A stretch of DNA of 64,000 bases from an uncultured Dehalococcoidia bacterium. Lineage in GTDB: Bacteria > Chloroflexota > Dehalococcoidia > Lucifugimonadales > UBA3495. This document shows, piece after piece, positions 1-64,000 of this stretch. The stretch spans positions 2,207,537 to 2,271,536 of the forward strand of contig OY282494.1 of the NCBI GenBank assembly GCA_958296385.1, read 5' to 3'. Numbering within the stretch: position 1 is the first letter of the stretch; each line of letters starts with the position of its first letter. The notes under the pieces are model-generated. The model had not been told where the DNA came from. It searched no databases and saw only the letters and a list, made by a program, of their open reading frames with translations. Made by a program: the position numbers and the translations under genes.

Positions 1-2
1 GT

Positions 3-3000
3 TTCAGCATCGCGGCCAGCGACGCTTTGCCGGACGATGCTACGCTGAGCAGTTTGAGCATCGTTAACGCCAGCACTACCGCCGCCGTGGTACTGGCGCC
101 GGCTTTCAGCGCCGCGCGGACGGCTTACACGGCCGAGGTGGAGAACGGGGTTACGCAGGTTACGGTTACGGCTACCTCTACGGATGCCATCGCCGGCGTT
201 GCTTACGAACCGGCGGTGGACGCGGACGCTACGGCGCCGGGGCATCAGGTGAACGTGGCCGTGGGCGGCAATACTATTAAGGCGGTGGTTACGGCGGCGG
301 ACGGCGTTACGGCGCAGGAGTACGTCGTTGCGCTGTTTCGCCAGGGGGCGGGGAATACTTTGCGGCATTTGCGGGTTATCGGTTCGGACGGCAATACTTA
401 CCCGCTGACGCCGGTATTCAATCCGGATACCGATACTTACGACGCCGCCGTGCCCCGTAGGGTGAGCAGCGTAACCATCTACGCGGAGGGCACCAACCGG
501 GGGGCGGGGGTGCAGGTGGACTTGAACCCCGTTGGCGCCGACCGGACCAGCGACCCCATCGCGCTGGCCATCGGCGCCCGTAAGCTAATCCGCATCCAGG
601 TTACCGGGGCGGTGGGGGACGGCAACAAGTCTTACAGCCTTTACGTTACCCGCAGCAGCGGGATTGACTACGACGACGACGATGACGGGCTGATTGACGT
701 TCGCAATCTGGCGCAGCTGAACGCGATGCGGTACGACCTGGACGGGGACGGGACGGCGGCGCTGTCGTTTAGCGGGGACAACGACTTTGCGGCTACTTAC
801 GCCGGGGCGTTTCCCAGCCCGCTGGCCGGGATGGGGTGCCGGCTGGCGGACCACGACGGCGATACGACTACTGCGGAGCAGCCGACCTGCCGGGGGTACG
901 AGCTGCGGGCGGACCTGGACTTTGACACGGACGACGACGGGGCCACGTGGAGCCGGGCCGCCGACGGCACGATTACCGGGGACAGCGGCGACGCCTGGTA
1001 CAACGGGGGCGCCGGCTGGACGCCCATCGGCGACGTTGACTCGAGCCTTAATCCCTTCATTACCACCTTTGAGGGCAACGGGCACACCATCTCCAACCTG
1101 TTCATCAACGAGGCCCGCAGCACTTCCGACGCCGTGGGCCTGTTCGGGTTCGTGGGCAAGCTTGACGCGTCGGCCCGGATTCGCAACGTGGGCCTGGTTA
1201 ACGTGCTGGTGCAGGAGACGAATGCGGCTTACACCGGCGGGCTGGCCGGCGTCCTGATCAGCGAACATACCGGCTCCGTCTCCGCAGCAGGATTCAATAT
1301 TTACGGCGAAATATCCGCCAGCTACGTGACCGGCAGCGTTAGCGGGGCCGACCATGTGGGTGGGCTGGTGGGGCATAGCGACGGGAGCATCCGGGCCAGC
1401 TACTCCCACGCCGCCGTTACCGGAGGCGACGCGGTCGGCGGGCTGGTCGGCCAGAACGGCAATGGCATCGTCCATAACAGCTACGCCACCGGCCCGGTGA
1501 CGGGGAGCAGCAGGGCGGGCGGGCTGACGGGCCACAGCACTCTTAATTCGCAAAGCCCGCATCAGCCGTCCAACGTCCGCAACAGTTACTGGGACCTGAG
1601 AACCTCCTGCCAGCACACCCGTCACACCGGCAGCGAGGGCTCCCGGACCTACGGCCGGGGCAAGACTACCGCGGAGCTGACTACGCTGACGGGCTATACG
1701 GGCATCTACGCGGCGTGGGACGAGCTGGACGTGAACGGCGACGGCAGCAGCGACGCGGCGTGGCAATTTACCGCCGGCCGCTATCCGACGCTGAAAATCG
1801 GGGGGCATGATGCGTCCGCGCAGGCCAGCGCGCAACGGATTGACTACGACTGCGACGACGACGGGCTCATCGAGATTACCAGTCTGGCCGGGCTGAACGT
1901 CACGCGTTACGACCTGGACGGCAGCGGGGCGGCGGACAGTTCGGCCAACGCCGCCGCTTACGCCGGGCAATTCCCCATTGCCGCCGCTACGATGGGCTGT
2001 GCGCTGGCTGACCACGACGGCGATGCTGCTACCGCGCCGGTGCGGGTGTGCCGGGGGTACGAGCTGGGGGCCAACGCCAGCGCCAGCAGCACGTTGCTGA
2101 GCCTGGACTTTGACAGCGACGGCAGCGGCGGGGCGAACGCCGGCGATGCTTACTGGAACGGGGGCGCCGGCTGGACGCCCATCGGCAGCGCGGCCCAGCC
2201 GTGGGCCGCCGTGTTCCGGGGTAATCAGCATCCGCTGAGCAATTTGTACATCAACCGGGCCGCCGCCGATACGGGGCTGTTTGGCGTGGTGGGCGCGTCC
2301 GGCCGGCTGGAGGGGGTCATCCTGACTGATGTCAGCGTTACCTCGACGATGGACGACACGGGCGGGCTGGCGGGGGATAACCGGGGCGTCATCAGCGCAT
2401 CGGGCGTTACCGGCACGGTGTCGGGCGGGCGCAACGCGGGGGGGCTGGCCGGCTTTGGGACGGGCAGTATCGTCGGCAGCTACGCCAAGGCCGACGTTAG
2501 CGGAACGGTGGGCGTGGGCGGCATCGTGGGGGCCAGCAGCGGGCCGGTTACCGCCGCTTACGCGCTGGGGGCGGTCAGCGGAACCCGCAACGTGGGGGGC
2601 ATTGCGGGCAGCGTTACGGGGGATATTACCGCCAGCTACGCCATCGGCGCGGTGAGCGGCAGCTCGGGCGTGGGCGCGCTGCTGGGCAATCGCGGGGGCA
2701 GCGCCGTGATAACTAACGGGTATTACGACAGCGAGATTGCCGGGGCGATGGCCGGCGCCGGGGGGACGGGCTACACCCGGCGGGAGTTGCAGCAGCCCGT
2801 GGCCTACCGCAGCGGCGCATCCGTCGAGGAACGCATTTACGTCGGCTGGGACGTGGACCTGGACAACGCCGACGGGGACAATAACGCGGCGACGGGCGGG
2901 GATGACCCCTGGGACTTTGGCACCAATCAGCAGTATCCCGTCTTGCAGTACGGCGGCATGAGCGTTGCGGCGCAGCGGGCGTTGCAGCCGCCGCTGGCGG

Positions 3001-6000
3001 GCGATACGAGGCTGGGCAGCCTGGTGATTACGGATACGACGTCGGCGCTGACGCCGGCCTTTGACGCCGGGGTTACGACTTACACGCTGTCGCCGAACCC
3101 CGGCAGCAGCTACGTTACGGTGGCGGCGTCTCCCGCATTGAGCGTGACCGGCGTGTCCATTCACCCGGACGACGGGCAAGACGGGGTGCCGGGACACCAG
3201 GTTAACCTGACGAGGGGCGTCAACACCATCACGGTACACGTTACGGCGCAGAACCGGGCGGGCGCCCGCTACACGGTGCGTTTTAACTCCGCCGCCGCCG
3301 TTGACTACGATGATGACGATGACGGGCTGATTGACGTGCGGACGCTGGCGCAGCTGGACGCGATTCGCTATGACCGGAACGGCGACGGCAAGCGGGGCGC
3401 GGCGAGCGCGCTGGACTGGGCCAAGTACACGGCCGCGTATCCTCTGGCGGCCGCTGGGATGGGGTGCCGGCGGGTTGACCCGGACGGCGCCGGGCCAACG
3501 CCGCCGGCGCCGGTGTGCACGGGATACGAGCTGCGGAGAGGGCTGGACTTTGACACGGGGGAGGCCGGCGTCCGGACGGATGACGCTTATTACAACGACG
3601 GGGCGGGATGGACGCCGATTGGCGGGGCCGCGGCGGCGTTCACGGGTGCTTTCCAGGGCAACGGGCAGACCATCGCCAACCTGCATATCAACGCTACGGG
3701 CGTTGGCGCGGTGGGGCTGTTCGGCGCGGCGGTTAACGGCACAATTGAGGGGGTGCATCTAACCGGCGTGGACATCACGGCCAGTTACACCAGCAGCGGG
3801 CAGACTGCTTATGACGCGGGCAGTCTGGTTGGCGTGATGCGGGGCGTTACGGTGCGGGCCAGTTCGGCGGTGGGCACGATTACGGCCACGGCCAGCGGCA
3901 ATGCGGTGAGTTCCGTCGGTGGGCTGGCCGGGCGCAGCATCAGCGGTGCCAGCGGTCAGAGCGGGAGCCGGATTGAGGCCAGCTACGCGGCGGTTGACGT
4001 AACGTTGAGCTCAACGTCAACCGCTAATCCGACGCTAAACCCGGATACGGCCGGCGGTCTGGTGGGTACGTTCAGCAGCAATAGCGCGCGTCCGAGTTTC
4101 GTAACGGCGGCTTATGCGCTGGGTGACGTAGCGGCAAACCGTTCCGGGTCGCTGGTCGGCGGGCTAATCGGCGAGGGGGCCGGGACGGTAACCGCCAGCT
4201 ATGCCACCGGAACGGTAACGGGTTCTACCGCCGCCACGAGGGGGCTGATTGGCGACATCGGTTCCAACACCACCGTAACCGCCAGCTATTGGGACAGCAT
4301 TACCAGCGGGGTTGCGGATGATGCGGATGACCCGGCTACTGCGCCGGAGGGCAAGACGACTTACGAGCTGCGGACGCCTACGGCTTACGGCACGGCTACC
4401 AGCACGCCGCCCAGCATTTACGCCGGTTGGGACGTGGACGTTGACGGGGAAACGGGGGGCGATGATCCCTGGGACTTTGGCACTAACCAGCAATACCCGG
4501 TGCTGAAGTACGGCGGGCATAGCGTGTCGGCGCAGTTTCTGCTCCAGCCGACTATTCCCTCGGACAACACGCTGGCGGCGCTGTCGGTGGCGCCGGCGGT
4601 GCTGTCGCCGGGGCTTTCGGCGGCTACTACTACTTATGCGGCCATCCTGCCGGCCGAGGCGGGCGCTGCGGTGGTGACGCTGGAATATACTCTGAATGAC
4701 GCTGCGGCTACCTCTACCGTCAGCGCTATTCCCGGCGGGGGCGATGCGGTTACGGCGGATGCGGATGAGGACGCGGCCGGCTACCAGGTGTCCGTTAGCG
4801 CGGCCCGTACCGTCATCACCATCGCGGTTACGGCCCCGGATGGGGCGGTGCGGGAGTACGCGGTTACGGTTACCCACGCCGCCGCCGCTGACTACGACCG
4901 GGATGATAACGGGCTAATTGACGTGCGCACGCTGGCCCAGCTGGACGCCATCCGCTACGATTTGGACGGCGATGGCCGGCCGAACAGCGGCGACTGGGCG
5001 CCCTACACGGCCGCCTACCCCCGGGCGGTGCCCGGCATGGGCTGCCCGTCTGATACCTGCACGGGGTACGAGTTGGTTAATGCGCTGGACTTTGACACGG
5101 GGGAGGCGGGCGACCGGACGGATGACGCTTATTACAACGACGGGGCGGGGTGGACGCCGATTGCCCATACCCAGCACAGTGCATACATCGGCGATTTCCA
5201 GGGCAACGGGCATACCATCGCCAACTTGTACATCAACTCGACGGGGCTGGCCTGGGTGGGACTGTTTGGCCGGGCATTACACGATAATGTTAGCGGGCTG
5301 ATTGAGGGGGTGCATCTAACCGGGGTGGACATCACGGCCAGTTACACCGATAACCGGGTGTTCCCTTATCACGACGTGGGCGCGCTGGTGGGCTATATCA
5401 GCGGCACGGTGCGGGGCAGTTCGGCGGTGGGCGAAATTACGACTACGGCCGGGGGCCTGGTGGTGAGTCGCGTCGGGGGGCTGGTGGGTATTGCGTTCGA
5501 CGGCAGCGTCATCGCCAACAACTACGCGGCGGTTGACGTAACGGTGAGCTCAACGGCGACTGCTACGCTAGTGGATCGCGCTGGCGGCCTGGTTGGGATA
5601 GTGCAAGGCAGCCCGGCTCGGAGCACAATAACCGCCTCATACGCGCTGGGGGATGTAGCGATCAATCGTGCCGGCGCGCGGGTGGGCGGGCTGGTCGGGG
5701 AAATTGCGTCGGCGGACGTTAGCGCCAGCTACGCCACCGGAACGGCAACGGGTTCCACCGCCGCCACGCGGGGGCTGACGGGCCATATCACCGGCACTAA
5801 TACTCCCATCATAACCGACAGCTATTGGGATACGACTGCCAGCGGGGTTGCGGATGATGCGGATGACCCGGCGGTTGCGCCGGAGGGCAAGACGGTTGAT
5901 GAGCTGCGGACGCCTACCGCCTACGGCACCAGCACGACTACCGATATTTACGTCAATTGGGACGTGGACGTTGACGGGGTGGCTGGGGTTGATGATCCGT

Positions 6001-9000
6001 GGGACTTTGGCACGGCTGAGCAGTACCCGGTCTTGCAGCAGGGGGGGCATAGCATTGCGGCGCAGCACGCCCTCCAGAACATTATCGCCTACGATGGCGA
6101 TGGGGACGGGCTGATTGACGTTGCTACGCTGGCGCAGCTGGATGCTATTCGCTATGACTTGAACGGCGATGGCAAGCAGGGTTCGGTGAGCGACGCGGAC
6201 TGGGCCAAGTACGCCGCCGCCTATCCCCGCGCGTTGCCCGGCATGGGCTGCCCGTCTTATACCTGCACGGGCTATGAGCTGGTGAACGGGCTGGACTTTG
6301 ACACGGGGGAGGCCGGTGTCCGGACGGATGACGCTTATTACAACGACGGGGCGGGGTGGACGCCGATTGGTGAATCCGGCTTGACGGGCGCCTACATCGG
6401 GGATTTCCGGGGCAACGGTTATGCCATCGCCAACCTGTACATCAATTCCAGCAACGTCCTGGGGGTGGGATTGTTTGGAGGGATGATTGACGGGCCTATT
6501 GAGGGGGTGCATCTAACCGGCGTTGACATCACGACTAATTACAGCAGCGGCACGCTGATTATTCACGACGTGGGGGGTCTGGCGGGCTCGGCCTACGGCA
6601 CGGTGCGGGGGAGTTCGGTTACGGGGCAGATTAGGACTAATGCCGGGGGTATGGCGGTGAGCCTGGTCGGGGGGATGGTGGGCAGCGCGGTAGGGGGCAG
6701 CGTCTTTGCCAACAACTATGCGTCGGTTGACGTAACGGTGACGTCAACATCGACGGCTACGCTGGCGGACCAAGTGGGCGGGCTGGCCGGATTGCTGGAC
6801 GGGTTCCTGGGGCGGAGCTCAATGACGGCGTCATACGCGCTGGGGGACGTAACGGCCAGTCGTGCCGGCGCGCGGGTTGGCGGGCTAATCGGCAATATGG
6901 CCATCGCAGACGTAAGCGCCAGCTATGCGCTGGGAACGGTAACGGGTGCCGGCGGGGCCACGCGCGGTCTGATTGGCGGCACCGGCACCAACACCGCCGT
7001 AACCGCCAGCTATTGGGATACCAGCACCACCGGCGTTGCGGATGATGGGGATACTGCTGCGCCGGAGGGCAAGCCGACTTACGAACTGCGGACGCCGACG
7101 GCCTATGGGGTTGCCACCAGCACGCCGCCGAGCATTTACGCCGGCTGGGACGTGGACGTTGACGGGGAAACCGGGGGCGATGACCCGTGGGACTTTGGGA
7201 CTAATCTGGAGTATCCCGTGTTGCAGTTTGGGGGGCATGACGTTGCGGCGCAGCGGGCGTTGCTGCCGGAGGTATCTACCGATACCAGCCTGCTGGCGCT
7301 GTCGGTGGGGCCGGCCGTGCTGTCGCCATCTTTTACGGCGGCTACTACTACCTATGCGGCAATGGTGCCGGCGGAGTCATCGGCAACCGCCGTGCTGCTG
7401 GCTTACACGCTGGGGGATGCCAACGCGTCCGCCGCCGTCAGCGCGCAGGGGCCCGTCGGGGCGGCGGTTACGGCGGATGCGGACGCGCATACTCCGGGCT
7501 ATCAGGTGGCGCTGTCAGCGGCCGGCGATACGGTCATTACGATTGCGGTTACGGCGCAGGATGGGTCGGCGGGCAGTTACACGGTGACCGTGATGGCCGG
7601 GGCCGCCGATTATGATGATGACGAGGACGGGCTGATTGACGTGCGGACGCTGGCGCAGCTGGATGCGATTCGCTACGACTTGAATGGCGATGGGGCGGTG
7701 GACAGCTCGGCCAACAACGCCGCTTACGCCGCCGCATTTCCGCGGGCGGCGTCCGGGATGGGGTGCCGGCGGGAGATTGACAACCACGGGATGCGGGGGC
7801 CGCCGACTTGCACGGGGTACGAGCTGCGGGGGAGTTTGCTCTTTAATACCGGGGATGCCGGCATCCGGAGCGACGACCAGTATTACAACGGCGGGGCGGG
7901 CTGGACGCCCATCGGGACGCGGGCGGCGCCGTACACGGCAACTTTCCGGGGCAACGGGTACCGCATCGCTGACCTGTACATCAACTCGAACGGCGTGGGA
8001 TGGGTGGGGCTGTTTGGCGTGCTGGACGGCGGGGTTATTGAGGGGTTGGGGCTGGTGGGCGTGGACATAACGGCCACCCACGCCAACAGCGTTACGGTGA
8101 CGTTTCTGGACGTGGGGGCGGTGACGGGGCGCATCGCCGGCGGGGGCACGGTGCGGGCCAGTTCGGCGACGGGGGTGATTACGACCCATGCCAGCGGGAG
8201 CCAACTGGTCAGCACCGCCGGCGGGCTGGTGGGCACGGTGTTCCTGGACGGCCACGTGGCCAACAGCTACGCCGCCGTTGACGTGACCGTGAACTCGACC
8301 GGGACGATTACGTTTCCGGACCGGGCCGGGGGCCTGATTGGGCTGATGGGCGGCGTGCAGGCTACTCGGCCAACGCTCACGGCCGGCTACGCTACGGGTG
8401 CGGTCAAGGTGAGCCGGGGGCTGGCCTACGCCGGCGGGCTGGTGGGCAGCATCCACAATGGGCGGGTGTCGGCCAGCTACGCCACCGGGCGGGCGGCGGA
8501 TGCCAACGGCGCCGCGCAGCCGCTGATTGGCGCCATCCAGACCAGAGCCCGGATTAGCGACAGCTATTGGGACAGCATCGCCAGCGGGGCCGCGGATGAT
8601 GGCGATACGACGGCGCCGGAGGGCAAGACGCCGGCCGTGCTGCAAGGGCCCACCGGCTACGGCACCAGCACGACTACCGACATTTACGTCAATTGGAACG
8701 TGGACGTTGACGGGGCAAGGGGGGCCGATGATCCCTGGGACTTTGGCACGGACCAGCAGTATCCGGTGCTGCAAACCGGCGGGCACAGCATCGCCGCGCA
8801 GCGGGCCTTGCTGCGGCGCACTACCGCCTATGATGGCGACGGCGACGGGCTGATTGACGTTACGTCGCTGGCGCAGCTGGACGCCATCCGCTACGACTTG
8901 AACGGCGACGGGCGGGCGGACCGGATTGCGGACATTGGGGCCTACGCCGCCGGCTATCCGGATGCTATTCCCGGAATGGGCTGCCCGTCTTATACCTGCA

Positions 9001-12000
9001 CGGGCTACGAGCTGGTGAACGGGCTGGACTTTGACACGGGGGAGGCCGGCGACCGGACGGATGATGAGTATTATCGGGGCGGCGAGGGCTGGCGGCCCAT
9101 CGCCGGCGGCACTGATTCTTACTATAACGCGCCGGCCGTGCGGTACTCGGGCGTTTTCAACGGCAACGGGCACGCCATCGCCAACCTGCACATTGACGTG
9201 CTGCTGACCGGGGACGCCAACGGCAACGGGGCTTACGCCGGGCTGTTTGGCTACGTTACGGGGCGCGTTGAGCAGGTTGCGCTGGTCAATCCGGAGGTCA
9301 AAGCCGTTTCCACCGTTGGGGCCATCGCCGGCCGGCTGGGCGCCGGCGGGAGCATCGTCGCATCCTACGTGCAGGGCGGCGAGATTGAGGGTTGGAACTG
9401 GCTGGGCGGGCTGGTGGGCGTCAATAACGGCACGATTACCGCCAGCTATACCGACGTGCGGGTGAACAGCTCGTCGCTGACGCTGCCGTCCCGAAATAAT
9501 GGCGCCGCTGGCGGGCTGGCCGGCTGGAATACGGGCACGATTACCGCCAGCTACGCCATGGGTTCGGTAGAGCGGCAGGAGGGGGCGGCTGTCACCGCGG
9601 TCACCGGCGGGCTGACGGCGCTGGGGTCGGTAACCGGCTCCGAGGTGGTAACCGACAGCTATTGGGACACCATCCGCACCGGGCAATCTACTTCGCGCAC
9701 CGCCCCGGCATCGGCCGGCAAGACGACTTACGAGCTGCGCACGCCTACCACTTACGGCGCCAGCACTACTACCGATATTTACGCCGGCTGGAACGTGGAC
9801 GTTGACGGGGTGACGGGCCCGGATGACCCCTGGAACTTTGGCACTAACCTGCAATATCCCGTCTTGAAGTACGGCGGGCATGATACGGCGGCGCAGTTTG
9901 GCCGGCAGCCGGTGATTGCATCGGACAACACGCTGTCGGCGCTGTCGGTGGCGCCGGCCGTGCTGTCGCCGTCTTTTGCCGCCGGCCGGACTGACTACAC
10001 TGCCGCCCTGCCCGTGGGGTCGGCGGCGGCCGCCGTAACGCTGGCCTACACGCAGAACGACGCGGCCAGCTCGACGGCAGCCGTGGTTGCCGTTGCCGCC
10101 GGCGGGGCCGCCGTTACTGCTGACGCTGATGCGGTTGCGCCGGGCTACCAGGTTAGCGTGCCGGCGCGCACCGTCATCACCATCGCCGTAAGCACCCCGG
10201 ACGGGGCCGTGCGCCGCTACACCGTAACCATCGCCGTGTCCGCAACGGAGAACGATTACGACGGCAATGACAACGGGCTGATTGACGTGCGCACGCTGGC
10301 CCAGCTGGACGCCATCCGCTACGATTTGGACGGCGACGGGCGGGCGTCGGCCGGCGATTTGGCGAACTACCTGGCGGCGTTCCCCAACCCCGTCGCCGGG
10401 ATGGGCTGCCCGTCGGGCGGCTGCACGGGCTACGAGCTGCTGAACTCGCTGGACTTTGACACGGGGGAGGCGGGCGACCGGACGGATGACGCTTATTACA
10501 ACGACGGGGCGGGGTGGACGCCGATTGCCCATACCCAGCACAGTGCATACATCGGCGATTTCCAGGGCAACGGGCATACCATCGCCAACTTGTACATCAA
10601 CTCGACGGGGCTGGCCTGGGTGGGACTGTTTGGCCGGGCATTACACGATAATGTTAGCGGGCTGATTGAGGGGGTGCATCTAACCGGGGTGGACATCACG
10701 GCCAGTTACACCGATAACCGGGTGTTCCCTTATCACGACGTGGGCGCGCTGGTGGGCTATATCAGCGGCACGGTGCGGGGCAGTTCGGCGGTGGGCGAAA
10801 TTAGGACTACGGCCGGTGGCCAGGTGGTGAGTCGCGTCGGGGGCCTGGTGGGTATTGCGTTCGACGGCAGCGTCATTGCCAACAACTACGCGGCGGTTGA
10901 CGTAACGGTGAGCTCAACGGCGACTGCTACGCTAGTGGATCGCGCTGGCGGCCTGGTTGGGATAGTGCAAGGCAGCCCGGCTCGGAGCACAATAACCGCC
11001 TCATACGCGCTGGGGGATGTAGCGATCAATCGTGCCGGCGCGCGGGTTGGCGGGCTGGTCGGGGAAATTAGCACGTCGGACGTAACCGCCAGCTATGCTA
11101 CCGGAACGGTTACGGGTTCCACCGCCGCCACGCGCGGGCTGACGGGCCATACCGCCGGCACGAATCCCACCGTAGCCGACAGCTATTGGGATACGACTGC
11201 CAGCGGGGTTGCGGATGATGCGGATGACCCGGCGGTGGCGCCGGAGGGCAAGAGTATTGACGAGCTGCGGGCGCCGACGGATTATGGCACCAGCACGACT
11301 ACCGATATTTACGTCAATTGGAACGTGGACGTTGACGGGGTGGCTGGGGTTGATGACCCGTGGGACTTTGGCACGGCTGAGCAGTACCCGGTGCTGAAGC
11401 GGGGCGGGCACAGCATCGCGGCGCAGCACGCCCTCCAGAACGTTACGGCTTACGATGGCGATGGGGATGGGCTGATTGACGTTGCTACGCTGGCGCAGCT
11501 GGACGCTATTCGCTACGACTTGAACGGGGATGGGAGAGTAGCCGACGCTGACGAGGCGGCCTACGCCGTCGGCTACCCCCGGGCCATCGTCGGAATGGGC
11601 TGCCCGTCTTACACCTGCACGGGGTATGAGCTGGTGAACGGGCTGGACTTTGACACGGGGGAGGCGGGCGACCGGACGGATGACGCTTATTACAACGACG
11701 GGGCGGGGTGGACGCCGATTGGTACTGTTGGCGCCGAGTACACGGCTACTTTCCGGGGCAACGGCTACGGCAACGCCATCGCCAATCTGGATATTAACCC
11801 CACTGGCTGGGGCGAGGCGGGGCTGTTCGGGGCGCTGTCCGACGGGGTTATTGAGGGGGTGCATCTAACCGGCGTGGACATCGGGGCCAGCCGCACCAGC
11901 ACCAGCACGCAGACGTATCTGAGGGCCGGCGCGCTGTCCAGCTATGTCGCCAGGAGTACAGTGCGGGGGAGTTCGGCGGCGGGCGCGATTACGACTACGG

Positions 12001-15000
12001 CCGGCGGTACGGTAATCAGCCGGGTGGGTGGGCTGGTGGGTACCGTGACCAGCAGCAGCAGCATCGTCGGGAGCTACGCGGCGGTTGACGTAACGGTGAA
12101 CTCGACCACCCCGGCGTCGAGTAACATAGGGGACAGTGATTCCGCGGGCGGGCTGGCGGCGTCGCTGGCGGGCACGGCCAGCACGCGGAGCGCAATGACC
12201 GCCGTTTATGCAACGGGGGACGTAGCGGCCAACCGGGGCGGCACATTCGTCGGCGGGCTAATCGGCGTGGCCTTTCAAGCGAGCGTTACCGCCGGATATG
12301 CCACCGGAACGGTCACCGGGCCCACCACCGCCAGGACGCAGGGTCTGCTGAACCGGCTTGGCACTACCGCCACCATAACCGACAGCTATTGGGATACCAG
12401 CACCACCGGCGTTGCGGATGATGGGGATGCTACTGCGCCGGAGGGCAAGCCGACTTACGAACTGCGGACGCCGACGGCTTACGGCACGGCTACCAGCACG
12501 CCGCCGAGCATCTACGCCGGCTGGGACGTGGACGTTGACGGGGAAACCGGCGGCGATGATCCCTGGGACTTTGGGACTAATCTGGAGTATCCGGTGTTGC
12601 AGTTTGGGGGGCACGACGTTGCGGCGCAGCGGGCGTTGCTGCCGGAGGTAGCTACCGATGCCACGCTGACGGCGCTGTCGGTTTGGCCGGCGACGCTGTC
12701 GCCAGCATTTACGGCGGCTACTACTACCTATGCGGCGGTGGTGCCGGCGGATTCAACGGCAACCGCCGTGCTGCTGGCGTACACGCTGGGCAGCGCCAAC
12801 GCGTCGGCCGCCGTCAGCGCGCAGGGGCCCGTCGGGGCGGCGGTTACTGCGGATGCGGACGCGCATACTCCGGGCTACCAGGTGGCGCTGTCGTCGGCCG
12901 GCGATACGGTCATTACGATTACGGTTACGGCCCAGGACGGCACGGCCAACAGCTACACGGTAACGGTTACCGCCGGGGTCGTTGACTATGATGATGACGA
13001 GGACGGGCTGATTGAGGTGCGGACGCTGGCGCAGCTGGACGCGATTCGCTACGACTTGAATGGCGATGGGGCGGTGTCGGCGGGCGATGCGTCCGCTTAC
13101 GCCGCCGCTTTCCCGCGGGCGGAGGCCGGGATGGGGTGCCGGCTGACGGACCACGACGACGACGCCAACACTGCGGACGCGCCGACTTGCACGGGGTACG
13201 AGCTGCGGTCGCATCTGTTCTTTGATACGGGGGATGCCGGCATCCGCAGCGACGACCGTTATTACAACGGCGGGGCGGGCTGGACGCCCATCGGGACGAC
13301 GGCGGCGCCGTACACGGCAACTTTCCGGGGCCGGGGGAACATCATCTATGACCTGTTCATCAACTCGGACGGGCTGGACCGGGTGGGGCTGTTCGGGATG
13401 GTGGACGGCGGGGTTATTGCGGGGCTGGGGCTGTCCGGGGTGAGCATAACGACGGGCTACGCCGGGGGTTCGCAGCCGTTCCACGACGTGGGGGCGCTGG
13501 CGGGTTATCTCAGCGGCACGCTGCGGGGGAGTTCGGCGACTGGGGCGATTACGGTGAACGGCAGCGGCACGGCGATTAGCTACGCGGGCGGGCTGGTGGG
13601 CAGCCTGGAGAACGGGGTACTTGCCAACGCCTACGCCGCCGTTGCCGTAACCGTGAACTCAACCTCGACCCGCCTCACGCCGGACCGGGCCGGCGGACTG
13701 GTGGGCTTGCTGAACGGGACGGCGAGCAATCCGGCCGCGGTAACCGCCGCCTATGCGACGGGTGCGGTGGCGGCCAGCCGGGCCAACGCGCAGGTGGGCG
13801 GGCTGGTGGGGCGGGTCTTGCAGGCCGGCGTAACGGCCAGCTACGCCACCGGGCGGGTTACGGGTTCCACCGCCGCGACGCGGGGGCTGATTGGCAGCAT
13901 CGCCGCCGGGGGCGTCATAACCGACAGCTATTGGGACAGCATCCGCAGCGGGGCCGCCGATGATGCCGATGATGCGGCGCCGGAGGGCAAGACGCCCGCC
14001 GCGCTGCGGACGCCGACGGCCTACGGAACCGCCAGCGGCACCGACATTTACTTCGGCTGGAACGTGGACGTTGACGGGGAGGCCGGGGAGGATGACCCCT
14101 GGGACTTTGGCACGGATAAGCAGTATCCGGTGCTGAAACGGGGCTGGCACAGCGTCTCCGCACAGCGGGCCGGGCAGCCCGTCCTTTCGGATGTCAGTAC
14201 GCTGGCGGCGCTGTCGGTAACGCCGGCCGCGCTGGCGCCGAACTTTACGCCGTCCGCTACCGCCTACACCGCAAGGCTGGCCGCGGAAACCGTCGGCGCG
14301 GTAACCGTAACCGCCACGACGACCGCCATTGCCGCCGGCGTAGAGCCGGCTACCGTCGTTATCACCGCAACCGACGCCGGGGGGAACAGCGTAACCGCCG
14401 ACGCTGACGAGAACCGGCCGGGCCATCAGGTGGTCATCGGAACCGGCATCAACACCATCACCGTCAAGGTGACGGCATCGGATGGGAGCGCCACCACCTA
14501 CACGGTAATCATCGCCGCCGCCGGGGTGGACTTTGACGATGACGAGGACGGGCTGATTGACGTATGGACGCTGGCGCAGCTGAACGCCATCCGCTACGAC
14601 TTGAACGGGGATGGCACGCCGGCCGCCGGCAACACGGCCGCTTATCAGGCCGCCTTTGCGCGGGCCGCCGCCGGGATGGGCTGCCCGTCCAGCGGCTGCA
14701 CCGGCTACGAACTGCGCGGCCCGCTGGACTTTGACACGGGGGAGGCCGGCGACCGGACGGATGACGACTACTACAACGGGGGGGCGGGGTGGACGCCGAT
14801 TGGCACGGAGGCGGCTCCGTTCACGGCAACTTTCCGGGGCAACGGCTACGCCAACGCCATCGCCAACCTGATGATTGACTCCACCGGCATTGACCGGGTA
14901 GGGCTGTTTGGCGAGGTGAACGGCGGTCTTATTGAGGGCGTGGCGCTAACGGGCGTAGATGTAGCGGCCAGTTACACCAGCACGGCAACGCTGCCTTATC

Positions 15001-18000
15001 TGTACGCCGGCCCGCTGGTGGGCCGGTTCGCTGGCACGGTGCGGGGCAGTTCGGCTACGGGCGAGATTACGACTACGACCGGCGGAAATGTGGACAGCCA
15101 CGTTGGAGGACTGGTGGGCAGCGCCGGCGGCAACATCGTCAACAGCTATGCGGCGGTGGACGTAACCACAAACTCAACCGCGCTGGGGCGCAGACAGTCC
15201 GTCGGCGGGCTGGTGGGCGCGTTTTTCAGCTCCGGCACCCGAACCACGCTGGCGGCCGCATACGCGACGGGGGACGTAAGCGCCAACCGGGTCGGCACCC
15301 TCCAAACTGGAATCTGGGTCGGCGGGCTAATTGGCGCAACAACCTTTGCGAACGTAACCGCCAACTATGCCACCGGAACGGTTGCCGGGGGCGAAGCCGC
15401 GCAGGGACTGATTGGCAGCAATACGGGCGGCACCGGCAACCACAGCGTGATAACCGACAGCTATTGGGACAGCATCACCAGCGGGGTTGCGGATGATGCG
15501 GATACTACTGCGCCGGAGGGCAAACCGCCTTACGAACTGCGCGGGCCTACTGCCTACGGAACTACCGGCATCTACGCCAACTGGAACGTTGACGTTGACG
15601 GCGTAACCGGCGCCGATGACCCCTGGAACTTTGGCACTAATCTGCAATATCCCGTCCTGAAGCAGGGCGGTCACAGCATCGCCGCGCAGCAGGCCCTCCA
15701 GCCCACCCTGGCCACCGGCAACCGGCTGGCGGCCCGGCCTACTTTTGCCCCGGCGCTAACCGCCGTCTGGACGCCGGCCTTTGACGCGAGCAGCGGCGGG
15801 CCGTATCAGGTTGAGCTCAGCGCCGCCGACGCCGGTACGCACACGGTTACGGCAACGGCGGTGGTGGGGGCAACGGTAACGTTCACCTCGGCGGACGCCG
15901 ATACGGGCACGGACGGCCATCAGATAACCGCCGCCAGCGGGCGGGATACGCTGATGCTGACCGTCACCTCGGCCGACGGGCGGGCGATGGCGTACACGTT
16001 CCATCTGGACATTGGCACGCCGACGGCCGTTGCGTCCAACCGGGTGGTGGCCGCCGGGGCCGCCGCATCTCTGGACGGCAGCGGCAGCAGCGACCCGGCC
16101 GGCCAAACGCTGAGCTACGCCTGGACGCAAACCGGCGCCAACGCCGTCACCGAGGCGGTGTCTTTGAGCAGCAGCACCGCCGCCAGCCCCACCTTTACCG
16201 CCCCGTCCCCCGGCTCGGGCACGCTCACACTGCACTTTCAGCTGACGGTAACCGACCCCGACGGCCTTACCGATACCGCGACGGCGCAAGTGACGGTTCA
16301 AAATCCGCCGGTGGTCAACCGGGTTACGATTGTCTCCACCGCGCCGGGCGGCACCTACGGGGGCGGCGAAACGATAACGGCGGCGGTGCGGTTCAACGAG
16401 AACGTAACGGTTACCGGAACGCCGCAGCTGGCCATCCGCATCGGGAGCGTAACCCGTCAGGCGGGCTACGCATCCGGCAGCGGCGGCAACACGCTGCGGT
16501 TCAGCTACACCGCCGCCGCCAGCGATACCGATGCCGACGGCATAACCATCGCCGCCAACGCCCTGTCGCTGAACGGCGGCGCCATCCGGAGCGCGGCCGA
16601 CGGGCTGGACGCGCGGCTGGGCTTGGGCAGCCACGCCCTCACCACCGCGCAAGCATCCCACAAGGTGGACGGCGGCCTGACCCGCGCGCCTACCGCCAAC
16701 GCCGGGGATGACGACGTGGCCGCCGCCGGCGCCACCGTAACCCTGGACGCCAGCAGCAGCAGCGACCCGCAAGGCAGCAGGCTAACCTACGCCTGGGCGC
16801 AAACCGGGGCTACGCTGTCCACCCACCGCGTTACTTTGAGCAACGCCGCCGCCGTCCGGCCCACCTTTACCGCCCCGTCGATTACCGGCCGCGACGTCAT
16901 TCTGGAGTTCACGGTAACCGTTACGGACCCGGACGGCAACACCGGCGCCGACACGGTAGCCATCACCGTAACGCGGCGGGCGACGGTGAGCGGGGTGAGC
17001 ATAACCTCCACCCCGACGGGGCCGCCGGCGGGCATCTACCGGGTGGGCGAAACCATTGCGGCAGCGGTGCAGTTCAGTGAGAACGTGACGGTTACCGGAA
17101 ACCCGCAGCTGGCGATAACCGGCGGCAGCGGCACGTTCATGGCAAGTTACGCCACTGCCGGCAGCAGCGCCGACACGCTGCGGTTCACCTACACCGTAAC
17201 CGCCAGCGACACCGACGCCGACGGCATCAGCATCGCCGCCAACGCCCTGTCCCTGAACGGCGGCGCCATCAAGGACGCCGCAACGCTGGACGCCGCGCTG
17301 GGGCTGGGCAGCTCGGCCATAACCAACGCCGGCAGCCACCAGGTGGACGGGCGTTCCGACGCCAGCCGTCCCACCGCCAACGCCGGCGACGACGACGTAG
17401 TTGCGGCCGGCACGCCCGGCATCACCCTGGACGCCAGCGGCAGCACGGGCCAAAGCCTGACCTACCTTTGGGCGCAAACCGGCGGTACTCTGGCCAATAA
17501 TCCCGTCACTTTGAGCAGCGTCACCGCCGCACAGCCTACCTTTACGGCCCCGGCCATCGCCGCCGGCGGCAGCGACATTGCTTTGGAGTTCCGCGTCACC
17601 GTTACCGATACCGCCGGCTATACGGCAACCGACACGGTAACCGTCACCGTAACGCGGCGGGCGGAGGTGAGCGGGGTGAGCATAACCTCCACCCCGGCGG
17701 GGCCGCCGGCCGGCGTCTATCGGACGGGCGCAACCATTGCGGTGTCGGTGCAGTTCAGCGAGAACGTTACGGTTACCGGAGTACCGCAGCTGGCGATAAC
17801 CGGGGGCAGCGGCGTCTTTACGGCGAATTACGACGCCATCAGCAGCACGGCCAGCACGCTGCGGTTCGCCTACACCGTAAGGGCCGGCGATACCGACGCC
17901 GACGGCATCAGCATCGCCGCCAACGCGCTGACGCTGAACGGCGGCAAGATAGCGGACGCCCCCGGGCTGGCCGCCGCGCTGGGGCTGGGCAGTAACGCCA

Positions 18001-20171
18001 TCGCCAACGCCGCCAGCCACAAGGTGGACGGCAGCCCCTACACCGCGCCGGTAGTCAGCGCCGTCAGCATCCTGTCCAGCCCGCAATCCGGCGATACCTA
18101 CGGGCAGGGCGAATACATCAAGGCGCAGGTAACTTTCAGCAAGCCGATAACCGTCACCGGCAATCCGCAGCTGAACATCATCATCGGTTCGGCTGCCGAC
18201 GTCCGGACGGCGGCGCTGACCGGAACCGCCGGCAACACCGCAACGCTGACCTTTGGCTACACGGTGCAGGCGTCCGATACCGATAGCGACGGCATCAGCA
18301 TCGCCGCCAACGCGCTGTCGCGGAACGGCGGCAGCATCAGGGATGCTTCCAGCCTGGATGCGGCGTTGAGTCTGGGGAGCAACGCCATCGCCAACGCCGG
18401 CAGCCACAAGGTGGACGGCAGCGTTGTTGCCGCGCCGACGGTGCGGGGGGTCAGCATCCTGTCCACCCCGGCATCCGGCGATACCTACGGGGCGGGCGAA
18501 ACCATCCTGGTGTCCATTGACTTTGGCCACAGTATGGCGGCCACCGGCACGCCGCAGCTGGCCATCGGCATCGGGGCCGGCACCGAGGCGGCCGGCTACC
18601 GGGAAATCGCCGGGTCGTCGCTAATCTTTGAGTACGAGGTGCAGCTGGCCGACCGGGACAACGACGGCATCACCATCGGCGCCAGCGCGCTGACGCTGAA
18701 CGGCGGGGCGATAGGCGGCGTCAACGGGAGCGCGGCGACGCTGGGTCTGGGCAGCCACGCCCTGGCCACGGCGCAGGCGGCGCACAAGGTGAACGGCAGC
18801 TTGCAGATTGCCCCCACGGTGGCGGGCATCACCATTGAGTCCGCGCCGCTGATTGGCAACACCTACGGGCGGGGCGAAACCATCATCGTGGAGGTGGATT
18901 TCAGCAAGACGGTGACGGTTACGGGGAACCCGCAACTGATGCTGACCGGCAACGGCGGCGCGCAGTACGTGGCGAGATACGTCAGCGTGTCCGGCAACAC
19001 CGTAGTTTTCACCTACGCCATCGGCAGCAGCGACCGGGACGGCAACGGCGTAAGCATTGCCGCCAACGCGATGCGACGCAACGGCGGCGCCATCCGCAGC
19101 GACGCGGGCAGTCTGGAGGCCAACCTGACGCACCGCCCGGTTAGCGCCGACGCGTACCAGCGGGTGGACGGCCGCATTGACCGGGTGGGGACGCTGTTCA
19201 CTTCCACGTCGCACAACCCCGCCGCGCCGCCCAACGTAATAGTATTCGTCCCCAACCCGCCGCTGCCAACGCCCTTCTCCGTGCTTTTCGACACGGCCGG
19301 CAGCATCCCGATGAACGCGGCCCGCCTGGCCCTGGGCGCCGCCGCCGCCAGCACGGTGGTGGACATAACCGTGTCCGGCGCAAAAGCCGGCGGCGTAGAA
19401 GTGTGCCTGCCGGCCCAGACCGCCCTGCGCAGCGTTGCGGAGGCCGAGGGCAAGCCGCTGCAAGTGCTGCGCTACAACGGCCGGGTATGGGAGGCGATGG
19501 CCGGCTCCCGCGACTTTGACTCGCATATATGCGCCGCCGGCGTGAGCGGGTTCTCCGCGTTTGCCGCCGGCTACGGGCAATCGCAGCCGCCGCCGCCGGT
19601 GGTTTCGGATGGCGGGAACGGCGGGGGCACTTTTGAGGATGCGGATGCGCCGACGCCGACTGCAACGCCGGCGCCGGCGGCAACGCCGACGGTTGCGCCT
19701 ACGCCGGGGACGACGGTTGTGCCGACGGCTACGCCGATGCCGACCCGTGTGCCGGCGGGGACACCGGCGCCGACGCCATCGCCGACGCTGATGCCGACAC
19801 CTACTGCGGCGGCGGCCCCGACGCCGGCGGTTAGCGCGCCGCCTACCACTGCGCCAGCCGCCATAGCCCCGACGGCCACGCCGACGCCGGCCCCGGCAGC
19901 GAGGGCCGCAACGCCGGCGCCGATGCCGACGACGCTGCCGGCGGCCCCGTCCGGAGCCTTGCCCACGCCCGGCCCGGCCCAGCCGCTGCCGCCGCCGCCC
20001 AGCCCGGAATCCCCAGACCCGGGCGGCCTTTCCGGGCTTGACGTCGCCCTGATTGCCGCCGCCGTGCTGATGGCCGTTGTAATCGCTGCCGCCATAGTTC
20101 TCCGCCGCCGCCAGCGCCAACGCCAGCGCCCTCCTGAGGAGGCAGAAATAGAGCCGGACGGAATCTGCTAG
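3..20171 (+). CDS. Giant multidomain repeat surface protein, 5' partial, C-terminally membrane-anchored
   Basis: The frame is open from base 3 with no stop. The first possible start (TTG at 27) lies inside a domain, so the true start is upstream of the window; over 6,700 residues are visible. Domains in order: cadherin-like beta-sandwich (about 27-650, with the xxPGHQVNxxxGxNTI signature); eleven Asp-rich/GLUG modules (about 660-15690), most preceded by another sandwich; three PKD-like domains alternating with the first copies of a six-fold beta module (16010-19170); a C-terminal beta domain (19180-19580); a Pro/Thr/Ala stalk (19645-20000); one transmembrane helix near 20040-20100; and a short Arg-rich tail ending EIEPDGIC. 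GLUG motifs have the form GGLVGxxxGxIxxSYATGxV. There is no LPXTG or type 9 sorting signal. It is probably an extracellular adhesin or scaffold held by the C-terminal helix. The role is inferred; no catalytic domain is seen. Confidence 0.85.
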   Translation, partial: FSIAASDALPDDATLSSLSIVNASTTAAVVLAPAFSAARTAYTAEVENGVTQVTVTATSTDAIAGVAYEPAVDADATAPGHQVNVAVGGNTIKAVVTAADGVTAQEYVVALFRQGAGNTLRHLRVIGSDGNTYPLTPVFNPDTDTYDAAVPRRVSSVTIYAEGTNRGAGVQVDLNPVGADRTSDPIALAIGARKLIRIQVTGAVGDGNKSYSLYVTRSSGIDYDDDDDGLIDVRNLAQLNAMRYDLDGDGTAALSFSGDNDFAATYAGAFPSPLAGMGCRLADHDGDTTTAEQPTCRGYELRADLDFDTDDDGATWSRAADGTITGDSGDAWYNGGAGWTPIGDVDSSLNPFITTFEGNGHTISNLFINEARSTSDAVGLFGFVGKLDASARIRNVGLVNVLVQETNAAYTGGLAGVLISEHTGSVSAAGFNIYGEISASYVTGSVSGADHVGGLVGHSDGSIRASYSHAAVTGGDAVGGLVGQNGNGIVHNSYATGPVTGSSRAGGLTGHSTLNSQSPHQPSNVRNSYWDLRTSCQHTRHTGSEGSRTYGRGKTTAELTTLTGYTGIYAAWDELDVNGDGSSDAAWQFTAGRYPTLKIGGHDASAQASAQRIDYDCDDDGLIEITSLAGLNVTRYDLDGSGAADSSANAAAYAGQFPIAAATMGCALADHDGDAATAPVRVCRGYELGANASASSTLLSLDFDSDGSGGANAGDAYWNGGAGWTPIGSAAQPWAAVFRGNQHPLSNLYINRAAADTGLFGVVGASGRLEGVILTDVSVTSTMDDTGGLAGDNRGVISASGVTGTVSGGRNAGGLAGFGTGSIVGSYAKADVSGTVGVGGIVGASSGPVTAAYALGAVSGTRNVGGIAGSVTGDITASYAIGAVSGSSGVGALLGNRGGSAVITNGYYDSEIAGAMAGAGGTGYTRRELQQPVAYRSGASVEERIYVGWDVDLDNADGDNNAATGGDDPWDFGTNQQYPVLQYGGMSVAAQRALQPPLAGDTRLGSLVITDTTSALTPAFDAGVTTYTLSPNPGSSYVTVAASPALSVTGVSIHPDDGQDGVPGHQVNLTRGVNTITVHVTAQNRAGARYTVRFNSAAAVDYDDDDDGLIDVRTLAQLDAIRYDRNGDGKRGAASALDWAKYTAAYPLAAAGMGCRRVDPDGAGPTPPAPVCTGYELRRGLDFDTGEAGVRTDDAYYNDGAGWTPIGGAAAAFTGAFQGNGQTIANLHINATGVGAVGLFGAAVNGTIEGVHLTGVDITASYTSSGQTAYDAGSLVGVMRGVTVRASSAVGTITATASGNAVSSVGGLAGRSISGASGQSGSRIEASYAAVDVTLSSTSTANPTLNPDTAGGLVGTFSSNSARPSFVTAAYALGDVAANRSGSLVGGLIGEGAGTVTASYATGTVTGSTAATRGLIGDIGSNTTVTASYWDSITSGVADDADDPATAPEGKTTYELRTPTAYGTATSTPPSIYAGWDVDVDGETGGDDPWDFGTNQQYPVLKYGGHSVSAQFLLQPTIPSDNTLAALSVAPAVLSPGLSAATTTYAAILPAEAGAAVVTLEYTLNDAAATSTVSAIPGGGDAVTADADEDAAGYQVSVSAARTVITIAVTAPDGAVREYAVTVTHAAAADYDRDDNGLIDVRTLAQLDAIRYDLDGDGRPNSGDWAPYTAAYPRAVPGMGCPSDTCTGYELVNALDFDTGEAGDRTDDAYYNDGAGWTPIAHTQHSAYIGDFQGNGHTIANLYINSTGLAWVGLFGRALHDNVSGLIEGVHLTGVDITASYTDNRVFPYHDVGALVGYISGTVRGSSAVGEITTTAGGLVVSRVGGLVGIAFDGSVIANNYAAVDVTVSSTATATLVDRAGGLVGIVQGSPARSTITASYALGDVAINRAGARVGGLVGEIASADVSASYATGTATGSTAATRGLTGHITGTNTPIITDSYWDTTASGVADDADDPAVAPEGKTVDELRTPTAYGTSTTTDIYVNWDVDVDGVAGVDDPWDFGTAEQYPVLQQGGHSIAAQHALQNIIAYDGDGDGLIDVATLAQLDAIRYDLNGDGKQGSVSDADWAKYAAAYPRALPGMGCPSYTCTGYELVNGLDFDTGEAGVRTDDAYYNDGAGWTPIGESGLTGAYIGDFRGNGYAIANLYINSSNVLGVGLFGGMIDGPIEGVHLTGVDITTNYSSGTLIIHDVGGLAGSAYGTVRGSSVTGQIRTNAGGMAVSLVGGMVGSAVGGSVFANNYASVDVTVTSTSTATLADQVGGLAGLLDGFLGRSSMTASYALGDVTASRAGARVGGLIGNMAIADVSASYALGTVTGAGGATRGLIGGTGTNTAVTASYWDTSTTGVADDGDTAAPEGKPTYELRTPTAYGVATSTPPSIYAGWDVDVDGETGGDDPWDFGTNLEYPVLQFGGHDVAAQRALLPEVSTDTSLLALSVGPAVLSPSFTAATTTYAAMVPAESSATAVLLAYTLGDANASAAVSAQGPVGAAVTADADAHTPGYQVALSAAGDTVITIAVTAQDGSAGSYTVTVMAGAADYDDDEDGLIDVRTLAQLDAIRYDLNGDGAVDSSANNAAYAAAFPRAASGMGCRREIDNHGMRGPPTCTGYELRGSLLFNTGDAGIRSDDQYYNGGAGWTPIGTRAAPYTATFRGNGYRIADLYINSNGVGWVGLFGVLDGGVIEGLGLVGVDITATHANSVTVTFLDVGAVTGRIAGGGTVRASSATGVITTHASGSQLVSTAGGLVGTVFLDGHVANSYAAVDVTVNSTGTITFPDRAGGLIGLMGGVQATRPTLTAGYATGAVKVSRGLAYAGGLVGSIHNGRVSASYATGRAADANGAAQPLIGAIQTRARISDSYWDSIASGAADDGDTTAPEGKTPAVLQGPTGYGTSTTTDIYVNWNVDVDGARGADDPWDFGTDQQYPVLQTGGHSIAAQRALLRRTTAYDGDGDGLIDVTSLAQLDAIRYDLNGDGRADRIADIGAYAAGYPDAIPGMGCPSYTCTGYELVNGLDFDTGEAGDRTDDEYYRGGEGWRPIAGGTDSYYNAPAVRYSGVFNGNGHAIANLHIDVLLTGDANGNGAYAGLFGYVTGRVEQVALVNPEVKAVSTVGAIAGRLGAGGSIVASYVQGGEIEGWNWLGGLVGVNNGTITASYTDVRVNSSSLTLPSRNNGAAGGLAGWNTGTITASYAMGSVERQEGAAVTAVTGGLTALGSVTGSEVVTDSYWDTIRTGQSTSRTAPASAGKTTYELRTPTTYGASTTTDIYAGWNVDVDGVTGPDDPWNFGTNLQYPVLKYGGHDTAAQFGRQPVIASDNTLSALSVAPAVLSPSFAAGRTDYTAALPVGSAAAAVTLAYTQNDAASSTAAVVAVAAGGAAVTADADAVAPGYQVSVPARTVITIAVSTPDGAVRRYTVTIAVSATENDYDGNDNGLIDVRTLAQLDAIRYDLDGDGRASAGDLANYLAAFPNPVAGMGCPSGGCTGYELLNSLDFDTGEAGDRTDDAYYNDGAGWTPIAHTQHSAYIGDFQGNGHTIANLYINSTGLAWVGLFGRALHDNVSGLIEGVHLTGVDITASYTDNRVFPYHDVGALVGYISGTVRGSSAVGEIRTTAGGQVVSRVGGLVGIAFDGSVIANNYAAVDVTVSSTATATLVDRAGGLVGIVQGSPARSTITASYALGDVAINRAGARVGGLVGEISTSDVTASYATGTVTGSTAATRGLTGHTAGTNPTVADSYWDTTASGVADDADDPAVAPEGKSIDELRAPTDYGTSTTTDIYVNWNVDVDGVAGVDDPWDFGTAEQYPVLKRGGHSIAAQHALQNVTAYDGDGDGLIDVATLAQLDAIRYDLNGDGRVADADEAAYAVGYPRAIVGMGCPSYTCTGYELVNGLDFDTGEAGDRTDDAYYNDGAGWTPIGTVGAEYTATFRGNGYGNAIANLDINPTGWGEAGLFGALSDGVIEGVHLTGVDIGASRTSTSTQTYLRAGALSSYVARSTVRGSSAAGAITTTAGGTVISRVGGLVGTVTSSSSIVGSYAAVDVTVNSTTPASSNIGDSDSAGGLAASLAGTASTRSAMTAVYATGDVAANRGGTFVGGLIGVAFQASVTAGYATGTVTGPTTARTQGLLNRLGTTATITDSYWDTSTTGVADDGDATAPEGKPTYELRTPTAYGTATSTPPSIYAGWDVDVDGETGGDDPWDFGTNLEYPVLQFGGHDVAAQRALLPEVATDATLTALSVWPATLSPAFTAATTTYAAVVPADSTATAVLLAYTLGSANASAAVSAQGPVGAAVTADADAHTPGYQVALSSAGDTVITITVTAQDGTANSYTVTVTAGVVDYDDDEDGLIEVRTLAQLDAIRYDLNGDGAVSAGDASAYAAAFPRAEAGMGCRLTDHDDDANTADAPTCTGYELRSHLFFDTGDAGIRSDDRYYNGGAGWTPIGTTAAPYTATFRGRGNIIYDLFINSDGLDRVGLFGMVDGGVIAGLGLSGVSITTGYAGGSQPFHDVGALAGYLSGTLRGSSATGAITVNGSGTAISYAGGLVGSLENGVLANAYAAVAVTVNSTSTRLTPDRAGGLVGLLNGTASNPAAVTAAYATGAVAASRANAQVGGLVGRVLQAGVTASYATGRVTGSTAATRGLIGSIAAGGVITDSYWDSIRSGAADDADDAAPEGKTPAALRTPTAYGTASGTDIYFGWNVDVDGEAGEDDPWDFGTDKQYPVLKRGWHSVSAQRAGQPVLSDVSTLAALSVTPAALAPNFTPSATAYTARLAAETVGAVTVTATTTAIAAGVEPATVVITATDAGGNSVTADADENRPGHQVVIGTGINTITVKVTASDGSATTYTVIIAAAGVDFDDDEDGLIDVWTLAQLNAIRYDLNGDGTPAAGNTAAYQAAFARAAAGMGCPSSGCTGYELRGPLDFDTGEAGDRTDDDYYNGGAGWTPIGTEAAPFTATFRGNGYANAIANLMIDSTGIDRVGLFGEVNGGLIEGVALTGVDVAASYTSTATLPYLYAGPLVGRFAGTVRGSSATGEITTTTGGNVDSHVGGLVGSAGGNIVNSYAAVDVTTNSTALGRRQSVGGLVGAFFSSGTRTTLAAAYATGDVSANRVGTLQTGIWVGGLIGATTFANVTANYATGTVAGGEAAQGLIGSNTGGTGNHSVITDSYWDSITSGVADDADTTAPEGKPPYELRGPTAYGTTGIYANWNVDVDGVTGADDPWNFGTNLQYPVLKQGGHSIAAQQALQPTLATGNRLAARPTFAPALTAVWTPAFDASSGGPYQVELSAADAGTHTVTATAVVGATVTFTSADADTGTDGHQITAASGRDTLMLTVTSADGRAMAYTFHLDIGTPTAVASNRVVAAGAAASLDGSGSSDPAGQTLSYAWTQTGANAVTEAVSLSSSTAASPTFTAPSPGSGTLTLHFQLTVTDPDGLTDTATAQVTVQNPPVVNRVTIVSTAPGGTYGGGETITAAVRFNENVTVTGTPQLAIRIGSVTRQAGYASGSGGNTLRFSYTAAASDTDADGITIAANALSLNGGAIRSAADGLDARLGLGSHALTTAQASHKVDGGLTRAPTANAGDDDVAAAGATVTLDASSSSDPQGSRLTYAWAQTGATLSTHRVTLSNAAAVRPTFTAPSITGRDVILEFTVTVTDPDGNTGADTVAITVTRRATVSGVSITSTPTGPPAGIYRVGETIAAAVQFSENVTVTGNPQLAITGGSGTFMASYATAGSSADTLRFTYTVTASDTDADGISIAANALSLNGGAIKDAATLDAALGLGSSAITNAGSHQVDGRSDASRPTANAGDDDVVAAGTPGITLDASGSTGQSLTYLWAQTGGTLANNPVTLSSVTAAQPTFTAPAIAAGGSDIALEFRVTVTDTAGYTATDTVTVTVTRRAEVSGVSITSTPAGPPAGVYRTGATIAVSVQFSENVTVTGVPQLAITGGSGVFTANYDAISSTASTLRFAYTVRAGDTDADGISIAANALTLNGGKIADAPGLAAALGLGSNAIANAASHKVDGSPYTAPVVSAVSILSSPQSGDTYGQGEYIKAQVTFSKPITVTGNPQLNIIIGSAADVRTAALTGTAGNTATLTFGYTVQASDTDSDGISIAANALSRNGGSIRDASSLDAALSLGSNAIANAGSHKVDGSVVAAPTVRGVSILSTPASGDTYGAGETILVSIDFGHSMAATGTPQLAIGIGAGTEAAGYREIAGSSLIFEYEVQLADRDNDGITIGASALTLNGGAIGGVNGSAATLGLGSHALATAQAAHKVNGSLQIAPTVAGITIESAPLIGNTYGRGETIIVEVDFSKTVTVTGNPQLMLTGNGGAQYVARYVSVSGNTVVFTYAIGSSDRDGNGVSIAANAMRRNGGAIRSDAGSLEANLTHRPVSADAYQRVDGRIDRVGTLFTSTSHNPAAPPNVIVFVPNPPLPTPFSVLFDTAGSIPMNAARLALGAAAASTVVDITVSGAKAGGVEVCLPAQTALRSVAEAEGKPLQVLRYNGRVWEAMAGSRDFDSHICAAGVSGFSAFAAGYGQSQPPPPVVSDGGNGGGTFEDADAPTPTATPAPAATPTVAPTPGTTVVPTATPMPTRVPAGTPAPTPSPTLMPTPTAAAAPTPAVSAPPTTAPAAIAPTATPTPAPAARAATPAPMPTTLPAAPSGALPTPGPAQPLPPPPSPESPDPGGLSGLDVALIAAAVLMAVVIAAAIVLRRRQRQRQRPPEEAEIEPDGIC
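5087..5705 (+). repeat. Near-identical internal duplication, copy 1
   Basis: These 619 bases recur at a constant offset of 5364 bases (10451-11069). By eye there are about six mismatches and no gaps, whereas other modules of the same gene differ widely. It encodes the segment with GWTPIAHTQHSAYIG and the GLUG motifs after it. Confidence 0.85.
10451..11069 (+). repeat. Near-identical internal duplication, copy 2
   Basis: Partner of 5087-5705. The mismatches cluster between about 10804 and 10845, with isolated ones near 10876 and 11047. The flanks diverge at once on both sides, as expected from a recent gene-conversion or duplication event within the giant gene. Confidence 0.85.
16309..19170 (+). 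repeat. Six-copy beta module with FSENVTVTGNPQLAI signature
   Basis: Six units begin near 16309, 16978, 17665, 18045, 18430 and 18810. Each has a VSGVSITSTP-type strand, a YGxGETI turn, FSENVTVTGxPQLAI, a DTDADGISIAANALSLNGG strand and LGLGSxAIxxAxxHKVDG. The first three are each preceded by a PKD-like domain with SLDGSGSSDPAGQ or LDASSSSDP and TYAWAQTG; the last three follow one another directly. Such modules are common in bacterial cell-surface repeat proteins. Confidence 0.8.
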
Positions 20172-20206
20172 AATTGTAGTCAGTTCCAACGGAGGCCCGC
20201 CCGACA

Positions 20207-21088
20207 ATGACCGCCGCCAACACGCCAATCGTAACTTTCCAGGACATCCTGGACGCCCTGGCGCAAAACCCGGAGCTCAAAGAGGAAATGCGCCGGCACC
20301 TCCAGGACGAAGCCGTGCGCAACCTACCGCAAACGGTAGCCCAGATCGCCCAAAACATCCAGGAACTAACCGCCACGGTACAAGCCATGGCAGACCGCCA
20401 AGACCGGACGGAAGACCGCCAAGACCGGATGGAAGGGCGCCTAGATCGGATGGAAGAACGGCAAACCCGGATGGAAGGCGACATTGCCGAACTGAAAGAC
20501 GGACAAGTCCGGATGGAAGAGCGGCAAACCCGGACGGAAGAGCGCCAAACCCGGATGGAAGGCGACATCGTCGAGCTGAAAGATGGGCAAACCGAGATGC
20601 GGGCCGATATTGACGAGCTGAAGCAGGGGCAAGTTCGTATGCAGGGCACGCTGAACCGGCTGTCCGGCACCGACTATGAACGCCGCATTGCCCGCAGCCT
20701 GCGCCGCAACTCCCAGAGGTACTTTGGCATCAGCGGCGCGCAGCTCATATACAGCATCACGCTCCCGAACAACAACCCGCTGCCTGACTTGCTGGACCAA
20801 GCTTGCGATGCTGGCACAATCACGCCGGAGGAAGCGCGCCAGGCCGAAAGCGTTGACTTGGTTATCATCGGACACAATGACGATGGCAGCGTCTGCTACG
20901 CCGTTATTGAGGCATCCATCAACGTTGACCAGAGCGACGTAACCCGCGCCCAGTCCCGCAGTCAAATCATCGCACGGGCCAGCGGAAACGACGCCAGACC
21001 CGCCGTAGCCGGCGACACAATACCGGACGCAGTCCAGCAATACGCCGCCGCCGAGGGAGTAGCAACCATCGTCATCCCCGAGGACTGA
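20207..21088 (+). CDS. Coiled-coil protein with possible PD-(D/E)XK-like C-terminal domain
   Basis: 293 residues. The ATG lies 35 bases after the giant gene and is preceded by GGAGG at 20191. Residues about 55-150 are an uninterrupted coiled coil built of seven-residue repeats (RMEERQT, RMEGDIA, ELKDGQV and variants). Residues about 155-293 are globular, with GTDYERRIARSLRRN, an SVDLVIIG strand, a CYAVIEAS strand and a C-terminal ATIVIPED strand. The D...EAS arrangement resembles a diverged PD-(D/E)XK nuclease core but lacks the Lys. A second protein in the window (58077-58811) shares the end: EEARQAESVDLVI...AVIEAS...SDVTRA here, EEVEKIQALDFLL...AVEVS...SDITRA there. Function unknown; the nuclease fold is an inference. 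Confidence 0.75.
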   Translation: MTAANTPIVTFQDILDALAQNPELKEEMRRHLQDEAVRNLPQTVAQIAQNIQELTATVQAMADRQDRTEDRQDRMEGRLDRMEERQTRMEGDIAELKDGQVRMEERQTRTEERQTRMEGDIVELKDGQTEMRADIDELKQGQVRMQGTLNRLSGTDYERRIARSLRRNSQRYFGISGAQLIYSITLPNNNPLPDLLDQACDAGTITPEEARQAESVDLVIIGHNDDGSVCYAVIEASINVDQSDVTRAQSRSQIIARASGNDARPAVAGDTIPDAVQQYAAAEGVATIVIPED

Positions 21089-21120
21089 CCGCAAAGCCCT
21101 CAAACCGCGCCGCGCAACGG

Positions 21121-21151
21121 AAGCCGGACGGAACAGAACCCCGTCCGGCTT
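21121..21151 (+). terminator. Stem-loop after the coiled-coil gene
   Basis: A perfect 11-bp stem, AAGCCGGACGG paired with CCGTCCGGCTT, surrounds a 9-base loop, 33 bases after the stop at 21088. The tract after it has only two T residues, so Rho-independent termination would be weak. Confidence 0.45.
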
Positions 21152-21240
21152 GCAACGTCAGTCCCCTAAACCGGGAACAGGAATGACTAGGGGGGATGGT
21201 AGAATGGCTGCTCCCAAAGTGGGGTTTTGCCGGGTTGGGT

Positions 21241-22944
21241 ATGACGCACAACAGGAACGGTCTAAAACAGGAGGCTGCGCTGATGGTGGGGCGTTTGCGT
21301 AACCGGCTGGCGTTTTTTACGCGGCCGGCGTCGCTGCCGCTTATCCTGTTGCTGCTGGCGATGTCCACGGTGTTTCTGCTGGGCAACGACCGGGGGCATT
21401 TTTACCGGAGCGGGTACAATGACTGGGAGTCGTCAAAGAACCTGACGCTTGCGGAGAATTTGTCTCCTCGGCACTACTTCCTGGGATTTATGCGCCAGGC
21501 TTTGGATGAGGATGGAAACCGCACCTATGCCGAACTGTACAACCGATTTCCGAAAGGCGCCTATGTTTTAATCAAGCTGGTCATTTTGCCCTTTGGAGAT
21601 AACTTCTCAGCAGAAATCTACGCCGCCCGGATGTTGATGCTGCTGTTATTTGCAGCAGCAGCAGTCTTGGCCTATCTGTCATTGGCCCGGCTGTTGGACA
21701 ATCGTTGGATTGCGTTGACGGCGACGGCGCTGGCGTTCTCGTCGTATTACTTCTTATACACTGCGGACGCGATTAGTAACGAAGCATCGCCAGACCTTTT
21801 TGCCGTGATGCTGGCCTTTCACGGTATGGTCGTCTTCGTGCAGGAGGGGCGGTTCCGGCAGCTGCTGGTCAAGGCGTGCCTGGCGCTGCTGCTGGGCTGG
21901 CACGTCTATGCGTTCTTGCTACCCTTTATTATTTTTGGCCTGGCCATTGAACTGTTCAAGGCACGCGCCGGCATTGCAGCGGGTTTGACGGCGCAACTCA
22001 AGCGTTGCGGGGAGGCGCTGCTGTCCAGTCGTTATGTGACGCTGGGCGTGGTTACGCTGTGCTTTGGGGTTGCGATATTGGCTTTCAACCTGGCCGGCGA
22101 GTACTTTGCGCTGGACGGGGGAGTGCCGCTAGACCAACTGCCATCAGTCGAGTCAGCGACTAAGCGGCTGGGAGCGGATGCGGCGTTTAACGCTGATTAC
22201 GCCGAGCGTCTGGCATGGGGGAACTTTCTGGAAAGCCAGTCCTACCGCATCGGAACAATGCTGTATCCGTTCTTGCTGAGCTCCATCGCCATTGACGATA
22301 GTTTCGGGCTGGTCAAAGCGCGCGGCTACCTGGGCGTTTTTACCGGAGTATTGGCGTTAGCCGCTTACGGTATCGGGCTGGCCTTCGCCCCAATCAAGCA
22401 CAAAATGCTGCTGGTAACCCTTTCCGTTGCGGGCTTTTGCTGGGCTTTGCCGCTGCGCCATTCCGTTTTCGTCCATGATTGGGAAACTATATTTTACGTC
22501 GGTGTTCCGTTAGTACTTTTCGCTTTGATTATGTTGTACTTGCGCAAACTGTTGAGTCAACGAGTCATTGTTGCCGTGGCGGTAGCCGGGCTGCTGCTGT
22601 TTGTTTTGTCCAATGTTGCGATGTCCCGCATCGGACATGGCGAAAGCGAGGCCGCAGCGGAGGCCGAGATGATGCAGGACTTTAAGGTTATTCGCGCTAT
22701 GGTGGGCGCGGGCGTTGTTTATATTCCTACGGAAGCCAGGGGGTGGCAGGGCCAGCCTGACGAGTTTGGCGGCGCGCCGTGGGCGCTGCTGTATTTCCTC
22801 GCCGGCAGCACGGTCATATACGAGGACAAGCACCGGGCCAACTTTGTCGTTGACCGGCAGCGCGAACCCGGCCCGGCGCTGCTGACGCCGGAGAACCGGC
22901 GGGTTTTTCTGTACGACCGCGCGCTTTACGACGGGCAGTTCTGA
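21241..22944 (+). CDS. Polytopic membrane protein, GT-C glycosyltransferase-like, C-terminally shortened
   Basis: 567 residues from ATG 21241. That start is chosen because it aligns with the N-terminus of the next gene: both have 15 residues before VGR. An ATG at 21283 has the better ribosome site (caggagg, 8 bases away) and one at 21196 is also in frame. There are about ten hydrophobic segments. The first extracytoplasmic loop has YRSGYNDWESS, LAENLSPRHYFLGF and YNRFPKGAYVLIK, a layout typical of ArnT/PMT-like GT-C transferases. The paralogue downstream (23010-25097) is about 110-120 residues longer at the C-terminus; here the frame stops just after LYDGQF. No sugar donor or acceptor can be named. 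Confidence 0.7.
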   Translation: MTHNRNGLKQEAALMVGRLRNRLAFFTRPASLPLILLLLAMSTVFLLGNDRGHFYRSGYNDWESSKNLTLAENLSPRHYFLGFMRQALDEDGNRTYAELYNRFPKGAYVLIKLVILPFGDNFSAEIYAARMLMLLLFAAAAVLAYLSLARLLDNRWIALTATALAFSSYYFLYTADAISNEASPDLFAVMLAFHGMVVFVQEGRFRQLLVKACLALLLGWHVYAFLLPFIIFGLAIELFKARAGIAAGLTAQLKRCGEALLSSRYVTLGVVTLCFGVAILAFNLAGEYFALDGGVPLDQLPSVESATKRLGADAAFNADYAERLAWGNFLESQSYRIGTMLYPFLLSSIAIDDSFGLVKARGYLGVFTGVLALAAYGIGLAFAPIKHKMLLVTLSVAGFCWALPLRHSVFVHDWETIFYVGVPLVLFALIMLYLRKLLSQRVIVAVAVAGLLLFVLSNVAMSRIGHGESEAAAEAEMMQDFKVIRAMVGAGVVYIPTEARGWQGQPDEFGGAPWALLYFLAGSTVIYEDKHRANFVVDRQREPGPALLTPENRRVFLYDRALYDGQF

Positions 22945-22962
22945 GCGGGCGAATACCGTTGT

Positions 22963-22968
22963 TATAAT
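22963..22968 (+). promoter_or_regulatory. TATAAT -10 box before the second membrane protein gene
   Basis: TATAATCCCCCT at 22963-22974 lies about 40 bases before ATG 23010. The same 12 bases follow the second copy at 25114. No convincing -35 hexamer is visible. Confidence 0.45.
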
Positions 22969-23009
22969 CCCCCTCGGAATGGCCGGGGGTATGGTATGCT
23001 TATCCCGCT

Positions 23010-25097
23010 ATGACTGGCAGCGAGAACTATTTACGGCAGTACGCTGCCTCGGCGGTGGGGCGGGTGCGTGGCCGGCTGGCGTTTTTTACGCAGCCGAGGG
23101 CGCTGCCGCTCGTCCTGCTGCTGCTGGCATTGGCTACGGTGTTTCTGTTTGGCAACGACCGGGGGAGTTTTTACCGTAGTGGCAACCATGATTGGAACTC
23201 GTCGCAGAGCCTGACGCTTGCTGAAAACTTTTCTCCCAGGCACTACTTCCTGGGATTCAAGTACCTGGGATTGGATGCGGATGGAAACCGCACCTATAGA
23301 CTAGAATATAACCGCTTTCCGAAAGGCGGCTATGCGCTAATCAAGCTGGCCATTCTGCCCTTTGGGGATAACTTCGGAGCGGCAATCTACGCCGCGCGGG
23401 TGTTGATGCTGTTGCTGCTTGCCGCCGCCGCAACGCTGGCCTATCTGTCCCTGGCCCGGCTGGTGGGCAGCGGCTGGATTGCGTTGACCGTAACGCTGCT
23501 GGCGTTCTCGTCGTATTACATCCTGTATTATGCAGACTCGATTAGCAACGAGGGGACAATCGACTTATTCGCCGTAATGCTGGCCTTTCACGGGATGGTC
23601 GTATTCGCGCAGGAGGGCCGGTTTCGGCAGCTGCTGGTCAAGTCGTGCCTGGCTCTGCTGCTGGGCTGGCACGTTTATGCGTTCCTGCTGCCCTTTATCG
23701 TTCTCGGATTGGCCGGTGAACTGTTCAAGGCGCGCGCCGGCATTATTACCCCCCCCAGTTTGGCTGGTCAAATCAAGCGCTGCGGGGCGGCGTTGTTGTC
23801 CAGTCGTTATGTGACGCTGGGCGTGGTTACGCTTTGTTTTGGCGTCGGGGTACTGACCTTCAACATAGCCGGCGAGTACTTTGCATCGGATGGAGACAAG
23901 CCCCTGCACCAACTGGAATCAGTCCAGTCGGCAATTAAGCGACTGGGAGGGGATGCGGAGTTTAACACTCGCTACGCCGAGCGTCTGGCTTGGGGGAACT
24001 TTCTGGAAAGCCAGTTTTACCGCATAGGCAGAATGCTGTACCCGTTCTTTTTGAGTCCCTTTGGTAATAGCGATGAATTCAGTGATACTAGATTGGAAGT
24101 CGACAAGGCGCGCGATTACCTGGCCGTTTTTTCCGGGGCATTGGCGTTAGCCGTTTGCGGTATCGGGCTGGTTTTCGCCCGGGTCAGGCACAAAATGCTG
24201 CTGGCAACCCTGGCGATTGCGGGCTTTTGCTGGGCCTTTCCACTACGCCATTCCGTTTTTCAACACGATTGGGAAACTACATTTTACGTCGGCGTTCCGT
24301 TGGTATTTTTCGCTTTGATTATGTTGTACTTGCACAAACTGTTGAGTCAACGGGTCATTGTCGCGGTGGCGGTGGCTGCGCTGCTACTGTTTATTTTGTC
24401 CAGTGCCGAGATGGCCCTTATTGGACATGACGAAGGCGAGGCCGCAGCGGAGGCCGAGATGAGGCAGGACTTTAGGGTTATTCGCGATATAGTGAGCGAG
24501 GACATTGTTTATATTTATCCGCCCGGGAGAGCCAAGCCGTGGTCGGAGGATCGTCACCGGTATGGCGGCGCGCCGTGGGCGTTGTCTTACTTCCTCGCCG
24601 GCAGCGTTCTCATAGACGACATTAGGTTTGGGGTGGACAGAAACCTTGCCAACTTTATCGTTGAGCGCCGGCATCAACCCGGCCCGGCCCTGCTAACGCC
24701 GGACAACCGACATATATTCCTCTATGACCGCGCGCTTTACGACAGGCAGTATGAGGCAACAGCCCTGGGCAGCCCGATAATCGCATCCGACTGGAACGTT
24801 TATCTCAAGGATGGCCGGCGGCTTATCTACACCAGTGAGGAATGTGCATACACGAATGCCTGGATCTTTCTGCATATTGACCCCCGCGATGCAGATGACC
24901 TGCCGGAACAGCGCAAACAATACGGTTTTGACCATCTGGACTTTCGGTTCGCCAATCATGCCGTGCTTAGTGATGACCGATGCGTTGCCGTGCGCGAATT
25001 GCCGGCCTATGACATCGCCGTCATCAGAACCGGGCAGTACACGGAGGGCGGAGCGCTCTGGGAGGGCGAGTACCGCTTTGAGCGGCAGCAGCCGTAA
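23010..25097 (+). CDS. Polytopic membrane protein, GT-C glycosyltransferase-like, full-length paralogue
   Basis: 695 residues, closely similar to 21241-22944 along the whole shared length. The N-terminal helix is followed by a long loop with YRSGNHDWNSS, NRFPKGGYALIKLAI and ISNEGTIDLFAVMLAFHG. About ten more hydrophobic helices follow, including LLLGWHVYAFLLPF. The C-terminal soluble part runs from about residue 490, with ATALGSPIIASDWNVYLKDG, a Cys-containing loop and EGEYRFERQQP. The topology fits GT-C glycosyltransferases using lipid-linked donors, but no diagnostic motif is certain. With the adjacent giant surface protein a role in modifying envelope glycans or proteins is possible; that is inference. 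Confidence 0.75.
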   Translation: MTGSENYLRQYAASAVGRVRGRLAFFTQPRALPLVLLLLALATVFLFGNDRGSFYRSGNHDWNSSQSLTLAENFSPRHYFLGFKYLGLDADGNRTYRLEYNRFPKGGYALIKLAILPFGDNFGAAIYAARVLMLLLLAAAATLAYLSLARLVGSGWIALTVTLLAFSSYYILYYADSISNEGTIDLFAVMLAFHGMVVFAQEGRFRQLLVKSCLALLLGWHVYAFLLPFIVLGLAGELFKARAGIITPPSLAGQIKRCGAALLSSRYVTLGVVTLCFGVGVLTFNIAGEYFASDGDKPLHQLESVQSAIKRLGGDAEFNTRYAERLAWGNFLESQFYRIGRMLYPFFLSPFGNSDEFSDTRLEVDKARDYLAVFSGALALAVCGIGLVFARVRHKMLLATLAIAGFCWAFPLRHSVFQHDWETTFYVGVPLVFFALIMLYLHKLLSQRVIVAVAVAALLLFILSSAEMALIGHDEGEAAAEAEMRQDFRVIRDIVSEDIVYIYPPGRAKPWSEDRHRYGGAPWALSYFLAGSVLIDDIRFGVDRNLANFIVERRHQPGPALLTPDNRHIFLYDRALYDRQYEATALGSPIIASDWNVYLKDGRRLIYTSEECAYTNAWIFLHIDPRDADDLPEQRKQYGFDHLDFRFANHAVLSDDRCVAVRELPAYDIAVIRTGQYTEGGALWEGEYRFERQQP

Positions 25098-25113
25098 CGC
25101 CGGAATCCCCTGC

Positions 25114-25119
25114 TATAAT
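25114..25119 (+). promoter_or_regulatory. TATAAT -10 box directly upstream of a small ORF
   Basis: The last base of the box is 7 bases before ATG 25126, so transcription would start at or next to the A of the ATG. The 12-base TATAATCCCCCT is shared with 22963-22974, suggesting it was copied with the membrane-protein gene. Confidence 0.4.
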
Positions 25120-25125
25120 CCCCCT

Positions 25126-25299
25126 ATGGTTGCCGATGGTGAAATGATTTCCCGGCGGAGGCGCGGCGGTGGGCGGCGGGGCGCTGATGCTCCCGACCCG
25201 GCTACCGACGGCTCGGCCGATGCCGAGCGGCGCGCGCGGCAGTCGGCGTTGCGGCGGTTGCGGCGGCGCCGGCCGGCCATAGACTATTTGGAGGGCTGA
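25126..25299 (+). CDS. Small Arg-rich ORF, possibly leaderless
   Basis: 57 codons from ATG to TGA: MVADGEMISRRRRGGG, then an acidic Pro/Asp stretch, then QSALRRLRRRRPAIDYLEG. It has no homologue that I recognise and no Shine-Dalgarno sequence; the TATAAT box ends 7 bases upstream. Its 3' end overlaps the transposase relic on the opposite strand, so it may be a chance frame in decayed DNA. Confidence 0.3.
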   Translation: MVADGEMISRRRRGGGRRGADAPDPATDGSADAERRARQSALRRLRRRRPAIDYLEG

Positions 25300-25600
25300 T
25301 GCAATAGTCCTATCTCCGTCGCTCACCAGGTGCGCCGGCTGGATTGCTCCCTGCTGCCTAGCCCGGTCAATCACATTTTCCCAGCCGCCAAACGCCCCCA
25401 GCGCCACGCCGTTTTCGTCTCGGATTACCTGCAATTCCATGGCCCCGGTTCGCGTTCTACTCCATAACCCGTCCAGCTCCAACACCCGCCCGTGCTTTTG
25501 GCGAACCCGAACCACTGGCCGCGGGGAGTAGCTCAACCCCTGCGCCGCCAGTTTGATGGCTAAATCGCGGTTTTTTTGAGTACCTTTGATGACGCTCCTC
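25262..25600 (-). pseudogene. Transposase relic
   Basis: Read on the minus strand, the frame contains KGTQKNRDLAIKLAAQGLSY (an N-terminal helix-turn-helix-like stretch), a jump to GRVLELDGLWSRTRTGAMEL, then RDENGVALGAFGGWENVID and HLVSDGDRTIASALQIVYG. LELDGLW and VSDGD look like the first two acidic blocks of a DDE transposase. The HTH core and the C-terminal part with the last catalytic Glu are missing. The DENGVAxGAFGGWE segment recurs at about 53666-53710 in the inverted-repeat element on the plus strand. No terminal repeats were found beside this copy. The rest of 25300-25740 shows no other gene. Confidence 0.6.
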
Positions 25601-25740
25601 CGCGCCCTACAGGTCAGCGCCGCAGCGGAACGCCGGCATCCGCAACCGCAGTGCGCCGTAGGCGGTGGTTATGGTACGGGCGTAGCGATGATGCCGGTGC
25701 ACCGTCAGCCCGTCATTCGCTGGCGGCGCCGTTGCCGGCG

Positions 25741-26967
25741 TTACCGCAGGGTGCGGAAGAATTCGCGTATGTCGGTTACCAGTTCGGCCGGCTTTTCCAG
25801 GGCGGCGAAGTGGCCGCCGCTGTTCATTTCGGTCCAGCGCTGTACGTTGTAGGTGCGTTCGGCCCAGGTGCGGGGTGGGGTGGAGAGTTCTTTGGGGAAG
25901 ACGGCGATGGCGCAGGGTACGCTGATGCGGTCGTTGGGGCCGAAGTACCAGGGGTTGCGGCTGTTTTCGTAGTAGAGGCGCGTGCTGGAGTTGATGGTTT
26001 GGGTGGCCCAGTAAATCATTACGGTGGTTAGCAGGTCGTCTTTGGTGTACACGCTTTCCACGTCGCCGTTGCAGTCGCTCCAGGTGCGGTATTTCTCCAC
26101 AATCCAGGCGCACAGGCCCACCGGCGAATCGTTCAGTCCGTAGGCCAGCGTTTGCGGCTTGGTGCCCTGGATGTGAGCGTAGCCGCCCTCGGCGGCCTGC
26201 CAGGAAACGCGCTGGTCAATCATCTCCAGTTCGGCGTCCGACAGGGTGGCGGCCCAATCCCGGCGGTAGCCGCCCTGGGGGGTGCCGATTACCTGCTCCA
26301 ACCGCTCCCGCATACTCAGCCCCTCCAGGCTGGCGCCCTGGTAGGGGATGGCCTGCGTTACCGAGGTGGTGTGGATGCCCAGCACGTGGTTGGCGTGGTG
26401 AAAGCCGAGGCGCGCCGTTACGCCGGCGCCCCAATCGCCGCCCTGCGCGGCATAACGCCCGTAGCCAAGCTCATCGGCCATCAGATTGTCCCACAGCTCG
26501 GCAATCTTGCGGGTGTGGACGCCGCGGGCGCGGGTTTGGGCGCTGAATCCGTAGCCGGGCATTGAGGGCACTACTACGTCGAAAGAGTCGGCCGGGTCGC
26601 CGCCGTGACTGGCGGGGTCGGTGAGCATGGGGATGATTTTGTGCATTTCGTAGATGGTGCCCGGCCAGCCGTGGGTGACGATGAGGGGCATTGGGTTCGG
26701 GCCTTGGCCTTTCTCGTGGATGAAGTGGATGCCCTGGCCGTCGATGGTGGTGTAGAAGTTGGCGAAGGCGTTCAGCCGGGCCTCGGCGGCCCGCCAGTCA
26801 AAGTCATTCCGCCAGTAGGCCACCAGCTCCTTGATGTAATCCAGATTGGAGCCGTAGTCCCATTGGGCGCCGGGGATTTCATCGGGCCAGCGCACGTGGG
26901 CCAGCCGATGGCGCAAGTCTTCAAGCACGTCGTCGGAAACGCTGATGGTATAGGGCTGCACCGCCAT
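25741..26967 (-). CDS. Epoxide hydrolase (EHN-domain, alpha/beta hydrolase)
   Basis: 408 residues from the ATG at 26967, which has GGAGG 7 bases upstream; a longer in-frame start adds 25 unlikely residues. The N-terminal part (about 1-110, MAVQPYTISVSDDVLEDLRH) is the epoxide hydrolase N-terminal domain of the microsomal family. HGWPG at 99-103 forms the oxyanion hole. GGDWG at 176-180 carries the nucleophile Asp178. SGGHFAALEKP near 383-393 carries the catalytic His386. Expected reaction: epoxide + water to diol through an ester intermediate. The substrate is unknown. It follows hemW on the same strand after 117 bases. Oxidative catabolism fits the flavin monooxygenases elsewhere in the window. 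Confidence 0.88.
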   Translation of the reverse strand: MAVQPYTISVSDDVLEDLRHRLAHVRWPDEIPGAQWDYGSNLDYIKELVAYWRNDFDWRAAEARLNAFANFYTTIDGQGIHFIHEKGQGPNPMPLIVTHGWPGTIYEMHKIIPMLTDPASHGGDPADSFDVVVPSMPGYGFSAQTRARGVHTRKIAELWDNLMADELGYGRYAAQGGDWGAGVTARLGFHHANHVLGIHTTSVTQAIPYQGASLEGLSMRERLEQVIGTPQGGYRRDWAATLSDAELEMIDQRVSWQAAEGGYAHIQGTKPQTLAYGLNDSPVGLCAWIVEKYRTWSDCNGDVESVYTKDDLLTTVMIYWATQTINSSTRLYYENSRNPWYFGPNDRISVPCAIAVFPKELSTPPRTWAERTYNVQRWTEMNSGGHFAALEKPAELVTDIREFFRTLR

Positions 26968-27084
26968 AGTAGAACCTCCGTGGCGAGTTTGGGGACAAGG
27001 ATATAGGTGAGCAAAGGGGGAAACCCGCCGGCAGTTTAGCATAGGCGGGCGGGCGCAGACGGGCGGACGCTGGCCGCCGCCGCC

Positions 27085-28341
27085 CTACAAAAACCGGGTG
27101 AATACCTGGTTGGCTACGAGGTAGGCGGCCTCGGCCAGCCGCAGGCGGCCGTCTGCGGCGCGCACCAGCAGGCCGTCGGATAGCAGTTCGGACAGCTCGG
27201 TTTGGTAGCGGTGGGCCAGGTTGACGCCGGCCTGGTTTGATGCGGCGGTTAAGTCCATACCGTCCAGCAGGCGCAGGGCCAGGAACATGGTTTCGGCCGC
27301 CGCCGTGTCGGAGCCGATGACCTCCAGGCCGTCCACCGTTGGCACGGCGGTTAGACGTTCTGCCGATACCGTTGCCCACCGGCCGGCGGCAGCGGCCTGC
27401 TGGCGCCATGCGGTGGCTTGACGGGCGTAGTCGCGGGGGGAGCGTGTTGTCCAGAAGCGGCAGTTGGCCAGGGATGAGTGGGCGCCGGGGCCGACGCCCA
27501 GCCATTGGCGGTTGCGCCAGTAGGCCAGGTTGTGCTGCGATTCCCGCCCCGGCCGGCACCAGTTGCTGATTTCGTAATGGTGGTAGCCGGCGTTGGACAG
27601 GGCGGCGCGGGCGTGGTCGTACATATCGGCGGCTAAATCCGGGTTCGGTTCGGGCAGGCGGCCGTCGGTTACCCAGCGGCGCAGGGGCGTGCCGTCCTCC
27701 AGCGTCAGGGCGTACAGCGACAGGTGTTCGGGGGACAGCGCGGTTACACGTTCTATCGTGTCGTGCCATTGCGCCGGGGTTTGCTGCGGGAGGCCGTACA
27801 TCAGGTCGAGGTTAATGTTATTGAAACCGGCCCGGCGGCAGCTTTGCAGCGCGGCGGCGGCTTCGGCGGCGTCGTGGCGGCGGCCCAGCAGCGCCAGCAG
27901 GCCGTTGTCCATACTCTGCACGCCGATGCTGACGCGGTTGACGCCGGCGGCGTGCAGATTGGCGCAGCGTGCCGGGGTCAGGTCGTTGGGGTTGCACTCG
28001 GCGGTGATTTCGGCGTTGGGGCGCACGGCGAAACCGGCGGCGATGGCGTCAAGGATGCGGGCCACGTCGCCGTCGGGCAGGTAGGACGGGGTGCCGCCGC
28101 CGAGGAATATCGTGTTGACGGCGGGATGGGCCAGCGTCCGGGACCAAGCGCTGATCTCAGCGGTGACGGCGGCCCGGTAATCGCCGAACTGCGCCTCAAT
28201 CCCCTGATAAGTGTTGAAATCGCAGTAGGGGCACTTGCTCAGGCAGAACGGGACGTGCACGTAAAGGGCGATGCCGTCGCTGCCTGTTGCCGAGGCCGGG
28301 CCAATTGCCGGGGCCGGGCCGGTTGCCGGGGATTCAGACAT
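27085..28341 (-). CDS. hemW: HemW-type radical SAM heme chaperone / coproporphyrinogen III oxidase-like
   Basis: 418 residues. The radical SAM cluster motif CLSKCPYC (C33, C37, C40) is followed by FNTY, then GGGTPS in the SAM-binding strand, ECNP and GVQS. The later HNLAYW motif (HNxxYW) separates the HemN/HemW family from other radical SAM proteins. The extreme N-terminus (about 20 residues rich in Ala, Pro and Gly) is outside the conserved domain, so the start may be later. No strong ribosome site precedes the ATG. The DUF1232 gene lies 21 bases upstream on the same strand, suggesting co-transcription. HemW proteins insert heme into respiratory enzymes; older annotations call them oxygen-independent coproporphyrinogen oxidases. 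Confidence 0.9.
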   Translation of the reverse strand: MSESPATGPAPAIGPASATGSDGIALYVHVPFCLSKCPYCDFNTYQGIEAQFGDYRAAVTAEISAWSRTLAHPAVNTIFLGGGTPSYLPDGDVARILDAIAAGFAVRPNAEITAECNPNDLTPARCANLHAAGVNRVSIGVQSMDNGLLALLGRRHDAAEAAAALQSCRRAGFNNINLDLMYGLPQQTPAQWHDTIERVTALSPEHLSLYALTLEDGTPLRRWVTDGRLPEPNPDLAADMYDHARAALSNAGYHHYEISNWCRPGRESQHNLAYWRNRQWLGVGPGAHSSLANCRFWTTRSPRDYARQATAWRQQAAAAGRWATVSAERLTAVPTVDGLEVIGSDTAAAETMFLALRLLDGMDLTAASNQAGVNLAHRYQTELSELLSDGLLVRAADGRLRLAEAAYLVANQVFTRFL

Positions 28342-28362
28342 GGCCGCTGGAACGGGCGGGGG

Positions 28363-28770
28363 TCAACCGTTCCGCTCGTCGTCGGAACCGCCGGGGGGAC
28401 GGGCCTGGCCGTCAACTACTTCGTCCGGGTTGCGGTCCTCCGGGCGCGGCGGCGGCGGGTCGCCCATGTACTCGCGCGTTACGTCCGGCGGGGACAGAAT
28501 CCAGAACAGCCAGATGGCCAGGGCCAGGATGATGAAGTCGTCGTAGCGGCCCAATCCATAGGGGATGCGGTCTTTGATGAGGTCCCAGGGGGAGAACCCG
28601 TACACGATGGCCAGGGGGATGAGGAACTTGATGAGGATGTTCACCCGGGGGTCGAAGTGCATCCGGTACACCGCCCGCACAAAGCGGACGATGCGCGGGG
28701 CGATGCCGGCGATGCGCGGCATCAGCTGCGGCCCGAACATCATCAGCAGCGGCCAAAACAATCTGAACAT
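28363..28770 (-). CDS. DUF1232 (YkvA-type) membrane protein
   Basis: 135 residues from the ATG at 28770, preceded by GGGAGGGCGAAAGCC; an in-frame ATG 11 codons upstream is less likely. The core FLIPLAIVYGFSPWDLIKD, followed by IPYGLGRYDDFIIL, matches the DUF1232 pattern: a helix, then P.DLIpD and a GxxDD turn. Two or three hydrophobic helices are followed by a Pro/Asp-rich polar tail (from DPPPPRPED). Function unknown. The closest neighbour is hemW, 21 bases downstream. Confidence 0.8.
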   Translation of the reverse strand: MFRLFWPLLMMFGPQLMPRIAGIAPRIVRFVRAVYRMHFDPRVNILIKFLIPLAIVYGFSPWDLIKDRIPYGLGRYDDFIILALAIWLFWILSPPDVTREYMGDPPPPRPEDRNPDEVVDGQARPPGGSDDERNG

Positions 28771-28845
28771 GGCTTTCGCCCTCCCTGATGCAAATGGTAG
28801 CACACAATGGCGGGTTCTGTATCAAATCCGATGGGCCCCGGCCTT

Positions 28846-28851
28846 TATAAT
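28846..28851 (+). promoter_or_regulatory. TATAAT -10 box before the secreted His/Asp-rich gene
   Basis: TATAAT lies 73 bases before the ATG at 28925, in the divergent gap between this gene and the DUF1232 gene. No clear -35 hexamer was found. Confidence 0.4.
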
Positions 28852-28924
28852 TCCTTTACACTGGCGGCGTATTCTGGCCTCAACAAGCCCGCTACCCAGA
28901 CACGGCGGGATACCGGAGGACAAA

Positions 28925-29524
28925 ATGCTTAACCGACTTCGCACCATCCGCAAGCGCTGGCTGTTTGCATCGGGGGCGGCCGCTTTGCTGGCCGTGGGCC
29001 TGATTGCCGGCTCCGTCGTGGCATCCGGCGGGCCGCCGCTGTATCCGGGCGCCGGGGCCGGCCACGACACGAAAGGCCACGCCGGGGCCGGACTGCACGA
29101 CGATATGCAACAGCAGCTGCTCCAGCGCGTTGCCGAGATACTGGACATCGAGGAGGCGGCCCTCACCGACGCTTTCAATACGGCGTTGAACGAGCTGGCC
29201 GACGCGGAGTTTCAGTCGGTGATGGCGGCGCTGGTTGAGGACGAAACCCTGACGCAAGAGCAGGCCGACGGCGCCAACACCTGGTTCGCAGCACGCCCCG
29301 CCGACGCCGGCCACTTCGCCTTTCTCGGCGTAGCCATTGACGACGCCGACAAGCTGAACAAGATGCTAACCCGTCTGGTCGAGCGTGAGGCGCTGACGCA
29401 AGAGACGGCGGACGCCATCGCCGCCTGGCACGCCGACCGCCCCGACTACCTGCCCGACCACCTCCACGACGGCGACCACGACGGCCGGCACGGCCGGCAT
29501 GGCGACGACGACAGCGGCAGCTAA
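28925..29524 (+). CDS. Secreted protein with two-helix repeats and His/Asp-rich tail
   Basis: 199 residues; GGAGGACAAA precedes the ATG. A basic N-terminus (NRLRTIRKRW) and a hydrophobic stretch (LFASGAAALLAVGLIAGSVV) form a signal peptide or anchor. The mature part contains an amphipathic helical segment (LLQRVAEILDIEEAALTDAF) and two similar units, LVEDETLTQEQADGANTWF and LVEREALTQETADAIAAWH, each ending in RP. The C-terminal 25 residues are almost only His, Asp and Gly and could bind divalent metal. The family resembles small exported proteins of unknown function in Gram-positives and Chloroflexota. It is monocistronic, with a terminator 37 bases later. Confidence 0.8.
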   Translation: MLNRLRTIRKRWLFASGAAALLAVGLIAGSVVASGGPPLYPGAGAGHDTKGHAGAGLHDDMQQQLLQRVAEILDIEEAALTDAFNTALNELADAEFQSVMAALVEDETLTQEQADGANTWFAARPADAGHFAFLGVAIDDADKLNKMLTRLVEREALTQETADAIAAWHADRPDYLPDHLHDGDHDGRHGRHGDDDSGS

Positions 29525-29560
29525 CCCGCAGCCGGCCGGCATTGCCAACGCCGGACGCAG

Positions 29561-29582
29561 GGGGCGGGGTAAAACCCGCCCC
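29561..29582 (+). terminator. Rho-independent-like terminator
   Basis: An 8-bp GC stem, GGGGCGGG with CCCGCCCC, a 6-base loop (GTAAAA), then TTTGGTTT. It ends the secreted-protein transcript. Confidence 0.7.
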
Positions 29583-29607
29583 TTTGGTTTGCCAACACAG
29601 CGACGCC

Positions 29608-29833
29608 GGCAGCGTTCCGTTTTAGGTAGTTTGGTTGTAGGATGAGTGCAAATGCTTGGCCTGCAGTCGGCGGGTGGGACGTTGCTATTGGGATTGCTTT
29701 ACGGTTTGGAAACCCGGTTGCAGCGGTCGTTGCAGCCGGATTTGGATGACTGCCAGCCGCTCTGCTGGTCTATAGCCGGCAAGCGCCGCATCAGCTCTGC
29801 CACTAACCAAACCGCCTGAAACGCAACGCCGCC
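29608..29833. mobile_element. Short inverted-repeat element (MITE-like), copy A
   Basis: 226 bases bounded by imperfect 29-bp terminal inverted repeats: GGCAGCGTTCCGTTTTAGGT at the left and the complement of GGCGGCGTTGCGTTTCAGGC at the right, both running on to a TTTGGTT block. The left about 100 bases match element B (53570-53800), including GGATTGCTTTACG. There is no intact ORF. No target duplication is evident. The gap 29525-29998 otherwise holds only the terminator, a hairpin (29825-29851) and a promoter. Confidence 0.75.
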
Positions 29834-29931
29834 TTTCAATTCGGCGGCGTTTCGCTTGTTGTAAAATTGGATGGCGATGCGCCGGCGCCGGCCGCAGTTC
29901 TCATCAAGTCAAGCAAAGGGCGCTCCTTTGC

Positions 29932-29937
29932 TATAAT
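29932..29937 (+). promoter_or_regulatory. TATAAT -10 box before the methyltransferase gene
   Basis: CTATAATCC sits 61 bases before the GTG start at 29999. The -35 region is weak. Similar CTATAATCC boxes occur at 25113 and 63876. Confidence 0.45.
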
Positions 29938-29998
29938 CCGGCCCACGACTTACCGGCTGCTCTAACCCGGCCCACGATACGCGATACTGGATGTTGCC

Positions 29999-31669
29999 GT
30001 GACTACACTACCCGCAAACCGGCTTTATTTTGGCGATAACCTGCCTATCCTGCGGGAGCAGATTGCCGACGCTAGCGTTGACCTGATTTATCTCGACCCG
30101 CCGTTTAACTCCAACTCCACCTACAACGTGCTGTTCCGGGAGCGCAGCGGCGAGGAATCGGCGGCGCAGATTACGGCTTTTGAGGATACCTGGCGCTGGG
30201 GGTTGGAATCGGAAACCGCCTACCGCGAGGTCGTGGCCAATGGCCCCCATCATCTGGCCAACCTGTTGCAGTCAATGCGCGGGTTCCTGGGCCAGAACGA
30301 TATGATGGCTTATCTGGCGATGATGGCGCCCCGCCTGGCCGAGCTGCATCGCGTGCTCAAGCCGACGGGCAGCATCTACCTGCACTGCGACCAGACGGCC
30401 GGCCATCTGCTGCGCCTGCTGCTGGACGCCGTCTTTGGGGCGGTCAACTTCAAGACGCAAATCGTGTGGAAACGCACCAGCGCCCACAGCGACACCCGAC
30501 AGGGCCGCCGCCAGCACGGCCGCATCCAGGACAACATCCTGTTTGCCACCAAAAGCGACGAATGGCACTGGAACCCGGTTTATACCCCGTATGACCGGGA
30601 GTATATCGAGGAATTCTACCGGCACATTGAACCGGAAACCGGACGCCGCTATACGCTTAACGATATGACCGGGCCGGGCGGCGCCAACCGAGGCAACCCG
30701 GAGTACGAAGTGCTGGGCGTAACCCGCGCCTGGCGGTACAGCCGGGAACGGATGCAGGAACTGATTGACGAGGGCCGCGTCGTCCAGACCAACCCCGGAA
30801 CGGTGCCGCGCTACAAGCGCTACCTGGACGAAATGCCCGGCATACCGCTACAGGACATCTGGACGGACATTCCCCCGGTAGGCTCCCGCTCTGCGGAACG
30901 GCTGAATTACCAGACGCAAAAGCCCGAAGCCCTGCTGGAACGCATTATCCGCAGCAGCAGCAACGAGGGCGACCTGATCCTTGACCCCTTTTGCGGCTGC
31001 GGCACCGCTACGGCGGTAGCGGAACGGCTCAACCGCCGCTGGATTGGCATTGACATCACCCATCTGGCCGTCAGCCTGATGCGCTACCGCCTGCACAGCG
31101 CCTTTGGCGACGGCTTGCGTCCCTACGACGTAATCGGCGACCCCAAAGACCTGGCCAGCGCGCGGGCGTTGGCCACCGAGAGCGCGCACGATGGCCGTTA
31201 CCAGTTCCAGTATTGGGCTTTGAGCCTGGTTGAGGCGCTGCCGGCCCGGGATAACCGTCGGCGCGGCGCCGACAGCGGCATTGACGGCAACATCAACTTC
31301 TTTGACGACAACAGCGGACGGGCCAAGCGGCTGATTATCCAGGTCAAAAGCGGCGGCGTCAGCGTGGCCGACATACGGGATTTGCGGGGCACGCTGGAAC
31401 GGGAACGGGCGCAGATTGCCCTGTTCATCACCTTGAACGCGCCCACCCGGCCGATGCTGCAAGAGGCGGCGGCGGCCGGCTTTTACGAACCGGAACACTT
31501 CCCGGAACACCATTTCCCCCGCGTGCAAATCCTGACTATTGAGGAACTGCTGAACGGTGCCGCCGCGCAATACCCCCGCTTTGCGCCCATCGCCACCTAC
31601 GGCAACCGGCCCACCGGCCGGCCGTCGCGCCGCCGCATCCGGGAAACCCCGCAATCCTCATTCGTCTAA
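29999..31669 (+). CDS. DNA methyltransferase fused to Mrr-like nuclease domain
   Basis: 556 residues from a GTG start; an ATG at 29991 is out of frame and stops at once. The N-terminal part is an N6-adenine/N4-cytosine methylase with the catalytic motif DPPFN at 33-37 first and the SAM-binding FCGCGT near 330 later, the order of the beta class. [12 protein letters not shown] precedes motif I as usual. From about residue 400 a second domain begins: GADSGIDG (near 424) and IIQVKSGGV (near 446) give the D...QxK spacing of Mrr-type PD-(D/E)XK nucleases. A single chain may thus both modify and cleave DNA, or the nuclease-like domain may only bind. No specificity subunit is adjacent. The gene is flanked by an inverted-repeat element, consistent with transfer. 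Confidence 0.85.
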
Positions 31670-31723
31670 CCCCCGGTTATTGGTCTAACCCCCGGTCAAA
31701 TGATAACGGCAAGGCGCAGTAAC

Positions 31724-32761
31724 CTACTGCCCGGCGTCCCCGCTGTCGTCGGCGTCCCCGGCCGGCTCTGCCGGAACCGGCATTGGGGGGTTGGGGTTTT
31801 CGGCCATTTCGCGGCTGTACCACATCATCATTACGATGCCGGCGGATATTACGCACATCATGTCGCCCGGCACCCACAGCATCAGGCCGCCCAGCCGCTG
31901 GTCGGTGATGTGCGTCATCCCCTCCCACGGGCGGGGCAGTTCCTGGTAGGCGGCGTAAATGATGCCCTCCTGGAAGGTGATGGCCGCGCCCAGCAGCGTG
32001 TTGGGCAGCACAATCAGCCCCAGGTACAGGATGCGCAGGCCGTAGTGCAGCCGCGATTGCCGGGGCTTGGGGTCGATGATGACCCACCAGAACAGGAACC
32101 CGCTGGCCAGCATTGTGCCGTGCATCACCTCGTGGATGTAGTCGTTGTGCACCGCCATATCGTGCGGGCCCGGAATCTGCCAGAAAAACAGCAGCCCCAG
32201 AAACGCCAGGATGGTGAACACCGGGTTGGTAATCCGCCCGTACACCCAGCGGGCCGCGCGGCGGCGCACGATGGGGCGCACCATCCCCTGCCGCATCCAG
32301 ATGGGCATACCCCGCAGCATCGGCGTCAGCGGCGCGCCCAGCAGGATGAGCAGCGGCCCGACCATCCGCACCAGCAAGTGCTGCGCCTGATGGATGGAGA
32401 AGTAATGCTCCGCCAGCGGTTCAATCGGCGATTGCAAGGCGGCGAACAAGACCGCAATGCCGGCGATAAAGCTGGCCCGCTGCCAGCGGTTGACCCGGTG
32501 GCTCGGATTGGGCCAGTTGTTGAGGCCGTTGACGTACAGGTACAGCGCCCCCAGCAGCAGCAGGCTGGGCAGCGGATTGGTGGTGATTCCCCAGGCCGTC
32601 AACGGCGTCTGCCCCGGCGGGATGCCCTGATGCGCCGACGCCAGCCCGGTCAACGCCAGAAACGCGCCCAGCCCACCGAGGAGGCCGGCCGCCCACCAGC
32701 CGCGACGCCGCCGCAGCAGCCGGGCAGTCATTAACCGGGCAGCGACTAACCGGGTACTCAT
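31724..32761 (-). CDS. CtaG-like cytochrome c oxidase assembly protein (caa3 type)
   Basis: 345 residues. The ATG at 32761 overlaps the upstream stop as ATGA, which fixes the start. A signal-like N-terminus ending near ASAHQG is followed by about seven membrane helices. Conserved His pairs are in helices: HYFSIHQAQHLL, HNDYIHEVMHG. These match the caa3_CtaG family, which supports copper delivery or assembly of cytochrome c oxidase. The C-terminal tail is acidic and Pro-rich. It is translationally coupled to a YtkA-like protein gene (32758-33387), a usual partner in copper/oxidase operons. No oxidase subunit lies in the window. Confidence 0.85.
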   Translation of the reverse strand: MSTRLVAARLMTARLLRRRRGWWAAGLLGGLGAFLALTGLASAHQGIPPGQTPLTAWGITTNPLPSLLLLGALYLYVNGLNNWPNPSHRVNRWQRASFIAGIAVLFAALQSPIEPLAEHYFSIHQAQHLLVRMVGPLLILLGAPLTPMLRGMPIWMRQGMVRPIVRRRAARWVYGRITNPVFTILAFLGLLFFWQIPGPHDMAVHNDYIHEVMHGTMLASGFLFWWVIIDPKPRQSRLHYGLRILYLGLIVLPNTLLGAAITFQEGIIYAAYQELPRPWEGMTHITDQRLGGLMLWVPGDMMCVISAGIVMMMWYSREMAENPNPPMPVPAEPAGDADDSGDAGQ

Positions 32762-33387
32762 TGCGGGCCGCCATCTAAGCCGGCGCCGGCCAAACGCCGC
32801 CGGCCGTTGCGCCGGCTTTGCCACGTCAGATACACGCCGCCGCCGATGATGACGACGGCCACGCCGAGGAACACGAACCCCGCCGCCCGGTCCTGGGTTG
32901 GCGCAATAACCTCAAAGGTGAACCCGTCAATGCCGTAAGACCCGCCGTCGGGCGGCTCGATGAGCAGGGTAGTTTCCCAGGTGCCCGGTTCCTTAATCTC
33001 CACCGTCGCCGAATAGACGCCCGGCGTGTTGGGGCTGATGGCGTAGGCCCACCCCGATTCCTCGGTGCCTTGCAGCGACGTCAACACGGTCACCCGCACG
33101 TTCTCAACCGGCGCGCCCGTGTCCGAATCGGTGACCCGGATGATGTGATGGGCGGCTTGCAGCGATGGCAAAGGCCGGGCCTCCGCCTCAATGGTGTAAG
33201 GCCCGGCAACGCCCTTAGTTTGCTGAGATTTCAGCCCCTCAATGTCCTGCGCCCCGGCCACGCCGGGCCAGAGCGCCGGGATTAGGAGGGCCAGCAAAAG
33301 GGCAGCCAGGGCCACGCCGGCCGGCAGCGCAAACCCGGCCCGTCCCCTCGCGCCGAGGGAAAAGATGTTGCAAGTGAGGGTGTTCAT
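32758..33387 (-). CDS. Membrane-anchored exported protein with YtkA/FixH-like beta domain
   Basis: 209 residues from ATG 33387; an upstream TTG would add nine residues. A signal segment (AGVALAALLLALLIPALW, cleavage likely after GVAGA) is followed by an immunoglobulin-like domain with VTDSDTGAPVENVRVTVLT, PGVYSATVEIKEPGTWETTL, and then a C-terminal membrane helix (FVFLGVAVVIIGGGVYLTW) and basic tail. The pattern, ligand-free beta-sandwich with 'G.Y......PG.W', fits YtkA-like domains associated with copper handling. The stop overlaps the start of the CtaG-like gene, so both are made together. Confidence 0.7.
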   Translation of the reverse strand: MNTLTCNIFSLGARGRAGFALPAGVALAALLLALLIPALWPGVAGAQDIEGLKSQQTKGVAGPYTIEAEARPLPSLQAAHHIIRVTDSDTGAPVENVRVTVLTSLQGTEESGWAYAISPNTPGVYSATVEIKEPGTWETTLLIEPPDGGSYGIDGFTFEVIAPTQDRAAGFVFLGVAVVIIGGGVYLTWQSRRNGRRRLAGAGLDGGPQ

Positions 33388-33418
33388 CACGGTAAAGAGG
33401 GGCCGCCGGGTCAAGCGC

Positions 33419-34078
33419 TTACAGCTGGAAAGTTTTGCGCCAGATGCCGGGGGAACCGGGGGCGTGGGTCATCACGTCGCGCATCCGGCCATTGTCCGGG
33501 TGGGCCTCCCGCTGCTCCAGCCAGGCGGCGGTGGAGGACACTTCGGGGTTGGCGAACTCATAGACGGTGGCGTAGGCCGGTTCGCCGCGCACCGCCTTCC
33601 AGCGGCGGCCGCGGATGCAGCCATCCACCTTCTCGTAGTTGGGCACGTACACGGTGGAGTACCAATTGTTCCACTCGTCGTCGGCCTCAACCGGCACGTC
33701 CATCCGGCCAATCTGCAAAGCCGGCGCCATATCGGCGCTGGCCAGTTCGTCGCTGAGGCTGGCCGGGTGAATCATCTGATACACGTTGTTGATGAGCGTG
33801 GTAGCGACGGCCCGCGGCCCAATCCGCTGCCCCCAGGTGGTAGGCGGCCGGTTCTTGAAAGCGTCGGTATTGATGACGTCCACGCTTTCCAGTTCGTACA
33901 TGGCCAGATGCTTGGGGCCGCTGCTGGTAGCCTCGTAGCGGGCCGCGTTCAGCACGCCGGGCACGGCGAGCAATTCCTGCAAATGCTCAGTGTTGTACCA
34001 CTGATTGAACTCATCCTCAACGTCGGCGGGAACTTCGCACCAGACCATCATCAAGCCGGTGCCGCGCTGGTTAGCCAT
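33419..34078 (-). CDS. Dimeric alpha/beta-barrel (ABM/EthD-like) protein with two repeats
   Basis: 219 residues; AGGAGG seven bases before ATG 34078 decides the start over an upstream ATG. Two halves are homologous: VWCEVPADVEDEFNQWYNTE with LLAVPGVLNAARYE (about 10-50), and DVPVEADDEWNNWYSTVYVP with VDGCIRGRRW (about 125-165). This W/Y-rich pattern belongs to ferredoxin-like dimeric barrels that act as monooxygenases or stress proteins; two tandem repeats would form the barrel within one chain. Function unknown. The gene ends 31 bases before the YtkA-like gene on the same strand. Confidence 0.7.
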   Translation of the reverse strand: MANQRGTGLMMVWCEVPADVEDEFNQWYNTEHLQELLAVPGVLNAARYEATSSGPKHLAMYELESVDVINTDAFKNRPPTTWGQRIGPRAVATTLINNVYQMIHPASLSDELASADMAPALQIGRMDVPVEADDEWNNWYSTVYVPNYEKVDGCIRGRRWKAVRGEPAYATVYEFANPEVSSTAAWLEQREAHPDNGRMRDVMTHAPGSPGIWRKTFQL

Positions 34079-34237
34079 AAAGGGCCTCCTGCAAGGGTGG
34101 GTGTCGTCCAAGCCTAACGGACTGCGAACAGCCTGGGGGCCAGTCTAACATAAAGCGCGGGCCGGGAAACTGCGAAACCCCGTTTAGCGGACGCCATTCC
34201 GAGCCCGCCCGCGCCGGAAAACGCGCCGCCGGCGCAG

Positions 34238-35101
34238 TCATTGGACCAGCAGACTGAGCTGGAGCTTTCTGTTCAAGTCCTGCACAAACCTGTCCTTGAC
34301 CGGCATTGCCGGATTGTTTCGCATCGCCTGATATACCTCGTCAACGCTGGTGGATACGTAACGGGTGGGAGTCAACGTCAACCTGTCGTCAGTCGGGGCG
34401 TCATTTGGGACGATGTTGTACAGTGCGAAGCGCGAGGCGTGTTCCGGCGAAAACCCGTCGTCCTTAAAGCCGTAGCGGTTGACCAGGTTGGCGTAAATAT
34501 ATTCCTGGATGACCCAGTAACATTTCGCGTCCCAGGCTTCGTACACTATCCCTTTGTTCATCAGTTGAGTGATAGCTCGCTTTATTGAATCATACGTATT
34601 GCTCCCAAATTTGTAGGATTCGCCGGCCACGTCACTCCCCTCGAAAAAATCCTTTATGCCGCGTACCAATTCTCCGGTATTCGTAGTGGAATCGGATTGA
34701 AATTCAACGGCCACAAAATCAGCTACTTCGGGCTGCATCGGCTTGTGTTTGGTTATAACGTAGTCAATGTTGCCAACGTTTGGCAGTTTAACCTCCGGAA
34801 AAACGATGGTGTTGTCGGTGCTGCCAAAATAATGCAGTGCGATGTCCTCCAAAACTCGGGACACGCTGGCGTTGGGGCGGCGTTCCTCAAAACGGCGTGG
34901 GCAAATTGCGCGAATTTCGTCGCCGTATTGCACCGAACAGACGCCGAAGGGAAAATCAATCAGGCGGCTTTTCTTATCGCACTCCCGTTCCCGGAACGGG
35001 TAAAAATGCCGCCGGCGGACATCTTCGGCCGCGGTTGAGCGATTACGGACCGGGTATCCGAAAATTTCGGCCGGCCGCCGGTCTGAGTTCCGGCTAGTCA
35101 T
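34238..35101 (-). CDS. NotI-family type II restriction endonuclease
   Basis: 287 residues. ATG 35101 overlaps the end of the methyltransferase gene by 8 bases. The N-terminus RRPAEIFGYPVRNRSTAAED, then CDKKSRLIDFPFGVCSV and ICPRRF, is the signature of the NotI family, where four Cys hold a structural iron. Here Cys41, 55 and 67 are present but the position expected for the first Cys is Tyr34 (HFYPF). D113, E133 and Q135 (NIDYV ... VEFQSD) match the D...ExQ active site described for NotI. Expected role: cleavage of unmodified DNA; the recognition sequence cannot be read from the protein. A 159-base gap downstream (34079-34237) holds nothing recognisable. Confidence 0.85.
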   Translation of the reverse strand: MTSRNSDRRPAEIFGYPVRNRSTAAEDVRRRHFYPFRERECDKKSRLIDFPFGVCSVQYGDEIRAICPRRFEERRPNASVSRVLEDIALHYFGSTDNTIVFPEVKLPNVGNIDYVITKHKPMQPEVADFVAVEFQSDSTTNTGELVRGIKDFFEGSDVAGESYKFGSNTYDSIKRAITQLMNKGIVYEAWDAKCYWVIQEYIYANLVNRYGFKDDGFSPEHASRFALYNIVPNDAPTDDRLTLTPTRYVSTSVDEVYQAMRNNPAMPVKDRFVQDLNRKLQLSLLVQ

Positions 35102-37166
35102 TGGGGTTTCCCTTGATAAGATTTTTCCAGGCGGCGCGAATTTCCGATGGCGCCAGTTTGCTGTCCAACAGCCAGCCCAGCGTTGCGCCGCACTGCCGGC
35201 AAAATGTTTCGCTGTCCGAAGTATCAATATCCGCTGGCGGCGCCCAGGGTGCCGGCGGCGTGCCGTCAACCGCCAGGACCAAAACGCTGTCGTGCCGGAT
35301 TGACTTCAGATTGCGTATGTGCACCGAGATAGGATGCTCAGAATAGACGACGTAAGCGTTAATCAGCCGGAATCCGGCGTCTTTGAGCGCTATGGTGAGT
35401 TCGGCCCACGCGCCGGCATCCCAATGATGGAATGTGAACACCATGCGCCCGCTATCGCGCTTCAGTACGCGCCGGCACTCCGCGAATATGCCGGTGAGCG
35501 CGGTCATAAAGCTGCTGACGCCGTCGGTAGCTTTGACGGCAACGGCGCTGCGGGTTTCGTCGTAGCGCCATTCCGCTTCGTCAGGCAGCAGTCGCGTCAA
35601 CCACACCCGGAAAAAAGCCGCCAGGTTGCCGTATTGCACGCTGTCATAATACGGAGGGTCGGTCACCACCATATCAATCGAGTGACTATCAATCGGCAAC
35701 CTTTGCGAATCGCCTTGAATTAGCCGGAACCGGCGTTGTCCCTCTGATAGTTCAGCCTGATTAAATACCTCCACGCCGTTATCAGTCTCGCCCGGTATCT
35801 TGACCAGCGTCTTGTTGCCGTTCTCGTCAATCCTTCTCTCGATGGGCAATGCGGCCCACTTGCGCCCCCGTTCAATGCGGTCGTGAAAGAGCAGTTGCAG
35901 GTTGCCGGAGGACTTGCGGGGGTTGAGCGGGTTATTCTCCAGTGCGGTGTACTGAAACGAGTAGGCGTGCAGGGCGAACACGTGGCGGATTGCGCCGGGG
36001 CGACGTTTGTACCAGCCTTTGTAACCGCAAAGCATAGAATTGAATTCCAACGACGTGGACACCAGCATACCCAGATTGAGCTTGTTTATGCCGGTGTAGT
36101 CGCGCAGCTGTTGAATCGCCTGATGCAGATACAGCAGTTGTCGGGATGAAAATACATCCAAGTACGAATTGATATTGTGCCGCAGCAAGTCGCCGGATTT
36201 GGGGCCATCGTCCACTGCAAAGTCGCTGAGCGTTCCGAAATCCAATTCGTGCCGTTGCGCATCGGCCTGATTGATGCGCGCCCGGTCAGTTTCGCCTGGA
36301 GAACGAAAGAAAGTACCGTGTTCCGCGCAAACTGCGACAATTGCAATCGGCTCGTAGCGTAAATAAAAGGGCAGGTCAAGCAATTCCGCGTACTTATGGC
36401 CGCAAGCCGGGCATTGTTTATCAGCCTTGGTAATCAAGCCGGGGAGGTTATCACGCGCGCATCCGATAGTTTGACGGTCAGAAATCGTCAAATCATACGG
36501 ATTGATACGGATTTGGCGTTCTCCCTCGTGGCGTAAGGCGTACTGGTCAATTTGCACCACGCCCCGGCAAGCACATTTCTTACGCATACCGTGCAGGGTG
36601 TATTGAATATCCGTCGTCCGGGAGCAGGTTGGGCACTCGGTCTGATAATAATGCCCCAGGCTGCCATACAGGTCGGCAAAGAAACTGTCAAAGACAGCGC
36701 GCAAATCGGGCAGCCGGGCCGGCGACAGGGACGCCCGGGCCTGGATGATTGGGATGGGGTCAATGTCGGCGCCGATGACGTTTGCCCCCAGGCGAATGGC
36801 CTCGTGGAGGGTTGTGCCGCCGCCCATCATCGGGTCCAGGACGGTTTTGCCCTCCAACCCACCCGGAGCATAGTAGTCGCTGCGTCCGGCGTCCAGCGCA
36901 AACTGCTTCAGTATGGTGCGAAACGTAGAGCCGCAACGCCGCGCCCACCACTTGTGCAAGTAGGTATTAGGGCGAAAGAGATGCTTGTTAAACACCTCTT
37001 GACGGGATAGGTCGTCAACAAATTGCTCCGGGAAATTATAATCTATACTGCTGCTATACTCAGATGATGAACCGCAAGTCAATTCGTCCAGTATCATTTG
37101 CCGGCTTTCCCGGATAAAGCCGGCGTGCGGCAGGTTGGTTTCGGAATCCGGGGCGTATTCAGACAT
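35094..37166 (-). CDS. Zn-ribbon DNA methyltransferase of the NotI-like R-M system
   Basis: 690 residues from ATG 37166, preceded by GGTGAG; an ATG seven codons upstream is possible. RPNTYLHKWWARRCG is typical of COG1743-type DNA methylases. SAM motif I is LDPMMGGGTT near residue 110; catalytic motif IV is DPPYYDSVQYG near 500. Between them is a long insert with three likely zinc ribbons (CPTCSRT...KCAC; CPACGHKY; CxxH), and CRQCG near the end. It methylates N6-adenine or N4-cytosine, presumably protecting the site cut by the overlapping endonuclease gene. The methylase is translated first, which fits safe establishment of an R-M system. Confidence 0.85.
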   Translation of the reverse strand: MSEYAPDSETNLPHAGFIRESRQMILDELTCGSSSEYSSSIDYNFPEQFVDDLSRQEVFNKHLFRPNTYLHKWWARRCGSTFRTILKQFALDAGRSDYYAPGGLEGKTVLDPMMGGGTTLHEAIRLGANVIGADIDPIPIIQARASLSPARLPDLRAVFDSFFADLYGSLGHYYQTECPTCSRTTDIQYTLHGMRKKCACRGVVQIDQYALRHEGERQIRINPYDLTISDRQTIGCARDNLPGLITKADKQCPACGHKYAELLDLPFYLRYEPIAIVAVCAEHGTFFRSPGETDRARINQADAQRHELDFGTLSDFAVDDGPKSGDLLRHNINSYLDVFSSRQLLYLHQAIQQLRDYTGINKLNLGMLVSTSLEFNSMLCGYKGWYKRRPGAIRHVFALHAYSFQYTALENNPLNPRKSSGNLQLLFHDRIERGRKWAALPIERRIDENGNKTLVKIPGETDNGVEVFNQAELSEGQRRFRLIQGDSQRLPIDSHSIDMVVTDPPYYDSVQYGNLAAFFRVWLTRLLPDEAEWRYDETRSAVAVKATDGVSSFMTALTGIFAECRRVLKRDSGRMVFTFHHWDAGAWAELTIALKDAGFRLINAYVVYSEHPISVHIRNLKSIRHDSVLVLAVDGTPPAPWAPPADIDTSDSETFCRQCGATLGWLLDSKLAPSEIRAAWKNLIKGNPND

Positions 37167-37304
37167 GGTTGACTCACCATAAAGCATAGTTCGCCGGGGC
37201 CGGCGAAACGGATTGCGCAGTAAGACAAGGCGATGCTAATATCGGTTTGGGCAATTTAGTACACCGTCATTTGCCTTGTCAACCCGGATTACCCGCCCCG
37301 CAGG

Positions 37305-38519
37305 ATGCCCGTTGCCATGCCCTACTCCCTTCTTTCCGGCCTCCGCGTTTTGGAGGTTGGTTCTATGCTCTCGGCGCCTTATGCTGGCAAGCTTTTGGCT
37401 GATGCTGGCGCGGCGGTGGTTAAGCTGGAGTCGCCGGCGGGGGATGCGGCCCGTCGCTATGGGCCTTGGCCCGGCGATGTTCCGCATCCGGAGCGCAGTG
37501 GGTTGTTTTTGTATCTGAACTCCGGCAAGCTGGGCATTACGGCTAATCTGGAAACGCCTACCGGCCGCAGCATCCTGCGCCGTCTGGCGGCGGATAGCGA
37601 CGTGCTGGTGCACAACGCGCCGCCGTCCGCTATGGAACGGCTGGGGCTGGATTACGATGCGCTGGCCGAGGCTAATCCGGGGCTGGTGATGGCGTCCATC
37701 AGTCCTTACGGGCTGTCCGGGCCCTGGCGCGATTACCGGGCTTACGACATCAATCTGGCGGCGGCCGGCGGTATCAATGAGGGTTTGGGCGAGCCGGAGC
37801 GGGAGCCGCTGACTTTTGGCACGCCGGCGGTGGGCTACTTTGCGGGGATGGCCGCCGCATCGTCCATCGTGATGGCGCTGCTGGGGCGGGAGCGGCACGG
37901 CGGCCAGCACATTGACATCGCCGAGGCCGAAACGATGGCCGGCCTGTACAACGGGCCGGAGGCGCTGATGGCGGTGTACCAGTGGCGCGTCACCCGCCGC
38001 ACCGGGCATCACGCGCTGGACTTTCCCTATCCCAACTGCATCCTGCGCTGCAAGGACGGCTACGTGTTCATCGGCGCGCCGGAGGGCCGCCAGTGGCGCC
38101 GTCTGCTGGAAATAATGGGGATGCCCGACTGGTCGCAAGAGCCGCGCCTGCGTAATCGCACCACAATGAACAACCTGTACGCCGATGAAGTGGACGCCTA
38201 TCTGGAGGCGTGGCTGGCCGACTACACCAAAGCCGAACTGCTGGAAATCGCCCTGGAGCATCGCATCCCGCTGGCGCCGGTGCGTACTTTCGATGAGGTA
38301 CGCAACGACCCGTCGCTGGCCGACCTGTTCGTTGAGATTGAGCGGGCCGACACCGGCCCGGTGTCGTATCCGGGCGTGCCCTATCGTCTGGCCGACACGG
38401 ACGCCGCCGCGCCCGCGCCGGCGCCCACGCTGGGGCAGCACAACCGGGAAGTGCTGTGCGACCGCCTGGGCTACACCGGCGCCGAGTTGGTCAAGCTCTA
38501 TCAGACGGGGATAATTTAG
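37305..38519 (+). CDS. Family III (CaiB/BaiF) CoA transferase
   Basis: 404 residues. LRVLEVGSMLSAPYAGKLLADAGA, VVKLESPAGD, LNSGKLGITANLE and VLVHNAPPSAMERLGLDY are the N-terminal signatures of the family. Asp148 in AYDINLAAAGG is at the position of the catalytic Asp that forms the acyl-anhydride. GGQHIDIAEAETMAG follows; the C-terminal lobe ends with LGQHNREVLCDRLGY. Such enzymes move CoA between carboxylic acids. Substrates are unknown. Expansion of this family is a known feature of SAR202-type genomes. The second such gene lies 328 bases downstream with a small membrane protein between. Confidence 0.9.
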   Translation: MPVAMPYSLLSGLRVLEVGSMLSAPYAGKLLADAGAAVVKLESPAGDAARRYGPWPGDVPHPERSGLFLYLNSGKLGITANLETPTGRSILRRLAADSDVLVHNAPPSAMERLGLDYDALAEANPGLVMASISPYGLSGPWRDYRAYDINLAAAGGINEGLGEPEREPLTFGTPAVGYFAGMAAASSIVMALLGRERHGGQHIDIAEAETMAGLYNGPEALMAVYQWRVTRRTGHHALDFPYPNCILRCKDGYVFIGAPEGRQWRRLLEIMGMPDWSQEPRLRNRTTMNNLYADEVDAYLEAWLADYTKAELLEIALEHRIPLAPVRTFDEVRNDPSLADLFVEIERADTGPVSYPGVPYRLADTDAAAPAPAPTLGQHNREVLCDRLGYTGAELVKLYQTGII

Positions 38520-38555
38520 TACCGGGATTAGGCCGGATAACGGGAGGTTGCCAGG

Positions 38556-38819
38556 TTGGTATTACGCGTTGCCATCATTGCGGTAGTGGTGTTTCTGGGC
38601 AGCTGCCTGATTGCGCGGCAGCTGGCGCTCAGCAAAAACCACCGGCCGGACGTCATCATCGTCGCCGGTATGCTGGTGGGCGGGCTTGCCTTTGCCGTGC
38701 TGTGGGCGGTCAGCCTGGTGTACGGCGGCGGCTACACCAAAATTGCGGCGGCCGGCGTCCTGGCGGTAATGCCGGCCATAGCCGCCTTTGTCGCTCCGCC
38801 GCGCCCGCCCAAGCCTTGA
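38556..38819 (+). CDS. Small three-helix membrane protein
   Basis: 87 residues from a TTG start with CGGGAGG 8 bases upstream. Three hydrophobic stretches: VAIIAVVVFLGSCLIA, VIIVAGMLVGGLAFAVLW and IAAAGVLAVMPAIAAFV; basic Pro-rich end. Not recognised as a named family. It sits between two CoA transferase genes in one direction, 36 bases after the first and 27 bases before the second, so they may be co-transcribed. Confidence 0.6.
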   Translation: MVLRVAIIAVVVFLGSCLIARQLALSKNHRPDVIIVAGMLVGGLAFAVLWAVSLVYGGGYTKIAAAGVLAVMPAIAAFVAPPRPPKP

Positions 38820-38846
38820 CCCAATCAATGCCCGGAGAGGAAAGAT

Positions 38847-40106
38847 ATGACCGCATCTGATGCCAATTCCAACGGCGACGGCGTACCGTCCGGCGGCGCT
38901 GGCGCACTGTCCGGCTGCCGGGTGCTGGACTTTGGCTGGGTGCTGGCCGGGGCGATTCCCGGCATGGCGCTGGCCGATATGGGCGCTGAGGTCATCAAGA
39001 TTGAAACCCGCCAGCGGCTGGACTATATGCGCCTGGGCCGCCCCATCGTGGGCGACCAGCCCGACCCTGAGCAGAACCCCATGTTCCACAACGTGAACCG
39101 GAACAAGCTGAGCGTTACGCTGAACATCGCCGAGCCCGCCGCCGTCGCGCTGGCCAAACGTCTGGCGGCGCACTGCGACGTGGTGATTGAGAACTTCTCC
39201 CCCGGCGTGATGGAACGATTGGGACTGGACTACGCAACGCTGCGTGCCATCAAGCCGGACATCGTGATGGCCTCCATATCGTCCACCGGGCAGGATGGGC
39301 CGCTGCGCGACCTGCGGGCCTACGCCCCGTCCATCGGCGCCCTGTCGGGGCTGGACAGCACCATGGGCTATGAGGGTGGGCGTCCGCTGGGATTCAAACA
39401 CGCTTTCGGCGACATCTGCGGCGCGCTCCACGCCGTGTTCGCCATCGCCGCCGCACTGTACCACCGCAACCGCACCGGGCAGGGGCAGTACATCGACGCG
39501 TCAATGCTGCGGGCCACGGTAGCCACCCAGGGCATCGGGCTGATGGAGCAGGCGCTGACGGGCCGCGCGCTGCAACCCCAAGGCAACTACGACCCGACGC
39601 TGGCGCCCTACGGCCACTACCCCTGCGCCGGCGATGACCAATGGGTGTCGATTGCCGTAGCCACGCCGGACGAATGGCGGGGGCTGGTGACCGCCATGGG
39701 TTCGCCGGCGTGGGCCGACGACGACCGATTCCGCAGCCAGTACCGCCGGCAGCGCCACCGCAAAGAGCTGGACGAACTGCTGGCCGGCTGGACGTCGCAG
39801 CAGGACGCCGCCGCCGTCACCGCACTGTTGCAGACGCACGGCGTAGCCGCCGCCCCGGTGCTGAGCGCAGAGGAACGACTGTTCCACCCCCACTTCATAG
39901 AACGCGGGCTGTATTCGGACATCGACCACCCGGCGCTGGGCGCGGAGCCGATATTCAACCTGATGTGGGGCCTGAGCAAAACCCCATCCACAGTACGCCG
40001 CCCCGCCCCCCTGCTGGGCGAACACAACCGGCAAATCCTGTGTGGTACGCTGGGCCTAAGCGAGGATGAGCTGGCCCAGCTGGTGGAGCAGCAAGTGGTG
40101 TACTAA
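38847..40106 (+). CDS. Family III (CaiB/BaiF) CoA transferase, second copy
   Basis: 419 residues; GGAGAGGAAAGAT precedes the ATG. CRVLDFGWVLAGAIPGMALADMGA, VIKIETRQRLDYMR, NRNKLSVTLN and VIENFSPGVMERLGLDY mark the family. At the catalytic region it reads RAYAPSIGALSGL, with Ala where the upstream copy has Asp148; this resembles the form found in heteromeric succinyl-CoA transferases whose partner subunit provides the Asp. GQYIDASMLRATVA and LLGEHNRQILCGTLGL follow. It may be a partner subunit of 37305-38519 or an independent enzyme with a shifted active site. The stop, TACTAA, is the left edge of a tandem duplication. Confidence 0.88.
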   Translation: MTASDANSNGDGVPSGGAGALSGCRVLDFGWVLAGAIPGMALADMGAEVIKIETRQRLDYMRLGRPIVGDQPDPEQNPMFHNVNRNKLSVTLNIAEPAAVALAKRLAAHCDVVIENFSPGVMERLGLDYATLRAIKPDIVMASISSTGQDGPLRDLRAYAPSIGALSGLDSTMGYEGGRPLGFKHAFGDICGALHAVFAIAAALYHRNRTGQGQYIDASMLRATVATQGIGLMEQALTGRALQPQGNYDPTLAPYGHYPCAGDDQWVSIAVATPDEWRGLVTAMGSPAWADDDRFRSQYRRQRHRKELDELLAGWTSQQDAAAVTALLQTHGVAAAPVLSAEERLFHPHFIERGLYSDIDHPALGAEPIFNLMWGLSKTPSTVRRPAPLLGEHNRQILCGTLGLSEDELAQLVEQQVVY

Positions 40107-40149
40107 AACGGCCCAAGCAAGCTACGCACTGCACAGGAGCGCCGCTATT

Positions 40150-40467
40150 ATGAAAACCTTCAAGGACATCTACCGATCGGGATTGGGCCTTCAAATATCC
40201 TTCTGTCTGCTCGCCGGCGTACCAATGGTCACTCTTATAGCAATGGCGGTAGCGCAAGCTCCCTACGCCGGCAACCTTTGGCTGGCGTTGCTGGTTAGCC
40301 TTACTATACCTGGCCTCGGCATTGGGCTATTAACGCACATTCTCCGGCAACGCCGGCGTGAGAGAGTCACAGCGACGGCAGTGTTGAATCGTGAACGCTC
40401 AGTCAAAGCATTTTCAGTCCCTGGCAGTGACCGTTCTAGCTATTGCCACCGCAGTAACCGGCTGTAG
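40150..40467 (+). CDS. Small membrane protein A, copy 1, frameshifted at C-terminus
   Basis: 105 residues; ACAGGAG precedes the ATG. MKTFKDIYRSGLGLQI, two hydrophobic helices around AVAQAPYAGNLWLALLVSL, then a basic RQRRRERV tail. Relative to copy 2 one base is missing near 40357, so after RQRRRER the frame leaves the SHSDGSVES ending that lies in the neighbouring frame and stops by TGA overlapping the GTG at 40391. Function unknown. Confidence 0.55.
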   Translation: MKTFKDIYRSGLGLQISFCLLAGVPMVTLIAMAVAQAPYAGNLWLALLVSLTIPGLGIGLLTHILRQRRRERVTATAVLNRERSVKAFSVPGSDRSSYCHRSNRL

Positions 40468-40468
40468 T
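40391..40468 (+). pseudogene. Truncated gene B, copy 1 (reads on into gene A copy 2)
   Basis: From GTG 40391 the frame gives NAQSKHFQSLAVTVLAIAT and VTG, matching the start of gene B at 40762. It is then cut at the duplication junction. The frame stays open through the junction (CSVLKRPKQASHCTGGAAI) and runs in frame into MKTFKEIYFSE of gene A copy 2 up to 40762, giving a possible 123-residue fusion. Confidence 0.55.
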
Positions 40469-40519
40469 GTACTAAAACGGCCCAAGCAAGCTTCGCATTG
40501 CACAGGAGGCGCCGCTATT

Positions 40520-40762
40520 ATGAAGACATTCAAGGAAATCTACTTCTCGGAATTGGGGATCCAGATAGCCTTCTTTCTGGGCATCGGCGTAATACTGGTC
40601 ACTTTTACGGCAATGGCGGTAGCGAAAATCCCCGCCGCCGGCAACCTTTGGCTGGCGCTGCTGGTTAGCCTTACCTTACCCGGCTTCGGTATTGTGCTAT
40701 TAGCGCAAAGTATCCGGCAATTCCGGCGCGGCGACAGTCACAGCGACGGTAGCATTGACTAA
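40520..40762 (+). CDS. Small membrane protein A, copy 2
   Basis: 80 residues; ACAGGAGGCGCC precedes the ATG. MKTFKEIYFSELGIQIAFFL, two hydrophobic helices separated by AVAKIPAAGNLWLAL, and a polar tail RRGDSHSDGSID. Its TAA overlaps the ATG of the next gene (TAATG), so the two are probably translationally coupled. It is also reachable as the C-terminal half of a longer frame from 40391. No family recognised. Confidence 0.6.
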   Translation: MKTFKEIYFSELGIQIAFFLGIGVILVTFTAMAVAKIPAAGNLWLALLVSLTLPGFGIVLLAQSIRQFRRGDSHSDGSID

Positions 40763-41106
40763 TGGATGCTCAGGCGAGGCATTTTCAATCCCTGGCGGTG
40801 ACCATTCTGGCCATTGCCACCGTCGTCACCGGCTTCGGGCTTTTCGGGGCCGATTTTCAAGCGGGCGAAGTACTCTGGGGAACTGGAACCTCCGCCATTT
40901 TGGCCAGGGTAAAACTATTATACGGTGCAGCATCGTTAATTTGCCACGCAATCCTAATCGGGACGGTTTGGAGAATCCTCGTGCAGGATGGCGATACGAC
41001 CGGACGACAAGTAGCATACGGGCCGCTGCGTTGGATGGCAACGCAAATGGTGGTGGTATCGATCATATTTATTATAGGCGTGTTTGAACAGCCGACTGGC
41101 GATTAA
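40762..41106 (+). CDS. Small membrane protein B
   Basis: 114 residues with about three helices: FQSLAVTILAIATVVTGFGL, LLYGAASLICHAILIGTVW and TQMVVVSIIFIIGVF. The start overlaps the stop of gene A copy 2. The intact version of the gene whose 5' end was copied to 40391. No family recognised; always next to gene A here, so the pair likely works together in the membrane. Confidence 0.6.
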   Translation: MDAQARHFQSLAVTILAIATVVTGFGLFGADFQAGEVLWGTGTSAILARVKLLYGAASLICHAILIGTVWRILVQDGDTTGRQVAYGPLRWMATQMVVVSIIFIIGVFEQPTGD

Positions 41107-41224
41107 CTGCTCGGCCAACAAAATATGACGCAACCCGAAGCTCGGCAACCAGCAGTCAGGCGGCAACGCCGCCGGAAAGAGCTGGTCGTATTTGCCCAGC
41201 TGGACTTGATAAGGACAACTGACG

Positions 41225-42229
41225 ATGCCTAATCTCCGCAGGTTCGCCCCCATCCGCAACGCCAATGCTCCGGAGTTGGTGGAGCTGTTCCTAGTCGCGT
41301 CGGTGGCGTCGGTGCTGGCAATACGCTGGTTTCTGGCCCTTACCGGGTATCCGCAAATCGGCGGCAACGGCCTGCACATCGCGCATATGCTGTGGGGCGG
41401 CCTGTTTATGCTCATCGCCCTGCTACTGCTGTTTGCCACCCTGGGGCGGACGATGCAGCGCTTAGCCGCCATCCTCGGCGGCATCGGCTTTGGAACCTTT
41501 ATCGATGAGCTGGGCAAGTTTATTACATCCGACAACGACTATTTCTACCAGCCTACTATCGGACTAATCTACATTATCTTTATCGTCATCTTTCTGGCCA
41601 CGCGCGCCCTGCGCGCCCGCGCCGACCTGCCGCCGGCCGCCGCCCTGTCCAACGCGCTGACCCTGCTGGCCCCCGCCGCCTCAGGCCGCCCCGATGCCGC
41701 AACCCGCCAGGAAATCCTGCGCCTGTTATCCCGCGCCGACGCCGCCAACACCATCGTACCGCAGCTGCGGTCATACGTCGGCGCTATGGACGCCGGCAGC
41801 GCAGCGGGTATGGGGTTCTACTTCGGCGTCCGCGACCGGCTGGCGCGGGCCTACGGGTGGGTGGCCAGACAACGCTGGTTTCGCGCCGGCCTGCTGGCAT
41901 TCTTTGCCCTGTTCGTGCTGGCGCAGATTGGAGTAGTGATTTATCTGATTGCCGCCGGCAGCACGGCGCAGCTGGCGTTCAACACGTGGGCGCAGTTGGC
42001 GTCGTCGCTGGTGGGCGCGCTGCTGGTAGCCTGGGGCATCTGGCGGCTGCGCCGCTCCCGGCTGACCGCCTACCGCTGGTTCGCCCGCGCCACCCTGCTC
42101 AGCATCTTCGTAACACAAGTATTCGCCTTCCTGGACGCACAACTAGCCGCGCTAACCGGACTGGCCATAAGCCTGCTAATCTACGCCGCCCTGCGCTACA
42201 TGATGGAGATGGAAACCGGCGAAATCTGA
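41225..42229 (+). CDS. Polytopic membrane protein of unknown function
   Basis: 334 residues with AAGGACA before the ATG. The N-terminal half has helices around LVASVASVLAIRWFLALTG, HMLWGGLFMLIALLLLFATL and LIYIIFIVIFLATRAL. A cytoplasmic loop of about 70 residues (PDAATRQEILRLLSRADAAN) follows, then three to four more helices. GGIGFGTFIDELGKFITSDN is a conserved-looking loop between helices 3 and 4. I do not recognise the family. It starts 119 bases after gene B; the gap shows no clear signal. Confidence 0.65.
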   Translation: MPNLRRFAPIRNANAPELVELFLVASVASVLAIRWFLALTGYPQIGGNGLHIAHMLWGGLFMLIALLLLFATLGRTMQRLAAILGGIGFGTFIDELGKFITSDNDYFYQPTIGLIYIIFIVIFLATRALRARADLPPAAALSNALTLLAPAASGRPDAATRQEILRLLSRADAANTIVPQLRSYVGAMDAGSAAGMGFYFGVRDRLARAYGWVARQRWFRAGLLAFFALFVLAQIGVVIYLIAAGSTAQLAFNTWAQLASSLVGALLVAWGIWRLRRSRLTAYRWFARATLLSIFVTQVFAFLDAQLAALTGLAISLLIYAALRYMMEMETGEI

Positions 42230-42313
42230 TGCAGTAATGCAATGAGGCCAGTCACGGCATCAGTTTCATAAATGCGCCGGCTGAATCGTTAACTTCTGTT
42301 GCCGACAAGCAAC

Positions 42314-42553
42314 CTAAACGCTCTTTAAAATTGGCAAGACTATGTCACTGGGATTGCGTCGCTGACCATTAACTACCATAGCCATTGCCATATCATTGCC
42401 TTCGTTGTAGCGCAATACCAAGACATCCATCAGTCTGTCTTGTTCCGTGCCAGGGTAAGCGACCCGCCAAACGTCGCCGCGACTAACGTCGCTTGATAGA
42501 GTTGGCTCATTGCCGCCCAATAATCGCCGGAGGACATCGCTGACGACGTGCAA
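42314..42553 (-). CDS. Small hypothetical protein, uncertain start
   Basis: 79 codons from a TTG; the frame is open about 38 codons further upstream without an ATG or GTG, running toward the transposase relic. SDVSRGDVWRVAYPGTEQDR and NPSDIVLPILKSV look protein-like but no family is recognised. It may be a fragment cut off by the insertion at 42589-43284. Confidence 0.35.
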   Translation of the reverse strand: MHVVSDVLRRLLGGNEPTLSSDVSRGDVWRVAYPGTEQDRLMDVLVLRYNEGNDMAMAMVVNGQRRNPSDIVLPILKSV

Positions 42554-42588
42554 ATCGTCCTCGCTGGCAGTGCCATGCGGATGTCCGA

Positions 42589-43284
42589 CTAGCGACGCAA
42601 CGAGAACCGTTCTGACATCCGGCGCAAGCGCGCGCGAATCGGTGGCGCTGATATGCGGTTCCCATCAATGCGTATGCCTAGGCCCCTGAGTTGGTCAAAG
42701 GAACCACTATAGCATTGCCGCCGGCGTGAAAAGCGGTCAGGCTGACCACGGCATTCTCGACTTGCGCTGAAGTTGGATTTGGCCCATCGATTCCAGCAGA
42801 CCAGCGCCAGCGAATACACCAGCATTGCCACGCTTTTCGTGTAGCCTTTCGTCCGTCGCACCAGCCGGTTCAGCTTCCCCAGCAGCCACGAGTGCAGACC
42901 TTCGTTCCAGTTCACCGGCCCATACTTGCCTACCTCGTGCCGGCTTGTCGGCAGCCAGCCGTACACCGCATACCCGTCGCTGCAATGCCGCTCCGCCTCC
43001 GGCAGCCGCCCCACCGCGCTCAGGTTGCCGCACTCGGCGTACATCTCCAAAGCTCGTTCTCTGATTGCCGGGCCGGGACGACGGTAAGCGCCCTGGGGCG
43101 TATGGCGACGCGGGCAGTCGCCGCACTGGTAAATCTGGTGGCCGTTCCGGGAACAGCCGTCCCGACGCATCCGGTTGGAGCCGCAATCCAGGTAGAGGAC
43201 GTCGTGGCGATAAACCAGCGCGCGGGTTATAGCCTCATCTCCAAAAACCAAGGTTAGATTAACTATACATAACCAACCGCACAA
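42589..43284 (-). pseudogene. IS1-like transposase with internal deletion
   Basis: The minus-strand frame starts with a zinc-finger-like part, CGSNRMRRDGCSRNGHQIYQ then CGDCPRRHTPQGAYRRPGP, and the InsA-like helix region ERALEMYAECGNLSAVGR. It then joins directly to LPEAERHCSDGYAVYGWLP and NWNEGLHSWLLGKLNRLVRR, TKGYTKSVAMLVYSLALVCW, which belong to the C-terminal InsB-like part. The middle with the first catalytic Asp is gone. After about residue 180 the frame reads into unrelated sequence. The right flank ends in GGTTATGTATAGTTAATC on the minus strand, a possible element end. Inactive relic. Confidence 0.75.
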
Positions 43285-43406
43285 GTTGGGAATACCGAGG
43301 ATAAAGGCTATTGCGGCAGTGCGATGCCGTGTTCGCGGAGCAGCCGTTCCATTTCTGCAATGCGCGCGCGTTCCTGGGCCAAAGATTGCTCGGCGGCCTG
43401 GCGACC

Positions 43407-44075
43407 CTACTCGGCGGCCAGCCGGGCCGTTTCGGCTTCCTCCAGGTTGTTCAGGTACTCTCCGGTGGACGGGTTGAAAAAGCGGAACCAGTCGGGCCGC
43501 ACGTGGAGTTCCAGATTCAGCACGGCGCTGAAACCCTGGTATTGGCCGATGGCGGGGCCGCTTTGCACGGCGATTCGCTCATAGCGTCCGTTGGACAGGC
43601 GGAACCCCTGCAACTGCGGGCTGAGCAGCGTCTCCAGCGTCGGGTCGTATAGCCAGTACTCCGGCACGCCCCAACTTTCGTACAGGCTGCGTTTGCGGCC
43701 AATGTCATTGGAAACCGTTTTGCGCGACGTTATCTCCATAATGAACGCCGGCGCTTGCCCCTCGCGCCACATAAAATAGGAATCGCGGAGTTCGTTGCCT
43801 ACGTTGGGGATGGCAAAAACGTCCGGAGCGACCCGTCCGGTCGGCTGCCCCTGAGCGTAGAAGATGAACATATCGCCGGCCACGAAAACATCGGGGCGGT
43901 CGGCGAAGTGACGCTCCAGGGTAAAGACGGCATAGGCCGCCGGGAAGTAGTGGCGTTTAGTTTCAGCCATCGGTTCGTCGTCGGCGTAAGGGTAGAACAC
44001 GCCGTCAGCGAACTCGCCGTGGCCGTTGTCCGGCAGTGGCAGGGATAGGGGTTTCGGGACGGCAGGCGTAGTCAT
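43407..44075 (-). CDS. Uma2-family (DUF820) nuclease-like protein, cut by an in-frame amber codon
   Basis: 222 residues from an ATG at 44075. The Uma2 fold is seen in RVAPDVFAI (Asp), PAFIMEITSRKT (Glu), then RKRSLYESWGVPEYWLYDPT. This family has a PD-(D/E)XK-like core. The stop is TAG at 43409-43407 just after ETARLAAE. The same frame continues with GRQAAEQSLAQERARIAEME and RLLREHGIALPQ to a TAG at 43308. That is the usual Ala/Glu coiled-coil tail of Uma2 proteins, so CAG to TAG is the simplest explanation. The catalytic core is untouched. Uma2 genes are often multiplied in Chloroflexota and Cyanobacteria. Confidence 0.75.
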   Translation of the reverse strand: MTTPAVPKPLSLPLPDNGHGEFADGVFYPYADDEPMAETKRHYFPAAYAVFTLERHFADRPDVFVAGDMFIFYAQGQPTGRVAPDVFAIPNVGNELRDSYFMWREGQAPAFIMEITSRKTVSNDIGRKRSLYESWGVPEYWLYDPTLETLLSPQLQGFRLSNGRYERIAVQSGPAIGQYQGFSAVLNLELHVRPDWFRFFNPSTGEYLNNLEEAETARLAAE

Positions 44076-44120
44076 GGGAACACCCCGGGTTTTGGCGTTG
44101 CCGGTATGCTAAAACAACGC

Positions 44121-44142
44121 CCCCGCCGCTGCAAGGGCGGGG
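44121..44142 (-). terminator. Terminator for the small gene at 44158
   Basis: On the minus strand CCCCGCC pairs with GGCGGGG around an 8-base loop and is followed by GCGTTGTTTTAG. It lies 16 bases after the stop of the small gene. Confidence 0.6.
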
Positions 44143-44157
44143 ACGCAGCGGGCCTGG

Positions 44158-44367
44158 CTAGGGCAGCGGAAAATGATTGCGTTCGTAGAGCAGGTCAAGC
44201 TCCGCAATCAGCGGTTCAGCCAGTTCCGGCTCCAGCATCCGGCGCACCAGGGCGCGGATGTCGTGCACCAGAATCCAGTTGTGGCCTATCTCATCGCCGG
44301 GGAACCACACGCCGTTAATCATCTGCGATTCGGGCGGAACGAACTTGTCCCAGCTGTACGTCGTCAT
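44158..44367 (-). CDS. Small conserved-looking acidic protein
   Basis: 69 residues. Two ATGs are in frame; GGAGGA abuts the first, whereas it lies 9 bases from the second (44367), which is therefore chosen. MTTYSWDKFVPPESQMINGV, then WFPGDEIGHNWILVHDIRAL and a helical LVRRMLEPELAEPLIAELDL. Soluble, Trp-rich at the N-terminus. Family not recognised. A terminator follows. Confidence 0.55.
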   Translation of the reverse strand: MTTYSWDKFVPPESQMINGVWFPGDEIGHNWILVHDIRALVRRMLEPELAEPLIAELDLLYERNHFPLP

Positions 44368-44468
44368 ATCAGTCATTCCTCCGGGTGGATTGGCGGGCCA
44401 ATCTTGAGTTTCTCAAACATACGCGGCGAAATAGTTTTCGCTCAGTTCTATGATTTCGCGTCCGTTAT

Positions 44469-45035
44469 TTACGTTTGCTCCCAACGGTAACGGTAATGAC
44501 CGCTGCCAGTGATGATGAACAGCGCTCGCTGTACGGCAGGCAACTTGCGTTTTATCCGCAATCTGGTTCGTATTTTGATGAGCGCCTGGTGTACCAGCAA
44601 CAGAGCGGACAAAATTACAATCAGCGAGAGCCCGAACTCCGCATTGAGTCCGCTGCCGTCAACCAAGTCGCGCGCTCCGTAGATGATGGCAATTGCCGAC
44701 GCCAAAATAGCGGCCGTTGCAAAAAGCGCGGTTTTGCGCTGCGCGTATTTCGCCGCCAGGATGATTGCGAATAGCAACATCGCAACCGGACAGGCGATGA
44801 GTACGACCGTTTGGATGGGGGCTACCATAGTGAGGTAGTCCCGTGCCGGGGATATGGCAAGGGTCATCAAGCCTGTTCCGGTGCGGACGTCGCTCTCACC
44901 GTCGAGCTTTACCCAGGGTAAAAGAAACGCCCCCATAATCGCCAGTGAAACCGCAAAGGCAACTAAGCGCATCGCAAACGTCGTGCTTTCCCGCCAGCTT
45001 TGGCGTGGTGGTTCATTTCTTTTCCTGCTCATCAT
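44469..45035 (-). CDS. Four-helix membrane protein
   Basis: 188 residues. The start ATG overlaps the stop of the upstream gene (ATGA). Helices: MRLVAFAVSLAIMGAFLLPW, TVVLIACPVAMLLFAIILAA, TALFATAAILASAIAIIYGA and FGLSLIVILSALLLVHQALI, followed by a basic tail. The extracellular loop after helix 1 contains VKLDGESDVRTGTGLMTL. Family unknown; it is coupled to the exported coiled-coil protein gene upstream. Confidence 0.6.
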   Translation of the reverse strand: MMSRKRNEPPRQSWRESTTFAMRLVAFAVSLAIMGAFLLPWVKLDGESDVRTGTGLMTLAISPARDYLTMVAPIQTVVLIACPVAMLLFAIILAAKYAQRKTALFATAAILASAIAIIYGARDLVDGSGLNAEFGLSLIVILSALLLVHQALIKIRTRLRIKRKLPAVQRALFIITGSGHYRYRWEQT

Positions 45036-45685
45036 TGCTCCTCAAACGGAGATACCGTGATGTCGCGGATATTTTCTGACGCAATCTGAAACTGCGACAG
45101 TTCGTCGTCCAACGCTGAAATTGCAGATGGAACGGTGTCAAATCCGCCGGCGTCGAAGGAAAATTCGGACGACAATTCCAATTTCCGCAAGTCGGTATCC
45201 ATGTCATCCAGGCGCTTCAGGATGTTCCGAGCGTGCTCACGGGTCTGATGCGCGCGACTTCGCCATTGCGTATAGAGCGCATAATTTGCATCGTCGTTCG
45301 CTTGCGCCCGAGCACGTCGTACCGGGTCATGGTACCTTCCCGTCAATGCGCGCTGTGACGCAAAGTAAGCCTCGGCGCGTACTTCCGCAGCTGCGATAGC
45401 AGAGTCAAATTTCTGGTACGACGATTGCGCCCCATTGTAGCGCGGCGTCCATTCGCCAAGCAGCAGGGATACGTCAGTGATGTTCGCCACCCCCGCGTCA
45501 ACAAAAGCGCCGGTATCTACCAGCGTAACGCTAACGGATTCGGTCTGATGACGCACCATGCTGATGCTCTCATCAAAATGCACTGCCTCCGATGTGTTAA
45601 CCTCGCCGTAAGCCAGCCAGCCGAAACCGGCCGCTACGGCGACCACAATGGCGACTACGGCGAGTTGCAAGAATTTTCTTAACAT
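45032..45685 (-). CDS. Membrane-anchored exported helical protein
   Basis: 217 residues; CGGAGGATAGAGA precedes the ATG. One N-terminal helix (LQLAVVAIVVAVAAGFGWLA) anchors an extracytoplasmic, mostly helical domain with SEAVHFDESISMVRHQTESV, RAEAYFASQRALTGRYHDP, and REHARNILKRLDDMDTDLRK. No family recognised. Its stop overlaps the start of the four-helix membrane protein gene, so they are probably a functional pair. Confidence 0.6.
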   Translation of the reverse strand: MLRKFLQLAVVAIVVAVAAGFGWLAYGEVNTSEAVHFDESISMVRHQTESVSVTLVDTGAFVDAGVANITDVSLLLGEWTPRYNGAQSSYQKFDSAIAAAEVRAEAYFASQRALTGRYHDPVRRARAQANDDANYALYTQWRSRAHQTREHARNILKRLDDMDTDLRKLELSSEFSFDAGGFDTVPSAISALDDELSQFQIASENIRDITVSPFEEQ

Positions 45686-45719
45686 TCTCTATCCTCCGGT
45701 GATAGCGGCTCTTGGGGGA

Positions 45720-46910
45720 TTATACCGTTCCGGCCGCCTCCCTGCTGCTTGGAGCCGGTTTGAAGTGGGGGGTTACTTCGGTGGCGAAGCGGGCCATTTG
45801 TTCGCGGAATTGGGTGGTGGTGGCGCCCATGGGGAAGGCGATCATTACCTGCTCCAGGCCGGGGTATTTGTGCTGGAGTTCTTGCAGGTAGGCTACGGTG
45901 TCCTCCGGGCTGCCGGCGAACCAGGCGCGGTTGTCGATGACGTCCTGGAAGTTGGTGCCGGCGGCGATGTGGCGGGCTACTCCGCCGGGGCCGGTGGCGG
46001 CGATTTGCCGGTCGTCGTAGCGCAGCATCCCCAGCGGGGCGGCGAACTTGACGTGTTCCTCGAACAGCGGCTCCAGCTGGCGGCGGGCGCCGGCGGTGGT
46101 GTCGTCAACCATCGTCCACAGGCCCACGCACAGGCCCTCGCCCAACGCCAGGTCGCGGCCGGCCCGTTGGTTGGCGGCCTGGTAGCGGTGTATCCACTCG
46201 TCCACGTAGTCCTGGCCGGTGCCTAGTATGACGCCTTTGATGCCCCACTTGGCCATGTAGTCCAGCGCGCGGTCGGATGCGCTGACGATGGGCTGCCAGA
46301 CCTCAACGGGCTGCGTTTTGGGGCGCGGCACCAGCGTAACCTCTTTCAGGTCGTAGCCCCGGTAGGGGATGTCCGGCGGGATGGTGTAATGCTTGCCCTG
46401 GTGGGAGAAAGCGTCGCTGTTAAAGGCTTTCATCACGATTTCGAACTGCTCCTCAAACAGCTCGCGGTTGGCGTCGGCGTCAATCATCGGGGCGCCGAAG
46501 GATTCCACCTCGCGGGTGTGGTAGCCGCGCCCGATGCCGAACACCACGCGGCCGCCGGTGAGGATGTCCACCATCGCAAAGTCCTCGGCCAGGCGGATGG
46601 GGTGCCACATGGGGAGGATGTTGAAGCCGCAGCCGAACTTGATGCGGCTGGTGTGCTGGGCGAGGTACTGGCTCATAATCAGCAGGTTGGGGATGCACTC
46701 GTAGCCCTCCCGCTGGAAGTGGTGTTCCGCCATCCAGAGGATGTCAAAACCCAGGTCGTCCAGAAAGACGGCGGCCTCCCGCGCAATGTCCATCGCCAGC
46801 GACAGCCGGTCGTTGTCATACCAGCGGTCGTTGGCCGGGATGCCGTCAAAACCGATGCCGTCGCCCTCCAGGACATGGCCGGCGTAGAGGACGGAAAAGT
46901 TTTTAATCAT
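45720..46910 (-). CDS. Luciferase-like (LLM class) flavin-dependent oxidoreductase
   Basis: 396 residues from ATG 46910, which has AGGGAGATTTGCC upstream; the longer frame adds 27 unconserved residues. ILWMAEHHFQREGYECIPNL, FGCGFNILPMWHPIRLAEDF, GGRVVFGIGRGYHTREVESF and LFEEQFEIVMKAF are hallmarks of the bacterial luciferase-like TIM-barrel monooxygenases. The paralogue at 53908-55092 shares these blocks almost exactly. Cofactor FMN or F420 cannot be decided. Substrate unknown. Multiplication of such monooxygenases is characteristic of SAR202 Chloroflexota. Confidence 0.88.
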   Translation of the reverse strand: MIKNFSVLYAGHVLEGDGIGFDGIPANDRWYDNDRLSLAMDIAREAAVFLDDLGFDILWMAEHHFQREGYECIPNLLIMSQYLAQHTSRIKFGCGFNILPMWHPIRLAEDFAMVDILTGGRVVFGIGRGYHTREVESFGAPMIDADANRELFEEQFEIVMKAFNSDAFSHQGKHYTIPPDIPYRGYDLKEVTLVPRPKTQPVEVWQPIVSASDRALDYMAKWGIKGVILGTGQDYVDEWIHRYQAANQRAGRDLALGEGLCVGLWTMVDDTTAGARRQLEPLFEEHVKFAAPLGMLRYDDRQIAATGPGGVARHIAAGTNFQDVIDNRAWFAGSPEDTVAYLQELQHKYPGLEQVMIAFPMGATTTQFREQMARFATEVTPHFKPAPSSREAAGTV

Positions 46911-47079
46911 GGCAAATCTCCCTTGTAAATGTCCCTTTCCAATCGGCAAGCGGCGGCGGCGCTGGGGACGGGCAGAGAATGACAGCAGCAAGGCTTTGTG
47001 CTACCATCGCTATGCTACCATCGCCGGCAAACCGTGTCATTCCGAAAGGGCCGCCTTTGCGACTGCGGATGACACCCCT

Positions 47080-47111
47080 TGATTTCGTGCGTCCATGATT
47101 TCGTGCGTCCT
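47080..47111. repeat. 16-bp direct repeat upstream of serA
   Basis: TGATTTCGTGCGTCC(A/T) occurs twice head to tail. The surrounding 46911-47186 gap holds repeat-like fragments with GTCATTCCGAAAGG and CACAATGACATTG but no gene. Confidence 0.6.
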
Positions 47112-47186
47112 GTCGGATGCGCCGGCTTGCTCACAATGACATTGCGGAGGCCGTTTGACGGCCCCGGCCCGGAGGCTCCAAGTTTT

Positions 47187-48779
47187 ATGCCCAAAGTACT
47201 GATTACCGATAACGTTGCCGCCGCCGGCATTGAGCTGCTCAAAGAGAACGTTCCTACCGACGTCCGGCGGGGGCTGGCGCCCGACGAGTTGATTGACGCC
47301 ATTGGCGATTACGATGCGCTGGTGGTGCGCAGCGAAACCAGGGTTACCGAGCCGGTGATTGAGGCCGGGCGCAACCTGAAAGTTGTCGCGCGGGCCGGTA
47401 TCGGCGTGGACAACATTGACCTGGACGCCGCGACCCGCGCCGGCATCGCGGTGGTCAACGCGCCCATCGGCAACACGGTGGCCGCCGCGGAGCATACGCT
47501 GGCGCTGATGCTGGCGCTGGCGCGCAACGTGCCGCAGGCTTACGCGTCCATGAAAGACGGGCAGTGGCAGCGCTCGGCTTTTATGGGCATTGAGGTGCGC
47601 AACAAGACGCTGGGCATCATCGGGCTGGGACGCGTCGGCTCGGAGGTGGCCCGGCGGGCCAGCAGTTTCGGGATGCGGCTGATTGCCTTTGACCCGTTCG
47701 TTGCGCCCGATTTCGCGGCGCGTCTGGGCGTAACGGTGATGTCGCTGGAGGAGCTGCTGCCCCAGGCGGATTTCATCACGCTGCACACGCCGCTGACGCC
47801 CGGCACCACCCGGCTAATCAGCAAGCCGCAGCTGGCGATGATGAAACCCGGCGCGCGTCTGGTCAACGTGGCCCGGGGTGAACTCATTGACGAGGCGGCG
47901 CTGCTGGAGGCGCTGGAGAACGAGCAGCTGGCGGGGGCGGCGCTGGACGTGTTCACCAACGAACCGCCGGGCGACTTGCCGCTGCTGCGGCATCCCCGGC
48001 TGCTGGCAACGCCGCATCTGGGCGCATCCACGCAGGAGGCGCAGCGGGAGGTGGCCATCGAGGCCGCCGAGCAGGTGCTGGCGGTGCTGAACGGCCAGCC
48101 GGCGCGCAACACGGTCAACGCGCCCTTTGTGCCGCCGGAGGTGCACGCCATCCTCGCGCCCTACGTGCCGGTGGCGTCAATGGTGGGGCGGCTGCTCACC
48201 GGAATGGCGCCGGACCCCCGCGCCAACCGGCAGTTCGTGGGCATCACGCTGCGTTATCAAGGCGAGATTGCCAGCCACAACACGGCCATCCTGAAAGCCG
48301 CCGCACTGGTGGGACTGCTGGGGCCGGTGAGCGGCGAGGCGGTCAACGTGATCAACGCGCCGGTGCTGGCGCAGCAGCGGGGCCTGCAAATCACCGAGCA
48401 AACCTCATCCGACAGCCGGGAGTACGCCAGCCTGATAACGGCCACGCTGCACACGACGGGCGACGACATCACGGTAGCCGGGACCTCGCTGCGCGACGAG
48501 CCGCACCTGGTGCGGGTGAACGACTACTGGATGGACGTTGCGCCGTCCACGCCCTACCTGCTGTTCGTGGACAACCAGGACAAGCCGGGCACCATCGGCG
48601 CAGTAGGCACGGTAGCCGGCCGCCGCAACATCAACATCAGCTTCATGGAAGTAGGCCGCATCACCCCCCGAGGCCAGGCAATGATGGTGCTGGGCGTAGA
48701 TGACCCGGTATCGGATGACGCCCTGGCCGAAATAAAAGCGCTGCCCCAAATTGACAACGCACGAGTGGTGGCGATGTGA
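47187..48779 (+). CDS. serA: D-3-phosphoglycerate dehydrogenase
   Basis: 530 residues from ATG 47187, preceded by GGAGG 11 bases upstream. First step of serine synthesis: 3-phosphoglycerate to 3-phosphohydroxypyruvate with [21 protein letters not shown] begins the substrate domain; [28 protein letters not shown] (NAD-binding 146-151), [26 protein letters not shown] and [14 protein letters not shown] (catalytic His) follow. From about residue 320 the intervening ASB domain, then a C-terminal ACT domain ([17 protein letters not shown]) that usually senses serine. The length fits the long bacterial type. Monocistronic here. Confidence 0.95.
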
Positions 48780-48810
48780 TGTGACGCAACGCCGGCCGGG
48801 ATAGATGGGA

Positions 48811-48885
48811 TGGAGCGGAAGATGGGATTCGAACCCACGACCTTCTCCTTGGCAAGGAGACGCTCTACCACTGAGCCACTTCCGC
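48811..48885 (-). tRNA. tRNA-Gly (GCC), 3' CCA encoded
   Basis: On the minus strand GCGGAAG starts the acceptor stem and CTTCCGC closes it. The anticodon arm is CTCCT-TGCCAAG-type with loop TTGCCAA, anticodon GCC. The T arm has GGTTCGAATCC. The discriminator T is followed by an encoded CCA (48813-48811). Confidence 0.97.
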
Positions 48886-48962
48886 ACCGCTAATGACAAG
48901 TTAGCACATGGCCGGCGTTGTGTAAATAGTAGGGGCGCTTGGGATGAGCAATCATCTCGGCG

Positions 48963-51900
48963 TTACTCGTTCTCGCGCAGGGTTTCTGCGGGGCGTAGTC
49001 TGGCGGCTGTTGTGCCGGCCAGGGTTATGGCGGCGGCGGCGGCTATGGCCAGGCAGATGAACGTTGCCGCCAGCCAGGGGCCTTCGGCTACGAATATGAT
49101 GGGCGGCGTTACGGTGCGGCCGGCGGCGTTGCCGGCCAGTTCGCCCAGCGTCCAGCGGGCTAATCCCCAGCCGGCCAGTCCGCCTACTGTGATGCCCAGC
49201 GCGGTGATTATCAGCCGTTCCAGGGCCAGGCTGGCGTACCTTTGCCAGCGGGGGACGCCCAGGGCGGCGCTTACCGACATATCAATCCGCTGTTCCCGCA
49301 CCGCTACTGCGGCGTGGGCGCACAGAGCCAGCCCTACCGCCAGCGCCAGCGCCGCCAGGCCGATGCCGGTCAACGCGTCCCATGCTCCGCCGGCCAGCGG
49401 GTTGCGCGTGGCCACGTCCACCGCTGCGGCCCGGTCGCGCAGGAACGACAGCCGGTAGCCCACGTCCAGTATCTCGGCGGCAACGCGCTCCCGGTCGGCG
49501 TCCGGAGCGACGTCAAACCACCATTCGTCGGGCGCAATCGGCTGCGCGCCCGGCGCCTGCGCCAGCCAGGCCCGCAGCTCGTGCACCGAAACGACTACGA
49601 AAGAGCGGTTCTCGTCCAGCGTGGGAAAGTGGCTCACGGTGGCGGTGACGTGGGTAGGTACGATGTAGCCGTCCACGGTGATGCGTGCCGGCTGGCCGGC
49701 GGAGAACCCCGGCCCGGCGATGGACGGCAGGGGGAGCGGCCCCGGCGGTATCACGATACCCCGCGCGGAACGGCCCAGCGGTTCCTCCCAGCCCAGCGTC
49801 ATTCCGGCGGCGCCGGTGCGGGCGCCCGCGGCGGTGCGTTCCGCCCGGTCGGACACCGCCCCGGCCTGCGGTAGCGCCGTCCACGGCCCGATGTCCTCAA
49901 ACCCCTCAACTATCATGCCCTCCGGCGGCAGCGACGGCCCGTAGGCGGTGATGTCGTCCAGCGACAATCCCCCCGGCGGCGTCCGGGAGAAAGCCTCTCC
50001 GGACAGATGCACCGACACGATTCGCCAACGGGTTTCCTCTCCGCTGGCCGGCGTACTCTGTGGCACCTCTGCCTCCAGATATTGCCATTCCTCGGTTTCC
50101 TTGAACTGCGCCGCCAGCGTTCCCAATTCCAGATTCCGGTAAAAGCCCCGGTTGTTGCCCACCCTGACCCAAAGCCGGTAGGTGGGCAGCGGCACCGCCG
50201 AGCCGACCGTTCTGGTGTCGTCGCGCCGGGCCCAGATGCCCAGCCGCCGGACGCCATCGGGCAAGGCGACGCCGGCGGCGTCAGGCGTCAGCGTGCGGCG
50301 CAGCGGGGCCATCAGCGTATCCAGCGGGGCCGGCGCGCCATCGACGAATTCATCCCGCCACCAGGACGCGGCGGCGATGGTGAGCGGGTCAACTCCCAGC
50401 ACGTACCCCCGCTGCACCGGGCCGTCAATGAATCCTACCGGCTCCCGGATGATGGGCACTACGGCCTCCACGCCGTCAATGTCGTTCAGCGCCGCCACCC
50501 GCTGCGCCTCGGTGCGTCCGATGAAACTGGCGCCGCCCAGGGTGATGTCGCCGCCGATGCGATGGCTGGCCTGGTCAGCCTCGCTGCGGGCCAATGTCGT
50601 CTGGAACGACCCGGCGAATACTCCCAACGCCGCCGCCAGCGTAACCACTACGGTCAGCGACGCAAAGGGCAGCGGGTGTCGGGCCATCTGCCGCAGGGAC
50701 AGCGACACCCACGCCGGGGCGGTCAGCTGCGCCGCCCACGCCGTTAGCAGCAGCGCCCAGGGCAGCACGCGCAGCATGATGAACGCCAGGGCCAGCAGCC
50801 CCGCCGACGGCGCCAGCAGCAGCAGCGGGTCCAGCGCCGGCCCGCGCCCCGTCAGGTTGCCCTCCACGAACCCGCCCCGCTGCCGGATTTGCCACACCAG
50901 CACCGCCAACGCCACCACCACCAGCACGTCAATGTAGTACCGCTGCATCCAGGGCGTACCCGGCGGGCGGGCCCGGGCGCGCAGGAAATCCAGGATGCCC
51001 AGCCGGGCCAGATTGCCGCCGGCTATGGTCAAGACGGCCAGACTCAGCAGGCCGCCCACGGCGCCCATGGCGTACATCTGCCACGACAGCCCGATGGCGA
51101 TGGGCGTTGCGCCGACGCCGACGCGCTCCACCGGGTTGATGGTGTTCACCAGCAGGCCGGCGCCGATGGCCCAGGCCAGCAGGGGGCCGATGGCCGTTGC
51201 CGCCAGCACAATCAGCCCCTCGCCCACCGCCAGCAGCCCACCCACCTGGCTCACGCTGGCCCCCCGGCTCCGCAGCATTGACGACTCGGCGGCCCGCGCA
51301 CCGGCCAGCAGGCTCACCGCCAGCGCCAGAAAGTACAGGATGACTACTACCACCAGCGAGATGAACAGAATCAGCGGCGCGCGGGCCAGCGTCAGCTCGC
51401 GCTGGTAGGTTGCCAGCAGGCCGGTGCCCCGGCCGTTCTCCAGCCCGGTCAGCACGAAAGAACGGGGAAACCGGCTGTTGACGTCCGTTTCCAGCGCGGT
51501 CAGGTCGTCCCGCGCAGCTTGCACGGTGTCCGCCGTGATGATGTCCGGGTCGATGTAAAGGAACCAGCCGTAGTCGCCCACCAGCGTGGGAAACTTGTCC
51601 CCCACGCCCGCAAAGTACGCCGATTCGGTAACGTAGATGGGCGCCACCGGCCGCCCCTCCCAATCGCCTATGCTGAAATAATTGGACGCCCCCATCCAAT
51701 ACTCCGCGCGCGGGTCGGCGGCGTCAGCGATGCCAACTACGTCCAGCGCGATGTACTGCGCCGGGCGGTCGTCGTTGCCGGGAAATACCACCAGCCATCC
51801 CCGCTTGCCCACGCTCCAGCCCAGAATGCGGGCCGTGTTCACGCCCAGCACGCCCTCAATCAGCGGCTGCCCGTCAGCGTCGGCGCCAACGGTATCGCCG

Positions 51901-52346
51901 GGCCAGCGCCCCTCAATCAAACGGGCGTTATCGGTGAACCCGGTTACGAAAAAGGGGCGGCCTACCGGAACGTCGCTGATGCCGTAGGGACTGCCCTCTT
52001 GCGTGAGCGGCAGCGTGGGCAGCATCTTGGCGTAGCGGTGCGTGTGCCGCACCAGATAGCCCGTCCGCTCTGCGATGACCGCCTCGATGTCCTGCCGCAG
52101 TGCCGCGTAATCCGCCGGCCCCAGGGGCCGGTTGCGTACCACGATTTGCGTATTGATGACCGTCGGCGATGTGATTGCCAGCGCGTGGCGCAGCCCCGCC
52201 TCGGCCAGCGCCTGCGAGTACATCGCCCCCAGCGCCATTATGGTTACGGCGGCCAGCACGCCAAAGGCCGTAACCGCCAGCAGCCCCCACGCCGAGCGCA
52301 ACCGGCGGGGCAGCAGCCACAGCAGCAGTCCGATGCTCTGCGTCAT
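48963..52346 (-). CDS. FtsX-like ABC transporter permease (two FtsX domains)
   Basis: 1127 residues; ATG 52346 overlaps the upstream stop as ATGA, so a longer frame is rejected. Helix 1 (AWGLLAVTAFGVLAAVTIMAL) is followed by a large extracytoplasmic domain to about residue 340, helices with LILFISLVVVVILYFLALAV, a middle hydrophobic region, a second extracytoplasmic part, then IGLAALALAVGLALCAHAAV, LGVPRWQRYASLALERLIIT and the end ARLRPAETLRENE, which is the usual FtsX/MacB-type C-terminus. Such proteins export lipids, peptides or lipoproteins with an ATPase subunit. No ATPase gene is adjacent in the window. Confidence 0.85.
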   Translation of the reverse strand: MTQSIGLLLWLLPRRLRSAWGLLAVTAFGVLAAVTIMALGAMYSQALAEAGLRHALAITSPTVINTQIVVRNRPLGPADYAALRQDIEAVIAERTGYLVRHTHRYAKMLPTLPLTQEGSPYGISDVPVGRPFFVTGFTDNARLIEGRWPGDTVGADADGQPLIEGVLGVNTARILGWSVGKRGWLVVFPGNDDRPAQYIALDVVGIADAADPRAEYWMGASNYFSIGDWEGRPVAPIYVTESAYFAGVGDKFPTLVGDYGWFLYIDPDIITADTVQAARDDLTALETDVNSRFPRSFVLTGLENGRGTGLLATYQRELTLARAPLILFISLVVVVILYFLALAVSLLAGARAAESSMLRSRGASVSQVGGLLAVGEGLIVLAATAIGPLLAWAIGAGLLVNTINPVERVGVGATPIAIGLSWQMYAMGAVGGLLSLAVLTIAGGNLARLGILDFLRARARPPGTPWMQRYYIDVLVVVALAVLVWQIRQRGGFVEGNLTGRGPALDPLLLLAPSAGLLALAFIMLRVLPWALLLTAWAAQLTAPAWVSLSLRQMARHPLPFASLTVVVTLAAALGVFAGSFQTTLARSEADQASHRIGGDITLGGASFIGRTEAQRVAALNDIDGVEAVVPIIREPVGFIDGPVQRGYVLGVDPLTIAAASWWRDEFVDGAPAPLDTLMAPLRRTLTPDAAGVALPDGVRRLGIWARRDDTRTVGSAVPLPTYRLWVRVGNNRGFYRNLELGTLAAQFKETEEWQYLEAEVPQSTPASGEETRWRIVSVHLSGEAFSRTPPGGLSLDDITAYGPSLPPEGMIVEGFEDIGPWTALPQAGAVSDRAERTAAGARTGAAGMTLGWEEPLGRSARGIVIPPGPLPLPSIAGPGFSAGQPARITVDGYIVPTHVTATVSHFPTLDENRSFVVVSVHELRAWLAQAPGAQPIAPDEWWFDVAPDADRERVAAEILDVGYRLSFLRDRAAAVDVATRNPLAGGAWDALTGIGLAALALAVGLALCAHAAVAVREQRIDMSVSAALGVPRWQRYASLALERLIITALGITVGGLAGWGLARWTLGELAGNAAGRTVTPPIIFVAEGPWLAATFICLAIAAAAAITLAGTTAARLRPAETLRENE

Positions 52347-53470
52347 CCGACCCGTTCCGCTGCGATGCGCTCCCGCAGCCGGGGCAGCAGTTCGTCGGCG
52401 GCCCGATGACATTCCTCTACGTGAGGAAACCCGCTCAGGATGAACTCGTCGATGCCCAGCCGCCAGTAGTCCAGCAGCTCGTCGGCAACCTGCTCCGGCG
52501 TGCCCACCAGCGCGCTGCCGCAGTTGACCCGCACCTCCGACAGCCCATTCCACAGCCGCCGCCCCAACCGATGGTCAACCGCCTCCCGCGCCTGCGCCTG
52601 CTGCCCCACCATCGGCGTGCCGACGATAGCCGCCTGCCGCTGCGCCTTGACCTCCGGAGCCGCGTCGGCGATCAGACTGCGGGCGGCGTCCCAGGCATCC
52701 GATTCGTCATCCCGGATGACGAGATGAGTACGCAGGCCCAAAGACAGCGGACGCCCGGCGGCGGCGTACTGCTCCCGCAAGTCGGCGATGCGTTGCGCGG
52801 TATCCTCCGGCGGTTCAATCCAGCCCAGATGCACGTCGGCCTGCCGCGCCGACAGCCCAACGGCCCGTGGCGATGCGCCGCCCAGATAGAAACGGGGCGC
52901 GTCGCGGCCCGGCGCCGGCGCGCAGTAGGCCCCGTCCAGCCGGTAGAAATCGCCGGCATAGCTAACCGGCTGCGGCTGCTGCCAGAGCGCCCGGCACGCC
53001 TCGATGAACTCCTCAGCCCGCTCGTAGCGCGTAGCGTGGTCGCTAACCTCGCCCACCCGCTCAAAGTCGTTCTGGATACCGCCCGGCACAATGTTAACGT
53101 CCAGCCGCCCCCCGGAAATCTGATGCAAAGCAGCCGCCATCTGCGCGAACAGCCCCAGAGCAATAAACCCGGGCCGCACCGCCACCAGAAACCGTATCCG
53201 CGACGTAACGGCGGCCAGCGCGGTAGCCGTAGTCCAGGTCTCCGCCAGCGGAGCATCCTCGCCAAACAGCCCGTTGGCAAACCGGGTAGGAATCAGCATC
53301 GAGTAAAAGCCGCAAGATTCCGCAGTCTGCGCCACCTGCGTAAGGTAGTCAAAAGTAGGCGCCCGCTGCGCCCGCAGCGTCCCCGCCCGGTCGCCGTCGC
53401 CATCAATAGGAACAAACCAGTCAAACCGGGGCTCCGGGCGCTGCTGCTGCTGTCCATTGCGATTAGCCAT
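52343..53470 (-). CDS. SsuD-like alkanesulfonate/FMNH2-dependent monooxygenase
   Basis: 375 residues. RFDWFVPIDGDGDR, FYSMLIPTRFANGLFGEDAP, FLVAVRPGFIALGLFAQMAA and GGRLDVNIVPGGIQNDFERV match the SsuD group of luciferase-like monooxygenases that release sulfite from alkanesulfonates. DHATRYERAEEFIEACRAL follows, then FYLGGASPRAVGLSARQADV. The reductase partner is not seen. The stop overlaps the start of the FtsX-like permease, so the two are probably co-translated; a catabolic enzyme coupled to an FtsX permease is unusual. Confidence 0.88.
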   Translation of the reverse strand: MANRNGQQQQRPEPRFDWFVPIDGDGDRAGTLRAQRAPTFDYLTQVAQTAESCGFYSMLIPTRFANGLFGEDAPLAETWTTATALAAVTSRIRFLVAVRPGFIALGLFAQMAAALHQISGGRLDVNIVPGGIQNDFERVGEVSDHATRYERAEEFIEACRALWQQPQPVSYAGDFYRLDGAYCAPAPGRDAPRFYLGGASPRAVGLSARQADVHLGWIEPPEDTAQRIADLREQYAAAGRPLSLGLRTHLVIRDDESDAWDAARSLIADAAPEVKAQRQAAIVGTPMVGQQAQAREAVDHRLGRRLWNGLSEVRVNCGSALVGTPEQVADELLDYWRLGIDEFILSGFPHVEECHRAADELLPRLRERIAAERVG

Positions 53471-53569
53471 AATTCACCAGCCGGCGGTACATATCGGATA
53501 CGAGTTTGGAAAACGAAAACAACATCCTACAATCCGGCGGCAAGACGGTCAATCGCCCCCCGGTCACTC

Positions 53570-53800
53570 GGCAGCGTTCCGTTTTAGGTGTTTTGGTTGT
53601 AGGATGGGTGCAAATGCCGGCTTTGCCGTCAACGGGAGGGGTGTTGCTATTGGGATTGCTTTACGATGATGAAAACGGCGTGGCTCCGGGGGCGTTTGGA
53701 GGTTGGGAAAAGATGGCACGGTATGGACACCCCACAACCTGCTGGTACTGCTATAAAATCGGGGCCTCATAAACCAAACCACCTAAAACGAAACGCTACC
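53570..53800. mobile_element. Short inverted-repeat element (MITE-like), copy B
   Basis: 231 bases with terminal inverted repeats of 29 bp: GGCAGCGTTCCGTTTTAGGT at the left, and at the right the complement, GGTAGCGTTTCGTTTTAGGT. The left 98 bases match copy A (29608-29833). Inside, DDENGVAPGAFGGWEK is readable on the plus strand and matches the transposase relic at 25262-25600. So the element is a deletion derivative of that transposon family. No target duplication is clear. Outside the element, 53471-53569 and 53801-53907 show no gene. Confidence 0.78.
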
Positions 53801-53907
53801 ATGATGATTGATTAGGCTGACAGCATCCTCAAAACCCGTTACCATAGCAGCCAACGTTTCCCAACCGGCAACTATCCTGCAACTACCAGCAAGGAGGAAC
53901 CCCTTAG

Positions 53908-55092
53908 ATGATTACCAAGTTTGGCAGCCTTTGGGCCGGCAACGTCGATATGGACAACCTCGGCTACCAGGGCACGCCCGCTAACGACCGTTGGCTTTCC
54001 GACGAGGAGTTGGCTGGCGGCGCTATTGAAAAGGCCGAGCAGCTGGCCATCGCCATGGACCGTCTCGGCTACGACACTTTCTGGGGGGCGGAGCATCACT
54101 TCCAGCGCGAAGGCTACGAGTGCCTCCCCAACCTGCTCATGCTGTGGGTGCATCTGGCCCACCTCACCGAGAACCTGCGCTACGGCTGCGGCTTTAACAT
54201 CAACCCCATGTGGAACCCGCTGCGGCTGGCCGAGGACTACGCCACCGCCGACTGGCTTACCGATGGCCGCGTGCGCTTTGGCGTGGGCCGGGGCTACCAC
54301 ACCCGCGAAGTCGAGGTGTTCGGCGCCCCCATCATGGACCAGAACGCCAACCGCGAGCTCTTTGAGGAACAGGTGGAAGTCATCTGGAAAGCTTTCAACG
54401 AGCGCAGTTTCTCCCATCATGGCAAGCATTACGACATCCCGCCCCACGTGCCTTACCGGGGCTACGACCTGGAGGAGATTACGCTGGTGCCTCGCCCCAA
54501 GCACGAAGTGGAGTGGTGGCAGCCGGTGGTGTCGGCCAGCGACCGGGCCATCAACTTTATGGCCAAGTGGGGCATCAAGGGCATCATCGGCGGCGGCGCG
54601 GCCACCGGCGGCGCCAGCGACGACGTCATCCAGCGCTGGCAGGCCATCCACGCCGAACACGGCAAGGATTGGCAGCTGGGCGAGGGCCTCATCGTCGGCT
54701 ACTCCGTGCAGATTGCCAACTCCGAAAAAGAGGCCATGGACCAGGCCCGCCTCTGGATGGAGGAACGGGTCAAGATGTTCGGCCCGCTGGGCTTCATCGC
54801 CGGACTGAGCCAGGAACAGCTGAACGCCCTGAACGCCTTTGGCCGCCCGGTTCCCCAGGGCCTGAAAATGCCCACCATCGAGGAATCGGTAGCCGCCGGC
54901 CAGTATCTGGTTGGCCCGCCCGACCGCATCACCGAGCAGCTCATGGAAATCCAGGAACGCTACCCCGGCCTGGACGAAATCAACATCGGCGTAACCAACA
55001 TGGGTATGCCCACCAGCGCCTCGCTGGAACAGCTGGAATGGTTCGCCCAGGACGTAATGCCCCACTTCAACAAGTCCGGCGGGGACAACTAA
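53908..55092 (+). CDS. Luciferase-like (LLM class) flavin-dependent oxidoreductase, paralogue
   Basis: 394 residues; AAGGAGG precedes the ATG by 12 bases. TFWGAEHHFQREGYECLPNL, YGCGFNINPMWNPLRLAEDY, GRVRFGVGRGYHTREVEVFG and LFEEQVEVIWKAFNERSFSH align closely with the copy at 45720-46910. The difference is a Gly-rich insertion (GGGAATGGASDD) and the middle helices. Flavin-dependent monooxygenase of unknown substrate. A GC-rich hairpin follows. Confidence 0.88.
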   Translation: MITKFGSLWAGNVDMDNLGYQGTPANDRWLSDEELAGGAIEKAEQLAIAMDRLGYDTFWGAEHHFQREGYECLPNLLMLWVHLAHLTENLRYGCGFNINPMWNPLRLAEDYATADWLTDGRVRFGVGRGYHTREVEVFGAPIMDQNANRELFEEQVEVIWKAFNERSFSHHGKHYDIPPHVPYRGYDLEEITLVPRPKHEVEWWQPVVSASDRAINFMAKWGIKGIIGGGAATGGASDDVIQRWQAIHAEHGKDWQLGEGLIVGYSVQIANSEKEAMDQARLWMEERVKMFGPLGFIAGLSQEQLNALNAFGRPVPQGLKMPTIEESVAAGQYLVGPPDRITEQLMEIQERYPGLDEINIGVTNMGMPTSASLEQLEWFAQDVMPHFNKSGGDN

Positions 55093-55130
55093 CCGGCGCT
55101 AACCGGCAGCGCATACGGAGCATCCGGGCG

Positions 55131-55160
55131 GCGGGCCGGCGTTGGCAAGCGCCGGCCCGC
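55131..55160 (+). terminator. Hairpin terminator after the flavin monooxygenase
   Basis: An 11-bp stem GCGGGCCGGCG with CGCCGGCCCGC, 8-base loop, then CTTTGCG. It ends the transcript 68 bases after the stop. Confidence 0.6.
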
Positions 55161-55233
55161 CTTTGCGTAGCCGCCCGCTCTGCACCACCCGGCCGGCCTG
55201 AGTAACCCGATATAGCTGAGGAACCGTAATACC

Positions 55234-56997
55234 ATGGCAATAATGCTGCCGCCGGCCATACCGCCCGGCGCACCCGCCTCTGAGCGACGGGTGTTTGATA
55301 TGCTCCACGATGACCCGGCCACCGATGGCTGGGTGGTTATCCATTCGTCACTGTATCAGCCGGCTTCGGGCCGTCCCCGCGAAATTGACTTTCTGGCGCT
55401 GATTCCCAATTACGGGATGCTGTGCGTTGAAGTGAAAGGCGGCGGGTTCCGGGTAGAGCGCGGCCAATGGTACAGCCTCAGTTCTGATGAGCCGATGCAA
55501 GCCCCGGTCGATCAGGCTAGACAGGCGATGTTTGCCCTGCAAAATGCGCTGGAACGAAAATTTGGCCCTCAGTCCGACGCAGCCGGCATCCCCCTTGATT
55601 GCGCGGTGGTGTTCACCGATACCGACTGGCCGGAGCACATCCAACGCCCGCCGCACCTTGTAGTAGATAACGCCGACTTGCATTCCGGCCTTTCTCTGGG
55701 CCGCCGGTTGCAGGCGTTAGCGATGCGGATGCGTCCGGCTGCGGAATGGAGAACCAAGCGGGCGTCCCCGTTCACCGCGCCGGAAGTGGACGAAATGCGC
55801 CAATACCTGGCGCCGGATTTCACAATGGAACTGGTGATTGCCGTCGGCCCGCAGCTGGACGTTATCGAGGAGCAGCTGGTTCGTCTTACCGAGGAGCAGT
55901 ACGCGGCGTTAGACTTGGCCCGCGACAACGACCGCTGCCTGTTCAAGGGGGCCGCCGGTACGGGCAAGACCATGCTGGCCGTGGAGTGCGCCCGCCGCGC
56001 CGCCGCATCCGGCCAGCGCGTCGCCCTGCTCTGCTACAACCGCCTGCTGGGGCATTGGCTGTCGCAGCAAACTCCGCCGGCCGGCCGCATCGCCGCCGGC
56101 GCTTTCTGGCCGGACTTGCTCCGCCCGGTCATCGTCAGCAGCCCGGCCGGCCCGGATTTTGAGAACGCGGAGAACGACGTTATCAGCGAGCAGGAATTGT
56201 ACGAGCAGGTTTATCCCGAATACGCCCGCCGCGCGTTGGGGTACAGCGGCCCGCTTTTTGACACGCTGATTATGGATGAGGCGCAGGATTTGTGCCAGTC
56301 GCCCTATCTGGATATTATCGACTTGATGCTGGAGGGCGGTTTGAGCGGCGGCCGGTGGGCGATGTTCGGCGATTTTACCAATCAGGCAATTTATCTCAGC
56401 GACGCCGCCGACCCGGAGGGCAACTTGCTGCGCTATTGCGCCCATCCCGCCCGGCGCAGCCTCCTCGTCAACTGCCGCAACACCCCGCCAATTGCGCGGG
56501 ACACGGCGCGCATCATCCGCACCAGCGCGCCGGCCACCCGGCTTGCCCCCGTTGCTGGCCCCATGCCGGAGTATCACTACTGGGATGACGCCGCGCATCT
56601 GTCCGACTTGCTCGACGAGGAAATCCACCGCCTCATCGCTGAGGACGTCCGCGTTGGAGAAATCGTCGTGCTGTCCACCCGGCGCCTGGACAACAGCGGC
56701 CTCGACCAAAGCCGGACGTATGGTTCTTACCCCCTGCTAGACCACTCCCGGGGCCAGCGTCTGCCCGACGCCGGCGACGAATCCGACGCCGATGATGCAG
56801 CGGCGCACCTGAAATTCTGCACCGTCCAGTCATTCAAGGGTATGGAGAGCCACGTGGTTGTCCTGATTCTGGAGCGGCTGGACCGTGAAAACGACCTGCC
56901 TTACGCCTACGTGGGAATGAGCCGGGCGAAAGGCGCGCTGCGGGTGCTGGCCCAAGCCGGCTTGCGCCCCGAGCTGGAGGCGCTGCTTGACCACTGA
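55234..56997 (+). CDS. NERD-domain nuclease/superfamily 1 helicase-like protein
   Basis: 587 residues. The N-terminal NERD domain has Asp52 and E66-V-K68 (REIDFLALI ... CVEVKGG), the PD-(D/E)XK core. The helicase-like part starts near 225: QYAALDLARDNDR, Walker A GAAGTGKTM near 240, CYNRLLG, Walker B DEAQD near 350, GDFTNQAIY (motif III), NCRNTPPIA (motif IV), and TVQSFKGMESHVVVL then YVGMSRAK (motifs V-VI). This is the UvrD-like fold fused to a nuclease, as in proteins linked to repair or defence. The gene overlaps gpsA by 11 bases. Confidence 0.85.
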   Translation: MAIMLPPAIPPGAPASERRVFDMLHDDPATDGWVVIHSSLYQPASGRPREIDFLALIPNYGMLCVEVKGGGFRVERGQWYSLSSDEPMQAPVDQARQAMFALQNALERKFGPQSDAAGIPLDCAVVFTDTDWPEHIQRPPHLVVDNADLHSGLSLGRRLQALAMRMRPAAEWRTKRASPFTAPEVDEMRQYLAPDFTMELVIAVGPQLDVIEEQLVRLTEEQYAALDLARDNDRCLFKGAAGTGKTMLAVECARRAAASGQRVALLCYNRLLGHWLSQQTPPAGRIAAGAFWPDLLRPVIVSSPAGPDFENAENDVISEQELYEQVYPEYARRALGYSGPLFDTLIMDEAQDLCQSPYLDIIDLMLEGGLSGGRWAMFGDFTNQAIYLSDAADPEGNLLRYCAHPARRSLLVNCRNTPPIARDTARIIRTSAPATRLAPVAGPMPEYHYWDDAAHLSDLLDEEIHRLIAEDVRVGEIVVLSTRRLDNSGLDQSRTYGSYPLLDHSRGQRLPDAGDESDADDAAAHLKFCTVQSFKGMESHVVVLILERLDRENDLPYAYVGMSRAKGALRVLAQAGLRPELEALLDH

Positions 56998-58015
56998 AAG
57001 CCAACAGCGGCCCGCCGCCGTTACGACGGTAGTCGGCGCCACCACCTGGGGAACCACCCTCGGCATCGTAGCGGCGCGGATGGGCCACTCAGTGCGACTG
57101 CTGTGCCGTACCGCCGACGAAGCCGACGGCCTGCGCCGCGCCGGCGAACACACGCGCCGGCTGCCGGGCTACCCTTTCCCGCCCACCCTGACGCTGGCCC
57201 ACGACCCGGCGGCGGCCCTGGACGGCGCGCAGCTGGTAATCGTAGCCGCCCCGTCGGCCCGTTTCCGCCAAAACGTGCGCCGCATCGCCGCCGCGCTGCC
57301 GCCGGACGCGGTAACGCTCAGCGTGACCAAAGGCTTTGACCTCCCCCGCTGCCTGCGCATGACCGAGGTGCTGGCCGAGGAATTGCCCGCATTGCCCACC
57401 AGCGGGTTTGCCGCGCTGTCGGGCCCCAGCCTGGCCGACGAAGTGATTGCCGAGAAACCGGCGGCTATCCTCGCCGCCTCCCAAAGCGACGCCTCCTGCC
57501 GGCTGGTGCAGGACACGCTGATGTCGCCCATGTTCCGCATCTACACCAGCGATGACGTCGTAGGCGTTGAGCTGGGCGGCGCACTGAAAAACATCGTCGC
57601 GCTGGCCGGCGGCATCGCCGACGGCCTGGACTCCGGCGACAGCGCAAAGGCCGCCCTGATAACCCGCGCGCTGGCCGAAATCACCCGGCTGGGCATCGCC
57701 GCCGGCGCCCAGCCGCTAACCTTCGCCGGCCTGGCCGGCCTGGGCGACGTGATGGCCACCTGCAACAGCCCGTACAGCCGCAACCGCAGCGTAGGCGAGG
57801 AACTGGGCCGGGGCCGCCGCCTCGAGGACATCCTGGCCGGCATGGACGCCGTAGCCGAGGGCGTTAACACAACCACCGGCGCCCTGGATCTGGCCGAACG
57901 GCTGGACGTAGATATGCCCATCACCCGCCTGCTGGCCCAAGTCCTGTTCAACGGCCTGCCGGCAACCGACTGCATCCCGGTACTAATGGAACGCCCCCCC
58001 CGCGCCGAATGGTAA
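56987..58015 (+). CDS. gpsA: NAD(P)H-dependent glycerol-3-phosphate dehydrogenase
   Basis: 342 residues from a TTG at 56987 inside the end of the helicase gene; GGAGG six bases upstream supports it. Dihydroxyacetone phosphate to sn-glycerol 3-phosphate for phospholipid synthesis. The nucleotide loop reads VVGATTWGTTLGIV, a variant of the usual GAGxWGT. SVTKGFD, AALSGPSLADEV (substrate Lys and Ser regions), GVELGGALKNIVALAGGIADG and GLGDVMATCNSPYSRNRSVG follow, with EGVNTTTGALDLAE near the end. A normal length for the family. Confidence 0.93.
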   Translation: MTTESQQRPAAVTTVVGATTWGTTLGIVAARMGHSVRLLCRTADEADGLRRAGEHTRRLPGYPFPPTLTLAHDPAAALDGAQLVIVAAPSARFRQNVRRIAAALPPDAVTLSVTKGFDLPRCLRMTEVLAEELPALPTSGFAALSGPSLADEVIAEKPAAILAASQSDASCRLVQDTLMSPMFRIYTSDDVVGVELGGALKNIVALAGGIADGLDSGDSAKAALITRALAEITRLGIAAGAQPLTFAGLAGLGDVMATCNSPYSRNRSVGEELGRGRRLEDILAGMDAVAEGVNTTTGALDLAERLDVDMPITRLLAQVLFNGLPATDCIPVLMERPPRAEW

Positions 58016-58076
58016 GGCAAGCGGCCGGATATGCGGTACAATACAATCTAACAACCCATACCATCCGGGGATTACT

Positions 58077-58811
58077 ATGACAGCTCGACTAGACATTGTT
58101 GAAAACCGCCTTGCTGATGTTGAACGCATCCTGGCGGAAACCGCCGCCGCCCAGAAAGCCGCCTCCGCCGTCCACGAGCAGGAAGTGGCAGTAATCAGAG
58201 GGATGATACAGGAGAACAACGCTGCCATCGCTGCGATGGGCCGTCGCTTTGAAGAATTGGACGCCCGGCTGGATCGCACCAGTGCTATGCAGCAGGAGAA
58301 CACTGCCGCCATCGCTGCGTTGGGCAAACGCGTTGACGAACTAACCGGCCAGCAGCAGCGCACCAATCAGGATATGTCGGTTATCAAAGGCTGGCAAACC
58401 GAACTGAACGTTGAGCGCAACGCCCGCTCCGTGTTCCGCCGGCTGTCCTCCAACGGCGCCCTGTTCCGCATTTATCCCCACATCGACATCTCCCATTACG
58501 TCGGTTTCGGCACTAGGGCCGGGTTTATGTCCGAAGAGGAGGTTGAGAAAATCCAGGCCCTGGACTTTCTGTTGGAAGGCACCAGGGGCGATGGCTCCCC
58601 CATAATGTACGCCGTTGAGGTGTCGTACACCGCCGGCTATTCGGACATCACCCGCGCCGTGGAACGGGCGCCGCTGGCCGCAAAAATGCTGGGGCGAGAG
58701 GTGCTGCCCGCAGTAGCCGCCGAGATTATCAGCAATGATTTTGAGGAGCTGGCGCAGCACCATGGCGTTCTGTGGACTTACGTCCCCAACGGCAACCGGA
58801 TAATGCAGTAA
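58077..58811 (+). CDS. Coiled-coil protein with nuclease-like C-terminal domain
   Basis: 244 residues. Residues 1-115 form a coiled coil (RLDIVENRLADVERILAETA, then repeated NNAAIAAMGRRFEELDARLD). The C-terminal part has SEEEVEKIQALDFLLEGTRG, then a central MYAVEVSYTAGYSDITRAVE and VLWTYVPNG. The second half aligns with that of 20207-21088 (xxALDFLL/xxSVDLVI; AVEVS/AVIEAS; SDITRA/SDVTRA). D...ExS may be a diverged PD-(D/E)XK core. Function unknown. Starts 61 bases after gpsA. Confidence 0.72.
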   Translation: MTARLDIVENRLADVERILAETAAAQKAASAVHEQEVAVIRGMIQENNAAIAAMGRRFEELDARLDRTSAMQQENTAAIAALGKRVDELTGQQQRTNQDMSVIKGWQTELNVERNARSVFRRLSSNGALFRIYPHIDISHYVGFGTRAGFMSEEEVEKIQALDFLLEGTRGDGSPIMYAVEVSYTAGYSDITRAVERAPLAAKMLGREVLPAVAAEIISNDFEELAQHHGVLWTYVPNGNRIMQ

Positions 58812-58854
58812 CCGCCGCCCGCCCCCGCGTTTTGCCTCACCGCAGCTCCCGGCC

Positions 58855-59775
58855 TTACCGCAATTCCCGGGGCAAGGTAAAAGTCACGTCCTCGTCAACG
58901 CCGGTGAGCAGGGATACCCGTTCCGGGTGCAGGGCGTCAATCACCGCCTCCACCAGCACCTCCGGCGTTGACGCGCCGGACGTAATGCCGACGCGTTCCT
59001 TGCCGTCCAGCCAGTGGGTTTCAATCTCGTCGGGGCCGTTGATTAGATAAGCCGGCGTTCCGTTAGCCTCGGCCACTTCGCGCAGGCGGTTGCAGTTGGA
59101 CGAGTTTTGCGCCCCGATGACCAGCACCACGTCAACCTGGCCGGCCATCTGCGTTACGGCGTCCTGCCGGTTGGTGGTGGCGTAGCAGATGTCGTTGCGC
59201 ACCACTGCGGCGGGAAAGCGTTCCTGGATTGCGCCGATGGCGTTGGCCGTGTCGCCCACGGAGAGGGTGGTTTGGGTAATCACCGCCACCTCCGAATCCG
59301 CCGACCAGCCCATGTCGGCGTCGGCAACCTCGTTGGGCAGCGGCGATGCGTCGTCCACCAGCGTCATCGGAACCTGCCCCATCGTGCCCCGCACTTCCTG
59401 ATGCCCCCGGTGCCCCACCAGCAGCACCCGCTTGCCCTCCCTGTGGTACTTCTTGGCCTCGTTGTGCACCCGCGTCACCAGCGGGCAAACGGCGTCAATG
59501 ACGCGCAGGTTGCGTTCTGCCGCCCCCTCAAAGTCCTGCGGCGGTGAGCCGTGCGCCGAGAATACCACCAAAGCGCCGTCCGGCACTTCGTCCACTTCCT
59601 CAACGGTAATGGCGCCCTTGCGCTCCAGCTCGGCCACCACGTAGGGGTTGTGCACAATCTGGTGCTTCACGTACACCGGCGGCCCGAACCGCTCCAGGCA
59701 CAACTCCACCACCTCAATAGCGCGCACCACCCCGGCGCAAAACCCGCGCGGCGAACTGAGTACCACTTCAACCAT
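58855..59775 (-). CDS. ispH: 4-hydroxy-3-methylbut-2-enyl diphosphate reductase
   Basis: 306 residues from ATG 59775 (a start 20 codons upstream lies in a tandem repeat). Last step of the MEP isoprenoid pathway. Three cluster Cys: SSPRGFCAGV (C13), VIDAVCPLV and RNDICYATTNRQ. Active-site His in VKHQIVHN, SAHGSPP and LVGHRGHQEV; TTNRQ is conserved; QNSSNCNRL and ITSGASTPE follow. Single gene on the minus strand, convergent to the coiled-coil gene. Confidence 0.95.
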   Translation of the reverse strand: MVEVVLSSPRGFCAGVVRAIEVVELCLERFGPPVYVKHQIVHNPYVVAELERKGAITVEEVDEVPDGALVVFSAHGSPPQDFEGAAERNLRVIDAVCPLVTRVHNEAKKYHREGKRVLLVGHRGHQEVRGTMGQVPMTLVDDASPLPNEVADADMGWSADSEVAVITQTTLSVGDTANAIGAIQERFPAAVVRNDICYATTNRQDAVTQMAGQVDVVLVIGAQNSSNCNRLREVAEANGTPAYLINGPDEIETHWLDGKERVGITSGASTPEVLVEAVIDALHPERVSLLTGVDEDVTFTLPRELR

Positions 59776-59788
59776 TTGCAACCTCAAC

Positions 59789-59822
59789 TGTGACGATGAT
59801 TCCGTTGTGACGATGATTCCGT
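59789..59822. repeat. 17-bp tandem repeat upstream of ispH
   Basis: TGTGACGATGATTCCGT occurs twice without a spacer, just upstream of the ispH start. It could add codons if an upstream start is used, or it may be a slippage product. Confidence 0.75.
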
Positions 59823-59856
59823 AACCCTGTCCCAAAATACTGTCCCCGGCCGGCCG

Positions 59857-61032
59857 CTACGCGCTGTCCGGCGTCCACCCCCAGGGCCGCGGCCCCCAGC
59901 CGGCCTCGTACACTTCGCCGCGCTTGACCGACAGCACCGGGACTACCGCCCGCTCCGACGGCCGGCCGTTGCCCAGCACGTCGTACACCATCCAGCTGCC
60001 GTCAACGATGTCCAGAACCGACACGTCGGCCTGCTTGCCGGTTTCCAGGCTGCCCAGCCGCGCCTCCTCGCCGATGGCGCGGGCCGGGTTGATGGTGCAC
60101 ATCTCCACCACCCGCTCCAGCGTGAACCCCATGGCCAGAAACCGCGTCATCATCTCGGTCATGCTGTGCACGGTGCGGATGCGGCCCGGCACGGTCAGGT
60201 CGGTGCTGATGCAGTGCGGTTCCACGCCCTGGTCAAGGACGCGTTCGCCGATGTTGAAGCTGAAGTTAGCCCGCCCGTGAGCCGTGTCCAGCCAGACGCC
60301 GCGCTCGTGGGCCTCCCGCGCCTCCGGCACCAGATTGCCGTCGCCGTCCAGCACGCCGCCCGCGTTGGCCGTAAAGAAGTGCGTAACAATGTCCCCCGGC
60401 TCCATAATCGGCAGCAGCTCCCGGATGACCTCGGCCGGGTATCGGTTCTCGGTATCCCCGATGTGCACCATCAGCCGGACGCCGGCCTCTTTGGCGGCGC
60501 GCTTGGCCAGACGCGGCATCTCCATCCCCATAATCTCCAGCGCCGGCGACACCATCCGGGCCTTGACGCCCCGGATAACGCCGTTGCTCTCCTCAATCAC
60601 CTGCACGGTGCGCTCCAGGTCAATGCTGCTGGGCGCAAAAATGTCGGGCGTAGTAGCCAACCCGGTGCGGCAGATGTGGATGAAAGGAATAATCTCCGTA
60701 GCGTTGTTGGGGATAATATGGGCCGGAAAGCCGCCGTAGGTGTCGCAGCCGCTGCTGCCCGCGTCCACCATAGTAGTAACGCCAGCCCGCACGCCCCCCA
60801 GGTCAGCGTTGACGCCGTTGCCGTTAACGCCCTCGTACACGTGAGTATGCAGGTCAATAAGGCCGGGCGTAACGTACTTGCCCCGCACCTCCACCACGCG
60901 GCCCGCCTCGTCCGGGGAAATATCGGCAGACACGGCGGCAATTTTGCCGTCAGCAATGGCAACGTCATAAGCCCCGTTCAGCTGCAAAGTCGGGTCAACA
61001 ACCGTGCCGCCCTTGATAAGCAAGTCGTACAT
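59857..61032 (-). CDS. Amidohydrolase/deacetylase family metallohydrolase
   Basis: 391 residues; GGAGGAAACCTGCTT precedes the ATG. MYDLLIKGGTVVDP and VTPGLIDLHTHVYEG (H62, H64), GVKARM (K157, probable carbamylated Lys), MVHIGD (H190), VTHFF (H218) and STDLTVPG (D278) give a complete binuclear metal site. The layout matches the Atu3266/dihydroorotase-like deacetylase group (N-acyl or acetylated hydroxy-acid substrates). SLETGKQADVSVLDI is the usual C-terminal beta element. Substrate not defined; may act in catabolism of acylated compounds. Confidence 0.88.
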   Translation of the reverse strand: MYDLLIKGGTVVDPTLQLNGAYDVAIADGKIAAVSADISPDEAGRVVEVRGKYVTPGLIDLHTHVYEGVNGNGVNADLGGVRAGVTTMVDAGSSGCDTYGGFPAHIIPNNATEIIPFIHICRTGLATTPDIFAPSSIDLERTVQVIEESNGVIRGVKARMVSPALEIMGMEMPRLAKRAAKEAGVRLMVHIGDTENRYPAEVIRELLPIMEPGDIVTHFFTANAGGVLDGDGNLVPEAREAHERGVWLDTAHGRANFSFNIGERVLDQGVEPHCISTDLTVPGRIRTVHSMTEMMTRFLAMGFTLERVVEMCTINPARAIGEEARLGSLETGKQADVSVLDIVDGSWMVYDVLGNGRPSERAVVPVLSVKRGEVYEAGWGPRPWGWTPDSA

Positions 61033-61065
61033 AAGCAGGTTTCCTCCGTGATGCCGGGTTGATGG

Positions 61066-61299
61066 TTACGACGCAGATATTTCGCGATTGCCGTCATCGC
61101 CGTTGCGGGCGCGGGATTCGGCACGCAGTTGCCGCACTTGCTCAGTCAGGAAACGCAGATGTTCCAGAATAAGCTCCTGCTGTTTCAGGATAAGTTGCCG
61201 TTCTGCGGCCTGCTGTGCGGCTTTATGCTCAGCCCGCAGTTCTGCTAATTCCTGCTTGGTGCGGTTGTGGGCCTCCCGCTCGCTAAAGTAAAGAACCAT
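61066..61299 (-). CDS. Small coiled-coil protein, N-terminally truncated paralogue
   Basis: 77 residues from the internal ATG 61299. MVLYFSEREAHNRTKQELAE and a long charged helix, then ESRARNGDDGNREISAS. The gene at 61356-61688 is a paralogue with about 28 extra N-terminal residues (ILNQLVKTVGLLGVSD). The same sequence lies upstream here, but a one-base loss after CAACTGTTAAAACCG brings a stop (TAG) into frame. So only the coiled-coil part can be made, if any. Confidence 0.5.
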   Translation of the reverse strand: MVLYFSEREAHNRTKQELAELRAEHKAAQQAAERQLILKQQELILEHLRFLTEQVRQLRAESRARNGDDGNREISAS

Positions 61300-61355
61300 A
61301 TCAGAACCCCCGGCAGCACTACGGTTTTAACAGTTGGTTGATGATAGTGCGGCGG

Positions 61356-61688
61356 TTACGACGCAGCGCTTTCGTGGCCGTTGTCGTGGCCATCGCCGTG
61401 GCCATCGCCGTTGCGGGCGCGGGATTCGGAAAGCAGCAGCTGGATTTGCTCGTCCCTGCGATTCAGCTGTTCCATGAAAAACCGGCGATCTTCGGCTATC
61501 TGTTCTTGGAACATTTGCCGTTCTGCGGCCCGTTCTGCCCGCATTTCCTCTAATGCTTGCTTCGTGCGGTCATGGGACTCCCGTTCTCGAAAGTAAAGAA
61601 CCATATCGGATACCCCCAGCAGGCCAACGGTTTTTACCAGTTGGTTCAGGATACTGCCTATAATGCTGGTTGGCAGCCCCGGAATCAA
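61356..61688 (-). CDS. Small protein with N-terminal hydrophobic segment and coiled coil
   Basis: 110 residues from a TTG; an internal ATG at 61604 matches the paralogue start. The N-terminus (SIIGSILNQLVKTVGLLGVS) is mildly hydrophobic; then MVLYFRERESHDRTKQALEE and a charged helix to about 85, and a His/Asp/Gly-rich end (GDGHGDGHDNGHESAAS). Family unknown. With 61066-61299 it forms a tandem duplication of about 300 bases. Confidence 0.55.
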   Translation of the reverse strand: MIPGLPTSIIGSILNQLVKTVGLLGVSDMVLYFRERESHDRTKQALEEMRAERAAERQMFQEQIAEDRRFFMEQLNRRDEQIQLLLSESRARNGDGHGDGHDNGHESAAS

Positions 61689-61786
61689 CCCATGGTCGTT
61701 AAATCAGGCTAACAGCGCTGCCGCAATTGCGACGCTGTACAGCCAGATCCAGCGTTTTCGTGAACTCAATTTACCGGGAACTCAAC

Positions 61787-62734
61787 TTACTGGAACAGCT
61801 GCCCTACGGAGCGCCCTTCGTGGATGCGCCGGATGGCCTCCCCCAGCAGCGGTGCCACCGACAGCACGGTTATGTTGCTCGCCATCTGCTCCCCGTTCAG
61901 CGGCACCGTGTCGGTTACGGCCACCTCGGTGTAGGCGCTCTCGGCCAGCAGGCTGTGCGCCCGCTTGGAGAACACCGGGTGCGTAGCGCAGCAGTACACC
62001 TCGGTTACCCCGGCCTCCAGCAGCGCGTTGGCCGCGTTCACTATGGTGCCGCCGGTGAGTATCTCATCGTCAAAAGTCAGCGCCCGCTTGCCCCGCACTT
62101 CGCCGATGACGTTCAGCGTCTCCGAGCGGTCGTCGTTGCCGGTGCGCCGTTTCTCAATGACCGCCACCGGCACCCCCAGCCGTTCGGCCATGTCCCGGGC
62201 CCGCTTGCTGATGCCAAAGTCAACGGCCACCAGCACCAGGTCATCCAGCCCTTTCGCCAGGAAGTAGTTGGACAGGATCGGCTCGGCGGTCAGCTCGTCC
62301 ACCGGGATGTTGAAAAACCCCTGTATTTGCCCGGCGTGCAAGTCCAGGGTCAGCACCCGGTCGGCGCCGGCGGTGCTGATTAGGTCGGCCACCAGCCGGG
62401 CGGTAATCGGCACCCGGGGCTGGTCTTTCTTGTCGGTGCGCCCGTAGCCGTAGTACGGCACCACGGCGGTAATGCGCCCGGCCGACGCCCGCCGGGCCGC
62501 GTCAATCATTATCAGCAGCTCCATCAGGTTGTCGTTCGTCGGCGCCGACGTCGGCTGCACGATGAACACGTCGCGCTCCCGGATGTTCTCGCCGATGCGG
62601 ACAAAGGTGTTGTCGTTAGCGAACTTGAAAGCCTCGCTGACGCCCACCTCGATACCCAGATAATCGCACACGTCCCGCGCCAGTTGGGGATGCGCATTGC
62701 CGGAAAACACCTTAAGTTCGTTCAGCATCGACAT
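61787..62734 (-). CDS. prs: Ribose-phosphate pyrophosphokinase
   Basis: 315 residues from ATG 62734, preceded by AAAGGTG. Makes PRPP from ribose 5-phosphate and ATP for nucleotide, His and Trp synthesis. FSGNAHPQLARDVCDYLGI, IGENIRERDVFIVQPTSAPT, PYYGYGRTDKKDQPR (flexible catalytic loop), DLHAGQIQGFFNIPVD and the PRPP loop FDDEILTGGTIVNA are present. The loop reads DDEILTGGT where most have DDxxDTGGT. The 240-base gap upstream (62735-62974) holds only a divergent promoter candidate. Confidence 0.95.
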   Translation of the reverse strand: MSMLNELKVFSGNAHPQLARDVCDYLGIEVGVSEAFKFANDNTFVRIGENIRERDVFIVQPTSAPTNDNLMELLIMIDAARRASAGRITAVVPYYGYGRTDKKDQPRVPITARLVADLISTAGADRVLTLDLHAGQIQGFFNIPVDELTAEPILSNYFLAKGLDDLVLVAVDFGISKRARDMAERLGVPVAVIEKRRTGNDDRSETLNVIGEVRGKRALTFDDEILTGGTIVNAANALLEAGVTEVYCCATHPVFSKRAHSLLAESAYTEVAVTDTVPLNGEQMASNITVLSVAPLLGEAIRRIHEGRSVGQLFQ

Positions 62735-62905
62735 TGAGAACACCTTTCGCAGAAGTTGAGATACGACGGTTCGCCGGCGCGGTTATGACGCCGGCCGAGC
62801 GGGCCCGCCCGCCGGTATGGTAAATGGGCAGGCAAAGGTAGTCAACGCCGCCCGGCGGAATATCGGCCGCCCGGCGCAAATGCCCGGCAACCCGGCCATC
62901 TTGCG

Positions 62906-62936
62906 TTGACATCGGGGTGATGATGCCTGCTAGACT
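62906..62936 (+). promoter_or_regulatory. Candidate promoter for the Zn-ribbon gene
   Basis: TTGACA (62906-62911) and TAGACT (62931-62936), 19 bases apart, 39 bases before ATG 62975. The perfect -35 hexamer is the best in the window; the spacer is long. Confidence 0.45.
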
Positions 62937-62974
62937 AGCAAGCCGGGTTACATCCCAACCGTGAGGGCCTTGCC

Positions 62975-63676
62975 ATGACTACGCCACAGCAGCTTTTCGC
63001 CTTGCAGGAAATCGACCATCGCATCGACGATATTGACGCCGAGCGCCGCAAGGCGGAGCAGCGCCTGGCCGCCGGCGTCAACCGCCCCGACTTGACCACC
63101 GAGGCCGAGCATCACCGCGACCGGGCCGTTGCGATTCGTACTAATCTGGGCGCCCGGCGGGATGACGCGGAGCGGCTGCGCGAGCGGCTGAACGGCCTGG
63201 AAAGCCGCCTCTACAACTCCAACACCTCCCGCCGCGACCTGTCCTCCCTCCAGCGCGAAGCCGACTCCGCCAAGTACCAGCTCAATCAGCTGGACGAATT
63301 GCTGCTGGAGCTGGAAGGCGAGCAGCGTACTCACGAAGCATCCGCCGTGTCAGCGTTAGACCAGATGAAAGCCGCTGAATCGGAATGGGAGTCGGCAATC
63401 AACGCCCTCAACGCGCGGCTGTCCGAGCTGACCGCCAATCGGGAGGAAGCCACCGGCCTGCGCCAGTCGCTGGCGTCAACCCTGCCCTCCGCCGACCTGC
63501 AACGCTACGAACGGCTGCGCCGCACCAAAGCCGGCACCGCCATCGCCGTCGTGGACAACGGCCGCGTGTGCCTCTCGTGCCGTATGACCCTCCCCAGCAA
63601 CGTCCTCCGCCAGCTCCGCAACCGCGATGCCCAAGTCCCATGCAGCACCTGCGGCCGCATCCTCTACCAACCCTGA
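62975..63676 (+). CDS. CT398-like coiled-coil protein with C4-type zinc ribbon
   Basis: 233 residues. QLFALQEIDHRIDDIDAERR starts a long antiparallel coiled coil (about 1-170), followed by YERLRRTKAGTAIAVVDNGR and the zinc ribbon CLSCRMTLPSNV ... CSTCGRILYQ (CxxC...CxxC). This is the DUF164/CT398 family, broadly conserved and proposed to act with the secretion or flagellar/RNA machinery; its exact role is not settled. GTGAGGG precedes the ATG. Confidence 0.88.
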   Translation: MTTPQQLFALQEIDHRIDDIDAERRKAEQRLAAGVNRPDLTTEAEHHRDRAVAIRTNLGARRDDAERLRERLNGLESRLYNSNTSRRDLSSLQREADSAKYQLNQLDELLLELEGEQRTHEASAVSALDQMKAAESEWESAINALNARLSELTANREEATGLRQSLASTLPSADLQRYERLRRTKAGTAIAVVDNGRVCLSCRMTLPSNVLRQLRNRDAQVPCSTCGRILYQP

Positions 63677-63735
63677 TGACGGCCCCGCAGTGGTTCGGTC
63701 TGTCCCCGCTGTGCATCTCAAGGGACTACTTACCA

Positions 63736-63847
63736 CCTAATGTCATTCTGAGCGTAGCGAAGAATCTCGAAAGCGTAGCAGCGGCGTTTCCCCCAAAGTT
63801 TGCCCTACGCCGTCGAGATTCTTCGCTACGCTCAGAATGACATTAGG
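63736..63847. repeat. Perfect 35-bp inverted repeat
   Basis: Arms at 63736-63770 and 63813-63847, separated by 42 bases, are exact reverse complements. The arm carries GTCATTCTGAGCGTAGCGA and GAAGAATCTCGA, a motif seen as dispersed repeats in many bacterial genomes. No ORF inside. It fills most of the gap 63677-63983. Confidence 0.9.
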
Positions 63848-63876
63848 GGATGTTCAGAGCATCCCGTCCGGGGTGC

Positions 63877-63882
63877 TATAAT
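63877..63882 (+). promoter_or_regulatory. TATAAT -10 box near the right edge
   Basis: GCTATAATCC with TTCAGA at 63853-63858 as a partial -35 (18-base spacer). It reads toward a probable gene start at 63984. Confidence 0.5.
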
Positions 63883-63983
63883 CCGGCGCAACCCGGCCGG
63901 CTGTCCGCTCATTATGAGCCTGTCGCAGTATCGGCCCCGGTTAAAGATTACCCCCACAGGCCAGGTTCGGAGGACGTTATCCG

Positions 63984-64000
63984 ATGCAACCGCTGCGTAT
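63984..64000 (+). CDS. Start of a gene cut by the window edge
   Basis: ATG with CGGAGG ten bases upstream and a TATAAT box about 100 bases further. Only MQPLR is visible, so nothing can be said of the product. Confidence 0.35.

Follow-up and report, generated by a model that had tools for sequence, protein, structure and literature searches.

A NotI-family restriction endonuclease homologue with tyrosine at the first iron-ligand cysteine column in an uncultured Dehalococcoidia bacterium

Organization of the locus

The window (the whole stretch of DNA that was analysed, 64,000 nucleotides) belongs to the genome of an uncultured Dehalococcoidia bacterium, assembled as one contig of 3.3 Mb with a completeness of 99.95%. 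It carries a two-gene unit consisting of a DNA methylase gene, M, and a gene for a NotI-family endonuclease homologue, R, the latter being present in a single copy in the genome (Table 1). The motifs LDPMMGGGT and DPPYYDSVQY of M are intact. M was found in 13 related loci and adjoins the nuclease gene in nearly all of them. The overlap of the two genes and the recurrence of the pair in related loci correspond to the organization of a type II restriction-modification (R-M) system, in which an endonuclease lies next to a DNA methylase.

Table 1. Coordinates of the M-R unit and of the metal-ligand and catalytic codons of R in the window
Feature	Position	Strand	Evidence
NotI-family restriction endonuclease homologue (R), 287 aa	34238..35101	-	ORF and translation; Pfam PF12183, 31.9 bits (curated cut-off 22); model match to NotI 3c25, Z 22.2
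N6/N4 DNA methylase (M), 697 aa, upstream of R with an 8-base overlap	35094..37187	-	PF01555, 8.8e-13
Codon 34, TAC (Tyr), first iron-ligand Cys column	35000..35002	-	TGC/TGT in 12 close orthologues; Cys in 87 relatives; NotI column by profile
Codon 41, Cys, second ligand column	34979..34981	-	Family alignments
Codon 55, Cys, third ligand column	34937..34939	-	Family alignments
Codon 67, Cys, fourth ligand column	34901..34903	-	Family alignments
Catalytic stretch D113 ... E133-F-Q135, PD-(D/E)xK type with Q for K	34697..34765	-	D, E and Q conserved in family alignment

The closest relatives of R with named records come from uncultured Dehalococcoidia (Chloroflexota), with others across several phyla. 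In a genus mate (G417, OY282456.1) the M-R unit occupies the same chromosomal place, between the same two neighbour genes. The nuclease of this locus (L037) and that of L039 (CATQHB010000002.1) are 77% identical to R and belong to the same methylase-nuclease pair; both differ from R in having Cys at column 34. Distribution in the family is patchy, the nuclease being present in 3 of 50 genomes and a close methylase in the same three. Homologous nucleases with four Cys are also found on plasmids (Sedimenticola, Sphingobium, Thermus, Roseivivax and Sagittula) but share about 26-30% identity with R. The methylase beside these plasmid enzymes is annotated as cytosine type in four records and as adenine type in Thermus, whereas M is of the N6/N4 type (PF01555). 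The pairing with a PF01555 methylase is a modest variation on the neighbourhood of the plasmid NotI homologues.

The NotI-like unit is separated by about 3 kb from a second, independent DNA-modification gene (29999-31669, plus strand; 556 aa), in which an N6/N4 methylase (PF01555, 1.2e-39) is combined with a C-terminal nuclease-type domain, Mrr-like or NA-iREase1. Elsewhere in the window, a single repetitive reading frame (27-20171, plus strand) stays open for about 6,700 codons and includes a cadherin-like beta sandwich and GLUG motifs within its first 1,980 aa; repeats homologous to this frame are present in the genus mate G417.

R encodes a homologue of NotI

A sequence-only reading of the locus had described a NotI-like endonuclease with the motif HFYPF (Y34), C41, C55, C67 and an active site formed by D113 and E133-F-Q135, and these positions were all reproduced in the translated open reading frame. 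The assignment to NotI was borne out by the Pfam match, by a family profile and by a structure model. The R protein scores above the curated cut-off of the Pfam NotI family. Used as a single query in phmmer against the PDB, it gave chance matches only, and a family profile was needed to reach the NotI structure; with this profile, solved NotI (3BVQ/3C25) was matched with an E value of 5.6e-8, and the CPF, C-x-K, GVC and VCP/ICP motifs were in register. AlphaFold yielded a model with a pLDDT of 91.3 when 9 distant sequences were added to the 14 close ones, which alone gave a pLDDT of 37. Compared to NotI bound to DNA (3c25_A), 266 of the 287 residues of the model could be aligned with an rmsd of 3.2 A (Z 22.2), the next-best family reaching a Z of 6.8 only; a Foldseek comparison of the model with NotI gave an E value of 4e-12.

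The active site had been considered intact, and indeed all three residues are aligned and conserved in the family; NotI itself has Q in place of K in its active site (PMC4081073). The fold and the D...E-x-Q active site are common to R and NotI (3BVQ, 3C25), and in both the metal-site motifs follow one another in the same order and at the same spacing. The two differ at the first ligand Cys, which is Tyr in R, and in length (287 vs 383 aa), and their identity is about 14%. Pfam score, fold and active site all place the R protein in the NotI family, and on these grounds the predicted protein is a homologue of NotI and, save for one residue, an ordinary member of its family.

Changes at catalytic columns were observed in other members. 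L159, L160 and L161, three distant NotI-like proteins each about 370 aa long, read D-E-M, with Met in the column of the catalytic Gln, and their second and third Cys are separated by a long insertion; in a close orthologue with 50% identity (L049:428-1246) Asp replaces the catalytic Glu133.

Tyr34 occupies the first iron-ligand column

NotI is described as carrying Fe in a Cys4 structural motif (PMC4081073) and its metal site as mono-iron and rubredoxin-like (PMC4176176); the title of the NotI structure paper, as cited, ties the iron fold to DNA binding. The earlier proposals that Tyr34 stands at the first iron-ligand Cys and that a single TGC to TAC change could explain it both held. Two independent routes, the alignment of close orthologues and the family profile, assign Tyr34 to the first-ligand column of NotI. 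CPF, with the codon TGC or TGT, replaces the YPF and TAC of R in every one of the 12 close orthologues whose site could be read, at 50-77% identity to R, and one step from TGC is sufficient to give Tyr34. These 12 include members of the same genus and the same family. The ligand survey covered more than 1000 genomes from several phyla together with viral contigs and plasmids; 88 sequences were readable at the four ligand columns, and the alignment with NotI-family sequences confirmed the column, with Cys-Cys-Cys-Cys in 87 of them, down to about 23% identity to R. The remaining one is R, which with Tyr-Cys-Cys-Cys falls outside a strict definition of an Fe(Cys4) site as Cys in the four metal-ligand columns.

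Two observations that could speak against the earlier reading, a ligand Cys displaced to another position and a homologue with Tyr at the first-ligand column, were looked for. The first was excluded, as the N-terminal half of the R protein contains no further Cys, and no instance of the second was found in the wide family survey. Other departures from Cys4 in the survey were broken genes, fragments or misaligned ends. L081, the only other full-length sequence without the first Cys, was considered as a second natural enzyme lacking this ligand and rejected as a decayed gene, carrying an 8-residue deletion and several further lesions. The viral contigs searched contained no close relative of R, and the phage records searched no relative at all. 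In the close orthologue L044:6001-6783, the loop that joins the second ligand Cys to the third is short by several residues, yet the four Cys are present.

Constraint on R and age of the substitution

Apart from R, the subfamily is invariant at 86 columns (a count that leaves out the more diverged L049), and among these C34Y is the sole private change of R, which argues that its position is beyond chance. The dN/dS of R relative to its two nearest orthologues is 0.10 (L037) and 0.09, with a tree-wide omega of 0.12. The branch of R (0.152) is not longer than that of the genus mate (0.179) and the methylase follows the same pattern (0.149 vs 0.174), indicating no relaxation of constraint on R when M is taken as the reference. 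A pseudogene reading of R was rejected, as the gene has no stops or frameshift and a dN/dS of about 0.1.

Neutrality over the full branch would predict about 132 nonsynonymous changes at the 86 codons, and none was seen besides C34Y. This sets a 95% bound of about 2.3% of the branch on any neutral period of R, a rough value given that dS is near saturation. If C34Y abolished function, its origin would lie within about the final 2% of the branch; as there is no decay besides residue 34, inactivity, if real, would be very recent.

Loss of the nuclease has occurred in two relatives in which the methylase is intact. In L046 the nuclease is broken by an in-frame stop after CPVRF, and in L051 it is lost except for copies of its 3' end. 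These two loci indicate that an orphan methylase is a natural outcome in the subfamily, and by analogy such an outcome is plausible for the R-M unit described here. At L051:5200-7000 the intact methylase is followed by three near-identical copies of the nuclease 3' end, separated by small ORFs resembling toxin-antitoxin genes, as if modules had been inserted repeatedly at the gene end.

Interpretation of Tyr34

Tyr34 is real in the assembled sequence, but most likely does not denote a new kind of enzyme. The rest of R being pristine, C34Y is either very recent, or a base error of the assembly, or tolerated. We favour, at slightly better than an even chance, a substitution of very recent date by which the predicted iron site of R is weakened or lost. 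This estimate rests on the complete conservation of Cys across the family, which argues against tolerance, and on the other nuclease-dead loci, whose existence suggests that fresh losses of the nuclease are not rare. A counterpoint is that R is otherwise without decay, so that the loss has to be confined to a narrow time slot. The likelihoods given here and below are judgements and were not computed.

With a recent damaging substitution, R would belong, as its endonuclease gene, to an R-M unit of two genes held by vertical descent, an N6/N4 methylase followed by a NotI-type endonuclease; a G to A change specific to this lineage and of very recent date, converting TGC to TAC, would have hit the first ligand of a mononuclear iron site. 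Exchange of one thiolate for a bulky phenol in a rubredoxin-like Cys4 site would most likely weaken or abolish iron binding, and loss of the iron may undo the DNA-binding fold that it holds together. The nuclease would then be inactive or weak while host DNA would still be modified by the methylase, a state on the way to an orphan methylase.

An error of assembly or consensus would mean that codon 34 is in truth TGC, R then encoding an ordinary NotI homologue. TAC and TGC differ by one base, the remaining gene is fully constrained as expected of a normal enzyme, and no second genome of the source species with the gene was found. We nevertheless regard such an error as unlikely: the genome is nearly complete in its single contig, by a rough check, greedy ORFs of at least 90 aa take up about 91% of the window and no gene is obviously split by a frameshift, and the prior chance that a random base error falls on a ligand codon is low.

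Tyr is able to coordinate Fe(III) in other proteins, a phenolate being a possible Fe(III) ligand, and Tyr34 or the neighbouring His32 might provide the fourth ligand, so that an active enzyme would have a functional Cys3-Tyr or Cys3-His site. The unrelaxed purifying selection seen over the whole protein would be consistent with such a site, as would the presence in most of the subfamily of a His two residues before position 34, from where it could approach the metal. However, no other family member swaps this Cys in an otherwise intact protein, and in relatives that keep the Cys His32 can be Tyr or Phe and is thus not a dedicated ligand, which makes this site quite improbable. That the iron site is dispensable in the subfamily, or that the three remaining Cys are enough and C34Y is nearly neutral, would agree with the intact R gene but is very doubtful given the strong constraint on every ligand indicated by the four Cys in all 87 readable sequences.

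If C34Y is inactivating, as in the favoured reading of a recent damaging substitution, the locus would be an R-M system caught in the course of losing its nuclease, with the methylase kept and no other decay yet begun. Should the enzyme still work, R would be a natural experiment on whether four thiolates are required by the NotI iron, and a true Cys3-Tyr or Cys3-His32 site would imply that one base change is enough to alter a DNA-binding iron site in its metal or redox behaviour. Either way, the pair of orthologues with Tyr and with Cys, at 77% identity, offers a clean comparison.
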